This document shows, piece after piece, positions 1 to 43,402 of a stretch of 43,402 nt of DNA. Source of the DNA: a virus. The notes below the pieces were generated by a model. That model saw nothing but the letters and a program-made list of their open reading frames with translations. It searched no databases and had not been told where the DNA came from. The position numbers and the translations under genes are program-made. Positions within the stretch are counted from its first letter, which is position 1. Each line of letters begins with the position of its first letter. The DNA lies in the IMG/VR virus record IMGVR_UViG_3300003322_000444, positions 1 to 43,402 of that record. One strand, written 5' to 3'.

Positions 1-25
1 GAGGATGTGGCCACATCCTCCGCGC
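1..25. repeat. Terminal 25-bp direct repeat containing a perfect 20-bp palindrome
   Basis: The first 25 bases recur exactly as the last 25 (43378-43402). Bases 1-20 are the perfect palindrome GAGGATGTGGCCACATCCTC. Such a short exact duplication is most simply the overlap left when a circular or circularly permuted phage map is linearised by an assembler; a true short terminal repeat is less likely but not excluded. On the closed circle there is one copy, between two tRNA-like elements, and its transcript would form a 10-bp hairpin. Confidence 0.85.
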
Positions 26-71
26 GACATGTCCGGCTCAACAACACAGAGTCGGCGTACATCACGCGTTG

Positions 72-189
72 TGGGCTGGGGAGGAATCGAACCTCCAACG
101 TGGGACTGCCCGCATCCAGAGCCCTTGTGCACAGGTCTCCGAGATCCGCCATGGTGGCATCCCTGCTCTGCCGATTGAGCTACCAGCCC
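72..189 (-). tRNA. tRNA-like gene with about 45 extra bases in the anticodon arm
   Basis: Read on the minus strand, acceptor strands GGGCTGG (189-183) and CCAGCCC (79-73) pair perfectly and are followed by discriminator A. The D stem is GCTC/GAGC with an eight-base loop containing GG, and the T arm is GGAGG-TTCGATT-CCTCC. Between D and T arms, GGGAT and GTCCC can pair as the anticodon stem, but they enclose 52 bases instead of seven. The insert can form small local helices (GCCA/TGGC and the palindrome TGTGCACA). No anticodon with U33 can be placed, and CCA is not encoded. It could be an intron-containing tRNA, a tRNA-like RNA with another role, or a decayed gene. Confidence 0.55.
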
Positions 190-210
190 GTAGGTGCGGC
201 GGTATTGCAG

Positions 211-226
211 GCCCCCGCCGCGGGGC
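211..226. other. Short G+C-rich hairpin between an early gene and the tRNA-like element
   Basis: GCCCC (211-215) pairs with GGGGC (222-226) around a six-base loop. On the plus strand it is followed by TTTC. In the minus-strand operon it lies between the stop of the 53-residue gene and the 118-nt tRNA-like element, so it may be a weak terminator or an RNA-processing signal. Confidence 0.3.
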
Positions 227-239
227 TTTCGTGCCGGTG

Positions 240-401
240 TTACTCCTCGTCGGCCGCCGGGGCGTCCTCGGCCTGCTCGTCCGACCGCTCCGGCGAGAGG
301 TCGCGCAGCGCGCCGTCCTCGTTCACCGTGCCCGGCTCGGTCTGCGCGGCTTGCTCGACCTCGGTCGGACCGTGCCAGTTCTGCTCGTCCTGCTGGGACA
401 T
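240..401 (-). CDS. Small acidic hypothetical protein (53 aa)
   Basis: I do not recognise this protein. It is rich in Glu, Asp, Gln and Ala (start MSQQDEQNW, end ADEE), strongly acidic and probably disordered. I chose the ATG at 401 because GGAGGA lies a few bases upstream; an in-frame ATG at 437 has no such site. It is the only gene of the left operon with its own good promoter directly upstream (437-465), so it and the tRNA-like elements and SSB-like gene beyond it may be transcribed separately from the rest. A small acidic protein expressed this way could be a protein-binding inhibitor or DNA mimic, but that is inference from composition only. Confidence 0.65.
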   Translation of the reverse strand: MSQQDEQNWHGPTEVEQAAQTEPGTVNEDGALRDLSPERSDEQAEDAPAADEE

Positions 402-436
402 CTGTCCTCCATCTGCTGTGTTGCGGCGTTGCGTCA

Positions 437-465
437 ATCCTAATGACGAGTCAATGGCTTGTCAA
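437..465 (-). promoter_or_regulatory. Consensus-like promoter with embedded operator
   Basis: On the minus strand, TTGACA (465-460) and TAGGAT (442-437) are separated by exactly 17 bases, a near-consensus vegetative promoter. The spacer holds the inverted repeat ATTGAC-TC-GTCATT (455-442), also found at 6907-6920, 11667-11680 and 11716-11729. The -10 overlaps the TAG stop of the upstream gene. It would drive the gene at 401-240 and the RNAs beyond. Confidence 0.75.
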
Positions 466-727
466 CAGAAGACGCCAGACTCAGGTCCAGTGCCCACGCC
501 TGCGCCCGGTAAATCCCCCGGAGCTGGCCGGAGATGTTCTCGTAGCACAGCCAGAAGAACATGCCGGGGATGAGCGTCGCCGGCGGCCAGTCCAGCAGAC
601 CGTACCCGATGGTGGCGACGGCCAGTAGAACGGACATCAGGAGCGCCAGGACGAGCTTGGTGCGTTGCAGGCGCTCGATCTTGACGATCTGACGATCGTG
701 TTCGGCTTGCACAGCGGACGTGCTCAT
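440..727 (-). CDS. Small membrane protein (95 aa), two hydrophobic segments
   Basis: The protein begins MSTSAVQAEHDRQIVKIERL and has two hydrophobic stretches at about residues 24-42 and 47-63, so it should span the membrane twice with a charged N-terminal helix. The family is not recognised. The ATG at 727 overlaps the TGA of the upstream gene (ATGA), indicating translational coupling. Its last codons overlap the promoter for the next gene. A holin-like role cannot be excluded, but it is far from the lysis genes. Confidence 0.7.
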   Translation of the reverse strand: MSTSAVQAEHDRQIVKIERLQRTKLVLALLMSVLLAVATIGYGLLDWPPATLIPGMFFWLCYENISGQLRGIYRAQAWALDLSLASSVDKPLTRH

Positions 728-996
728 GCGTTCACCCCGCTCCCGTGCTGGAGGTACTTCTGGGCCGCCCGGCGCTCCTGGCGCGGGGTGAGCGGCCGGC
801 CGGGGTGCTGGTTGCTGTACGCCGCGAGGCGCTCCGAGACGCGCATGGGCTGGATCGCCGCCACCTGCTGGGCCGGTGTGCGCTTGGGGTACCGGCGCGT
901 GTTCAGGCCGTCGTGACGGCGCATCCAGATAGTGATCACCGTGTCGTTGAAGCGGCGGTTGGGCGCGTACCCGTACCGCTGGATGTTGCGGGCCAT
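724..996 (-). CDS. Basic hypothetical protein (90 aa)
   Basis: The sequence starts MARNIQRYGYAPNRRFNDTV and is rich in Arg, Gln and aromatic residues, with a Pro/Arg-rich segment (GRPLTPRQERRAAQKYL) near the C-terminus. No known domain is recognised; the charge suggests nucleic-acid or protein binding. The ATG at 996 lies just after the TGA of the upstream gene at 1000-1002, within AAAGGCTGACTG, which can serve as a weak ribosome binding site. It overlaps the next gene by four bases. Confidence 0.7.
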   Translation of the reverse strand: MARNIQRYGYAPNRRFNDTVITIWMRRHDGLNTRRYPKRTPAQQVAAIQPMRVSERLAAYSNQHPGRPLTPRQERRAAQKYLQHGSGVNA

Positions 997-999
997 CAG

Positions 1000-1380
1000 T
1001 CAGCCTTTCGAGGTGTCGGGGCGGAGGGGGGTCGGGGGGATCGGTGGCGGCACGGAGACGATCTTGCCATCCTCCATGTGGATGAGCCGGTCGATGGCGC
1101 CGGCCAGCTCCAGGAAGGCGACGACGATTCCGGCCTGTGCGTCGCCGAGCTGGAGGCTGAATCCCGGTCCGCGAATCTCCACGTGCGGGGTGGGGCGGAA
1201 GGTCAGGTGCCATAGGCCGCGCTGGGTGGTCCAGGTGGCTTCCCACCTTCGGGTGTTGGACCGACCCGGCTCGCCCTCATCGGTCTCGATGAATGCCGAC
1301 TCCGGAAGGCGGCCGAGCATGTACCGAGTGAAGTCGACGAACCCGGGTCGGGTGTCTGTCCGAGAATCTTTCATGATCAC
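1000..1380 (-). CDS. Hypothetical protein (126 aa)
   Basis: This is an unrecognised mixed alpha/beta protein. The central part (TTQRGLWHLTFRPTPHVEI, then FSLQLGDAQAGIVVAFLELA) reads as beta strands followed by a helix, and the C-terminus is Pro-rich. GTG at 1380 overlaps the TGA of the tiny membrane gene upstream (GTGA) and has AGAGGAAAA about eight bases upstream; ATG at 1374 is an alternative. It is part of the coupled early operon. Confidence 0.65.
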   Translation of the reverse strand: MIMKDSRTDTRPGFVDFTRYMLGRLPESAFIETDEGEPGRSNTRRWEATWTTQRGLWHLTFRPTPHVEIRGPGFSLQLGDAQAGIVVAFLELAGAIDRLIHMEDGKIVSVPPPIPPTPLRPDTSKG

Positions 1381-1493
1381 TTCATTTTTCCTCTGAATGG
1401 CCAGTCACCAGCCGCATATGCGAGAAGTAGATAGACCCCTATCGAGAGCGGCACCAGAAGGACGCACGCCTCCGGGAAGAAGCCCCCGCTCAC
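1377..1493 (-). CDS. Tiny membrane protein (38 aa)
   Basis: GTG at 1493 overlaps the TGA of the upstream gene, and its own TGA overlaps the GTG of the downstream gene, so this short frame fits the operon exactly. The product starts VSGGFFPEACVLLVPL, has one hydrophobic segment (about residues 8-27) and ends in a basic tail (FRGKMK). The frame is short enough to be missed by default gene callers. The role is unknown; single-span phage miniproteins of this kind often modify host membrane functions. Confidence 0.65.
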   Translation of the reverse strand: MSGGFFPEACVLLVPLSIGVYLLLAYAAGDWPFRGKMK

Positions 1494-1723
1494 TCTCCGT
1501 CTACCTTGATCAGGCGAACCTCGATGTCGGTCCGCTGGCCGTAACCGTCGATCTTGTGAATGACGTCGGACACGCGGTAGGTTCCGGCCGCCTCGATGAT
1601 CACGGCCTCACCGCGGCGGGGCGGGTTCGTGGTGGAGCTATCCGCCCGGGTGGACCAGGACGCCAGTTCGGCTCCGTCACTCACCCGCACGAAACGCACG
1701 TAGTTCCACGACCAGACGCTCAC
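1490..1723 (-). CDS. Hypothetical beta-rich protein (77 aa)
   Basis: GTG at 1723 overlaps the TGA of the large nuclease gene (GTGA), which sets the start. The sequence (VSVWSWNYVRFVRVSDGAEL, ending EVRLIKVDGE) alternates hydrophobic and charged residues, as in a small beta barrel. The PPRRGEAVIIEAAGTYRVSD stretch resembles an SH3- or OB-like strand pattern, but no family can be assigned. Confidence 0.65.
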   Translation of the reverse strand: MSVWSWNYVRFVRVSDGAELASWSTRADSSTTNPPRRGEAVIIEAAGTYRVSDVIHKIDGYGQRTDIEVRLIKVDGE

Positions 1724-3864
1724 GACTTCAGCGCCATGATCGGGCAGGCGTAGCGGACCGGGCAGATGCCGCACGGCTTGCCGTACTCCGTGCCGGGGTT
1801 CGCTGGGTAGACCGAGCCCAGGTGCATGGCGGCCACCTGGCCGGCCCGGTAGTCGATCTCCGCGTCGGAGATGAGCTGTTTCGGGATGATGGGATCGGTC
1901 GTCTTACCGGAGCGCGAGTCGTAGTACGCCGCGCTGACCTCGATCTGGTCGCCGGTCATGCGCCGTACCGCGCGCGCGTAGTAGGCGAGCTGGAAGTCGT
2001 CCTTCGGCAGATCCTTGCCGCTCTTGGGGTCGATGACCTGGAGCTCGATACCTTCCGGTATGACGCGCATCCAGACCTGATCGATACGCCCCTCGGCGTA
2101 GACGTCGGTGAATCGGCTGTAGGGGATCGGGTACTGGAACTCGAACTCCAGCATCGGCCCCTTCGGCGTCTGGAAGATCTGCCATCCGGCGGCGTGCCGC
2201 TCGTTGGACCACACGATGTAGTCCTGGAGCATGCCCGGCGCGTTCTCGCGCCACCAGTCCGGCGTCTCGATCCCCTTGTTCGACGTACGCCAGAGCTCCT
2301 GTGGCAAGTCCGGCCCGGCGGCCTGTTCAGCTTCGGCGATGGCCAGATCAAAGTACGTGTCAAACAGGTAGCGGCACGAGCGGATGTCCCTGGTCATGAT
2401 GGCTGTCACCGCGGTAGGCGAGGCTACCCCGTCGAGGATGCCCACTTGGGCGAGCCGCGTACGCTCGATCATTTCGTAGCAGGAGTGCAGTGCCGTACCG
2501 GCGACGTTGGCCCAGGTCGGAACCTGCGGAACCTGATCCACGTCGATCAGCCGGAGCTGGAGCCCGCACGCCTCGCCCGTCTTGATGGCGCTCTGGTGGA
2601 TGCCCGCGGGCGGCTGGTTGCCGTATCCGTCCCATGGGACGGGGTTCGTCGGAACCGGCGTCCACCACGTGGCCTTGGGCGGATCGGGCGCACTGAACGG
2701 GTCGGCTGAGGTGATCTCCATGGTCCCGTCCTTCATAATCTCCACGCGGTCCGATAGCCCCTTCTCGATGACGTCGCCATGCTCAACTAAAACGGCCAGG
2801 CTGAATGCGTCGGAGTGCGCCTCGCGCGGATACCCGCACTGCGAGCGCATGGTGATGACGCCCGTGTCGGAACTGGGATCTTCAGAGGTGGTCTCGTCGC
2901 TCCAGCGCTCGCAGTAGTCCCGGGTGCCGACGAACGCGTGATCTCGCTGAATCGTGGTCACGATAGCCCGCTGGACGGCCAGGTCGTCGTACGCGCCCGC
3001 GGCACGCAGTTCCGCACGGGGCGACGGCTCCGCCTCGCGCTGGACCTCCGATCCGCCGCAGCAGCGCAGCGACTGGCAGTACTCCTTGACCGTCGTGCGG
3101 CAGAAGCAGGGATCATCACCGTGCCGCGGGCAGTCTTGTTGTGGACCGTCCCCCGCTGGCGGGGGCGTGCACGTGCACCCGTTCAGGAAGAAGTCCGAAC
3201 CGGCGGTAACGATCCCCGTGGGCAGGTCGAACCCCTTCGCGATCGTGTCCGCCAAGACGGCGTCCAGCTCGGCCGTGCTCGACGCTTGGTCGGCGCCCGC
3301 GTAGATGCAACCCGGAAGATGGATGCCGTTGTCGCACCCGATCGGCTGGCACGGGTTCAGCGGCACGTCATTGTCGTTGGGGGCTGGCAGATCCTCGGGG
3401 CGCCGGTTGTCGGCCCAGCGCATCCCGTTCCCTTCGTGCGCGGTGCCCAGCGGGTGCGGCGCCAGGGCGCACTTCGCACCGGAGATCGTCTCCGGCCAGC
3501 CGCACGGTGGGGCGTCCGGGTTGTCCATCTGGTTGAGTTGCCGGTGATTCTCGCGGACCTGAGCGTCGGTGGGCCAGCTCTTCACCGCAGCGGGGGCGGC
3601 AGCCGGGGCGTCGCTCGCGCCGTCCTTGCGCAGGCTGACGGCGATGCCGGCCAGTTCGGACGCGGCGTACTGGAGCTTCTCGTCCGTACCTTTCGCGCCC
3701 CGCCGGTTGGCCGCCACCAGCTCGGCGCCGCGGTTGCGCCACTGGGTGGCGATCTCCTCCAGGACGTCGGCGAGCGCTTCCGCGCCGCCGGGCTCCAGCC
3801 TGGCCATCAGCAGCGCGTTGCGCGCCCGGTTGGCCAACTGGATCTGATCGGGTAGTGCACTCAT
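1720..3864 (-). CDS. Cas4/RecB-like PD-(D/E)XK nuclease with a large cysteine-rich N-terminal extension (714 aa)
   Basis: The C-terminal part (about residues 430-714) has PD-(D/E)XK nuclease features: a GTALHSCYE helix (G-x-x-x-H-x-x-x-E type), GRIDQVW, then VIDPKSGK with the catalytic D...K, and a Q-x-x-x-Y helix (QLAYYARAV). It ends with CGICPVRYACP, which with an earlier Cys could hold an Fe-S cluster as in Cas4/AddB-type exonucleases. Such phage nucleases process DNA ends during recombination and replication. The first ~400 residues are not recognised; they contain several Cys clusters (CTCTPP, CPRHGDDPCFCR, CQSLRCC) suggesting bound zinc. Typical phage Cas4 proteins are under half this length. 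The ATG at 3864 overlaps the upstream stop. Confidence 0.75.
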   Translation of the reverse strand: MSALPDQIQLANRARNALLMARLEPGGAEALADVLEEIATQWRNRGAELVAANRRGAKGTDEKLQYAASELAGIAVSLRKDGASDAPAAAPAAVKSWPTDAQVRENHRQLNQMDNPDAPPCGWPETISGAKCALAPHPLGTAHEGNGMRWADNRRPEDLPAPNDNDVPLNPCQPIGCDNGIHLPGCIYAGADQASSTAELDAVLADTIAKGFDLPTGIVTAGSDFFLNGCTCTPPPAGDGPQQDCPRHGDDPCFCRTTVKEYCQSLRCCGGSEVQREAEPSPRAELRAAGAYDDLAVQRAIVTTIQRDHAFVGTRDYCERWSDETTSEDPSSDTGVITMRSQCGYPREAHSDAFSLAVLVEHGDVIEKGLSDRVEIMKDGTMEITSADPFSAPDPPKATWWTPVPTNPVPWDGYGNQPPAGIHQSAIKTGEACGLQLRLIDVDQVPQVPTWANVAGTALHSCYEMIERTRLAQVGILDGVASPTAVTAIMTRDIRSCRYLFDTYFDLAIAEAEQAAGPDLPQELWRTSNKGIETPDWWRENAPGMLQDYIVWSNERHAAGWQIFQTPKGPMLEFEFQYPIPYSRFTDVYAEGRIDQVWMRVIPEGIELQVIDPKSGKDLPKDDFQLAYYARAVRRMTGDQIEVSAAYYDSRSGKTTDPIIPKQLISDAEIDYRAGQVAAMHLGSVYPANPGTEYGKPCGICPVRYACPIMALKS

Positions 3865-4142
3865 GGCAGTAGTCCCTTGCGTCGTAGCAGGTCGATGATC
3901 GGATATATGTCGGACGGCGGGATGCCGAGCAGCTCGGCGATCTCACGCTCTCGGTACGCCTGGGAGCGTAGAGCGATGATGCGGGACGCCAGCTCGACCG
4001 GCGACAGTTCGGTGCCCAGGCTGTAGAGCGCGAGCGTGCCCCGGCGCCGGTTGCGGTGGTAGCAGCGCGTACACAGCCCCCACGCCAGGTGCATGCGGAA
4101 GTTGTCGCAGTCCGCGCACCATCGGCGGGGCGTGGGCGCCAT
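3861..4142 (-). CDS. Zinc-finger plus helix-turn-helix DNA-binding protein (93 aa)
   Basis: The N-terminal part has paired CxxC motifs (WCADC at residues 8-12 and CTRC about 12 residues later), a small treble-clef or ribbon zinc site. The C-terminal half (AYREREIAELLGIPPSDIYP, then IIDLLRRKGLLP) is a typical helix-turn-helix of MerR/resolvase or sigma-region-4 type. It is likely a transcriptional regulator or DNA-targeting factor encoded directly ahead of the nuclease, with a four-base overlap. Partner and operator are unknown; it could also be a transcript-modulating factor. Confidence 0.75.
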   Translation of the reverse strand: MAPTPRRWCADCDNFRMHLAWGLCTRCYHRNRRRGTLALYSLGTELSPVELASRIIALRSQAYREREIAELLGIPPSDIYPIIDLLRRKGLLP

Positions 4143-4145
4143 GAC

Positions 4146-4235
4146 TCAGCGGCGGGCCGTGCCGCGCAGGAAGTACAGGACCCCGGCGACGAGTGCGGCA
4201 CCCAGGAATAAGACGGCGATCACGGATTCAGGCAT
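4146..4235 (-). CDS. Tiny single-span membrane protein (29 aa)
   Basis: The frame runs ATG (4235) to TGA (4148-4146) between two other small genes, leaving only three bases on each side. The product begins MPESVIAVLFLGAALVAG and has one membrane segment (about residues 4-22) followed by a basic tail (RGTARR), consistent with an N-out/C-in orientation. No family is recognised. Support is the tight operon packing and the clear hydrophobic profile. Confidence 0.6.
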   Translation of the reverse strand: MPESVIAVLFLGAALVAGVLYFLRGTARR

Positions 4236-4238
4236 GCG

Positions 4239-4328
4239 TCAATGGTCGCCGTCGGCGCAGCGGACGATGCCGATTACGCAGGTGTGGGCGACGTCGAGCG
4301 GGTTCTCGGCGCAGTCCCAGCACTCCAT
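4239..4328 (-). CDS. Tiny cysteine-rich protein (29 aa), possible zinc knuckle
   Basis: The product is MECWDCAENPLDVAHTCVIG followed by nine residues containing one more Cys. The spacing CxxC-x11-C-x6-C could bind one zinc. GGAAGG lies eight bases before the ATG at 4328; an upstream in-frame GTG at 4352 overlaps the stop of the preceding gene and would add eight residues. Role unknown. It is bracketed by tightly spaced operon genes. Confidence 0.55.
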   Translation of the reverse strand: MECWDCAENPLDVAHTCVIGIVRCADGDH

Positions 4329-4348
4329 GCTGGTCGCCTTCCAGGTGC

Positions 4349-4891
4349 TCACACCGCACCGTCCTGCCCGGCCGTGACCTGCTCTTCTGTCTTATCCGGA
4401 ACGGCGGCTCGGGACAGAGCAAGGGATTGCGGCGATGCAGCGTCCTGAGTGGACGCACCGTCCTGCCCGGCCATGTCGCCGGCCGCGGGGGCGGGCTGCC
4501 ACCGCCCTCGCAGGGTCTTGATGGCGTCGCTGATGACTTCTTCGCCGCTGATGCCGTCGGTGTCGCGGATGTAGTCGTCCAGGTCGCTGAGGGTGTCGGT
4601 GATCCGCTTGGTCGCCTCGTCCAGCTCGGCCTGGGCAGCGGCGAGGTCGGCGATCAGCTGCTCGATCATGTCGGCGCCGGTCTCGGCCTGGCGGCGCCAC
4701 TTGGCCTTGGCGTCCTCCGCTCGCTCCAGCTCCTTGCGCAGCGCGTCCACCTGGCGCCTGCCTTGCCGGAGGATGGCCGCAGCCATCTTGCCGCACGACA
4801 TCAGGTAGCGCGGATCGCACGAGCACTCTCGGTCGTGTTCCGCCTTGGCCGCCGCGATGATCGTTTCTTGTGTACGCGGTTCGGGGCTCAT
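4349..4891 (-). CDS. Coiled-coil hypothetical protein (180 aa)
   Basis: Residues 40-110 form a long heptad-like helix rich in Arg, Glu, Ala and Leu, preceded by a Cys-containing segment (ECSCDPRYLMSCG) that may bind metal. The C-terminal third is low-complexity, rich in Gly, Ala, Gln and Asp, and contains the repeated tripeptide QDG. ATG at 4891 overlaps the TGA of the upstream membrane-anchored gene. The function is not recognised; an oligomeric scaffold is plausible. Confidence 0.7.
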   Translation of the reverse strand: MSPEPRTQETIIAAAKAEHDRECSCDPRYLMSCGKMAAAILRQGRRQVDALRKELERAEDAKAKWRRQAETGADMIEQLIADLAAAQAELDEATKRITDTLSDLDDYIRDTDGISGEEVISDAIKTLRGRWQPAPAAGDMAGQDGASTQDAASPQSLALSRAAVPDKTEEQVTAGQDGAV

Positions 4892-5442
4892 GCCGGGACT
4901 CCTGCCCACTCGGCGATGACGGCGGCCAGGGCCTCGTCCGACAGATCCGGCTCGGCGGCCAGCTCCGCCTCCATGTCGATCAAGACGGCCTCGTTGATCT
5001 TCTCGACCAGCTCGGTACGGTTGCCGTGCGCCTGCTCGATCAGCTCGGCGGCGCGGATCTCGGTCACGCCGCCGGCGTAACCCATGAAGCGTGCGAACGC
5101 GTCGGCGGACAGCTCAGCGGAGGCCAGGATGCGCAGTTCCATGGTGGCGAGATCGGCCAGCAACGCGTTGATCTCCGTACGCAGGATGGCGGTCTCACTC
5201 TCGGCCAGCCAGTCTTCCAGCGTCTTGCCGGCCGGGGCGCCGTCTGCCGCGATCTCGACCATGGTCCGCGCCGGTGGGAGGATGGAGATGCGCACGGCGT
5301 TGGCCCGGTACGCCGCGATGGCCGCCGCGTCCATCCGCTGAGCCTTGGTCCGGCCGGTATCCAAGCGCCGGGCGTACGCACGCCCGCTGTAGAGCAGGGC
5401 GGCGATGAGCGCGACGGCGACGAGCAGAGCAATCTTGATCAT
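4888..5442 (-). CDS. Membrane-anchored hypothetical protein (184 aa)
   Basis: An N-terminal hydrophobic segment (MIKIALLVAVALIAALLYSG) gives a single membrane anchor without a clear cleavage site. The rest is a helical, mostly soluble domain rich in Ala and Glu (for example RTEINALLADLATMELRILA). No family is recognised. The start overlaps the upstream stop by four bases. A membrane-tethered helical protein in an early operon could recruit host factors or act in exclusion; this is inference. Confidence 0.7.
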   Translation of the reverse strand: MIKIALLVAVALIAALLYSGRAYARRLDTGRTKAQRMDAAAIAAYRANAVRISILPPARTMVEIAADGAPAGKTLEDWLAESETAILRTEINALLADLATMELRILASAELSADAFARFMGYAGGVTEIRAAELIEQAHGNRTELVEKINEAVLIDMEAELAAEPDLSDEALAAVIAEWAGVPA

Positions 5443-5696
5443 GATTCATCCCTCAAGTACTCGATGTTGTTGAACGCTGAAGCCAGCAGGGCCACGGCGA
5501 CGTCGCGTTGTTCGACGACGACCGGAACGACGGTGAGCGGATCCACGCGAACCACTCTGGTCGCTCCGTTCGCCGCGCGCAGCACTCGGGCCTCGGGTAC
5601 GCCGGCCACGCCCGGCATGACGTGCACGACGCGCCCGGACTCCAGAATCACGCGCTGGTGCGGGCGTACGTCGCGCCACGGGACCGGGACGATCAT
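5439..5696 (-). CDS. Small beta-rich hypothetical protein (85 aa)
   Basis: The sequence MIVPVPWRDVRPHQRVILES alternates hydrophobic strands with turns for about 60 residues and ends in a helix (VALLASAFNNIEYLRDES). It looks like a compact beta barrel. No family is recognised. ATG at 5696 overlaps the upstream TGA. Confidence 0.65.
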   Translation of the reverse strand: MIVPVPWRDVRPHQRVILESGRVVHVMPGVAGVPEARVLRAANGATRVVRVDPLTVVPVVVEQRDVAVALLASAFNNIEYLRDES

Positions 5697-5956
5697 CGGT
5701 CCTCCAGAAGGCCGTCACGCTGGGCGATGAGGTCTTCCACGCCGCGGACGCCGGTCGGGTAGAGGAAGCCGGCGTCTCGGAGCGCCTTGTTGATCTTCTC
5801 TAGCTCGCGCGTCGCTTCATCCTTGGCGTGCGCGCGGGTGGCCGTCTCGACGACCGGAACGACGCGAGACAGTAGGACGGCGATGGATTCCCGCTGGTCC
5901 TGCTCCATGGCGATGTCCTCGGCCAGGCTGATCAGATGCAACGTGAACGGCGTCAT
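5693..5956 (-). CDS. Helical hypothetical protein (87 aa)
   Basis: The protein is mainly helical, with a central charged region (HAKDEATRELEKINKALRDA) and a C-terminal helix (GVEDLIAQRDGLLEDR). No hydrophobic span is seen. The start overlaps the upstream stop (ATGA). The family is not recognised. Confidence 0.65.
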   Translation of the reverse strand: MTPFTLHLISLAEDIAMEQDQRESIAVLLSRVVPVVETATRAHAKDEATRELEKINKALRDAGFLYPTGVRGVEDLIAQRDGLLEDR

Positions 5957-6504
5957 GACGGCGCTCCGGCTTCGGGGTGCGCCTGGTTGAATTCGGCCCA
6001 GCGAACCGGGTCGAGCGCGGTGTGTGCGCCGTACTGCTCAGCGCCGGTCGCGTCGGTCTCGTCATCGCCGTACGCCTGACGCCAGTCGTGCTCCGCCTGG
6101 CCGAGGAAGTCGGCGACGGCGGTCAGGCGCTGGACGTGGCTGGAGAGCTGGCCGATCTGGTCGTTTCGAATGGCCACGGTGCGAAGCAGCTCGCCAACCT
6201 CGTTCTGGAGCCGGTCCCGCTGGACGGCCATGGCCTGGAGTTCACGATCCTTGGCCGGGATGGTGCTCGCCTTGCCCAGCTCCCGGTCGAGGTCATTGGA
6301 CAGCTCCCGGATCCGCTGCTGGGCCGCGATCAACTGGGTTTGCACCTCTTCAACCTGGGGCGCCAGGTAGACCGGTGCGGGATCCAAAATCGGCCAGCCG
6401 GGGATGCGTCCCTGGAGGTTGTCGCGCAGCTCGATCAGTTCCAGCTCCAGGGCGTCACGCTGGCGTCGCATTCGTAGGTACTTGGTCCTGTCGTCGGCAG
6501 TCAC
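5953..6504 (-). CDS. Long coiled-coil protein (183 aa)
   Basis: GTG at 6504 overlaps the TGA of the first operon gene. Residues 10-125 are almost continuous amphipathic helix with heptad spacing, broken by a Pro-rich turn (RIPGWPILDPAPVYLAP) that would let the chain fold back as a hairpin. The C-terminal 45 residues are acidic and aromatic (AEHDWRQAYGDDETDATG). It is likely an oligomer; function unknown. Confidence 0.7.
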   Translation of the reverse strand: MTADDRTKYLRMRRQRDALELELIELRDNLQGRIPGWPILDPAPVYLAPQVEEVQTQLIAAQQRIRELSNDLDRELGKASTIPAKDRELQAMAVQRDRLQNEVGELLRTVAIRNDQIGQLSSHVQRLTAVADFLGQAEHDWRQAYGDDETDATGAEQYGAHTALDPVRWAEFNQAHPEAGAPS

Positions 6505-6893
6505 GAGATCACGCCCGAGGTGCTCGCATCGATCGCGAGGGGGCGGCCAAGAGCCGCGCGGGTGGCGCGATCGATCCCCTGCTCGATGATCAAGACCTCA
6601 TCAGGCGCCCAGCGCCACTCCACGCCGGCCTGGCAGTCCCACCCCGTGGTGTCACAGAACGCCATGCACGCGGCCCACGAGCCGTCCGTGAGGCGGGCAA
6701 TCAGCCTGACGTTGGTCTCAGCACTGTCCCCTTCCCGGACCTGCCAGGCCACCACTTCGGCGATGCGCTCCGGGGTGACGTCAGCCACCCGCGTGCCGTC
6801 CGTGACGGAGTACGTGCCGCTGTACAGACCCAGGTGACCCCCGGGGAAGAGGACGTCCCAGTCCTCGATCTTGAATGCCTCTGCTTCGGTCAT
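6501..6893 (-). CDS. First gene of the leftward early operon, hypothetical (130 aa)
   Basis: The ATG at 6893 follows closely a minus-strand promoter (-10 at 6906-6901), leaving a very short leader. The protein (MTEAEAFKIEDWDVLFPGGH) is a mixed alpha/beta domain with several Trp and a Cys pair around TTGWDCQAGVEWRW; it is not recognised. As the promoter-proximal gene it should be the most strongly expressed early protein. Small acidic first-transcribed phage proteins are often host-takeover or anti-defence factors, which is inference here. Confidence 0.7.
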   Translation of the reverse strand: MTEAEAFKIEDWDVLFPGGHLGLYSGTYSVTDGTRVADVTPERIAEVVAWQVREGDSAETNVRLIARLTDGSWAACMAFCDTTGWDCQAGVEWRWAPDEVLIIEQGIDRATRAALGRPLAIDASTSGVIS

Positions 6894-6900
6894 GGGAGCG

Positions 6901-6937
6901 AGCGTACTTGACTCGTCAATGGCTCGTCAATTACCTT
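6901..6937. promoter_or_regulatory. Overlapping divergent promoters sharing operator sequence
   Basis: On the plus strand, TTGACT (6908-6913) and TACCTT (6932-6937) are 18 bases apart. On the minus strand, TTGACG (6930-6925) and TACGCT (6906-6901) are also 18 apart. The two promoters therefore interlock, each -35 lying in the other's spacer. CTTGAC-TC-GTCAAT (6907-6920) matches the operator at 442-455, and the following GGCTCGTCAA matches GGCTTGTCAA beside that site. One bound regulator could block both directions. Confidence 0.7.
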
Positions 6938-6948
6938 AGTAGTGAGCA

Positions 6949-6974
6949 GCTCGGAGGGGTGATACCCGCCGAGC
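6949..6974 (+). other. Leader hairpin upstream of the ribbon-helix-helix gene
   Basis: GCTCGG (6949-6954) pairs with CCGAGC (6969-6974), and inside it GGGT (6957-6960) pairs with ACCC (6964-6967) around GAT. The hairpin lies in the 5' leader between the rightward promoter and the ATG at 7010, so it may stabilise the mRNA or serve in attenuation. There is no U-run. Confidence 0.45.
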
Positions 6975-7009
6975 CATGATCACTTGGGCCGAGGGAGAGG
7001 CATGGATCA

Positions 7010-7261
7010 ATGGCCGTGACGAAGAAGTACACAGATCAACTGGTCGTTCAGGTGACCGAGGAGACCGGCCGCGTACTGCGCTGGATGGCCTCGGAGGACG
7101 AGGTGAGCCTGTCGGAGGTAACGCGCCAGGCCATCGCCAAGGGGCTGCGGGCCATGGTCGGTTATGAGGAGGCCCTGGCCGGCGTACGCGAGCAGATGCG
7201 GGCTGAAGAGGAGGCCGCCGACGCCCATCGGGATATCGAACTGGCCGCGATCAGGGCGTAG
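7010..7261 (+). CDS. Ribbon-helix-helix-like regulator candidate (83 aa)
   Basis: The N-terminal part (KYTDQLVVQVTEETGRVLRW) has a short strand with alternating polar and hydrophobic residues, followed by helices (SLSEVTRQAIAKGLRAMV), the pattern of Arc/CopG/MetJ ribbon-helix-helix proteins. The C-terminal 30 residues are a charged helix (EQMRAEEEAADAHRDIELAA). Such proteins bind short inverted repeats as dimers. It is the first gene rightward of the divergent promoters and is followed by the replicase, so autoregulation through the ATTGAC-NN-GTCAAT sites is plausible. AGGGAGAGG lies nine bases upstream of the ATG. Confidence 0.65.
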   Translation: MAVTKKYTDQLVVQVTEETGRVLRWMASEDEVSLSEVTRQAIAKGLRAMVGYEEALAGVREQMRAEEEAADAHRDIELAAIRA

Positions 7262-7272
7262 CGTCACATGAA

Positions 7273-7307
7273 CCGCGCGCCCCCGGGAGTGGTCCGGAAG
7301 CGCGCGG
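7273..7307 (+). other. G+C-rich hairpin between the RHH gene and the replicase gene
   Basis: CCGCGCGC (7273-7280) pairs with GCGCGCGG (7300-7307), enclosing CCGG...CCGG that can extend the structure. There is no following T-run, so it is more likely an mRNA stability or attenuation element than a terminator. Confidence 0.5.
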
Positions 7308-7310
7308 CAA

Positions 7311-7329
7311 GTTCAGAGAGGAACTGAAC
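7311..7329 (+). promoter_or_regulatory. Ribosome binding site presented in a hairpin loop
   Basis: GTTCAG (7311-7316) and CTGAAC (7324-7329) form a six-base stem whose seven-base loop, AGAGGAA, is the Shine-Dalgarno sequence. The ATG of the replicase gene follows the stem immediately (7330). This geometry could tune or gate translation. Confidence 0.6.
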
Positions 7330-9474
7330 ATGGCCGATAGTACAGAGACGCACGCCGCTGCGCTGGGTTACGTCGAGCGCGGATGGGCCATCCTGGCGCT
7401 CTACGGAGTGGACGAGGGCGGACGCTGCCGCTGCGCGCGCGGCGCGCTGTGCAAGAGCCCCGGCAAGCACCCGCACGGGCGCCGGCGCGCGGACGGCGGG
7501 GGGTGGCTGCCACCGATGCGCACAGCCGAGGACCTGGAGCGCATGCTGCCGGGCGATAACATCGGCCTGGCCACCGGCGCGGCATCGGACTGCTGGGCGC
7601 TGGACGTGGATCCCAAGCACGGCGGGGACCTGCGTCTGAAAGAGCTGGAGACGGTACATGGTGCACTACCGGACACCTGGAAGCAGCGGACCGGGTCGGG
7701 CGGCTTCCACCTGCTGTTCCAGCTCCCCGACGACTTCACGGTCACCGACTCGCCCGGCCGCCTGCCGCCGGGGCTGGACGTGCGCGGCGAAGGCGGCCAG
7801 ATCGTGCTGGCGCCGAGCGTCTCGGGCGTGGGCGCGTACGCGGTCGAGCGCGACGCCGCGGTGCTGGCAGCGCCAGCATGGCTGCTCGACCTGATCCGGC
7901 CGCTGCCGATCAGTGAGCGCGACGTGTTCGACGGACCGACGTACTCGGGCGTACCGCAGTTGACCAGTGACAACGGACTGTCGGACGTGGACGGACGGCT
8001 GGCGGCGTACGCGATGTCGGCGGTCCAGCGGGAGCTTGGACGGCTGGCGTCGGCAGTGCCGGGCACGCGCGGGCGCACCGCGTTCGAAGTGGCGTGCAAC
8101 CTCATCGAGATCGCCAATTCGCCGTGGTCGGGGCTTGCGCGCGAGACGCTCTGGGCCGCATACGCCACAGCGGCCGGTACGGCGATGGATCTTGGTGGCG
8201 ACTTCGACGAAGCGGAGGCGTACCAGAGTTGGAGCAGCGCGGCCAGAACGGTGGGGGAGCGCGGCCGGGCCACGCCGCAGGCGCCGGGCGGGGGTGAGTT
8301 CCTGCCCTGGGCGTCGGTGGGGGGCGTGCCCCCTTTCTCCGCGGGCTCCCCGGCTTCCCCGGCTGGCCTTTCCATGCCATGGGCGCCTGCGGCGGCCGAC
8401 CCGTTCTCGGCTCCCGACTCTTCCGGAACATCAGCATCCACTAGCGGTTATCCACAGGCGTCGGCCGACCCTGTGGACGCGCTGATCGGGCGCATGCTCA
8501 TGCCGGACGATCTGCGCAGCCTGCCGCCCCCGGAGCCGCTCGTGGACGGCCTGATCGACCTGGACTCCGAGGTGTGGATGATCGGGCCGAGCGGGGGGTT
8601 CAAGACGTTCGTGGCGCTGGACCTGGCCTGTCACGTCTCCAGCGGGCGCACGTGGCAGGGGCTGGCGGTCACCCAGGGCACCGTCGTGTACGTGGTCGCC
8701 GAGGGCGCCAAGGGCATCAAACAGCGGGTGGAGGCGTGGCGGCACGTCTACGGCGATCCGGGGCGCATGATCGTCCTTCCGGAGCCGGTGCAGGCCGGGC
8801 GGCTGGAGGAGTGGATGACGCTCGTGGAGGCGTGCGGCCGGCTCGGCGCGGCCATGGTCGTCCTGGACACCCAGGCGCGCGTCACGGTGGGGTTGAACGA
8901 GAACGACGCCCGGGACATGGGCATCTTCGTGGAGGCCGTACGGCGCATGCGGGTACGCACGGGAGCGGCCGTCGTCGTCGTGCATCACACCGGCCGCAAC
9001 GGCGGGGACGCGCGCGGGTCGAGCGCGATCGACGGTGCGCAGGACACGGAGATCCGGGTGGAGCGACCGTCCAAGCGGTCCATGCGCGCCAAGATCACTA
9101 CCGACAAGCAGAAGGACCGGGACGACCGGTTCTGTCTGGAAGTGACGCTGAAGGTGCACGATGTCGGATTCGATGCGAAGGGCCGGAAGATGACGTCTCT
9201 GGCCGTCGCGCCGGCGGACCCGTTCGACCTCCCGGTGGTGACCGAGCCGGAGTGGATCGCCAACCTGACCGAGAATCAGGGGCTTCTCTTGGCCGTCATG
9301 CGTGATCACTCGGGCGACCAGGGGGCGACCCAGGCGGAGATGCTTCGTTGGCTCAAAGAGCGAGGCCAGACCATGCCTCGCACGTCTGCCGGGACCGCGC
9401 TCCGGACCCTGGTAGAGAAAGACCTGCTAGAGCAGTATGGTGTTGCGCGGTACCGGTTACCGGACCCAGGCTGA
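7330..9474 (+). CDS. Bifunctional primase-polymerase fused to a RepA-like AAA ATPase (714 aa)
   Basis: Residues 1-190 match the archaeo-eukaryotic Prim-Pol family: ALGYVERGWAILAL start, zinc-type CRCARGALC and GKHPHG, N-I-G-L-ATG, catalytic LDVDPKHGG, and SGGFHLLF with the conserved His. After a linker, residues 405-640 are a RepA/RecA-like ATPase: Walker A GPSGGFKTF (G-x-x-G-x-x-K-T), Walker B-like AMVVLDTQA, VVVVHHTGRN and GSSAIDGAQD. The C-terminus reads as a winged helix. It should prime and extend DNA and load or act as replicative helicase. No other DNA polymerase is visible, so this is probably the core replicase. The start is fixed by the loop-borne ribosome site. Confidence 0.88.
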   Translation: MADSTETHAAALGYVERGWAILALYGVDEGGRCRCARGALCKSPGKHPHGRRRADGGGWLPPMRTAEDLERMLPGDNIGLATGAASDCWALDVDPKHGGDLRLKELETVHGALPDTWKQRTGSGGFHLLFQLPDDFTVTDSPGRLPPGLDVRGEGGQIVLAPSVSGVGAYAVERDAAVLAAPAWLLDLIRPLPISERDVFDGPTYSGVPQLTSDNGLSDVDGRLAAYAMSAVQRELGRLASAVPGTRGRTAFEVACNLIEIANSPWSGLARETLWAAYATAAGTAMDLGGDFDEAEAYQSWSSAARTVGERGRATPQAPGGGEFLPWASVGGVPPFSAGSPASPAGLSMPWAPAAADPFSAPDSSGTSASTSGYPQASADPVDALIGRMLMPDDLRSLPPPEPLVDGLIDLDSEVWMIGPSGGFKTFVALDLACHVSSGRTWQGLAVTQGTVVYVVAEGAKGIKQRVEAWRHVYGDPGRMIVLPEPVQAGRLEEWMTLVEACGRLGAAMVVLDTQARVTVGLNENDARDMGIFVEAVRRMRVRTGAAVVVVHHTGRNGGDARGSSAIDGAQDTEIRVERPSKRSMRAKITTDKQKDRDDRFCLEVTLKVHDVGFDAKGRKMTSLAVAPADPFDLPVVTEPEWIANLTENQGLLLAVMRDHSGDQGATQAEMLRWLKERGQTMPRTSAGTALRTLVEKDLLEQYGVARYRLPDPG

Positions 9475-9506
9475 GCAGCTACGATAGCAATTCCACATAG
9501 GAAGAT

Positions 9507-9541
9507 CACAAAACCCCGGGCCGATGACCTGGGGTTTTGTG
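9507..9541. terminator. Bidirectional rho-independent terminator after the replicase gene
   Basis: CACAAAACCCCGGG and the complementary arm ending GGGGTTTTGTG form a stem of about 14 pairs (one G-U) around the loop CCGATGA. The A-run and T-run flanks allow termination in either direction. It lies 33 bases after the replicase stop. Confidence 0.88.
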
Positions 9542-9870
9542 CTGTCCAGAGTGGATAGTCGGTATCGAAATTACTTGATGCATAGTCCCTGACCTGCGTG
9601 ACGTATGTGTCGGCCGTGGACTGACGTACTTGATCTTCAAATCGGACATTGCCAAGATCTTTCGCGTCCTTGATGGTTCAACTACCACTCGTGAGCTGCT
9701 GACTTGCATGATCACTGTCCACGGCCGACAGACGCAGTTGTTGATCTTAAAAAATCCCTGGTCGTGACTGTCGGCCGTGGACAGTGACGTACATGATCAT
9801 GCTGTTGACCAGGAAAGCGACGTACATGACGTACATGTACGTGTTGTAGTACTCCCTATGACGTACGCCC
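9542..9870. other. Non-coding repeat region, candidate replication origin
   Basis: About 330 bases without a convincing gene and visibly richer in A+T than the rest. TGTCGGCCGTGGAC occurs at 9608-9621 and 9769-9782 and inverted at 9717-9730. TGACGTAC or near copies occur at 9599-9606, 9622-9629, 9785-9792, 9819-9825, 9827-9834 and 9859-9866, several followed by TTGATC or ATGATC. The region lies between two terminators, next to the replicase gene. Iteron-like repeats in A+T-rich DNA beside a RepA-type gene suggest an origin; an operator cluster is the alternative. Confidence 0.55.
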
Positions 9871-9894
9871 CCCCCCTCTCTAGAGAGAGGGGGG
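9871..9894. repeat. Perfect 10-bp C/G-run hairpin
   Basis: CCCCCCTCTC (9871-9880) pairs with GAGAGGGGGG (9885-9894) around TAGA. The polypurine/polypyrimidine arms without a U-run are not a standard terminator. It marks the edge of the candidate origin and could act as a replication or transcription barrier. Confidence 0.6.
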
Positions 9895-9920
9895 CGGACG
9901 GTCTAGGAGAAGGGAAGATC

Positions 9921-9960
9921 AAAAGCGTCGAGCCGCCCCGCTGGACGGCGGAACGGCTCG
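9921..9960 (-). terminator. Terminator of the central leftward operon
   Basis: On the minus strand CGAGCCG (9960-9954) pairs with CGGCTCG (9935-9929), with further G+C pairing inside, followed by ACGCTTTTGATC. It lies 22 bases after the stop of the last gene of the 11616-9982 operon, as expected for a rho-independent terminator. Confidence 0.7.
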
Positions 9961-9981
9961 TACGTTGTTGATGATGTTGAC

Positions 9982-10146
9982 TTACTTGTCTCGGTGGCGC
10001 TCCCGGAATTCGGCCGCCCGGCGATCCGCAGCCTCTTGATCGAACTTCGGATCTTCGCGCTTGGAATCCCACCCCTTCGGATCGTGCGGGCGGGTGGTGC
10101 GCGAGCCGGCCGGGAAGCCGTGCGGAGGGTCACTCTTCTTGGACAT
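9982..10146 (-). CDS. Small highly charged protein (54 aa)
   Basis: The product starts MSKKSDPPHGFPAGSRTT and ends in a charged helix (EAADRRAAEFRERHRDK). It is the last gene of its operon. An in-frame ATG at 10155, four bases after the upstream stop, would add MVV; neither start has a strong ribosome site, so reinitiation is likely. It resembles two other small proteins in this operon (10565-10738 and 10741-10902) in having a short N-terminus followed by an Arg/Glu/Asp/Ala helix. No known family. Confidence 0.6.
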   Translation of the reverse strand: MSKKSDPPHGFPAGSRTTRPHDPKGWDSKREDPKFDQEAADRRAAEFRERHRDK

Positions 10147-10157
10147 GACAACCATTC

Positions 10158-10565
10158 TCAGTTAGGGGGATGGAGCAGCAGCTTCCAGGCCCGGTACCCC
10201 CGCCGGGTCGCATACCACCGCGGTGGGTCGCCGGCCACGAGGGCGTAGCGCGTCTCCGCCAACCAGGTACGCATGCGCTCGTCCAGCATGGCGAAGCGCA
10301 GTCCCGTCTTGCCGGAGCGGATGACGGCCTCCAGGGTCTCGATCTGCGCCAGGGAGGGAACCGTCTGGTGGGGGGTCGGCGCCGGAGCCCCGCCGCGCGC
10401 CACCAGGCCGACGCAGACGGGACAACGGGCACTGCGGAGTCCTGCGACCCAGGAGACCGACCGCACGAGGCACAGGGACCGCTGGGCGGCCTCCGGCACG
10501 GCATGGGCCTCGTTGCCGCCCAGGACGCGCAGCCACGAGATCGAGGGAGATGCCGTGGCGGTCAT
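10158..10565 (-). CDS. Hypothetical protein with a CxxC motif (135 aa)
   Basis: The protein contains RCPVCVGLV (residues ~48-56) and a C-terminal region rich in Trp, Arg and Tyr (RYALVAGDPPRWYATRRGYR). One Cys pair is not enough to define a zinc site. No family is recognised. Its ATG overlaps the TGA of the upstream small gene by one base (TGATG). Confidence 0.65.
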   Translation of the reverse strand: MTATASPSISWLRVLGGNEAHAVPEAAQRSLCLVRSVSWVAGLRSARCPVCVGLVARGGAPAPTPHQTVPSLAQIETLEAVIRSGKTGLRFAMLDERMRTWLAETRYALVAGDPPRWYATRRGYRAWKLLLHPPN

Positions 10566-10738
10566 CAGTGCCCCCGGCGCGCGCGCTCAGCCTGCTCGCG
10601 CAGCTCTCGTGCTTCCTTCTCGCGCCGGTCCTGCTCGTCCTGTTCGCGGCGACGCAGATCATCGTCTGCCTTGCGCCGGGCCAGCTCGGCGTCCGGATCG
10701 CCGTTGAAGTCGCGCCCGGTGTTGTCGTACTTACCCAT
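10565..10738 (-). CDS. Small highly charged helical protein (57 aa)
   Basis: The product begins MGKYDNTGRDFNGDPDAEL and continues as an uninterrupted Arg/Glu/Asp/Ala helix ending RARRGH. ATG at 10738 follows the upstream stop by two bases (TGATCATG), and the stop overlaps the next ATG. Similar to its upstream neighbour in start (MGK) and composition, suggesting duplication. Function unknown; the single charged helix could bind nucleic acid or protein. Confidence 0.6.
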   Translation of the reverse strand: MGKYDNTGRDFNGDPDAELARRKADDDLRRREQDEQDRREKEARELREQAERARRGH

Positions 10739-10740
10739 GA

Positions 10741-10902
10741 TCATTTCCCCTCTCGGTGGCGGTTGGCGCGGTCGTTGGCCTCACGCTCGCGCCGGGCGGC
10801 GTCCTCCATGCGCTTGCGCTCGGCGGCCTCCGCCTCGCGTCGGGCGTACTCCGCGCGCTGAGTCTCGCGGTCGCGGTCGTCCGGACTGATGAACTTCCCC
10901 AC
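10741..10902 (-). CDS. Small highly charged helical protein (53 aa)
   Basis: GTG at 10902 is chosen because AGGGAGG lies five bases upstream; a GTG at 10923 would add seven residues but has no such site. The product starts MGKFISPDDRDRETQRAEY and is a charged helix to its end (ANRHREGK). It is probably related to the next gene. No known family. Confidence 0.6.
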   Translation of the reverse strand: MGKFISPDDRDRETQRAEYARREAEAAERKRMEDAARREREANDRANRHREGK

Positions 10903-10922
10903 AGGAACCTCCCTGGTGGTCA

Positions 10923-10938
10923 CTGACGGCCTCGTCAG
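10923..10938. repeat. Small inverted repeat in the leader of the charged-protein genes
   Basis: CTGACG (10923-10928) pairs with CGTCAG (10933-10938) around GCCT. The TGAC...GTCA arms are reminiscent of the phage operator but with wider spacing. It may be a regulatory hairpin in the mRNA. Confidence 0.35.
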
Positions 10939-10957
10939 GAGCGGTCGCCCCGCTCGA

Positions 10958-10981
10958 CCCGATCGCCTCCCGGCGATCGGG
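10958..10981. terminator. Strong hairpin between leftward genes, attenuator or terminator
   Basis: CCCGATCGCC (10958-10967) pairs perfectly with GGCGATCGGG (10972-10981) around TCCC, followed on the plus strand by TTTC and on the minus strand by TCGAGC. It lies between the 206-residue gene and the small charged-protein genes, so on the minus strand it probably attenuates transcription into them. Confidence 0.55.
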
Positions 10982-10995
10982 TTTCGGCTCCGCGG

Positions 10996-11616
10996 TCAGT
11001 CGTTCTTCTGGTAGCGCTTGGTGATTTGGCCGACGATCCAGTCCGTGATCATCTCCTCGTCCTCGGGGCGCCCCTGCTCGATCCACTCGGCCGTGACTGC
11101 AGTGGAGACGGCCTGGAATGCCAGGTCGTTGGGGAGCTGCGTCATCCGCCGATGGAACGCCCAGTCCAGCAGTGCGATCACTGCGGCACCGGGCTGATAC
11201 ATCCAGGCGTCCTCTGCGAGCTGCGCGGCGGCGTTCTCGGCGTTGGCGTCCTCGATGACCTGGAGGGCGTACGCAAGGCACTCGGGGCAGGTGGCGTCCT
11301 CGTCACCGAAATTCACGGCCCGCATGAACGAGTGGGCGTCTACGAGGCGCAGGAGCTTGCCGCAGACGGTCTGGCCGTCCGTGCCGATGTAGTGCACGAC
11401 GACCGGGTTGCGCGGGTCCTCGGCGGCCTTGCGGTACACGCCGCTCTCGTCGGTCCTGTTCCAGGCCGCGACGATCTCGTCAGCTTCGGCGATGGTGACC
11501 TTCTGCGTACCGGCGGGCAGGTGGCCGCAGAACGAGGCGAGCGTCTCCTGATCGGTGTTCAGCAGGCCGGCCAGGTGGTCCATGGCGATCGTCTGCGGGG
11601 TGGTGGCCTCGGTCAT
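10996..11616 (-). CDS. Hypothetical protein with possible metal site (206 aa)
   Basis: ATG at 11616 has GGAGAAG upstream. The protein starts MTEATTPQTIAMDHLAGLLN. A central part, VVVHYIGTDGQTVCGKLLRL followed by a CPEC motif, has the C...CxxC(L) arrangement seen in small DUFs of actinophages where His/Cys bind zinc. The C-terminal half is helical. First gene of the central leftward operon; its promoter region contains the common phage operator. No function assigned. Confidence 0.7.
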   Translation of the reverse strand: MTEATTPQTIAMDHLAGLLNTDQETLASFCGHLPAGTQKVTIAEADEIVAAWNRTDESGVYRKAAEDPRNPVVVHYIGTDGQTVCGKLLRLVDAHSFMRAVNFGDEDATCPECLAYALQVIEDANAENAAAQLAEDAWMYQPGAAVIALLDWAFHRRMTQLPNDLAFQAVSTAVTAEWIEQGRPEDEEMITDWIVGQITKRYQKND

Positions 11617-11756
11617 GATCTTCTCCGTTCTCGTGGCTGCTGTGCGGTACCACTCAATGGTAACCCATTGACTCGTCAATGGTGATCCAATACGGGGGAA
11701 TGTGACACGAATCACACTGACGAGTCAACGAGCAGTCATGTGCTATGGTGCTCGGC
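11617..11756. promoter_or_regulatory. Divergent control region with two operator copies
   Basis: Two sites match the phage operator: ATTGAC-TC-GTCAAT (11667-11680) and ACTGAC-GA-GTCAAC (11716-11729). A minus-strand promoter can be read as TTGGAT (11690-11685), 17 bases, TGGGTT (11667-11662), with the first operator in the spacer. On the plus strand TATGGT (11744-11749) could be a -10, but no good -35 is seen. TCAATGG-TAAC-CCATTGA (11654-11671) is a further inverted repeat. Confidence 0.6.
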
Positions 11757-13424
11757 ATGGGTGGAATCGTCCTGCGGGACTATCAGGAAGCGGCCGTCGC
11801 GGCGATCCAGCGCGCACACGCCGACGGCGTGCGTCGCCCGGCCGTCGTCCTGCCCACCGGGACCGGAAAGACTGTCGTGTTCTCTGAGCTGGTTCGCCGG
11901 GAGCAGGCGGCCGGCAACGGGCGCACACTCGTGCTGGCGCACCGTACCGAGCTCATCCAGCAGGCCGCGGCCAAGATCCGAGACGTGGCGCCGGATCTTC
12001 GCGTGGGCATCGTGCAGGCGGATTCCCGCCAGCACCGGCGGGACGTCATCGTGGCCAGCGTGCCGACCCTGGCCACGCTCAAGCGCCGTAGCGAGATCGC
12101 CGGCGTCGGGCTGGTCATCGTGGACGAGTGCCACCACGCGACCGCTCCTACGTACATGAAGATCCTGGAGCATTACGGCTGCTTCGGCGACGGTGCGCGC
12201 GCGGTCGGCTTCACGGCCACCATGACGCGGGCCGACGAGAAGGCGCTGTCCGCCGTCTGGGAAGACGTCGTGTACACGCGCTCGATCGCCCAGGCCATCA
12301 TGGAAGGGCATCTGGTCCGGCCGCGCGGCGTACGCGTCCAGGTGCCGGACCTGAGCCTGAAGCGGGTACGCAAGTCCCGCGGGGACTACGTGGCGGCCGA
12401 CCTCGGCACGGCCATCGAGGGATCGATGGCGCCGGAGCTGGTCGCCAAGGCGTACGCCGAGCATGCGCCGGGCAAGCCGGGAATCCTCTTCGCGCCGACC
12501 GTGGCGACAGCCGAGCTGTACGCCGAGGGGCTGCGCTCAGTCGGGATCACGGCTGCCGTGGTGTCCGGCACGACGCCGGCCGCCGAGCGGGCGCGGATGC
12601 TGGCCGACTTCTCGGCCGGGCGCGTCCAGGTGCTGTGCAACTGTGCCGTGCTGACCGAGGGGACGGACCTGCCGCTGGCGGAGGTCTGCGTCGTCGGGCG
12701 GCCGACCAAGTCCCAGGGACTCTACGTCCAGATGGTGGGCCGCGTCCTGCGCCCGTACCCGGGCAAGCACGAGGCCCTGGTGCTCGACATCACCGGCGCG
12801 ACCGAGCGGCACTCGCTGATGGGGTCGGTAGACCTGTTCGGCGAGGAGCGCCCGGAGCCCGGCTCGGTGGACGAAATCGAGGACGACCGGGACGAGTGGG
12901 AGCTGTTCGACGACCTGAAGGAGGCGCAGGAGCGCGGCGACGTCGACGATGACGAACAGATCTGGCTGGAGGGACCGATCGAGTCCCGTGAAGTGGATCT
13001 GTTCCGGGCGCGGGAATCGATGTGGATGCGCACGTACGGCGGCATCTGGTTCATTCCGGCCGGGGATCGGTACATCATCGTGCAGCCTACGGCGCCGGGC
13101 GCCGAGGGGCACTGGGACGTGATCGAGATGCACAAGTTCCAGGTGGGGCGCTCCTCCTGGGTGGCCACCGGCGTGAGCGACCTCGGGTACGCCATGGCGT
13201 TCGCGGAGGGCAATGTGCAGCCGGCCGAGATGATGACGGCCAAGCGCAATGCGCGCTGGCGCAAGAACGCCGCCAGCGACAAGCAGCGCGCCTTGGCGGC
13301 TCGTTACGGCTTGGCGCTGTCGGCCAGCGCGAGTAGTGGTGAGGCGGCCGAGGCGATCACGGTGGCGATGGCGAGCGCGCGGATCGACCGGCTCGTGCCG
13401 GCGTACGCGCGGCGGAGGGCATGA
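11757..13424 (+). CDS. SF2 DEAD/DEAH-box helicase (555 aa)
   Basis: Motifs appear in order: LRDYQ (Q-motif-like), Walker A LPTGTGKTVV, TLVLAHRTELIQQA (Ia), DECHHA (II), GFTATMTR (III), the second RecA domain with GILFAPTVATAE, LTEGTDLP (V) and QMVGRVLRPYPGK (VI). This is the UvrB/ResIII-like SF2 class common in actinophages, probably acting in replication restart or branch processing. After about residue 380 there is an acidic linker and a C-terminal domain of unknown role. ATG at 11757 is preferred because a possible -10 (11744-11749) would start the mRNA about here (leaderless); ATG at 11745 would add four residues. Neither has a Shine-Dalgarno sequence. Confidence 0.88.
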   Translation: MGGIVLRDYQEAAVAAIQRAHADGVRRPAVVLPTGTGKTVVFSELVRREQAAGNGRTLVLAHRTELIQQAAAKIRDVAPDLRVGIVQADSRQHRRDVIVASVPTLATLKRRSEIAGVGLVIVDECHHATAPTYMKILEHYGCFGDGARAVGFTATMTRADEKALSAVWEDVVYTRSIAQAIMEGHLVRPRGVRVQVPDLSLKRVRKSRGDYVAADLGTAIEGSMAPELVAKAYAEHAPGKPGILFAPTVATAELYAEGLRSVGITAAVVSGTTPAAERARMLADFSAGRVQVLCNCAVLTEGTDLPLAEVCVVGRPTKSQGLYVQMVGRVLRPYPGKHEALVLDITGATERHSLMGSVDLFGEERPEPGSVDEIEDDRDEWELFDDLKEAQERGDVDDDEQIWLEGPIESREVDLFRARESMWMRTYGGIWFIPAGDRYIIVQPTAPGAEGHWDVIEMHKFQVGRSSWVATGVSDLGYAMAFAEGNVQPAEMMTAKRNARWRKNAASDKQRALAARYGLALSASASSGEAAEAITVAMASARIDRLVPAYARRRA

Positions 13425-13630
13425 TCATGGGGCCTACGTGCAAGTGGTGCACTGAGCGGTTGGTGACCTGGCATCTGTCAGGGAACGTGATCACCATGTG
13501 CTGTGTCTGCGACGCCGCCATGGCGTACATCCACGTGGAAGGGCGCAGCACGCCGGTGGGCGTACTGGCCGGGCCACCCCGATTGATCAAGAGAATGACC
13601 GGCGGTCTGTTCGGATTGCCGGAAGAGTGA
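13421..13630 (+). CDS. Small zinc-ribbon-like protein (69 aa)
   Basis: Two Cys pairs, CKWC and CCVC about 18 residues later, make a four-Cys zinc site in the first 30 residues. The C-terminal part (GPPRLIKRMTGGLFGLPEE) is amphipathic. ATG at 13421 overlaps the helicase stop; ATG at 13427 is an alternative. Function unknown. Confidence 0.65.
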   Translation: MIMGPTCKWCTERLVTWHLSGNVITMCCVCDAAMAYIHVEGRSTPVGVLAGPPRLIKRMTGGLFGLPEE

Positions 13631-13641
13631 AAGGGCGGAAC

Positions 13642-13851
13642 ATGGAGAAGGTCATTACGGAGGAGCGCCTGGAGCAGGCGCGCCGTGAGGTAGAACTGTC
13701 GCGGCTGAAGCTCGCGGTGAACTGGGCCGAGGCCCGGCGGATGTGGTCGAACCTGCTGGGCCTGGCGGGCATTGCGGCCATCATCACGTTCGGGCTGACG
13801 TGCGGCGCGTTGGCGTACGTCGCGATCCGGTGGGCCTGGGGATTGATGTGA
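13642..13851 (+). CDS. Small membrane protein (69 aa)
   Basis: A charged N-terminal helix (MEKVITEERLEQARREVELS) precedes one long hydrophobic region (about residues 36-65) that could cross the membrane once or twice. AAAGGGCGG lies upstream of ATG 13642. It is followed by another small membrane protein with overlapping start. No family recognised. Confidence 0.65.
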   Translation: MEKVITEERLEQARREVELSRLKLAVNWAEARRMWSNLLGLAGIAAIITFGLTCGALAYVAIRWAWGLM

Positions 13852-14039
13852 GCGCGGGTGGCGTTCGGGCGCTGTTGCTGGTGGCGCTGCTTCAGTCTTG
13901 GGTCGGGATCGGGTTGGCTGTCGGCAGCCTCTGGGCGCACGGCTTGCCCATGGTCATCGTCATGAACGCGGCCGGAGTCTTCATGGCCGCGTGTGGCCTG
14001 GCGTCCACGATCATCATGTTCCGGACGGACCGGTCATGA
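13848..14039 (+). CDS. Small two-span membrane protein (63 aa)
   Basis: GTG at 13848 overlaps the TGA of the previous gene. Two hydrophobic segments (residues ~7-26 and 31-55) are separated by a short turn containing His and Pro, and the protein ends RTDRS. The paired small membrane genes may form a complex. Unknown function. Confidence 0.65.
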   Translation: MSAGGVRALLLVALLQSWVGIGLAVGSLWAHGLPMVIVMNAAGVFMAACGLASTIIMFRTDRS

Positions 14040-14434
14040 GCATCGTCGGCAAGTGGGTGTGGATCCCGGGAGCGCCGAAGACCAAGGGCTCCCTGGAGCA
14101 CCGCGGCCACGGGCAGATGAAGGAGTCTGTGGTTGGCTCGAAACAGTGGCGGATGCTTATGGCCGAGCGCTTTCGGGCGGCTCACAAGGGGGCAGCGCCG
14201 CTCGTGGGCGGCGTGGGGGTTGAGGCGTACTTCATCATGCCGACCGTGGACGTCACGGTTGCGCGTACCGGCGACCTGGACAAGTTGTTGCGCAACGTCC
14301 TGGACGCTCTCCAGGACGCCGGCGTGGTGACGGATGACGTGCAGGTGGGTGAGATCAAGGCGGTCAAGAGGGCAGTCCGCGCCGACCTCCCGCACGCCGG
14401 AGTGCATGTGCGGATTCGGTACTGGGAGCCGTGA
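14036..14434 (+). CDS. rusA: RusA-like Holliday junction resolvase (132 aa)
   Basis: The signature GDLDKLLRNVLDALQDAGVV followed by TDDVQV is the RusA motif with the catalytic acidic residues; the N-terminus (VWIPGAPKTKGS) is the usual first strand of the family. RusA-type enzymes cut four-way and branched DNA during replication and before packaging. Length fits the family (about 120-140). ATG at 14036 overlaps the previous stop. Confidence 0.9.
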   Translation: MSIVGKWVWIPGAPKTKGSLEHRGHGQMKESVVGSKQWRMLMAERFRAAHKGAAPLVGGVGVEAYFIMPTVDVTVARTGDLDKLLRNVLDALQDAGVVTDDVQVGEIKAVKRAVRADLPHAGVHVRIRYWEP

Positions 14435-14937
14435 TGGCCACCGAACTAGCGCCGGGAGCGTATGAGCGGCGATGGGCTACGAACGTCGTCGACGGCGGGC
14501 CGGACGTGCTCAGCCCGCGCGGCACAATCGTGCTGGAGCCGACTCGCAAGCAACTGGCCGCCGGCGTGCGCATGCTGGTGGTCGATGACACGACGTGCGC
14601 CAATGCGCGAGACTTGCGCGCCCTGGCCGATCGGCACGGTTGGAGCACGGTCTTCACGCGGTCGCGCTATCAGACCGCGGTGGCGACGCAGGGCAAGCGC
14701 AAGGGGCAGCGTCACGACGTGGAGACTGTCGCGCTGCGGCTGTGGAGCGTCGAGCGCGCAATGGTCGGCTACGCGGCGTGGGAGTTCGATGTGGAGCGCG
14801 GCGGGCCGTGGGCGTTCGAGTCCGCCGCGCTGGCCCGAGTGATCTCGTGGTCACCGCGGCGGATCGAGCCCCCGGTACGGTGGGGGTGGGAGCAGATGAA
14901 GGCCATGATCATGCTGGTGACAGAAAGGGCGGGATGA
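14434..14937 (+). CDS. Hypothetical protein (167 aa)
   Basis: The protein starts MATELAPGAYERRWATNVVD. It has an alpha/beta pattern with strands at LVVDDTTCANARDLRALADR and a Trp-rich C-terminus (SWSPRRIEPPVRWGWEQM). The middle (TVFTRSRYQTAVATQGKRKG) is basic. No known family. It sits between RusA and small membrane/zinc genes, with TGATG overlap. Confidence 0.65.
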   Translation: MATELAPGAYERRWATNVVDGGPDVLSPRGTIVLEPTRKQLAAGVRMLVVDDTTCANARDLRALADRHGWSTVFTRSRYQTAVATQGKRKGQRHDVETVALRLWSVERAMVGYAAWEFDVERGGPWAFESAALARVISWSPRRIEPPVRWGWEQMKAMIMLVTERAG

Positions 14938-15137
14938 CGATGGTCAAGTGGATCGTGATAGGGGTGGCGCTGCTGGTGCTGCCCATCGGCTTCGTGCTGG
15001 TGAGCGCGGGCATCGGGCAGGCGCACACGCAGAGCACGGGGGATTGGGTGGTCGGCGTGATCGGGCTGGACATGCTGGCCGCGCTCGGCGCCGGTGCCCG
15101 GCCGCGTCGTCGGCGTACGCGCAAGGCGGTGCGGTAA
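14934..15137 (+). CDS. Small membrane protein with basic tail (67 aa)
   Basis: ATG at 14934 overlaps the upstream TGA. Hydrophobic segments lie at residues ~5-25 and ~38-53, followed by the basic tail RPRRRRTRKAVR. The first segment could be a signal anchor. Unknown function; it overlaps the next gene by one base (TAATG). Confidence 0.65.
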   Translation: MTMVKWIVIGVALLVLPIGFVLVSAGIGQAHTQSTGDWVVGVIGLDMLAALGAGARPRRRRTRKAVR

Positions 15138-15601
15138 TGGGGTCGGACGTCTGGGCCGATGTCGCTGAAGCACTTCAGCGCGCGGCCGACGCCATCAACC
15201 GAGCGCTACGCGAGAAGATGCCGCTGGCGCCGCATGAGCACATCTGGGGCGCGACGGGGATGTGCGCAGTGCCAGGGTGTGGCCGACTGTCGCGCGTGGC
15301 GAAGATCATGCAAGAGGACTACACCCGCGTGGACTGGGATCGGATTCAGCGCGAGCGCGACGTAACGACGTTCATGATTCCGCGTCTCGTGTGCATTCAT
15401 TGCGGCGGTGTGCGCACCATGTCGGAGCGCTACCGCAATGCTGCTCCAGATCAGGTGACGCACATCAAGGCGACGTGTTTGGACTGCGGCGGCCGGGCGG
15501 ACTTTGTGCAGTATCCGGACGGAAAGGTTGACCTGGTTACGTCGAACCCGTCAACGTCAACGTCTGTTGACGACCCGTCAACAGACGCCCGAGGGAATTG
15601 A
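15137..15601 (+). CDS. Zinc-binding hypothetical protein (154 aa)
   Basis: Two metal-binding candidates are visible: HEHIWGATGMCAVPGCGRLS and the pair CIHCGG...CLDCGG later, the latter a zinc ribbon. The C-terminus (NPSTSTSVDDPSTDARGN) is low complexity and is encoded by a DNA inverted repeat (15562-15586). The gene directly precedes the terminase small subunit and may assist packaging or regulate late transcription; this is from position only. Confidence 0.65.
   Translation: MGSDVWADVAEALQRAADAINRALREKMPLAPHEHIWGATGMCAVPGCGRLSRVAKIMQEDYTRVDWDRIQRERDVTTFMIPRLVCIHCGGVRTMSERYRNAAPDQVTHIKATCLDCGGRADFVQYPDGKVDLVTSNPSTSTSVDDPSTDARGN
15562..15586. repeat. Perfect 10-bp inverted repeat upstream of the terminase genes
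   Basis: GTCTGTTGAC (15562-15571) and GTCAACAGAC (15577-15586) flank GACCC, within the last codons of the upstream gene and just before the terS ribosome site (GAGGGAA). The arms contain TTGAC/GTCAA as in the phage operator, with five rather than two spacer bases. It may be an operator or an mRNA hairpin. Confidence 0.6.
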
Positions 15602-15603
15602 TC

Positions 15604-16170
15604 ATGTACTCGCACGAGAAGTGCACGGCCACGGCACGGCGGACAGGGCATCGTTGTGGTCGCTGGCCGCTCAAGGGAGCCACCGTCTGCAACTCCCACG
15701 GTGCGCGCGCGCCGCAAGTACGCGCCAAGGCCGCGCGCAACGTCGCGGAGTCTGAAGTTCGCCTGACGGCCGCGCGCGTACTCCAGGAGCGCGGCCCGGT
15801 CGTCGACCCCCTGGAACAGCTCCAGCTCCTGGCCGGCCGGGCACTCGCATGGGAGCAGGCTCTGGCCGAGCGCGTGGACATGAACAAGCTGCGGTATGGC
15901 TCGAACTTGGGCACCGAGCAGGTACGCGCTGAGGTGCAGCTCCTGACGCAGGCGATGCAGGAGACGCGTACCGTGCTCGCGATCATCGCCAAGCTCAACA
16001 TCGATGAGCGGTTGATCGCCATCGAGAAGAACAAGGCGGACATGGTGTTCCGGGCGATCCAGGCGGCGCTGGTGGCGGCTGGTGTCACCGGCCCGGCGCA
16101 GACGGCGGCGCTCCAGACCGCCGGCCGCGAGCTCAGGGTGATCCAGGGCGGTAAAGCCGCGGGATACTAG
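15604..16170 (+). CDS. terS: Putative terminase small subunit (188 aa)
   Basis: The N-terminal zinc motif has the C...RTGHRC...GATVCNSHGARAPQV pattern common in actinophage proteins encoded just upstream of terL. The rest is helical (LEQLQLLAGRALAWEQALAE, later MVFRAIQAALVAAGVT), suitable for a ring-forming DNA-recognition subunit. ATG at 15604 has AGGGAA upstream; TTG at 15598 is a less likely start. Assignment rests on motif and position, two genes before terL. Confidence 0.7.
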   Translation: MYSHEKCTATARRTGHRCGRWPLKGATVCNSHGARAPQVRAKAARNVAESEVRLTAARVLQERGPVVDPLEQLQLLAGRALAWEQALAERVDMNKLRYGSNLGTEQVRAEVQLLTQAMQETRTVLAIIAKLNIDERLIAIEKNKADMVFRAIQAALVAAGVTGPAQTAALQTAGRELRVIQGGKAAGY

Positions 16171-16175
16171 CGCCC

Positions 16176-16799
16176 ATGAGTCTGCCGTTCCTTACCGTCC
16201 AGCAGCCCGCCAGCCAGGGCAACGACTTCGCGCCCTACTGCCTGTGCTCGCTGATCGAACCCTTGGTGGATGTGAACCTGGACGGCGTGCAGTGGTGGAT
16301 GCCCGACATCCTCCCCGGCGGCACGGTGCTGGGCGGCATCTTCGACTACGCCGGTGACGCGACCCCGGGTGCGCTCCTGCGATCGGCCACCTTCACCGGC
16401 GCCGTGGCGCACCAGTACAACGTCGCTTCGTTCGCACCGCTCCTGCGCGCCATCGGGCAGCGGTTCTACGCGGCCATCTGGACGCCCGACCGCTACGTCT
16501 ACACGTCGGCTGGGGGCTGGGCGCCGGTCAACAACGGCCACCTGCTCCTGCCGGCCGACGACCAGGTGACGCCCCGGCGCAACGGCCGGTTCATCTTCAT
16601 GCCGCCCGGCCTGGCGTACCCGACCGGCTCGGGTGGCGGCCTGTACTACGTCGGCGTGACGTACACCCTGGCCGTTCCGGTGGTCGAGTCGGGCGTCTGG
16701 ACGATCGGTACGCAAGAGCAGCGGTTCGAGGTCGGCGGTCCAGTGGATCGGTTCGTCATCGGCCCGGCTGAGCAGCGCTGGCAGATCGGCGGCCAGTGA
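16176..16799 (+). CDS. DUF4082-like beta-sandwich protein (207 aa)
   Basis: The segment VQWWMPDILPGGTVLGGIFD, then GALLRSATFTG, then FAPLLRAIGQRFYAAIWTPD matches the strand pattern of DUF4082 domains (G-x-R-F-Y...sLW...f...g..Y.v.y...). This is a non-catalytic beta sandwich, probably a virion decoration or fibre component. Its position between terS and terL is unusual. The C-terminal part has repeats of the type W-x-I-G, R-F-x-V-G-G (QRFEVGGPVDRFVIGPAEQR). Confidence 0.6.
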   Translation: MSLPFLTVQQPASQGNDFAPYCLCSLIEPLVDVNLDGVQWWMPDILPGGTVLGGIFDYAGDATPGALLRSATFTGAVAHQYNVASFAPLLRAIGQRFYAAIWTPDRYVYTSAGGWAPVNNGHLLLPADDQVTPRRNGRFIFMPPGLAYPTGSGGGLYYVGVTYTLAVPVVESGVWTIGTQEQRFEVGGPVDRFVIGPAEQRWQIGGQ

Positions 16800-18388
16800 T
16801 GAGTCTCGATCCCGGCTATGACTTGTTCGACATGGTGGCCGAGCTGTGCGAGACGAACGGACTCGGCACGCCGGTGGACGGCGATGCGCTGATCTTCCCC
16901 ACGCCGGGCGACCTGGCCAAGTACATTGACCCGCGCACGGTGCAGACTCCCGCGCTGGACATCCTGGATGCGGCGCTCATCGACGCGGCAAACGGCGTGT
17001 CGCCCCGGCTGATCTTCACGATGCCGCCGCAAGAGGGTAAGTCCCAGCGGGTCAGTCGCACCTTTCCATTGTGGCTACTCTTGCGCAACTCCGACCTGCG
17101 CATCGGCGTCGTCTCCTACGCCCAGACGCTCGCGGTCACGGCGAGCACGCACGTACGCCGGGACATCGAGAGCCATCCAGAGCTGAGGCTGCGCATCGGC
17201 CCCGGCCAGGCGGCCAAGAGTGAATGGACGCTGGACGGCGTGCAGATCGGCCCGTCGATGATCGCTCGTGGCGTCGGGGGCGGGCTCACCGGCAAACCCC
17301 TGGATGTGTTGATCATCGACGACCCTTTCGCCGACCGGAAGCAAGCCGACAGCGAACTGATCAGGCAAAACGTCTGGGACTGGTGGACCGAGGTCGGATC
17401 AGCGCGCCTGGGACCGAACGCCATCGTGGTCGTGATCATGACGCGGTGGCATGAGGACGACCTGGCCGGCCGAATGCTCAAGGACGCGCCGGACATCTGG
17501 CGGCATATCAACATCCCGGCCCGTGCCGACCATGATCCGAACAAAGGTGAGGCGGATATTCTCGGCCGGCGCCCCGGCGAGTACATGGTCTCGGCGCGTG
17601 GCCGTTCACAGCAGGACTGGGAGCAGCGCGAGCGCACGGCCGGGTCGCGCTCCTGGACGGCGCTCTATCAGGGGCGGCCGAGTCCGGGCGACGGCGGCGT
17701 GTTCCGGCGTGCCTGGTGGCGTTTCTATAGCGACAACCGGTACATCGAGCGCGCCAACGGGTCGATGTACATCCCGGGCCAGGTGACCGTGGAGCTGCAC
17801 GTGGACTGCGCGTTCAAGGACATCGAGACGTCGGACTATGTGGCCATGGGTGTCTGGGTGCGTCGCGGCCCGCGGGTCTGGCTGGCCGACCTCGTCAATG
17901 AGCACCTGGACGTCATCGAGACGGTGCAAGAGATCTTGACGCTGCGGGCGAAGTGGCCGCAGATCAACGCGGTCGTGGTCGAGGACAAGGCCAACGGCCC
18001 GGCCGTCATCCAGATCTTGCGACGCAAGGTGCCCGGCGTCATCGAGTACACACCGCTGGACAGCAAGCAGGGACGGGCGTTCGCGGTGACGCCGCTCATC
18101 GAGGCCGGCGATGTCGAGTTGCCCGATCCCCAAATCTTGCCCAAGATCAGCCAACTTTTGGAGCAGTGCGCGAGCTTCCCGGTCGGCGCCCACGACGACC
18201 TGGTGGACCAGATGACGCAGGCGCTCGATCGCATGCTGCTCAAGCCGGCCGGTGACCCGTTCATGCGAGCGTTGCTGGCCGAGCAGGGCGCGGAGATCCT
18301 ATTGGACCGCCCGCAAGGCGCGGCCTGGTCGCCACAGGGCGGCTTTGCCGACAACGCACCGGAGCACATCGGCAACCCGTTCGCGTAG
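16799..18388 (+). CDS. terL: Terminase large subunit (529 aa)
   Basis: The ATPase domain has a Walker A variant MPPQEGKSQR, Walker B VLIIDDPF and the following MTRWHEDDLAGRML. The nuclease domain has VDCAFKDIETSDYVAM, VVEDKANGPAV and GAHDDLVDQMTQA, the RNase H-like acidic triad of packaging nucleases. It drives DNA into the prohead and cuts the concatemer. Length is normal. ATG 16799 overlaps the upstream stop (TGATG). Confidence 0.93.
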   Translation: MSLDPGYDLFDMVAELCETNGLGTPVDGDALIFPTPGDLAKYIDPRTVQTPALDILDAALIDAANGVSPRLIFTMPPQEGKSQRVSRTFPLWLLLRNSDLRIGVVSYAQTLAVTASTHVRRDIESHPELRLRIGPGQAAKSEWTLDGVQIGPSMIARGVGGGLTGKPLDVLIIDDPFADRKQADSELIRQNVWDWWTEVGSARLGPNAIVVVIMTRWHEDDLAGRMLKDAPDIWRHINIPARADHDPNKGEADILGRRPGEYMVSARGRSQQDWEQRERTAGSRSWTALYQGRPSPGDGGVFRRAWWRFYSDNRYIERANGSMYIPGQVTVELHVDCAFKDIETSDYVAMGVWVRRGPRVWLADLVNEHLDVIETVQEILTLRAKWPQINAVVVEDKANGPAVIQILRRKVPGVIEYTPLDSKQGRAFAVTPLIEAGDVELPDPQILPKISQLLEQCASFPVGAHDDLVDQMTQALDRMLLKPAGDPFMRALLAEQGAEILLDRPQGAAWSPQGGFADNAPEHIGNPFA

Positions 18389-18397
18389 GCTTCGGCC

Positions 18398-18631
18398 ATG
18401 ACCGATACCTCATCCCGCCATCCCGCCGTGCTTCAGTACTTCTCGTTCGACCACCTACCGGAGGGCATCCTTCGCAACACCTCTGAGGGGTGCGCGATGC
18501 TCGCATTCGGCATGGCCCACAGCCTCCCCGAGTCACCGGAACTGACCGCGGGGCTGCGCAAGCTGCTGGAGGCGAAGGACTGTTTCGTCCGCGCCGCGCT
18601 GCCGCTCGTGAAGGCACCGGACACCCCGTAG
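18398..18631 (+). CDS. Acb2/Tad1-like cyclic-nucleotide sponge candidate (77 aa)
   Basis: The sequence (HPAVLQYFSFDHLPEGILRN, then ELTAGLRKLLEAKDCFVRAA) matches the small helical-hairpin family I know as Acb2/Tad1 hairpin domain proteins, widespread in actinophages. Characterised members sequester cyclic di- or trinucleotides or gcADPR and so block CBASS or Thoeris immunity. Conserved points seen here are HLP, a small-residue-rich first helix, and LRKLLEAKD in the second. The gene starts ten bases after terL, unusual for an anti-defence gene, which are commonly early. Ligand specificity cannot be read from the sequence. Confidence 0.7.
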   Translation: MTDTSSRHPAVLQYFSFDHLPEGILRNTSEGCAMLAFGMAHSLPESPELTAGLRKLLEAKDCFVRAALPLVKAPDTP

Positions 18632-18661
18632 TACGCTGGCGAGCGTCTGTCACGGACACTG

Positions 18662-18695
18662 GAGCGCTCGACCTACCGCCCTTGGTCGAGCGCTC
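18662..18695. terminator. 12-bp perfect hairpin between the sponge gene and the portal gene
   Basis: GAGCGCTCGACC (18662-18673) pairs with GGTCGAGCGCTC (18684-18695) around a ten-base loop. There is no U-run, so it is an attenuator, processing site or intrinsic terminator of the kind seen in G+C-rich genomes. It separates packaging genes from the portal gene. Confidence 0.6.
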
Positions 18696-18753
18696 TGCCG
18701 TATCCGGCCCCTGTGGACGTACCCTGTGATCATTCAACGGCGGAGGTGGACAC

Positions 18754-21700
18754 GTGGGGCGATCCAGGGCGCGCGCGCGAGCTCAGCGCGGAGTGATCAC
18801 CAAGGCCGTTCCGAGCATCGAGCGGGGTAACCGAACCTCCGTCCCGCAGAAGACTTTCGGACTGCTCGACGCCCTCCAGATGGCCACCGGCCGCACGCCG
18901 TACGGCGATCTCCAGCTCTTCCCCCGCGACCCGCGCGACGACAACGCCTTCGGGCCGAGCGCCCCCCTGCCGAGCGAGCCCCTAGACCGCGCCGCGCCCG
19001 GAAGCGGCCAGCCGGCGCCGCGCGTGTGGCAATACCCGGTGAGCTGGAACCTACCCGGCAACGGCAACCGCGAGGTCCCCTGGCAGGTGTTGCGCGCGTC
19101 GGCCGGCGCGGTGGACGTCATCCGCCAGTGCATCGAGGTCCGCAAGCGCGGCATGCGCGGACTGAAGTGGCGTTGGGGCGTCAGCTCGCAGGCGATTCAA
19201 GACGCGTACGCCAGCGACCCGCGGGCGGGCAAGGAAGACGCCGAGCAGACGCTCCGCGAGAAGTACGCGGGGGAGATCGCCCGGCTGACCGAGTTCTGGG
19301 AGCGCCCCTGGAAGTCCAACGGCTGGAAGTTCGGCCAGTGGATCAACGCCGTCATGGAAGAAATCATCGTTCTCGACGCGCTGCCGATCTACCCGCGGCG
19401 CGCCCTGGCCGGCAACGTGATGGACCTGGAGGTCCTGGACGGCTCGACGATCAAGCCACTCCTGGATGTGCAGGGCCGACGCCCGCTGGCGCCGTTCGCG
19501 GCGTTCCAGCAGATCCTGTACGGCTTCCCGCGCGGCGAGTATCGCGCAGTCGGTGCCGAAGCGGACGAGCTGGGCAACATCGTCAACCTGCCGGGCGGTC
19601 TGTCGTCGGCCGAGCTGGTGTACCACGTCGAGAACACGCGTACGCACTCGCCGTACGGTCTCTCGCAGGTGGAGAACGCGCTGATCAGTGCGCGACTTTA
19701 CCTGAAGCGCCAGGGCTGGATGTTGGCCGAGTACGAGGACGGCTCGACGCCGCTCACGTGGATCGGACCGCCGGAGAATCCCGCGCTGGCCGAGAAGTTC
19801 ACTCCCACCGTGCGCCGGGAGTGGGAGGACGGGCTCAACGCCGAACTGAGCGGTAACACGCGGCGCCGGGCGCGGGCCAAGGTGCTGCCGCCCGGCTGGA
19901 CCGCCACCCAGACGCAGAGCGTGGACGAGCGGTACAAGCCGGAGTACGACATTCACTTGATCAAGCTCGTGTGCGGTCACCTCGGCGTACCGATCAGCGA
20001 ATTGGGCTACTCCGAGGCCAAGGGACTGGGCACGAGCGGTTATCACGAGGGCATGGCCAACGTGGCGGCCAAGGTGGGGGACCGGCCCGATGTCGCCGTA
20101 CTCACTGAATTGATCTTGGATCTGTCGCGCGACCTGCTCGACGCGCCCCGGGAGCTGGAGTTCCAGTTCATCGACCCGGCGGCCGACGATGCCGCCACGC
20201 TCAACACGGTCCAAGACCTTCAGTTCAAGCGCGGCGCCATCACTCTGAACGACCAGCGGCGCGCCATCGGCATGGCGCTGTACGACTTCCCCGAGGCGGA
20301 CATGCCCATGATCGTGGGGGCCGGTCCACAGGGTGTGATCTTCCTGGAGGGGCTGCACGACCAGGTGGCCGCCCAGAATCAGATGGCGCTCCTTACTCAG
20401 TCGTCCACGATCCAGCAGGGGGCCGATGAGGCGAGCGCGGCGGCCGACGAGGCGCAAGCCGCGCCGGAAGAGGGTGACGAGAGCGGCGATGCGGCGCCGG
20501 CCGATGACGTCGAGAAGGCGATCATGCCGGACGAGGCAGAACGCCGGCGTGCGGAGATCCAAGCGTTCCGGCGCTGGCACCGTCGCGTCGGCCCCGGCAC
20601 GCCGGCGCGGCCGTTCGCGTTCAAGTACTGCGAACCGGCGGATATGGACTATCTGGCCGAGCTGCCGAAGCTGGCCACGTTCGACGGCTGGATCTGGGTC
20701 GCCGATGAGGACCTGGAGCTGTTCCTGGAGGCCGACCTCATCAAGGGTGACGGGTGGCGCAAGTTGGCTCGCGACTCGCGCGGCCGATGGATGAAACTCT
20801 CCTCCATCAGCGATGTTGCGCTGGGTCCGGACAAGCCGGCCAAGGACGTCCTGGACATGTTGCGCCGTGAGGCGCGCCGCCGAACGCACGGGCGCAAGCA
20901 TCCTGCGACCGCTGAGGGTGCGCACGCCGCAGTCCGGGACCTCGTCGCCGATGAGGCGAGAGGTGACGATTTCGTCAAGCTTCACGCGGTCAGGGGCCGC
21001 ATGACGGGAACGCATGCCGAACAGACCGCCGCGCTCACGGCGGCTCATGAGCGCGGCCTGATCACGATGGAGCCCTACCCGAACCGGAACAGCCTGTCGT
21101 CCGAGGACCATGCGGCCGCGGTCCCGCTGGGCGGCGAACCTCGGCACATGGCGGCACAGGTTCCGCTCGATGTCCAGCGCGGTACGCCGGAGAGCCCCGC
21201 CGGTCGCGCGTTCGGCACACTGAGCGAGAACGCGGGCTGGGCGGACGACAAGCCGCGTGCGTCGCGCGTATCGAGGGCGCCGAAGGCGGCCGAGGTGCGG
21301 CCCAGCGCGGCTGAGCATCTGTCGGCCATCCGGGGCATGAGCAGCCGTGAGGAGATCCGCAGCTACCTGGAGGGCATCAAGAGCAAGGCGGAACTGCGGT
21401 CGATCATCGACGAGCGCGACAAGGGCGCCGAGTTTCCGCTGAAGCACTCGGCTACGGCCGCCCAGATCAGGGCCGACCTGTTGCGACAGGAAGGCGTTCG
21501 GTTGGACTCTGACGCGCTGCGCAACAGCCGGGCCAGTGACTCCTCGTACCGCTCGCTGGCCGACCATCCGGCCGCGGTCGTGCGCGGGTCGGGCTCCGGA
21601 CTCACCGATACCGCCGTCGAGCACGGCAGCACCGGCGGCGCGCTGGCGGCCGGGAGTCGGGAAGGCGTACGCGAGGCGGCGCGCGCCCTGGGCGGCACGC

Positions 21701-21942
21701 CGTACCAGGACGTCTCGGCGGCCGACGTGCTCGGCCGGATCCCCGGAACCAAGAAACAGCGGGTGGCTTTGCTGGAGCGGATGTTCCAGGACCGGGACAT
21801 CAACCTGACCGCGGAGGACACGGTCGATCCGGCCGAGCTGATGGCCAGGGTCCGCTCTGGAGATCCGAGCGTGCGGTTGCGGATCTCTGAGTACCGGCCG
21901 GCGAGCGACAAGAGCGTAGAGGCTGACCAGGGAAAAGCGTGA
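18754..21942 (+). CDS. Portal protein with a long C-terminal extension (1062 aa)
   Basis: Residues ~90-560 fit actinophage portals: WQVLRASAGAVDVIRQCIEV, KRGMRGLKWRWG, the long helix-rich middle with YHVENTRTHSPYGLSQVENA, and the C-terminal QAFRRWHRRVGPG region. The portal ring forms the DNA channel. Usual portals have 450-600 residues; here about 400 further residues follow RDSRGRWMKL (673-682), with no recognised domain but alternating charged helices. That motif recurs in other structural proteins of this phage. GTG at 18754 has a strong GGAGGTGG site. Confidence 0.85.
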   Translation: MGRSRARARAQRGVITKAVPSIERGNRTSVPQKTFGLLDALQMATGRTPYGDLQLFPRDPRDDNAFGPSAPLPSEPLDRAAPGSGQPAPRVWQYPVSWNLPGNGNREVPWQVLRASAGAVDVIRQCIEVRKRGMRGLKWRWGVSSQAIQDAYASDPRAGKEDAEQTLREKYAGEIARLTEFWERPWKSNGWKFGQWINAVMEEIIVLDALPIYPRRALAGNVMDLEVLDGSTIKPLLDVQGRRPLAPFAAFQQILYGFPRGEYRAVGAEADELGNIVNLPGGLSSAELVYHVENTRTHSPYGLSQVENALISARLYLKRQGWMLAEYEDGSTPLTWIGPPENPALAEKFTPTVRREWEDGLNAELSGNTRRRARAKVLPPGWTATQTQSVDERYKPEYDIHLIKLVCGHLGVPISELGYSEAKGLGTSGYHEGMANVAAKVGDRPDVAVLTELILDLSRDLLDAPRELEFQFIDPAADDAATLNTVQDLQFKRGAITLNDQRRAIGMALYDFPEADMPMIVGAGPQGVIFLEGLHDQVAAQNQMALLTQSSTIQQGADEASAAADEAQAAPEEGDESGDAAPADDVEKAIMPDEAERRRAEIQAFRRWHRRVGPGTPARPFAFKYCEPADMDYLAELPKLATFDGWIWVADEDLELFLEADLIKGDGWRKLARDSRGRWMKLSSISDVALGPDKPAKDVLDMLRREARRRTHGRKHPATAEGAHAAVRDLVADEARGDDFVKLHAVRGRMTGTHAEQTAALTAAHERGLITMEPYPNRNSLSSEDHAAAVPLGGEPRHMAAQVPLDVQRGTPESPAGRAFGTLSENAGWADDKPRASRVSRAPKAAEVRPSAAEHLSAIRGMSSREEIRSYLEGIKSKAELRSIIDERDKGAEFPLKHSATAAQIRADLLRQEGVRLDSDALRNSRASDSSYRSLADHPAAVVRGSGSGLTDTAVEHGSTGGALAAGSREGVREAARALGGTPYQDVSAADVLGRIPGTKKQRVALLERMFQDRDINLTAEDTVDPAELMARVRSGDPSVRLRISEYRPASDKSVEADQGKA

Positions 21943-22769
21943 CCCCTCCGCCGGAGGGGGAGCCGACGCCACCACCCGAGTCTGATCGTCGTTGGCCGGC
22001 GTGGCTGATCGACGGCATGCTGGCCGCGGCCGGCGCCAAGGCGATCAGCGCCGCGCTGCGCACCATCGGACTCGGGCCGCTGGTGCGCGCGTTCCTGTCC
22101 TGGGCGCGCAAGCGCGAAAAACTCAACGGTGCTCCGGTGACGCCTGGCGCCGTACGTACTTGGCTCGGCGGTACCTCTCGTGGACGCATCGCGGCAGCCC
22201 TGGAGCGCGCGCTACGTCCAGCTCTGAACGAGATCTATCGAGACGCCACGTCGTACGGACGGGAGGCGGCGCTGGCCGTCCTCGCGCATGGTGCCCCGTT
22301 GGTGCCCGGCGTGGAGATCACGGTGGACTGGGGGGCCTTCGTGCCCGGCCACCCTGAAGCTGCGCTTAAGGCGGATGCGTCCCGAGTCAAGGGGATCGTC
22401 GGTACGCAGTTGGACGCCATCGCGCGCGAGTTGACCGAGGGGCTGCTGAAGGGCGAGACGCCGGAGCAGATCGGCCGGCGCCTGGAGACCCTGCTGGAGG
22501 ATCCCGTACGCGCGCTGACGATCGCGTGGACGGAGACCAATCGGGCGCTGTCGGCCGCCGCGATCGACACCTATCGTGAGCAGGGCGTTACCACCAAGGG
22601 GTGGATGACCGCGCTCGACCAGCGGGTGTGTCCGGTCTGCGTGGCCAATGAGGTGCAGGGCTTCATTCCGATCGGTGACGATTTCCGGTCCGGCGATCCC
22701 CATCCGCCGGGCCACCCGCGGTGTCGCTGTGCCCCCATCCCCGGACCCATCGAGGAGAATGAACCATGA
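21939..22769 (+). CDS. MuF-like minor head protein (276 aa)
   Basis: The C-terminal domain has the phage Mu gpF pattern: AWTETNRALSAAAIDTYREQ, then GWMTALDQRVCPVC and HPPGHPRCRCAPIP, with Cys and His arranged as in the family. MuF-like proteins assemble in the prohead near the portal and may enter the cell with DNA. The N-terminus is Pro/Glu-rich. GTG at 21939 overlaps the portal stop. Confidence 0.85.
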   Translation: MTPPPEGEPTPPPESDRRWPAWLIDGMLAAAGAKAISAALRTIGLGPLVRAFLSWARKREKLNGAPVTPGAVRTWLGGTSRGRIAAALERALRPALNEIYRDATSYGREAALAVLAHGAPLVPGVEITVDWGAFVPGHPEAALKADASRVKGIVGTQLDAIARELTEGLLKGETPEQIGRRLETLLEDPVRALTIAWTETNRALSAAAIDTYREQGVTTKGWMTALDQRVCPVCVANEVQGFIPIGDDFRSGDPHPPGHPRCRCAPIPGPIEENEP

Positions 22770-24154
22770 CGGTGATCACTGCCGAGCTCGGCAAAGACGC
22801 CGCCTTCGAGGAGCTGCACGACCGTGACGATCACGGTCGTTTCTCCAAGATGGGGGCGGCGCTGCACGCCATCGAGCAGGCGTTCGGCAAGGTGACGGCG
22901 CACCATGCCTCCGGATCGAAGCACCATGATCGGCCAGTGGTCCACGTCACCGGCCACGCTGACGGCGATCTCGCGCTCTCCGCGCACGACGAGGAGGCCG
23001 GCGCCTTTCCGTTCGCATATCTGGACGTGGATTCGAGCGACCTGCGTGAGGCACTGGACGTGGCGTCCGACAGCGCGCGGCGCGGCGAGGACATGCAGAG
23101 CCTGGAGGGCTCGCTGTCGGTGCACGCGCACGGTGGCCGAGTGAAGATCATCAACCACGACGAGGACGACGAGCTGGAGCTGAGTCCCGACGAGGCGGAC
23201 GATCTTGCGGAGGCGGTGTCGCGCGCGGGGGAGGACGTCGAGCGTCTGAGTTACCCGGACTACATCGCCCCTCTGGCCGAGGGCGAGGAGCGGGTGGCGG
23301 GCAAGATCGCGGCTGCCGAGTACGGCGATTTCAACACCGGCATGGCCGCCGTGGACACCCCGGCGGGGCGCGTCGTCCGCATCGGTCCGGTCAACAAAGA
23401 GAGGCGTGTCGGGGGTTACGCCGGTGGGCGCGGTCCGGCGATCACTGAGCTTGATCAAGAACAGGCTGCCCAGGTGGCCGAAGCGCTGAGGGGTGCTCGT
23501 ACCGCCGGGAAGGATTACGAGAGTCGGTACAAGGAGGCATTGCGCCGTATTGACGAGTTGCCCGCGGAGCTGACGTATCACCCGCAGGGGTACGACACGC
23601 CGGCCATGAAGGCCATCTTCGACGAGCTCGCCCCGGAGGAGGAGGGGGTGGCCGCTTGGTTCCGGGAGGTCAAGGGTCGGCACGGCACGTTGCGCGTGGA
23701 GATGCGGGCCGCGCCCGGCATGGAGACGCCGTACGACCTCCGGCTGTTCAGCATTCCCGAGGGGGAGACCTACGAGGATTTCAACACACGCATGACGCAC
23801 TCGCATTTCGACATACCTGAAAGTGAGCTGACGGTGGGCCAGGCCGCATCGGTGGCCAAGTGGCTGGAGAGCGCCTGGAAGATCGAGAAGAGCGTGACGC
23901 GCGGCAGCGTCCGGTACGTGATCACCAAGAGCGTTCAGGGCGGCAAGCCTGGATCATGGGAATGGCAGTGGAAGGTCGGTAAGCTGCGCAAGAAATGGAT
24001 CGGCCGCCCGCATCCCTGGACGGCTCTGGAGCGCCACCTGGCGCATCACATGCCGGCCCCGCTGGCGAAGCGGACGGCTGCCCAGTGGTTCAAGGACGTC
24101 TTCGGCATCTGGCCGGGCGAGCGCAAGGGCAAGAATCCCGTGGGTCGGGGCTGA
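22766..24154 (+). CDS. Hypothetical virion protein with DHGRF motif (462 aa)
   Basis: Near the N-terminus (residues 18-29) is HDRDDHGRFSKM, a short motif shared in degenerate form by the portal, protease and tape measure proteins here. Further on it is acidic and mixed alpha/beta, ending in a basic domain (QWKVGKLRKKWIGRPHPW and GERKGKNPVGRG). No enzyme family is recognised. It lies between MuF and protease and so is probably a head component or internal protein. The start overlaps the MuF stop. Confidence 0.65.
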   Translation: MTVITAELGKDAAFEELHDRDDHGRFSKMGAALHAIEQAFGKVTAHHASGSKHHDRPVVHVTGHADGDLALSAHDEEAGAFPFAYLDVDSSDLREALDVASDSARRGEDMQSLEGSLSVHAHGGRVKIINHDEDDELELSPDEADDLAEAVSRAGEDVERLSYPDYIAPLAEGEERVAGKIAAAEYGDFNTGMAAVDTPAGRVVRIGPVNKERRVGGYAGGRGPAITELDQEQAAQVAEALRGARTAGKDYESRYKEALRRIDELPAELTYHPQGYDTPAMKAIFDELAPEEEGVAAWFREVKGRHGTLRVEMRAAPGMETPYDLRLFSIPEGETYEDFNTRMTHSHFDIPESELTVGQAASVAKWLESAWKIEKSVTRGSVRYVITKSVQGGKPGSWEWQWKVGKLRKKWIGRPHPWTALERHLAHHMPAPLAKRTAAQWFKDVFGIWPGERKGKNPVGRG

Positions 24155-24163
24155 GGAGGAGCC

Positions 24164-26176
24164 ATGGCGGACATCGTGGAAGACGAGATCACCTGGGCGT
24201 ACGCGGCCGACGTCGTCAAGACGAAGGAAACCAGCGACGGGCACCTGATGGTGTTCGGCAAGGCGGCCGGTCCCGACCTGGACGACGACGCGCAGATCTG
24301 CGACCCCGCTTGGCTGGCCACGGCCATGCCGGACTGGATGCGCTGGGGCAATATCCGGGCGCAGCACGGGCCGGTGGCGGCCGGCATCGGCAAGAGTCTG
24401 ACCGCGACGGACGGCGGGAACTGGGATCTGCTGTCCAAGATCGTGGACGAGGACTCCAAGGTCAAGACGCGTGAGGGCGTCTACAAAGGATATTCGATCG
24501 GCATCAAGGGCGCGCGCGTGGTGACCGACGCCGCCGCGCCCAAGGGCCGTATCGTCGGCGGCAAGATCGTGGAGATCTCGCTCGTAGACCGCCCCTGTAA
24601 CCCCACGGCCAAGGTGAGCATCGTCAAGGCGGCCGGCATGACCGACCTGGACGGCCTGGAGTACGACGACGCAGCCGAGTACGGCGAGGAGACCCTCATC
24701 CCGCTCGACGTCGAGGGCAAGGCGGTCCAGCCGGACGAGGTGGATGCGGACGGGCTGGACGATGAGGGCGAGGACATCAACAAAGGGTTCCTGGAGTTCC
24801 TGGCCAACAAGAAAAAGCCGGAGCATGGTGCCAAGGGCCGGTTCGCGGCCACGGGGCGAAAGAAGAAGGATACGGCCCTGAGCGCGCGGGAAAAGCGGGT
24901 CGCGGCCAGGGAGGCGGCCACCAAGCAGCGCGCCGCCGCGACCGCGCGGGCGATCACTGAAGGGCGCGTTTCCGCGGAGGCGCTCAACGACGCCAACAAC
25001 GCCCTGGCGTCGGGTCGGCACGAGGAGGCCATGAGCCATCTGTCCGACGCCGCGCTGCACGCGCACGACGCCGGACAGCGCGGCCAGGTGCGCGCGGCAT
25101 CGCTGCGCATCGGCAAGTCCGCGGTGGCGGATGGCGTACTCACGGCGGCCGAGGCCGCGGACTTGTTCGACGACATTGACGAGATCCTGGGCGCCGACGA
25201 CCGGCCGGCGGCGCCTGTGTTGACCGTCGCGCAATACAAGGCCGCCCAGCGGTCCATCCGGCGCGTCCTGGACGGCGAGATCACCAAGGCCGGGACCATC
25301 GACGAGTCGGCCGACATCGAGGCGGCACGTACGGTCATTGGCGAGATCTGCGACTTGATGATCTCGGAGCTCAACGAACTGAAGTCCGGCCGCCTGAAGG
25401 AGCTGGAAGACGTGCATGTCCTGCTCGACGCCATGCACTCGATGTGCCGGTTCCTGGAGTGTGAGGAAGACGAGCACGGCAACCTGGGCGGGAACTGGGA
25501 CGACGACAACGACGAGCCCGAAGACGGTCACGGCTACGAGGACATGAGCGACGAGGGTCTGTCCTATGTGGCGCTCGCGGCGGCCGGAGAGCTGGAGAAG
25601 AGGTTGACGGCCGACACATTCAAGGGCGTTGTGCCGGACGTCGTGAAGCGGTTCTTCTCGCAGTCCAAGCGCGAGCATCTGGCCGACACGGGTGCGGCCA
25701 TGCCGGACGGCTCATTCCCGATTACCGATCAGGCGAGCTTGGACGACGCGGTGCACCTGGCCGGGCACGGGAAGGATCCGGCCGCGGCGAAGGCGCACAT
25801 CCGCAAGCGGGCCAAGGCGCTGGGGCTGAAGCTGCCCGACTCCTGGACGGCTGAGGGCGACGATGCGGACAAGGCCGCTGGACCGGACGATGATCGGGTG
25901 GCTATCCTGTCCGCAGAGCTGACCAAGGCGACAGAGGCACAGCGGACGCACGAGGAAGAGATCAACACTCTTCGCGTCGAGCTGGCGAAGGTCACAGATC
26001 TGCTCACGAAGACGGCGGCACCGGCCAAGGTGGCGCTGATGGCACCCGGCCTCATTCCCGCTCAGGACAGCGTGGAGTCCGAGGCCGCTCGCGTGCGTCG
26101 TGAAGCGAACCGACCTGACCTCGATCCCTCCGTGCGTGCCGCGCAGCTCGCCTACGCCGCCACCCTGGAGGGCTGA
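24164..26176 (+). CDS. Prohead protease with large C-terminal region (670 aa)
   Basis: Residues ~20-160 resemble the caudoviral prohead serine protease fold: GHLMVFGKAA, RAQHGPVAAGIGKSL with the candidate catalytic His, GVYKGYSIGIKG with the candidate Ser, and GKIVEISLVDRPCNPTA. This domain cleaves scaffold and capsid during maturation. After ~residue 200 comes HGAKGRFAATG and a long, charged, Ala-rich helical region ending in a coiled coil, probably scaffold-like. Typical proteases of this family have about 200 residues. GAGGAGG precedes the ATG. Confidence 0.8.
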   Translation: MADIVEDEITWAYAADVVKTKETSDGHLMVFGKAAGPDLDDDAQICDPAWLATAMPDWMRWGNIRAQHGPVAAGIGKSLTATDGGNWDLLSKIVDEDSKVKTREGVYKGYSIGIKGARVVTDAAAPKGRIVGGKIVEISLVDRPCNPTAKVSIVKAAGMTDLDGLEYDDAAEYGEETLIPLDVEGKAVQPDEVDADGLDDEGEDINKGFLEFLANKKKPEHGAKGRFAATGRKKKDTALSAREKRVAAREAATKQRAAATARAITEGRVSAEALNDANNALASGRHEEAMSHLSDAALHAHDAGQRGQVRAASLRIGKSAVADGVLTAAEAADLFDDIDEILGADDRPAAPVLTVAQYKAAQRSIRRVLDGEITKAGTIDESADIEAARTVIGEICDLMISELNELKSGRLKELEDVHVLLDAMHSMCRFLECEEDEHGNLGGNWDDDNDEPEDGHGYEDMSDEGLSYVALAAAGELEKRLTADTFKGVVPDVVKRFFSQSKREHLADTGAAMPDGSFPITDQASLDDAVHLAGHGKDPAAAKAHIRKRAKALGLKLPDSWTAEGDDADKAAGPDDDRVAILSAELTKATEAQRTHEEEINTLRVELAKVTDLLTKTAAPAKVALMAPGLIPAQDSVESEAARVRREANRPDLDPSVRAAQLAYAATLEG

Positions 26177-26195
26177 CCCCATCCAGGAGTGAATC

Positions 26196-27884
26196 ATGAG
26201 CACCATCCTCGACGAGATCTTCACCGACGTCCCGGACGGCGACCTGGCCGGCAAGGGCGCGGCGCTGGACTCCTACAAGGGCGCCCTGCGCGACTCGCAC
26301 AAGGCCACGGCCGAAGGGCGCGTCTGGCTCGACACGCACGTCATCGGCATGAACGAACTGCAGTCGCGCGGCTACGTCATCCAGAAGGGCCTGCGCCCGG
26401 ACAAGCGCGCGGCCGTGCTGGCCGAGATCACCAAGAGCCTGACCGCCGAGCAGTCCGCAGCGCTCGGCAACGAGCTGGCCATGCTCCAGTCCACCTACGT
26501 CGGTGACATCCAGAAGGACTGGACGCCGACGAACCCGGTCGGCGGCACCGGCCTGACCGCGTACGACCTGGAGGCGCCGGCGAAGCGGCTCGTCCCCAAG
26601 TACACGCCGCTGCGCAACACGATCCCGCGCGGCAGGGGTCAGGGCAACGCGCGCAAGTTCAAGCGGATCGACTCGTTCACCAACGCCGGCATTCCCGGCG
26701 GGGCGGCCACCCAGAGCCCGTTCTTCTCCAGCCTCACGGCGACCCAGGCGTTCGGTCCGGTGACGCTGAACCGGCCTCCGAAGATCAACTACACGGGTTC
26801 CGACTGGACGGTCGGTTACGTGGAGCTCGGCTTCAGCGACGCCGTGTCGTACATCGCGCAGTTCGAGGGGCTCGGATTCGACAACGTTCGCGAGCTGTCC
26901 CAGACCGCCACCCTGTACGCCCACCTGATGGGCGAGGAGCGGGCGATGCTCTACGCGCGCGGCGCGACGGGCAACGGCTACTCGGGCATCGTGGCCGCGC
27001 CGGGCTCGGTCACCACGGCCACGGCGACCACGGGCGGCACCATCCCGGCGGCCACGTACTCCGTGTACGTCACGGCCAACACCGGCTTCGGCGAGTCCGC
27101 GATCTCCACCGTGGCCACCCAGGTCACCACCGGCTCGACGTCCACGATCACGATCACGGTCGGTACCGAGCCGACCGGGGCGATCAACTACAACGTGTAT
27201 GTCGGCACCACGGCCGGCATCGCCAACGCGCACTTCCAGGGCAAGTTCGCGGGCAACGTGATCGTGCTGACCGCGTACAACAGCACGTCGGGAACGATCG
27301 CCGGCACGGACAACAGCTTCCAGGCCAACGGCTTCGACGGCTTCCTGACCGTGCAGTCCGACCCGACCAAGACGGGCTACCTGCGGCGCCTGAACGGCCT
27401 GCTGTCTACCGCGAACCCCGGCTCGGAGCTGGACACGGCGTTCCTGACCATGTTCCAGAACAACGGCGCCGATCCGGACGAGGTGTGGATGACCGGCTCC
27501 ATCCGCACGGCCTTGGCCCAGAACATGCGCACCGGCGGGAGCACCGGCTACGGCCCCGGCTACCGGACCAACCTCCAGACCGGCGACGGCAACGTGATCA
27601 TGGGCACGGCGGTGTCCGGCATCGTCAACTCGAACACGGGCAAGGTCGTGGACCTGAAGACGCACCGGTTCATGGAGACTGGCGCGATGCTGATCCGCTC
27701 AACCTCTCTGCCGGTCCAGGACAGCAACATCCCGGCCCCGGTCCAGATGATCAACGTCCAGGATTACATGGCGATCGACTGGCCTCAGATCCAGATGAGC
27801 TACGACCTGTCGACGTACCAGATCGGCACAATGGTGCACTACGCGCCGGGCTGGTCGGGCCTCATCCTCGGCGTGACCAACTGA
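26196..27884 (+). CDS. Major capsid protein with inserted Ig/FN3-like domain (562 aa)
   Basis: The N-terminal helical part (1-90) fits a scaffold-like delta domain. The HK97-type core follows: YVGDIQKDWTPTNPVGGTGL, LVPKYTPLRNTIPRGRG and NRPPKINYTGSDWTVGYVEL, ending YQIGTMVHYAPGWSGLILGV. Residues ~268-375 are a Thr/Gly-rich beta domain (AATYSVYVTANTGFGES, AINYNVYVGTTAG) of Ig/FN3 type inserted in the core, probably displayed on the shell surface. Without it, length would be about 455. GGAGTG lies upstream of the ATG. Confidence 0.85.
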   Translation: MSTILDEIFTDVPDGDLAGKGAALDSYKGALRDSHKATAEGRVWLDTHVIGMNELQSRGYVIQKGLRPDKRAAVLAEITKSLTAEQSAALGNELAMLQSTYVGDIQKDWTPTNPVGGTGLTAYDLEAPAKRLVPKYTPLRNTIPRGRGQGNARKFKRIDSFTNAGIPGGAATQSPFFSSLTATQAFGPVTLNRPPKINYTGSDWTVGYVELGFSDAVSYIAQFEGLGFDNVRELSQTATLYAHLMGEERAMLYARGATGNGYSGIVAAPGSVTTATATTGGTIPAATYSVYVTANTGFGESAISTVATQVTTGSTSTITITVGTEPTGAINYNVYVGTTAGIANAHFQGKFAGNVIVLTAYNSTSGTIAGTDNSFQANGFDGFLTVQSDPTKTGYLRRLNGLLSTANPGSELDTAFLTMFQNNGADPDEVWMTGSIRTALAQNMRTGGSTGYGPGYRTNLQTGDGNVIMGTAVSGIVNSNTGKVVDLKTHRFMETGAMLIRSTSLPVQDSNIPAPVQMINVQDYMAIDWPQIQMSYDLSTYQIGTMVHYAPGWSGLILGVTN

Positions 27885-27896
27885 TCATCGTGAGCC

Positions 27897-27948
27897 CCCT
27901 CCAGCCGCTCTGGGCGATCCTCCCTGGCGGACCTGGGCGGCTGGAGGG
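27897..27948. terminator. 12-bp stem-loop after the capsid gene
   Basis: CCCTCCAGCCGC (27897-27908) pairs perfectly with GCGGCTGGAGGG (27937-27948) around a 28-base loop. No U-run follows. A partial terminator or mRNA 3' stabiliser after the capsid gene would help give capsid mRNA in excess. Confidence 0.6.
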
Positions 27949-27969
27949 ACCACGAGAAGGGAGAACGCC

Positions 27970-28350
27970 ATGCGCACCAAGGTTCTGAGCGCCAACTCCG
28001 GTACCACGCGGATGCTGGTCTACGTCGAGACGCCGTACAACCAGTCCGGAGTGAGCCAGCTCCTGGGCGGCACGATGGGCGGCCGGATCGTCGTGACACC
28101 GGCCGCGGTCGGCTCCACGCCGTGCCAGCTCACCCCGGCCGGCCAGGTGGCCGTGCTCGCGGCCATCAACACCTACCTGGGCGGTCTGTCGGCCGCGGCC
28201 CAGACCGCGCTCCTGCGGTCGGTCACCCCCAACGTCGTGATCGAGCCGCGGCACGTCTCATTCCCAGTGGCCAGCCAGTCCGATGCGGACACCCAGGCCA
28301 CGGCGCTTGCGGCGATCATCGCCTCGGGCGCCAACACCGAAGTGTTCTAG
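27970..28350 (+). CDS. Hypothetical head protein (126 aa)
   Basis: The protein starts MRTKVLSANSGTTRMLVYVE, is strand-rich for its first 60 residues and helical after (AVLAAINTYLGGLSAAAQTA). It follows the capsid gene with a good GAAGGGAG site, the place where decoration or head-stabilising proteins are usually encoded. Not recognised as a known family. Confidence 0.6.
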   Translation: MRTKVLSANSGTTRMLVYVETPYNQSGVSQLLGGTMGGRIVVTPAAVGSTPCQLTPAGQVAVLAAINTYLGGLSAAAQTALLRSVTPNVVIEPRHVSFPVASQSDADTQATALAAIIASGANTEVF

Positions 28351-28359
28351 GCTGCCGCC

Positions 28360-28623
28360 ATGGACATCGTGAGGGTCGCAGCGGAGGACCGGCGCCAGGT
28401 GCAGACGGAGATCGGTGGCGTGCGCTACACGGCGCGCGGCGGCTATTTCCAGATGCCCGAGACGCACGCCAAGCTTCACCGAGAGGCAGGCAACCTGCCG
28501 TCCAGCGCGCCGGCCGCCGGGCCGCTGGGTCGCCGCGTCGGATATCGCTGCCCGGCCTGCGGGTTCGGTAGCGTCTTCATCACGTGCTCGCGCTGCGGTG
28601 GCGCGTGCAAGCGAGAGCAGTAG
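28360..28623 (+). CDS. Small zinc-ribbon protein (87 aa)
   Basis: The C-terminal 30 residues hold CPAC and CSRCGGAC, a four-Cys zinc ribbon. The N-terminal half (VQTEIGGVRYTARGGYFQMP) is beta-rich. It lies between head genes; its role is unknown. The start has no strong ribosome site (upstream GCTGCCGCC). Confidence 0.6.
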   Translation: MDIVRVAAEDRRQVQTEIGGVRYTARGGYFQMPETHAKLHREAGNLPSSAPAAGPLGRRVGYRCPACGFGSVFITCSRCGGACKREQ

Positions 28624-28633
28624 GAGGCGGCAG

Positions 28634-29017
28634 ATGCCGACCAAGGACGAGATCGCGACCGAGAACGAGGCTCTGCGCGCCGAGGTGGACGACCTCAAGC
28701 AGCGTCTGGAGCAGCTGACCAACGCATCGGCCGGCGTGGACGCCGTGCGGGCCGAGAACGACACCCTCAAGGCGCGCGTGGCCAAGCTGGAGCAGGCGCT
28801 GGCCGAGCTCTCTCCGCGCGACGACGCGGCCGACGAAGGGCCGAGCGAGCTGGAGCGGGGCGACGACGGGCTGTGCATCGAGCACTTCCCGGACGGCTGG
28901 GACGGCGTCGACGAGAAGCACGAGGGCGTCGGGTGCGAGCACGGCTCGTTCACACGCCCGGAGCGCGCGAGCAAGGCCGGCGTGGACGAGTACACCGAGC
29001 CGCAGACCGAAGAGTGA
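28634..29017 (+). CDS. Coiled-coil hypothetical protein (127 aa)
   Basis: Residues 4-62 form a heptad-patterned coiled coil (ENEALRAEVDDLKQRLEQL). The rest is acidic and probably disordered, with Cys and His in DGLCIEHFPDGWDG and GVGCEHGSF. ATG at 28634 has AGGAGG upstream, closely after the preceding stop. Possibly a head scaffold or connector helper. Confidence 0.65.
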   Translation: MPTKDEIATENEALRAEVDDLKQRLEQLTNASAGVDAVRAENDTLKARVAKLEQALAELSPRDDAADEGPSELERGDDGLCIEHFPDGWDGVDEKHEGVGCEHGSFTRPERASKAGVDEYTEPQTEE

Positions 29018-29031
29018 GGGGGTGACGGGGA

Positions 29032-29358
29032 ATGGCTTCCGACCGGATCAGCGCATTGAGCAAGGAAAGGCTGGCCTTCCCCGTCACCGCGTACGTCAAC
29101 GGCAAGCCGTACGATCCGCGCGGCGCTTCGGTGGAGTTCGCGTTCATGACCGATGCGCGCACCAGCCCGCAGGCGGGGGACTGGAAGGTCGGTAGCTGGG
29201 ACGTCAACCTGATCGGCGGGTACGTCGCCCTGGTCCTGGTTGGCCCGGGGGGCGTGATCGCTCTGACGGTCGGCGACTGGTACGTGTGGATCCGGATCAC
29301 GGATGCCACGCTGGGGGAGACGATCGTCCGTCCAATATCACGCCTGCTGGCGGAGTGA
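29032..29358 (+). CDS. Beta-rich head/neck protein (108 aa)
   Basis: The protein (FPVTAYVNGKPYDPRGASVE, later VGDWYVWIRITDATLGE) reads as a small beta sandwich typical of proteins between the capsid and connector genes of siphoviruses. It is probably a structural component of head or neck; not assigned to a named family. GAGGGGGTGA lies upstream. Confidence 0.6.
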   Translation: MASDRISALSKERLAFPVTAYVNGKPYDPRGASVEFAFMTDARTSPQAGDWKVGSWDVNLIGGYVALVLVGPGGVIALTVGDWYVWIRITDATLGETIVRPISRLLAE

Positions 29359-29367
29359 GGTAGCACC

Positions 29368-30279
29368 ATGACGTCTCCCGCGCCCGTGTACGCGGCCACC
29401 ACGCCCCCGCGCACCGTTGCGTACATCTCCGTGCCCTACTTCCGCGATCAGGGGCGCAGGGGCGTGCAGACGGACGCGCTGGCGCCCCGCGGTACCGCGT
29501 CGGACAACGACGCCGCGCTGTACCGCTACATCATGCAAGGCACGTCCTGGGTAGACGATCACCTGAACCTGGGCGGCCAGAGCCTCGCGGCCCAGCAGAT
29601 CGTCATCACCGGACGTGCACGGATCGGCTCGGATGGGTACGTGACCATCGCCGCGCCCATTCGTCCGGTCATCGGCGTGGTCGGGGCGTCGTTCGGCGCC
29701 CCGGGCAATCTCACGGCCTTGACGTCGTTGCAGGGCACCGATGTGCAGCCGACGCAGATCCGCGTACCGGTCGCGCCGTTCTCGGCGGTCACCTGGTCCG
29801 GGCCGATCCAGCTCGGCGTGTCGGCCGTGGGCGCGGAGGTGTCGTACGCGCTGACCATCATCGCCGGGTACGTCGTGACGACCCTCACGGCGTCGGCATC
29901 GGCCGGGGATCTACTGCTCAACGTGGCCGACACGACGGGCATCTTGCCCGGCTTGACGCGCCTGACGGTCTACTCGGGACGCACACAGTTCAGCTTCCTC
30001 GCCGGCGCGGTGTCGGCGGCCAGCGGGCCGGGCACCGTCGCGTGCCCGGCCGTTCCGCTGGCCATCCCCAATGACAGCGTGTACCCGTTCAACGTCTCCT
30101 CGCTGCCCGAGTCGATCATGAACGCTACGGTCCTCGCCACGCGGGGCATCATCAAGCAGCCCGGAGGCGGAAACATCTCGGCCAACACGCGCCAGAAGGG
30201 CAGTTCGGACGGCGGGGCGGCCGACGATTTCGAGCAAGCCTGGGAGATCATCCGCCATCACATGGTGCTGACCCCGTGA
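29368..30279 (+). CDS. Putative head-tail connector protein (303 aa)
   Basis: The N-terminal helical part (SDNDAALYRYIMQGTSWVDD) resembles head-completion adaptors; the middle is an extended beta region (VVTTLTASASAGDLLLNVAD) that may be an inserted Ig-like domain; the C-terminal helix (DDFEQAWEIIRHHMVLTP) is conserved-looking. Position after head genes and before the tail tube supports a neck role. A GTGAGGTAG site lies upstream. Confidence 0.6.
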   Translation: MTSPAPVYAATTPPRTVAYISVPYFRDQGRRGVQTDALAPRGTASDNDAALYRYIMQGTSWVDDHLNLGGQSLAAQQIVITGRARIGSDGYVTIAAPIRPVIGVVGASFGAPGNLTALTSLQGTDVQPTQIRVPVAPFSAVTWSGPIQLGVSAVGAEVSYALTIIAGYVVTTLTASASAGDLLLNVADTTGILPGLTRLTVYSGRTQFSFLAGAVSAASGPGTVACPAVPLAIPNDSVYPFNVSSLPESIMNATVLATRGIIKQPGGGNISANTRQKGSSDGGAADDFEQAWEIIRHHMVLTP

Positions 30280-30830
30280 CCAGCCCGTGGTACCCGGCGC
30301 CGAACCCGGGCGGCCAGCTACGCCGGACGATGCGCGTGGCCGTCCAGGAGTGGCTCACGGCGCAGAACATCCGCGGCTTGGACACGGTGTGGGCGTATGC
30401 ACGCCGAGTGGCCTGGGAAGAGGCGCCGAACACGGACGGTGCCGACTTCTCGTGCCAGGTGGCCGTGGCCGCGCTGCGCTTCCACGACGTCTACGGCGCG
30501 AGTACCGGCCCGGACGACCCCGGCGGGGTGCTGCGGCACTTCGAGGTCGAGCTACGCGTCTTCCATCGCCAGCACGTCGCCGACGATTGGGAGGACGGGC
30601 AGGACGACTACGACCGGATCGTGGACGCCATCTGTGACTGCCTGCACGGCCGCGGGCGCGACCTCGGGCGCCCCGACGTCATCCTCCAGGCCGGCTCATG
30701 GCCGGAAGACGAGATGATCTCCTGCGAGGATGAGGAGCCCGTGCAGGACGGCGACGAGGGCGGTCCGGTGGACCGCTGGGGGGTTGTCCGGTTCACCGCG
30801 AGCGCGTACCTGCCCACTCGATACCCGTAG
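30276..30830 (+). CDS. Putative tail terminator/neck protein (184 aa)
   Basis: GTG at 30276 overlaps the upstream TGA. The sequence RRTMRVAVQEWLTAQNIRGL followed by VWAYARRVAWEEAP and FEVELRVFHRQ resembles tail-completion proteins that cap the tail tube, with acidic loops. Order (connector, terminator, tail tube) matches other siphoviruses. Assignment by context. Confidence 0.55.
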   Translation: MTSPWYPAPNPGGQLRRTMRVAVQEWLTAQNIRGLDTVWAYARRVAWEEAPNTDGADFSCQVAVAALRFHDVYGASTGPDDPGGVLRHFEVELRVFHRQHVADDWEDGQDDYDRIVDAICDCLHGRGRDLGRPDVILQAGSWPEDEMISCEDEEPVQDGDEGGPVDRWGVVRFTASAYLPTRYP

Positions 30831-30840
30831 GGAGTGACCC

Positions 30841-31104
30841 ATGCCCAAGAGGAAGCCACACGCCGACGACATCCCGCCGGAAGTGCTTGAACTGCTGGAG
30901 CGCCACGACGAGGCGTTCCAGCGCGTGCACGGCGAGGGCGCCGAGCCATCCGACGACGACCGCGAGGAGTTGCGCGCAGCCGAGAACGAGCTGAACAACC
31001 TGCGTACACACCTGGCCGAGAACGACGCGTACCAGCGCGCCCACGCGGAGGTTACGATCTCTGATCAGGACGCACCGGCGTCCGCGGCAGCCTCCGAGGA
31101 GTAG
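30841..31104 (+). CDS. Acidic helical hypothetical protein (87 aa)
   Basis: The protein starts MPKRKPHADDIPPEVLELLE and is a charged helical chain ending in a Ser/Ala/Glu tail (PASAAASEE). No domain is recognised. It lies just before the tail tube gene with an AGGGAG site, and could be a chaperone or accessory tail protein. Confidence 0.6.
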   Translation: MPKRKPHADDIPPEVLELLERHDEAFQRVHGEGAEPSDDDREELRAAENELNNLRTHLAENDAYQRAHAEVTISDQDAPASAAASEE

Positions 31105-31106
31105 CA

Positions 31107-32117
31107 ATGGCCACGCCCGTCACGTATCCGAGCGCCCGGCGCGTCCTGGGCGGCTCCAAAGAGGTCACCCAGGGGACCGCGGTCGTCCCGATCACGTTCA
31201 CGTACCCGTGCGATTCGTTCGAGCCTGAGGACAAGCCGGTTCAGATCAACGACGGCGCGTCGCGTGGATCGATGGTTGCCAACTACGGCCGCATTCAGGG
31301 CGTGAGCCACTCCGAGTTCAGCGGCACCGGTCCATTCTTCGCCGATGTCGTCGGTTACTTCCTCAACAACCTGCTGGGCGACCTGACCACCACGGTCGCA
31401 ACCCCGAACAGTCACGCGTTCTCGGTGCTCAACAGCGGCACCGCGCAGCCCGGATCCAACACGCTCGTGCAGTGGCAGGGCCTGCCGACGACGTCGTTCG
31501 CGCGTACGTACGCCGGCGCCGTGATCTCGGAAATGACGTTCAAGGGCAACGTGGAGACCGGCCTCATCACGGTCGATTTCAAGGGCCAGGCGTACCCGAG
31601 CGCGATCACGGGCAGCGCGCAGACGTTCACCGCGACGGCCGTGCTGCCGATCGCGGCGTGGCGCAGCCAGATTGGTCTGGGCGGTACCGCGGTCGGCGCA
31701 CCGAACAAAACGATCAAGGAATGGTCGGTCACGATCACCCGCGAGACGTCGGTGGAGTGGACCGCCCAGAACAGCCAGAGCCCCTACATCATCCAGCGCG
31801 GCGAGATCACGTGCACCGGCTCGCTGACGTTCAGCAAGCCGTCCGATGAGACGGCGCTGCTCTACCTGCTGAACAACACCCAGCCGCAGCTCCAGATCCT
31901 GGCGACCAACGGCGGCGTGGGCGCGGCGCTGACCAGTCTTCAGATCGACATCCAGCTCGCCGCGTTCGACGCATCCAAGATCGACTTCTCCGATCCGGCG
32001 ATCGGCTACAGCTCCAGCTTCACGGCCATCGCCAACACGACCAACGCCGGCGCGTCCGGCGGCGCCTCCCCGGTCAAGGTCACGATCCAGAACACCGTGG
32101 CCGCCGGGGTCTACTGA
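31107..32117 (+). CDS. Major tail (tube) protein (336 aa)
   Basis: The sequence begins MATPVTYPSARRVLGGSKEV and contains ITFTYPCDSFEP, ISEMTFKGNVETGLITVDFK, VTITRETSVEWTAQN and GEITCTGSLTFSKPSD, an overall beta-barrel pattern with paired EMTFKG/GSLTF strands typical of siphovirus tube proteins. The position before the frameshifted chaperones confirms it. It polymerises into the tail tube. Confidence 0.85.
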   Translation: MATPVTYPSARRVLGGSKEVTQGTAVVPITFTYPCDSFEPEDKPVQINDGASRGSMVANYGRIQGVSHSEFSGTGPFFADVVGYFLNNLLGDLTTTVATPNSHAFSVLNSGTAQPGSNTLVQWQGLPTTSFARTYAGAVISEMTFKGNVETGLITVDFKGQAYPSAITGSAQTFTATAVLPIAAWRSQIGLGGTAVGAPNKTIKEWSVTITRETSVEWTAQNSQSPYIIQRGEITCTGSLTFSKPSDETALLYLLNNTQPQLQILATNGGVGAALTSLQIDIQLAAFDASKIDFSDPAIGYSSSFTAIANTTNAGASGGASPVKVTIQNTVAAGVY

Positions 32118-32142
32118 TTCATCACGCCAGGGAGGGCGGACT

Positions 32143-32595
32143 ATGTACCCGCACGAGAATGCCCCGGATTCGTTGATCGACATGCCCGTCGATCCGTTCG
32201 AGGAGGCGCACATCCCCAAGACCAAGCTGGAGCGGCTGGAGTGGACGTCGCGCGGCTGCCCGTGCTGGGCGGAGTTCCGCGACGCCGACGAGCTGTCCGG
32301 ACGGGACATGAAGGCAATCCGCCGGGCTGCCGAGGGCGAGCGCGGCGAACAGGCCAACGGCATCTACACGGAGGTGCTGCGACTGCTGATCGCCAAGTGG
32401 TCGATCGGATACGCACCCACGTTGCAGGTCCCCGGCGAGACGGTTCGGCCGGACATCATCTTGGACCAGCTCAGCGCGTTCGACCTGCGGCGCCTGGAGA
32501 ACTACGTCACCCCCCTGGCCCGCTGGCTGGCCAGGGGCGACGAGAACGCGCCGGAGGAGGGGTTCGGCTCCCCTCGCACGCCCGCGCGCGGCTGA
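32143..32595 (+). CDS. Tail assembly chaperone, short form (150 aa)
   Basis: The protein (IPKTKLERLEWTSRGCPCWA, then RDMKAIRRAAEGERGEQANG) has the size and position of gpG-type chaperones, between tail tube and tape measure genes. It ends just after a candidate -1 slip site, so a fraction of ribosomes should make a G-T fusion. Confidence 0.78.
   Translation: MYPHENAPDSLIDMPVDPFEEAHIPKTKLERLEWTSRGCPCWAEFRDADELSGRDMKAIRRAAEGERGEQANGIYTEVLRLLIAKWSIGYAPTLQVPGETVRPDIILDQLSAFDLRRLENYVTPLARWLARGDENAPEEGFGSPRTPARG
32559..32565 (+). other. Candidate -1 ribosomal frameshift site
   Basis: The zero-frame codons GAG GGG TTC contain GGGG; a GGG tRNA can shift back one base and still pair. Slipping here joins residue 140 to the downstream frame GTT CGG CTC. 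A second possible site is TCC CCT at 32569-32574. The exact slip position is not certain. Confidence 0.55.
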
Positions 32596-32813
32596 AAGCG
32601 CTGTACGCGGGCACCCCACGTGATCGTGTAGACCTGCTCTATCAGGGGCGATTCAGTCGCGAGGACGAGCTGTGGGACCGGACCGGCGCCTATGTGGCCT
32701 GGGCCGACGCGTTCGGCTGGACACCTGAGCAGGTGGACAGCCTCCCACACTGGTTCAAGGAACGGGCATTGGCCGCCCATCGGATCATGCAAGAGGTACG
32801 CGACGAGAAGTAA
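32562..32813 (+). CDS. Tail assembly chaperone, frameshift extension (83 aa; fusion 223 aa)
   Basis: This frame lies -1 to the chaperone gene, overlaps its end, and has no credible start of its own. It encodes YAGTPRDRVDLLYQGRFS and a helical tail (SLPHWFKERALAAHRIMQEV), like gpT extensions. The fusion product binds tube and tape-measure proteins during tail assembly. Confidence 0.72.
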   Translation, partial: VRLPSHARARLKALYAGTPRDRVDLLYQGRFSREDELWDRTGAYVAWADAFGWTPEQVDSLPHWFKERALAAHRIMQEVRDEK

Positions 32814-32827
32814 CGGGAGGCGAACCG

Positions 32828-33271
32828 GTGAGCACGCGCGGAAGCGAGGAGTGGGCCAGGGCTTCCGCGCGCCTGCTGGAGAAACTGATGCGGGCCGCTG
32901 AGCGGGCGACCAACGAGGGCATGAACATCATTGAGCGGGCCGAGAAGGCGAACCTGCGGCGCTTCACGCACCCGCTCGGTACGCCCACCACGTCCCCGCC
33001 CGGCGAGCCGCCGGCACTCGTGACGGGCAACCTGCGGCGCTCCTGGAAGACCATCCCGGCCACGCGCATTGGCGCGTACCGGGTACGCGCCCGCGGGGGG
33101 CCTACGGCGGTCCAGTCGCGCATTCAGGAGCTCGGCGGCCGGACGGGGCGCCATCATCGCACCACTCTCCCCCGCCGGCCGTACCTGCGCCCAGCCGTCG
33201 ACAGCAGCCGTCGTGACGTCCACGACGTGTATCGACGCCGGTTCGAGGCCGTTATCCTGGCCACCAGATGA
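32828..33271 (+). CDS. HK97 gp10-like tail/neck protein (147 aa)
   Basis: The segments ALVTGNLRRSWKTIPATRIG and QSRIQELGGRTGRHHR, then LPRRPYLRPAVD follow the HK97-gp10/tail-completion pattern (g-x-L-r-x-s, E-x-G, R-P-x-L-x-P-A). It is placed unusually after the chaperones. GTG at 32828 has GGGAGG upstream. Confidence 0.65.
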   Translation: MSTRGSEEWARASARLLEKLMRAAERATNEGMNIIERAEKANLRRFTHPLGTPTTSPPGEPPALVTGNLRRSWKTIPATRIGAYRVRARGGPTAVQSRIQELGGRTGRHHRTTLPRRPYLRPAVDSSRRDVHDVYRRRFEAVILATR

Positions 33272-33297
33272 TCAGGCGCGAGTAAGGGGGCAGGGCC

Positions 33298-35229
33298 GTG
33301 GCGCTGGGTGGCTATCTCCCCCCGCTCGTGACTGACCTGGAGGCCAACGTCAAGCCTCTGGCCGAGGGGTTCGCCGAGGGCGAGGCGCTGGCCGACGCGT
33401 ACTCATCCAAGATCGACAACACCCTGTCTGAGGGCGGACGCACGGCCGGCCGGGACATGGCCAAGGGCCTGACATCCGAGATGAAGATGGGGCTGGATGG
33501 GGTCTATCGCGACGCGCACGGCCGTTTGCGCGACGAGCGCGGGCGCTTCGTCAAAGACGGTGAGGCGCTGGGCGCGGCGCTCGGCAGGGGGATAGACGAC
33601 GCCCTGGGCGGGGGCGGCCGAGGTGGAGGATCCAGTCAGGCAGGCCGGAGGGCTGGCCAGAGTTTCTTCTCCCAGTTCATGGAGGGCGCCCAGGCGATCG
33701 GCGCGAACTTCGTCCCGATCCTCATCGGTGCGGCCATCCTCGCTGCTCCGGCCATCGCTGCCGCCATCAGCACGGCCATCGCCATCGCGTTGCCGCTGGT
33801 GTTCGCCGGCGCCGGCGTCGCCATCGCCGCAGCGATGCTGCCCGGCGTGCAGAAAGCGTTCAAATCGCTGGCCGACCCCATTCGATCGGCATTCAAATAC
33901 GCTATAACGGGCGGATTCGACGACGCTCTGATCGGTGCGATCGGGGAATTCAGGAAATACATACCGGCATTCCGGACTGAATTGCGCGGCGTGTTCGATG
34001 CGGTCGCCCCGATCCTGAAGCCGCTGGCCGACGCGCTCGGCAAGTCGCTGGTCGTCTTTCTCGCATCCTTGAAGGATGCCCTGGTCAACAGCCAGCCGGT
34101 GATCTTGAGTTTCCTCTCCCAGCTCCCGGCCCTGGTGCAGTCCATCGGCGAATTCTTCGTAGAGGTCACCAAGGATGGCCCGGCCCTGGTGCGATTCCTG
34201 GGTGATTCGCTGAACTTCCTGGAGAAGTTCATAACCGACTCGGGGAAAGTGATCGCGTGGCTGTCCGGTGTGTACGCCTGGGTGGTCAAGCTCAACGACG
34301 AGTCGCCGATCGAGTTCCTGGGGTTCACGCGGTCCCTGGAGGGCCTCAAGATCGGATGGACCAAGTTCACGTCATGGCTGTCGGGCGCCTGGAGCGCCAC
34401 CAAGGCGTGGGTTTCGAGTGCCGTGAGCAGCGTCGGCGACTGGTTCGCTCAACTGCCCGGCCGTGTCTGGAACGTGATCAAGGCCATCCCTGGGTTCTTT
34501 GTCCGGATTTGGCACGATGTCCTATATGGAGTGGGCTACTTCATCGGATCATGGGTCGGCGAGCTGATGGCGCTGCCGGGCCAGCTCGTCTCGGTGGTGA
34601 AAGCCCTGTGGAACGCCGGCGTCGAACAGTTCAAGCTGGCCTTCGGAGCATTCGTTGCTCTGGCGAAGTGGGGCGTTTCCAAGATCATAAGCTGGTTCAC
34701 CGGCCTACCGCATCGCGCCATGGAGGGCTTCCACCAGCTCAAAGCGGACGTGATCAACTTCTTCAAGAACGCTCCGAGCTGGCTGGAGCAGGCCGGCCAG
34801 GACATCGTTCTGGGCTTGATCCACGGACTGGAACACGCCGGCGGCTGGGCCATCGACAAGGTGAAGGGCCTGGCCGGAGACCTGCTTCACGGGTTCAAGG
34901 ACGCGTTGCACATCTCCTCGCCCAGCGGAGCATTCGCCGACGAGTCCGCCTGGATCCCGGCCGGCGTAGCGCAGGGCATCGACCGTGCCGCGAGTACCGC
35001 GTACGGCGCCGTACGGCGGATGGCGGACGGCGCCGTGGCCGTTTGGTCCGGATCGATGGGCAGCATGCGGGCGCAGCCGGTGTACGCCGGCGCCGGTGGC
35101 GGTCCAGGGGGGTACGCGCCGCCGGTCGTGGAGACCACGGTCATGGTGGACGGCGCCCAATTGGTACGCGCCCTCACCCCATCCACGCAGCGTCGCAAAA
35201 ATCGGTCCGGCACGAGCGGGATGAGCTGA
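33298..35229 (+). CDS. Tape measure protein (643 aa)
   Basis: The N-terminal helical region carries DAHGRLRDERGRFVKDGEAL at 72-91. Hydrophobic membrane-active segments lie at ~140-180 (PILIGAAILAAPAIAAA), followed by long helical repeats with tryptophans and a conserved C-terminal section (LLHGFKDALHISSPS). It sets tail length and helps DNA entry. GTG at 33298 has GGGGGCAGGG upstream. Confidence 0.88.
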   Translation: MALGGYLPPLVTDLEANVKPLAEGFAEGEALADAYSSKIDNTLSEGGRTAGRDMAKGLTSEMKMGLDGVYRDAHGRLRDERGRFVKDGEALGAALGRGIDDALGGGGRGGGSSQAGRRAGQSFFSQFMEGAQAIGANFVPILIGAAILAAPAIAAAISTAIAIALPLVFAGAGVAIAAAMLPGVQKAFKSLADPIRSAFKYAITGGFDDALIGAIGEFRKYIPAFRTELRGVFDAVAPILKPLADALGKSLVVFLASLKDALVNSQPVILSFLSQLPALVQSIGEFFVEVTKDGPALVRFLGDSLNFLEKFITDSGKVIAWLSGVYAWVVKLNDESPIEFLGFTRSLEGLKIGWTKFTSWLSGAWSATKAWVSSAVSSVGDWFAQLPGRVWNVIKAIPGFFVRIWHDVLYGVGYFIGSWVGELMALPGQLVSVVKALWNAGVEQFKLAFGAFVALAKWGVSKIISWFTGLPHRAMEGFHQLKADVINFFKNAPSWLEQAGQDIVLGLIHGLEHAGGWAIDKVKGLAGDLLHGFKDALHISSPSGAFADESAWIPAGVAQGIDRAASTAYGAVRRMADGAVAVWSGSMGSMRAQPVYAGAGGGPGGYAPPVVETTVMVDGAQLVRALTPSTQRRKNRSGTSGMS

Positions 35230-35230
35230 C

Positions 35231-38200
35231 ATGGCGACGATGGTCAACCGGCCGGACTACTGGCTGGGGCTCGCGCTCAACCGCGACCCCAACGACGGCG
35301 CCTTCGCGCCCTACTGGCTGGAGTGGACCAGTCGATTCCGCAAGCTGTCCGGCCTGGTCCGCGGTGAACAGTTCGAGCTCGCCCAGGGGATGGCCGCAGA
35401 GCCGTCACTGGAGCTGCGCGACGTCGACGAGTACCTGAATCCGGAGAACACCAGCTCGCCGTACTACACACTGGTGCAGCCATACCGTGAGGTATGCATG
35501 CTGGCCCAGTGGCCCAACGCCCCCGTGGGGGGCGCGGTCAACCTGTTCAACACGGGTGCATGGCACGGTAACAAGATCAACGACTTCGATGGCTCATTCG
35601 AGTCGTACGCGGTCGGCGCGACGCCCAACTGGCTGGGCACATTCGGCGGGACGACGCCCACCGTGACCTCCGGAGCAGCCTTCCAGGGCTCCCAGAAACT
35701 CGGCTGGAACGTAGCGGTCGGCACCACGGCCCAGGGGGTCTCCTGGCCGGTCGCGTGCATCCCCGGGCGGCAGTACACCAGTAGCGCGTACGTCAGCCAG
35801 GACTCCGCGGCCACGCAGCGCATCGACGTGACCGACGTGACTGCAGTGGCCGACCCGTACGCCCCGCGTACCGTCGCCAACGGCTTAGGTACGCCCACCT
35901 TCGCCGGCCCAGCCTGGACCACTTCGGGCGGCGCCGCGGCCGACTACTCCGTCACCGGTGGCAGCGCGTACCAGTCGAATACCAGCGTCAACGTGCAGCG
36001 GCACGCGTTCGTCGACACCGGCAGCCCCGACCACGCCGTCAGCGTGCGCATGGCGCTGCCGGTCGTGTCTACCGGGGCACCCATCACCCTGTGGGCACTG
36101 GGCCGCGCGACGGACGCCAGCAACTACTACGCCGCCCAATTGTCGATCGCCGTGGGTGGTCCGGCCACCCTGTCGATCTACAAGCGGGTGGCCGGTGCGC
36201 TGACCCTGATCACGGCGGCCACCGTGCCGACCGGTACGCACTACGCCGGCGACGAGTGGAACTTGACCCTCTCCGTCGCCACAGCGGCTTCCGGGCTGAT
36301 CGCGAGCGCCTGGAAGGCGGCCACTCCGCAGGTCGTCACCACCTTGACGGCAACCGACACGGCGCTGACGACGGGCAACCTGGCCGGCTGGGCGTCGCGC
36401 CTGGAGACCGGCAATACCAACACTCTGCCGGTCTCCGTGTCGTCGGGCGAGTTCCAGGCCGTGGCTTCCATACGCGGCACGTCCACGACGGCCACCGGCG
36501 CCGGGTACACGCGGCTGAGCGTGACCTTCACGGCTACTCAGCCCGTGCACACCATCCGCCTGACGACAGCACCCGCGGTCACTACGGCCGTGCGGCTCGA
36601 CGCCATCCAGCACGAGCAGGCCGCCGCGGCGAGCGCGTACACGACCTCCGGACCGGTGATCTATCCCATTATCCGGTACAGCGCCGAGGCGTGGCCGCGT
36701 GAGTACGAAAGCGGCGGATTCGAGGGCATCACTCGCCCCCCCGGCGTGGACGGATTCGCCTCGCTCAACGCCATCGATCTGCTCCCCGAACTTTCGCAGA
36801 CGATGATCAACCTTGGCCCGGATTACCTGTGGCGGCTCAACGACGGCGTAGACACGCTGTCGTTCTCCGACACGTCCGGCCAGGGGCGCTCTCCTCTGAC
36901 CCCGTTTACCAGCAAGTACGGCATCGGTGCGGGCCTGGGCGCGGGGACGGCCATCGACATCGCCGGCGAACCGGGCGCCGCCGGCGTGAAGTTCACCTAT
37001 TCGCCGCCCGTGGGGTTGTCGCCGGGGCAGATCCTCACCGGCCGCGTGGCCGTCCCGCCGGTGAGTACGCCGGTATGGAGTTTCTCCGCCTCGATGTGGA
37101 TCCAGCTCACCGCGGGCGACCCCAACGGCCAGAGCCTGTTCACCCTGCGCAACTCCCTGGACTCGAGCACCACGGCCGCCTCCACCGGCATCGGCATGAC
37201 GGTCAACCTCGGCGGCACGGGCGGCGTAGACCTGATCTTCTCGCAGGGGTTCTCCTACGGCCCCGTGCACGTCGCGGGAAACCTGCTGGACGGCAAGGTG
37301 CATCACATCGGCTGCGTAGTGGACGTCGACACGGTGGGCGGCTCGGTGGCGCTGCGCACTTTCGTGGATGGCGCGACCTCCACGCTCTCGTACTCGCTGG
37401 GCACCACCGAGCCGATGACGTACCTCAACGTCGGTGGCGGCATGCTCTACTCGGGCATCAACGCGTGCGCCAACGGCACCATTAGCAGCCTGGCATTCTG
37501 GAATCGGCACCTGAGCAACGCCGAGATGCTGGCCATCCGGGCGGCCGGGGTCACCGCCGGCGCAAGCGAGACGGCCGGGGCGCGTTCGGCCCGGCATCTG
37601 GTCGCCGGAGGTTACACCGGAGCCACCAGGATCACCACGGCCGCGCCGCAGACCACCATGCAGCCGCCGAGCTGGTCGGGCGTCAAAGATCTGCTCTCCG
37701 ACGTTCAGGACAGCTCCACGGCCGAGCAGGGGCACGCCTGGGTGGCTCCAGACGGCGCTGTCGTCATTGAGTCGCGCAATGACCGGTGGTTGCGCCTGAC
37801 GCCGCGCGTTACCTTCGGCGAGAACTACGCCGGTGGCGAGATCCCGTACCTGATGGACGGTCTGCGGTTCGTCCCCGATCCGTTGTACGTGTACGCCAAC
37901 GTGACTGCTCAGCGGCTCGGCGGCGCCATCGCCTCCGGTGGGACTGCCCAGGCGATCGCTGTGGCGCGGCGGCGCTACTTCCCGCGCGCCGTCCAGCTCT
38001 CCGCGGACTTCGAGACCGATGCGTTGGCGCAGAGCTGCGCTAACTACATCTTCAACACGCACAACGCCCCGGTTACGCGGGTAGACACGCTCGTCATCGA
38101 GCCGTTCGCGAACCCCGCCCTGTGGGCGCTCGCACTGGGCCTGGAGGTCGGCCAGCGGGTGCGCTTCGTCCGGCGCGCCAAGGCGGGCAATGCCGGGGCC

Positions 38201-38392
38201 GGCTTCACGTTCAGTCGGGATTTCTTCGTGGAGAAGATCGAGATACCTGAGATCAATTTCGCTACCGGGGTGTTCCAGGTGCGCGTCCAGCTCTCCCCGA
38301 TCAATGCCGGGGGTACGCCCTCCATGCAACCGTGGATACTCAACGACACCACATACTCCGTGCTCGGCCAGACAACCATGCTGGGATGGTGA
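35231..38392 (+). CDS. Tail-tip/minor tail protein with LamG-like domain (1053 aa)
   Basis: The N-terminal ~100 residues (WLEWTSRFRKLSGLVRGEQF) resemble distal-tail proteins. Beta-rich carbohydrate-binding-like domains follow (~110-480). Residues ~610-775 fit a LamG/concanavalin fold (WSFSASMWIQLTAGD, KVHHIGCVVDVD, SSLAFWNRHLSNAEMLAIR). The C-terminal region (VGQRVRFVRRAK, FFVEKIEIPEI) resembles tail-hub proteins. Multi-domain tail protein likely to contact the host surface. Confidence 0.75.
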   Translation: MATMVNRPDYWLGLALNRDPNDGAFAPYWLEWTSRFRKLSGLVRGEQFELAQGMAAEPSLELRDVDEYLNPENTSSPYYTLVQPYREVCMLAQWPNAPVGGAVNLFNTGAWHGNKINDFDGSFESYAVGATPNWLGTFGGTTPTVTSGAAFQGSQKLGWNVAVGTTAQGVSWPVACIPGRQYTSSAYVSQDSAATQRIDVTDVTAVADPYAPRTVANGLGTPTFAGPAWTTSGGAAADYSVTGGSAYQSNTSVNVQRHAFVDTGSPDHAVSVRMALPVVSTGAPITLWALGRATDASNYYAAQLSIAVGGPATLSIYKRVAGALTLITAATVPTGTHYAGDEWNLTLSVATAASGLIASAWKAATPQVVTTLTATDTALTTGNLAGWASRLETGNTNTLPVSVSSGEFQAVASIRGTSTTATGAGYTRLSVTFTATQPVHTIRLTTAPAVTTAVRLDAIQHEQAAAASAYTTSGPVIYPIIRYSAEAWPREYESGGFEGITRPPGVDGFASLNAIDLLPELSQTMINLGPDYLWRLNDGVDTLSFSDTSGQGRSPLTPFTSKYGIGAGLGAGTAIDIAGEPGAAGVKFTYSPPVGLSPGQILTGRVAVPPVSTPVWSFSASMWIQLTAGDPNGQSLFTLRNSLDSSTTAASTGIGMTVNLGGTGGVDLIFSQGFSYGPVHVAGNLLDGKVHHIGCVVDVDTVGGSVALRTFVDGATSTLSYSLGTTEPMTYLNVGGGMLYSGINACANGTISSLAFWNRHLSNAEMLAIRAAGVTAGASETAGARSARHLVAGGYTGATRITTAAPQTTMQPPSWSGVKDLLSDVQDSSTAEQGHAWVAPDGAVVIESRNDRWLRLTPRVTFGENYAGGEIPYLMDGLRFVPDPLYVYANVTAQRLGGAIASGGTAQAIAVARRRYFPRAVQLSADFETDALAQSCANYIFNTHNAPVTRVDTLVIEPFANPALWALALGLEVGQRVRFVRRAKAGNAGAGFTFSRDFFVEKIEIPEINFATGVFQVRVQLSPINAGGTPSMQPWILNDTTYSVLGQTTMLGW

Positions 38393-38394
38393 TC

Positions 38395-38832
38395 ATGCGA
38401 GCCAACGAGATGCCACCGCAGATGAGCTGGCGGTACAACGCGCCCGGCATCCCCGGCATGGGAGAGCTGACGCACGAGGATGTGGTTTGGGCGCGCCGGC
38501 GTCCACCTGAGCAACGGACCCCGTGCCCCATTCCGGGAATGGAGGTGTACGTCCGGCTGGCGGCCAACGGCCCCCTGGTCGTCGGCACGGTGCTGGAAGT
38601 GAGCGTGGACGAGAACGACCCCTCCACGCACCAGTACGTGGTACCTGACCCCTCTCGGCCGCCACTCACACATCCGCTGACCGGCCGGCGCCTGCGCGAG
38701 CTCGTGGACGATCCGTGGTGGTCGCTGCGCATCCGCCTGGTCGACGGCCACGGCGCGGTGGCGTACGTGGACACCCGTGAGGCGCGCCTGCCCGGCTCGC
38801 CCGGCTGGCTGCCGATGGACGGTGCGGCATGA
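38395..38832 (+). CDS. Minor tail-associated protein (145 aa)
   Basis: The protein contains GMEVYVRLAANGPLVVGTVL and DPSRPPLTHPLTGRRLRELV, a small beta domain with Pro-rich loops, and ends SPGWLPMDGAA. It sits between tail genes and is probably structural. ATG 38395 follows the previous TGA by two bases (TGATCATG); GTG at 38389 is an alternative. Confidence 0.6.
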   Translation: MRANEMPPQMSWRYNAPGIPGMGELTHEDVVWARRRPPEQRTPCPIPGMEVYVRLAANGPLVVGTVLEVSVDENDPSTHQYVVPDPSRPPLTHPLTGRRLRELVDDPWWSLRIRLVDGHGAVAYVDTREARLPGSPGWLPMDGAA

Positions 38833-39362
38833 CGGCGGTCCCGGCAACGCGCGTCTGGGTGGCCGGTGAGGTCGTCATTGACGCGTACATGAACAACAAC
38901 ATCAGCGCCGTGCTGAACTTCCTTCTCGCCAAACCGATGTGCAAGGCGCGCCAGACGGTCAGCCAGAATCTGACCTCTGGATCCAACACGGCGCTGACGC
39001 TGGACACCGAGGACTACGACAACACCGGCATGCACTCCACGGTGACCAACACGAGTCGGATCACGGCCGTCTATCCGGGCTGGTACTCGATCGGTGGAGG
39101 CGGCTCATTCCTCAACAACGCCACCGGCCTGCGGCTCGTGCGCGCCCAGGTGAACGGGACCGCGCTGAACGACTCCGACGTGCTGGTCACCCCGTTCTCG
39201 GGCAACACGACGCGCATGAGCATCCGCGGCGGCGTGCTGTTCTTCCTGAATGTCGGCGACTACGTTGAGATAGCGGGCACGCAGACGTCGGGCGGTACGC
39301 TGGGCACGTCCGTGGCCGCCGGCGAGCAGGCCGGCGCCAATGTCATGTGGGAATCCAACTAG
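38829..39362 (+). CDS. C1q/TNF-like tail protein (177 aa)
   Basis: The central part (YPGWYSIGGGGSFLNNATGL, then RAQVNGTALND and FFLNVGDYVEIAG) follows the jelly-roll pattern of C1q/TNF-like domains common at the tips of actinophage tails (Y-x-V/I-x-G, R...N-G, L-x-x-G-D-Y-V-E-I). It probably forms a trimeric receptor-binding or decoration knob. The start overlaps the upstream stop. Confidence 0.7.
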   Translation: MTAVPATRVWVAGEVVIDAYMNNNISAVLNFLLAKPMCKARQTVSQNLTSGSNTALTLDTEDYDNTGMHSTVTNTSRITAVYPGWYSIGGGGSFLNNATGLRLVRAQVNGTALNDSDVLVTPFSGNTTRMSIRGGVLFFLNVGDYVEIAGTQTSGGTLGTSVAAGEQAGANVMWESN

Positions 39363-39377
39363 CGAAGGGCGGAACGC

Positions 39378-39707
39378 ATGGATCGGCAATGGCTCATCAT
39401 GCGAGGGACCGGGCTGAGTGCAACCCCGATCGACATCTGGGAAGCCGCCGGGCCGGAGTACGACGCCCGCGTAGGCGCGTACCTGTCGATCCAGGATCCC
39501 GAGATGCCGCCTGATGAGAGCCTGGCGCGCGCCAACGCGTTCGCCGACCTCATCGAGGGCGCACGCCGCGAGCTCGGCTGGCCGATCTCATGGTTCGACG
39601 CCGGGTATCAGGTGGATCAGGCGTTCGGTGACAAGCCGGACCGCGGCGTGTTCGCGACGGCCACCACGCACGACGCTCTCCCCGTACTACCCGATTTGAA
39701 GCTGTAG
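39378..39707 (+). CDS. Hypothetical protein preceding the lysin (109 aa)
   Basis: The protein (MDRQWLIMRGTGLSATPIDI) is mixed alpha/beta with a helix around ANAFADLIEGARRELGWP and an acidic-aromatic segment after. No family is recognised. The gene has AAGGGCGG upstream of its ATG and sits at the tail/lysis boundary. Confidence 0.6.
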   Translation: MDRQWLIMRGTGLSATPIDIWEAAGPEYDARVGAYLSIQDPEMPPDESLARANAFADLIEGARRELGWPISWFDAGYQVDQAFGDKPDRGVFATATTHDALPVLPDLKL

Positions 39708-39718
39708 CGGGACCGTAC

Positions 39719-40597
39719 ATGATCCAGGGAGTCGACTACACCGATCCGGTCACCCCCGCCGGAGCTGCCGCGCTGAAGGCGGCCGGCAAGGAATACGCCT
39801 GCCGCTACGGCGGTCCAGGGGGGCGCTGGAAGATGCTCACCGCGGCCGAACGCGATGCGCTGCACGGCGCCGGGCTCGGCATCGTCGCCAACGCCGAGGG
39901 GACTGAAGACGGCCTGCTGGGCGGCTGGGACGCCGGCGTGTCGTGGGCGCGCCAGGCGCTGAGTCACTTCGGTGCGCTGGGGCTGCCGCCCGACCGGCCG
40001 GTCTACTTCTCCGTGGACTTCGACTGTGACGGTGACAAGCAGTGGGCCGCGGTCGCGAACGGGTTGCGCGGCGCCGCATCCGTCCTCGGGCTGTCCCGCA
40101 TCGGCGTGTACGGCAAGTACGACGTGATGCGCTGGGCGCGCCGCGACGGCGTGACGCGCTGGTTCTGGCAGACGTACGCCTGGTCCGGGGGGCGCTGGGC
40201 GACCGGCAATCATATCGAGCAGTACCGCAACAACGTGACCGTGGCTGGCGCGAGCGTGGATCTCGACCGCGCCCTGGTCGCGGACTACGGACAATGGATC
40301 GGAGGAGACATGACCATCACGGACGCCGATGCGGATCTGGTGGCAAGCAAGGTCTGGTACCGGCCGGTGAACGCCGACGCCGGAGAGGCTCAGGTCATGG
40401 CCTGGGTGACGCTCGACGAGACGCACGACGCCGCGCTGTCCACGGACAAGCGCATCGCCGCCCTGGAGGAAGCGGTCAAGACGCTGGAGGACAAGCTGGA
40501 CCAGGTGCTGGAGCTGCTGAAGACGAGTGGCACGGCGGGCACGCTGCCGATCACCGGCGGCTCGATCACCTTCGCGGCTCCGCCGGCGACGTCGTGA
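39719..40597 (+). CDS. Endolysin with DUF1906 glycoside-hydrolase-like domain (292 aa)
   Basis: Residues 1-200 match the Rv2525c-like DUF1906 TIM-barrel: QGVDYTDPVTPAGAAALKAA, YACRYGGPGG, DRPVYFSVDFDCDGD, GVYGKYDVMRWA, WFWQTYAWSGGRW and ASVDLDRAL, with acidic candidates in VDFD. The C-terminal part is a coiled coil (AALEEAVKTLEDKLDQVLEL) and a short Gly-rich end, not a standard wall-binding domain. It should cut peptidoglycan or another wall glycan. Only one lysin is seen. Confidence 0.82.
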   Translation: MIQGVDYTDPVTPAGAAALKAAGKEYACRYGGPGGRWKMLTAAERDALHGAGLGIVANAEGTEDGLLGGWDAGVSWARQALSHFGALGLPPDRPVYFSVDFDCDGDKQWAAVANGLRGAASVLGLSRIGVYGKYDVMRWARRDGVTRWFWQTYAWSGGRWATGNHIEQYRNNVTVAGASVDLDRALVADYGQWIGGDMTITDADADLVASKVWYRPVNADAGEAQVMAWVTLDETHDAALSTDKRIAALEEAVKTLEDKLDQVLELLKTSGTAGTLPITGGSITFAAPPATS

Positions 40598-40839
40598 CCA
40601 CCGGCCGCAAGATCCTGATCGCGATCGACGCCGCGCTGGTCGGACTGGGAGCGATCACGTCCCTGGCCGGCGTGGAACAGCTCATCGGACGGACCACACT
40701 GGCGTGGCTGATGCTGGTGTACGTGGGGGGCGTGGCGGCGACGCGAGCGTTCGAGGCGGCGTTGCACATCGCCCCGCCCGGCTACGCCCTCGTGCCGGAT
40801 CCGGATACGACGAGGGAACTTCCGCTCGTACGCCGTTAG
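40594..40839 (+). CDS. Holin-like membrane protein (81 aa)
   Basis: GTG at 40594 overlaps the lysin stop. Two membrane segments (residues ~6-25 and ~36-52) and a polar C-terminus (PDPDTTRELPLVRR) fit a small class II-like holin. Position directly after the lysin supports this. Confidence 0.65.
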   Translation: MTTGRKILIAIDAALVGLGAITSLAGVEQLIGRTTLAWLMLVYVGGVAATRAFEAALHIAPPGYALVPDPDTTRELPLVRR

Positions 40840-40848
40840 GGTGATCGC

Positions 40849-41466
40849 ATGCTGGAGCGACGGCCGCCGGAGAGGGCGTTTCTGCACGGGCTGGCACTGG
40901 CCGCGGGTGTCGGGTATCTGACATTCGCGCCGCGGCCGGCCAGCGTCTCGGCGGTCATACCGCGCTGGATGCTGTTCGCCTGGGCGGCCTCGCTCGCGGT
41001 GTCCGGCGCGGTCGGGCTGTGGACGTTCTTCCGTCTGGCCCGCCGTAAGCCGCTGTCGGCCCGGCTGTACGGCCGGTTCGCGGTGCGCCTGCAAGGGGCT
41101 GGGATCTCGCTGTGGCTGCTGACCACGGTGGCCACCTGGTATGAAACGACCCCAAGGCCACCCTTCCCTTACTTCGGCGTGCTCGTGTTCGGGGGCTGGG
41201 CAGCCACTATCATCGCGCGAGACCGACAGTTAGCCTCTGAGATCAACGCGATTACGGGAGACGGAGGGCGCCATGCCGGGATGGGTCGGGCAGGTGGCTT
41301 CCGCCTTGGGTGGAGGCGGCGCCGTGTGGGCGCTCGTCGCGCTGTACCGGGCGCGCCTGGGCAAGCCGATGACCGACGCCGCCGCGGTGGCCTCGATCGC
41401 GAAGACGTCGGCGGAGATGGTCGCCAACGCCAACCTGGAGATCCAGAGGATCCGAGCCGACGCTGA
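40849..41466 (+). CDS. Multi-span membrane protein of the lysis region (205 aa)
   Basis: About four hydrophobic segments lie in residues 12-125 (FLHGLALAAGVGYLTFA, MLFAWAASLAVSGAVGLW, GISLWLLTTVATW, YFGVLVFGGWAATII). From about residue 142 on, the frame runs through the start of the next gene and becomes Arg/Gly-rich, which looks like out-of-frame translation. The true gene probably includes this tail simply because no stop occurs until 41466. Possibly a second holin or antiholin. Confidence 0.6.
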   Translation: MLERRPPERAFLHGLALAAGVGYLTFAPRPASVSAVIPRWMLFAWAASLAVSGAVGLWTFFRLARRKPLSARLYGRFAVRLQGAGISLWLLTTVATWYETTPRPPFPYFGVLVFGGWAATIIARDRQLASEINAITGDGGRHAGMGRAGGFRLGWRRRRVGARRAVPGAPGQADDRRRRGGLDREDVGGDGRQRQPGDPEDPSRR

Positions 41467-41716
41467 AAACCGCGTACGCGCCGTAGAGGCGCAAGCAGCC
41501 GAGCGCCTATCGGCGGCCCTTCAGGACGTCACCGCGGCCCGTAGGGAGGCCACAGAGGCGCGGCAGGCGGTCCAGCAGGTGGAGCGGGTCGTCGAGATGT
41601 GGTACCGCCGGATGTCCGACGAGGCTTTCCGGCCCGGCGCGACCGTGGAGCGCTGGCGTGAGCTTGTCGCCAGCTTTCCACCGAACGTAGGTGTGAACGG
41701 CGCCCAGGTTCGCTGA
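41273..41716 (+). CDS. Membrane-anchored coiled-coil protein (147 aa)
   Basis: An N-terminal hydrophobic segment (VGQVASALGGGGAVWALVAL) is followed by a long coiled coil (residues ~45-105, rich in Ala, Glu and Arg). GGAGGGCGCC precedes the ATG. It is of the type often found near actinophage lysis genes. It overlaps the previous frame by 194 bases. Confidence 0.7.
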   Translation: MPGWVGQVASALGGGGAVWALVALYRARLGKPMTDAAAVASIAKTSAEMVANANLEIQRIRADAENRVRAVEAQAAERLSAALQDVTAARREATEARQAVQQVERVVEMWYRRMSDEAFRPGATVERWRELVASFPPNVGVNGAQVR

Positions 41717-41726
41717 CACTGCGCGC

Positions 41727-42137
41727 ATGAGGATTCGGGTGGGGGCCGCGATAGCGGCTCTGGTACTACTCCTGGGCGGCCTGGTGGCTGTCGCACAACC
41801 TGCGTACGCCGCTTGCGGGGACTCGGCCGATCAGTGGTCTGGATCGGTCTGGTCGGGCACCGTGGACAGCTCATCGGGGCTCACCGTGGTATTGGCCGCA
41901 CCCGTGCTCGGCGTCCAGGCGGCCGTGACCACGGTCCCCGGACTGACCGGCACCGGCGCCGGCATCTGGGCGTACGACTACGACACCCGCTGGACGGCCA
42001 CCGTGGCCGGCGTCTGGAGCTGGCGATTCGAGGTCACGCCGTCCAGTTGTTCCGGGGGCGCGGTCATCGAGGCAGCCGGCGCAGCGACGGATGAACTGTC
42101 CGTCATCCACTATGTGACGCTCACTCGCACGCTGTAG
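41727..42137 (+). CDS. Secreted protein with signal peptide (136 aa)
   Basis: A classical signal peptide is visible: MRIRV, hydrophobic core IAALVLLLGGLVAVA, and a likely cut after AYA (about residue 28). The mature part (~108 residues) starts ACGDSADQWSG, is beta-rich, and has two Cys (in ACG and SSCSGG) that could form a disulfide. Last gene of the late operon. It may assist lysis or block superinfection from outside; no family recognised. No Shine-Dalgarno is seen. Confidence 0.68.
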   Translation: MRIRVGAAIAALVLLLGGLVAVAQPAYAACGDSADQWSGSVWSGTVDSSSGLTVVLAAPVLGVQAAVTTVPGLTGTGAGIWAYDYDTRWTATVAGVWSWRFEVTPSSCSGGAVIEAAGAATDELSVIHYVTLTRTL

Positions 42138-42193
42138 GCTCTGCGCGGGGGTAAGACGCTGGCGCCCCGGATGGGCGTGGGTGGAGCGATTCG

Positions 42194-42244
42194 GCACAGA
42201 GGAGCCCGGACCATATTCCGATTGGTCCGGGCTCCTCTGTGTGC
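42194..42244. terminator. Strong inverted repeat between convergent operons
   Basis: An 18-bp perfect stem (42195-42212 with 42224-42241), outer bases CACAGAGG/CCTCTGTG, closes an 11-base loop. It lies between the end of the late rightward operon and the end of the leftward operon, as expected of a two-way terminator, though neither side has a long U-run. Confidence 0.75.
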
Positions 42245-42252
42245 GGGGTGGA

Positions 42253-43119
42253 TCAGTAGCCGGTCGGCCGCGAGACCCCCGCCTGGGCGAGCATCTGCTC
42301 GCGCTGAGCCGCCGTGAAGCCGGGCCACATGGCCTCGAACCCCGGGATCGGCGGGACGGTGAGCGTCCAGTCCGCCGGCGGCGCCGAAGTGACCGGAGTG
42401 GCGGACGCCTGCGGGCCGGGCGTGTAGACCGGCGGCGCGTACGCGTTCATGACCGGAGCCATGGCGCCACCCATCGGGGCGGCCGGAGTCGGCCACGTGG
42501 GCTGCGCCTGCGGATAGCCGGCGTGCGGCATCTGAGCGCCGCCCGGCATCGTGAACGACTGCTGGACCGGATTCGCCACGGGACCGGTGGGCTTGTGCGT
42601 CGGCAGGCTGCCGGCCTTGTACGCCTCGTACGCGGCGATGGCGGCCTGACGCTCAGGAGAGCCCGGCGCCGGGATCTTCCCGAACGTCCACACGTCGTTG
42701 TTGCCCTTAGTGCGGTCCTTGTACAGCTCGCCGAGCACGACGCCGCCACCGACTGCGTGGGGGGGGATGGTGTCAATGATCGACTGCTTCACGATCTCGT
42801 AATCGTGAATGACGCCGGGGACGGGGAACGGTCCCTGGGTATCCGGGATGTCCTTGTCGTTGCCCCCGTACATGAACGGCGCCCCGCTGACCAGGATCAT
42901 GTCGCAGACGAGCCGGTCGCGCAGGGGCTTGTTCGAGTACTTCACCGGCTCGGCCGGCTTGTAGAACGGGTTGGGCTCCTGGCGGATGATCAACTTGGGG
43001 ACGATCACGACCAGTCGGTGGCCGATGCAGCGCAAGGCCGGCCCCTGCTGGCCGAAGGCGTTCTGTGGAGCTTCGAACGGGTCACCGGCCGGGGCCGGCA
43101 TGGTGCTGGGTGCGGTCAT
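42253..43119 (-). CDS. Possible single-stranded DNA-binding-like protein (288 aa)
   Basis: The first ~165 residues look like a beta-barrel domain (HRLVVIVPKLIIRQEPNPFY, then RDRLVCDMILVSG and GVVLGELYKDRTK). The rest is Pro/Gly/Ala/Gln-rich and disordered, ending in GFTAAQREQMLAQAGVSRPT. An OB-like core plus long Pro-rich tail recalls actinophage ssDNA-binding or replication accessory proteins, but I cannot confirm the family. GGAAGAGG precedes ATG 43119. It is read in the same direction as the left operon across the circular junction. Confidence 0.5.
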   Translation of the reverse strand: MTAPSTMPAPAGDPFEAPQNAFGQQGPALRCIGHRLVVIVPKLIIRQEPNPFYKPAEPVKYSNKPLRDRLVCDMILVSGAPFMYGGNDKDIPDTQGPFPVPGVIHDYEIVKQSIIDTIPPHAVGGGVVLGELYKDRTKGNNDVWTFGKIPAPGSPERQAAIAAYEAYKAGSLPTHKPTGPVANPVQQSFTMPGGAQMPHAGYPQAQPTWPTPAAPMGGAMAPVMNAYAPPVYTPGPQASATPVTSAPPADWTLTVPPIPGFEAMWPGFTAAQREQMLAQAGVSRPTGY

Positions 43120-43262
43120 CGCGACCTCTTCCGTGTGTTGTATGGCGCAGGCGTACGCCTGTCCTGGTGAAACGAGCGAGGACTAGCCCCCGGCGGTCAA
43201 GCCCCGCGGGGCGCACCTGACTACCGCCCGTTTGGCCGCTCCGGGCACCAAGCGAGTGTTGC
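43120..43262 (-). other. Leader region with tRNA-like D-arm and hairpins
   Basis: No gene is seen here. On the minus strand CCCG...AGCGGCCAAA...CGGG (43245-43227) closely matches the D-arm of bacterial tRNA-Tyr, but no matching T-arm follows. Further on are the palindrome GCCCCGCGGGGC (43201-43212), GTCCT/AGGAC (around 43162-43184) and AGGCGTACGCCT (43149-43160). The element GAAACGAGCGAG (43169-43180) recurs inverted at 43300-43311. It looks like a heavily structured leader carrying a tRNA remnant. Confidence 0.45.
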
Positions 43263-43290
43263 GGTGGCAAGGCTGGGATTCGAACCCAGG
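43263..43290 (-). pseudogene. Isolated tRNA 3' half (T-arm and acceptor)
   Basis: On the minus strand, CTGGG-TTCGAAT-CCCAG is a perfect T-arm, followed by CCTTGCC, discriminator A and CC. The 5' acceptor partner GGCAAGG and a D-arm are absent from the upstream sequence. It may be a remnant of a tRNA, or a tRNA-derived attachment-site core, though no integrase was found. Confidence 0.55.
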
Positions 43291-43312
43291 TGGGACCGCC
43301 TCGCTCGTTTCG

Positions 43313-43378
43313 TCGCCCCTCCGGGGATCGAACCCGGGCTCGTCGGCTACCCCGACGTTCACACCAGTGAAGGGGGCG
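43313..43378 (-). tRNA. Short tRNA-like element, possibly degenerate tRNA-Tyr (GTA)
   Basis: Sixty-six bases on the minus strand fold as a compact cloverleaf: acceptor CGCCCCC/AGGGGCG (one C-A mismatch), a D hairpin TTCAC-TGGT-GTGAA with a very short loop, an anticodon arm CGTCG-GGGTAGC-CGACG, and T-arm CCGGG-TTCGATC-CCCGG with discriminator A. The central triplet would be GTA (Tyr), but U33 is missing and the usual long variable arm of bacterial tRNA-Tyr is absent. It could be inactive or a tRNA mimic. Confidence 0.5.
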
Positions 43379-43402
43379 AGGATGTGGCCACATCCTCCGC
43401 GC
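43378..43402. repeat. Second copy of the 25-bp terminal repeat
   Basis: Exact copy of bases 1-25, including the 20-bp palindrome. See the entry at position 1. Joining the two copies makes the leftward operon continuous from 6893 through the tRNA-like elements to 42253. Confidence 0.85.

What the first reader, a model, noticed from the sequence alone, without database searches (positions are those of the whole stretch)
18398..18631. Possible cyclic-nucleotide sponge (anti-CBASS/anti-Thoeris) in the packaging operon
The 77-residue product matches the Acb2/Tad1 hairpin family as I know it (HPAV.. FDHLP, LRKLLEAKD). Characterised members soak up immune second messengers. Its place between terL and portal, expressed with late genes, is unexpected, since anti-defence proteins are commonly made early; it may have a second role, or a promoter of its own.
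Basis: partly seen in the sequence, partly recalled or inferred. Interest (0 to 1): 0.78.

Follow-up and report, generated by a model that had tools for sequence, protein, structure and literature searches.

The report
Unassigned sister family of phage nucleotide sponges
A 77-residue phage protein belongs to a very widespread, uncharacterised phage family that is a distant relative of the proteins phages use to mop up bacterial immune signal molecules, but its most conserved surface is different, so whether it binds such a signal, and which one, is unknown.

Summary
The ORF (18398-18631, +) is real. It sits 9 nt after terL and before the portal gene, and belongs to PHROG 5120/1761. Homologues occur in 341 phage records and at least 579 IMG/VR stretches, and in (pro)phages of at least eight bacterial phyla. 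The family idea is nevertheless right at superfamily level. The family's profile matches a bona fide PF24729 subfamily (hhalign E 5e-8 to 2e-6, score 40 against a shuffle maximum of 14). AlphaFold2 gives both the same layout: a short helix plus a hairpin. That PF24729 subfamily is in turn close to the solved 'Acb2 homolog 43' (9ptq) and to Tad1. Against simple membership, the columns invariant in Acb2-type proteins (R47, T54, E/Q57, M/F60-61, W62) are replaced by a different invariant set (R54-K55-E58-K60-D61-R65, H19). Placement among late structural genes is not unusual: it recurs in this family and in true PF24729 genes. Best reading: a hairpin sponge with an altered pocket and unknown ligand. 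Binding, hexamer formation and anti-defence activity were not tested.

The parts
18398..18631 (+). 77-aa 'HLP' family protein (PHROG 5120/1761): short N-terminal helix plus antiparallel two-helix hairpin
18446..18460 (+). codons for residues 17-21 'FDHLP' (H19, L20 at least 99% conserved), the loop before helix 2
18536..18598 (+). codons for residues 47-67, helix 3, carrying the invariant stripe R54-K55-L56-L57-E58-A59-K60-D61-V64-R65
16796..18388 (+). terminase large subunit; its stop lies 9 nt before the HLP start codon
   Evidence: Terminase_6C 4.8e-15, Terminase_6N 1.6e-9
18662..18695 (+). perfect 12-bp inverted repeat with a 10-nt loop (strong RNA hairpin, no T run) between the HLP and portal genes; possible terminator or processing site
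   Evidence: (-51.8 kcal/mol for the gap, z -2.1)
18754..21942 (+). portal protein with C-terminal extension; preceded by a GGCGGAGG ribosome-binding site
   Evidence: (Phage_portal 6.5e-5, below cut-off)

Best explanation
The gene encodes a small helical-hairpin protein that is a distant sister of the Acb2/Tad1-hairpin sponges. It most likely assembles as an oligomer of hairpins and binds a small, chemically invariant ligand, most plausibly a nucleotide-type immune signal, through the conserved loop 'FxxHLP' and the invariant charged face of helix 3 (R54, K55, E58, K60, D61, R65). It would thereby keep a host effector from being switched on late in infection, when capsid, portal and terminase are being made. 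Shown: the ORF, the family, remote homology to PF24729 and the (predicted) fold. Inferred: oligomer, ligand class, anti-defence role. Unknown: which ligand; the pocket columns differ from those of characterised sponges.
For: Profile-profile match to a bona fide PF24729 subfamily (members at 4e-14 to 2e-27 in Pfam): hhalign prob 92-95, E 6.9e-7 to 4.8e-8, score 39-40, against 100 column shuffles (max 14.1) and reversed alignments (12.3); repeated with tool alignments at E 1.8e-6 and 9.9e-8. An HMM of that subfamily scores 151 HLP members at median 13.2, best 23.7 bits, against a maximum of 6.8 in 1,510 shuffles and 1.8 reversed. PHROG 1761 is hit by P0001 (2.3e-21) and by 11 of 35 PF24729 members (best 1.2e-4). 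The same PF24729 subfamily hits solved 'Acb2 homolog 43' (9ptq, six chains, 2e-9) and Tad1 (0.001), and the HLP profile scores the 9ptq fragment above all 1,000 shuffles. AlphaFold2 layout H10-15/H24-42/H47-70 (pLDDT 88.5) against H4-10/H19-42/H47-69 for the PF24729 protein, as described for the Acb2 protomer in PMC10419184. In BFVD, the hits below the family's own members include 14 'Acb2/Tad1 hairpin domain-containing' proteins in the top 50. One relative lies next to an Acb4-family (PF13876) gene (L074) and one next to a 2H phosphoesterase gene, the superfamily of Acb1 (L025); PF13876 is the Acb4 sponge family (PMC11722364).
Against: P0001 itself does not match PF24729 and scores only 6.9 bits with the sister HMM, level with the best shuffles. 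The homologous stretch found by hhalign is 34 columns; the C-terminal half of helix 3 differs. Columns invariant in sponges (R47, T54, E/Q57, M/F60-61, W62) are replaced. The Foldseek PDB search gave no Acb2 or Tad1 chain, though the control with a true PF24729 protein found Vs.4 only at E 3.4. BFVD E-values are individually insignificant (0.34 or worse) and have no base-rate control. The two anti-CBASS-like neighbours are only 2 of about 70 loci. No binding or phenotype data exist for the family.
Confidence: 0.45

Rival explanations
1. It is a canonical Acb2/Tad1 sponge that binds cGAMP, cA3 or gcADPR.
For: Superfamily homology and the same helix layout; R65 and G52 are shared with Acb2 proper.
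Against: No PF24729 hit. The HLP profile does not score Acb2 p26, Vs.4 or Tad1 fragments clearly above shuffles (1.1, -0.2, -1.9 bits). The columns conserved in characterised types are replaced. There is no N-terminal beta-sheet domain as in Tad1.
Confidence: 0.15
2. It is a hairpin adaptor that binds and modulates a highly conserved host protein, not a small molecule; the invariant charged helix-3 face is a protein interface.
For: Extreme sequence conservation of an exposed-looking charged stripe across phages of at least eight phyla; the fold is small and the canonical ligand columns are lost.
Against: Its superfamily relatives with known function bind nucleotides (PMC10419184). No known host partner.
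Confidence: 0.2
3. It is a head or assembly factor (minor capsid, scaffold or connector helper), which is why it sits among terL, portal, protease and capsid genes.
For: Neighbours include at least 6 terL and 7 portal genes among 127 neighbour proteins. In L070 it is fused in frame to a prohead protease-capsid polyprotein.
Against: The position varies widely: after the major capsid gene, between tail genes, by topoisomerase genes in ZZ1, in a non-structural arm of KayaCho, near the left end of Pupper. In RPP1 it (orf29) is not among the 13 virion proteins found by mass spectrometry although its neighbours gp28, gp31 and gp32 are (PMC4193335); a small protein could be missed.
Confidence: 0.15

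Closest known systems
PF24729 REK-type proteins of actino- and Paenibacillus phages (PHROG 1454; e.g. Mycobacterium phage Farewell gp93)
   Same: Helix layout; turn LPxGxE at the same spacing; V28, C32, L35, A36, L43, P44, G46, E48, K55, L56, E58 and A59 line up without gaps; also found in late modules.
   Different: HLP lacks the R47, K49, T54, E57, M60, W62, N64 and R69 signature and has FxxHLP plus R54, K60, D61, R65 instead.
Acb2 (PaP2 p26, T4 Vs.4; PDB 8h2j, 7uq2)
   Same: Short N-terminal helix plus antiparallel hairpin; G52, L56, [V/I]64 and R65 pattern in helix 3.
   Different: No significant sequence match (the hhalign pairing with Acb2 alone is weak); no KGYRDLSQEEID block; T54 and Q57 replaced.
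Acb2 homolog 43 (PDB 9ptq)
   Same: The HLP profile aligns LPxGxE...KLxEA above 1,000 shuffles.
   Different: It carries the REK and EEAMFF residues that HLP lacks; I found no paper on it, so its function was not checked.
Tad1 (PDB 7uav, 8smd, 8kbg)
   Same: The C-terminal hairpin belongs to the same Pfam domain as the sister family.
   Different: Tad1 has an N-terminal beta-sheet domain (PMC12043709); HLP is all-helical and 77 aa.

Membership tests
Pfam PF24729 Acb2_Tad1_hairpin | profile match above the gathering score (27 bits) | tested here: not met
   no hit for P0001; 2 of 56 relatives at best E 0.069; positive control Vs.4 6.8e-20
Acb2/Tad1 hairpin superfamily | statistically supported homology to accepted members | tested here: met
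   hhalign E 5e-8 to 2e-6 with shuffle and reversal controls; HMM scores; shared PHROG 1761
Acb2/Tad1 hairpin superfamily | short N-terminal helix followed by two antiparallel helices | tested here: met
   AlphaFold2, pLDDT 88.5, against a PF24729 protein and the Acb2 description in PMC10419184
Acb2 (anti-CBASS 2) | conserved helix-3 columns R47, T54, E/Q57, hydrophobic 60-61 | tested here: not met
   P, R, L, K-D in HLP
Acb2 (anti-CBASS 2) | homo-hexamer | not testable with these tools
   only monomer prediction was available
Acb2 (anti-CBASS 2) | binds cyclic di- or trinucleotides and inhibits CBASS | not testable with these tools
   needs purified protein and phage assays
Tad1 | N-terminal beta-sheet domain plus hairpin | tested here: not met
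   77 aa, all helical, no strands; gcADPR binding not testable
Acb4 (PF13876) | profile match | tested here: not met
   no Pfam hit for P0001; an Acb4-family gene neighbours one relative (L074)

The most novel reading that the evidence does not exclude
The HLP family is a phage sponge family found across bacterial phyla, with a ligand pocket and ligand class unlike those of Acb2, Tad1, Tad2 or Acb4. It is carried inside late structural modules (once even fused to the capsid polyprotein) so that the sponge is made exactly when capsid-sensing defences fire.
Probability: 0.3. Interest if true: 0.82.

Novelty: new variant of a known kind. Interest (0 to 1): 0.58.

Why it matters
Acb2 is described as relatively rare and restricted to certain phage groups (PMC11722364). 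This family has the same predicted fold, is abundant in the collections searched, and reaches phages of actinobacteria, proteobacteria, chloroflexi, cyanobacteria, bacteroidetes, verrucomicrobia and others, yet it is annotated only as 'hypothetical protein' and has no Pfam model. Its near-invariant charged face says it recognises something that does not change between hosts. If that is an immune nucleotide, the ligand would point to a signal, and perhaps a defence system, that phages everywhere face; a small, well-folded protein makes this directly testable.

Tried and rejected
Pfam, NCBIfam and PDB sequence searches with P0001 alone: nothing useful. The family profile's marginal PDB hit to phage P1 tail sheath gp22 (E 0.004; identity of the entry from PMC10304247) and hits to designed four-helix proteins were set aside as helical-composition matches. 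Acb2-only profile comparison was insignificant and would have led to a wrong 'unrelated' verdict; the link appears only through the REK-type subfamily. The Foldseek PDB negative was discounted after the positive control also performed poorly. The 'structural protein' label on the Roseovarius phage homologue (FR682616 orf28) looked like proof of a virion role. Comparison with the sister record FR719956 and the paper shows the gp28 identified by mass spectrometry is the 386-aa gene upstream, so the label is shifted by one gene. A conserved downstream partner gene was looked for and not found. PF24729 was not detected in 20 cellular genomes carrying HLP; it occurs away from the HLP gene in two HLP-bearing virus contigs (G020 above the Pfam cut-off, G002 below it). 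The query was partly a consensus that I composed from memory; all conclusions use the natural proteins it retrieved, checked by Pfam.

Full report
Observation. A 77-codon ATG ORF lies exactly at 18398-18631 on the + strand. Codon-position GC is like that of its neighbours, it matches PHROG 5120 and 1761 at about 1e-21, and homologues are found in 341 phage records, at least 579 IMG/VR stretches and 196 genome-contig stretches from many phyla. It follows terL by 9 nt and is separated from the portal gene by 122 nt that hold a perfect 12-bp inverted repeat at 18662-18695. The ORF is real and its family is large. I call it the HLP family after its 'HLP' motif.

Is it Acb2/Tad1? The direct test fails: P0001 has no Pfam match, and only two of 56 relatives touch PF24729, at best E 0.069, while T4 Vs.4 scores 6.8e-20. 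A profile comparison with Acb2 proper is insignificant. PF24729, however, contains another large subfamily in phages of actinobacteria and Paenibacillus, with the signature LPxGREKxLAxTKLEEAMFWANAAIAR, whose members hit PF24729 at 4e-14 to 2e-27. Against that subfamily the HLP profile aligns with hhalign E 6.9e-7 (4.8e-8 after trimming), score 39-40. One hundred column shuffles reach at most 14.1 and reversed alignments 12.3. Tool alignments repeat it. HMM scores separate HLP members (median 13.2, best 23.7 bits) from 1,510 shuffles (max 6.8) and reversed sequences (max 1.8), although P0001 alone scores only 6.9. PHROG 1761 is hit by both groups. The two families can be laid side by side without gaps over residues 25-68; hhalign itself aligns 34 columns of this (residues 26-59).

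Link to characterised sponges. The REK-type subfamily hits the solved 'Acb2 homolog 43' (9ptq, six chains) at 2e-9 and Tad1 structures at about 0.001. The HLP profile itself scores the 9ptq fragment at 10.8 bits, above all 1,000 shuffles, but not Vs.4, p26 or Tad1 clearly. I could not find a paper on 9ptq and did not verify its activity.

Fold. AlphaFold2 gives HLP helices 10-15, 24-42 and 47-70 (mean pLDDT 88.5), and the REK-type protein helices 4-10, 19-42 and 47-69 (91.1). [quoted passage not shown] Foldseek against viral models lists, below HLP members themselves, 14 'Acb2/Tad1 hairpin domain-containing' proteins in the top 50, each individually insignificant and without a base-rate control. 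Foldseek against the PDB found no Acb2 or Tad1, but a true PF24729 model found Vs.4 only at E 3.4, so that negative says little.

What differs. In the shared frame, Acb2 and REK-type proteins keep R47 (87 and 97%), T54 (88 and 91%), Q or E57 (93 and 100%), hydrophobic 60-61, and W62 in the REK type. HLP has P47, R54, L57, K60, D61 and C62, all at 78-99%, plus K55, E58 and A59 at 99-100%, and V64, R65, H19 and L20 at 97-99%. The fold is kept and the functional surface is rebuilt, and it is just as strongly conserved. That argues for a definite, invariant binding partner, but not for cGAMP, cA3 or gcADPR in particular.

Context. The late position is not odd. HLP genes lie after the major capsid gene (Perlina), between head genes (B1251), between tail genes (Gustav, NS-I), between a terminase-like gene and a portal gene again in L044, and among at least 6 terL and 7 portal genes in 127 neighbour proteins. 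True PF24729 genes show the same habit: between protease and capsid in NoodlelyBoi, between endolysin and holin in Jace, after the holin in Bing. HLP genes also occur elsewhere (ZZ1, KayaCho, Pupper), so position is not fixed by a structural job. One relative is fused in frame to the prohead protease-capsid polyprotein (L070). One lies next to an Acb4-family gene and one next to a 2H phosphoesterase-like gene, families known from or related to anti-CBASS proteins (PF13876 = Acb4 in PMC11722364; Acb1 as a 2H phosphoesterase is my own knowledge). These are single cases. Defences that sense late structural proteins would make a late sponge sensible: PMC12043709 describes Thoeris sensing the phage major head protein, and PMC10419184 notes that acb2-deleted phages escape CBASS by capsid mutations. 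This last step is inference.

A correction to a tempting clue. The Roseovarius phage record FR682616 labels its HLP homologue 'structural protein'. The paper behind it (PMC4193335) found gp28 of RPP1 in virions; in RPP1's own record FR719956 gp28 is the 386-aa gene just upstream and the HLP gene is orf29, not detected. The label is shifted by one gene. This counts weakly against a virion role.

Verdict. The gene is a member of a Pfam-unassigned sister family within the Acb2/Tad1 hairpin superfamily. A sponge-like function with a different ligand is the best single explanation (0.45); canonical ligand binding (0.15), a host-protein adaptor (0.2) and an assembly role (0.15) remain open. Nothing here shows binding, oligomerisation or anti-defence activity.

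Noticed in passing
L070:5999-7878: An HLP domain is fused in frame to the N-terminus of a prohead protease (S78) plus capsid polyprotein, directly after the portal gene (ATGA overlap).
   Followed up: partly
L209 (FR682616.1) 3941-4204 against L391 (FR719956.1) 2774-4190: 'Structural protein' labels in FR682616 appear shifted by one gene relative to the gene identified by mass spectrometry in RPP1, so the HLP homologue is mislabelled.
   Followed up: yes
window 18662-18695: Perfect 12-bp GC-rich inverted repeat between the HLP gene and the portal gene, without a T run; possible terminator or processing site.
   Followed up: partly
L074:277-1719: Acb4-family (PF13876) gene, HLP gene and a weak nucleoside-deoxyribosyltransferase-like (PF15891) gene in a row; looks like a small counter-defence island.
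   Followed up: partly
L025:853-1540: HLP gene directly followed by a 2H phosphoesterase-like gene (PF13563, below its cut-off), the superfamily of Acb1.
   Followed up: partly
L285 and L286: Two HLP copies about 100 kb apart on one Stenomitos (cyanobacterium) contig, with the same neighbouring gene layout.
   Followed up: no
L309, L306, L308: Canonical PF24729 (REK-type) genes sit inside late modules of Microbacterium, Rhodococcus/Gordonia and Streptomyces phages, annotated only as hypothetical.
   Followed up: partly
BFVD A0A6G6XYP8: An Ochrobactrum phage protein annotated 'Anti-TRAP domain' (122 aa) matches the HLP model, suggesting fusions to a zinc-binding domain.
   Followed up: no
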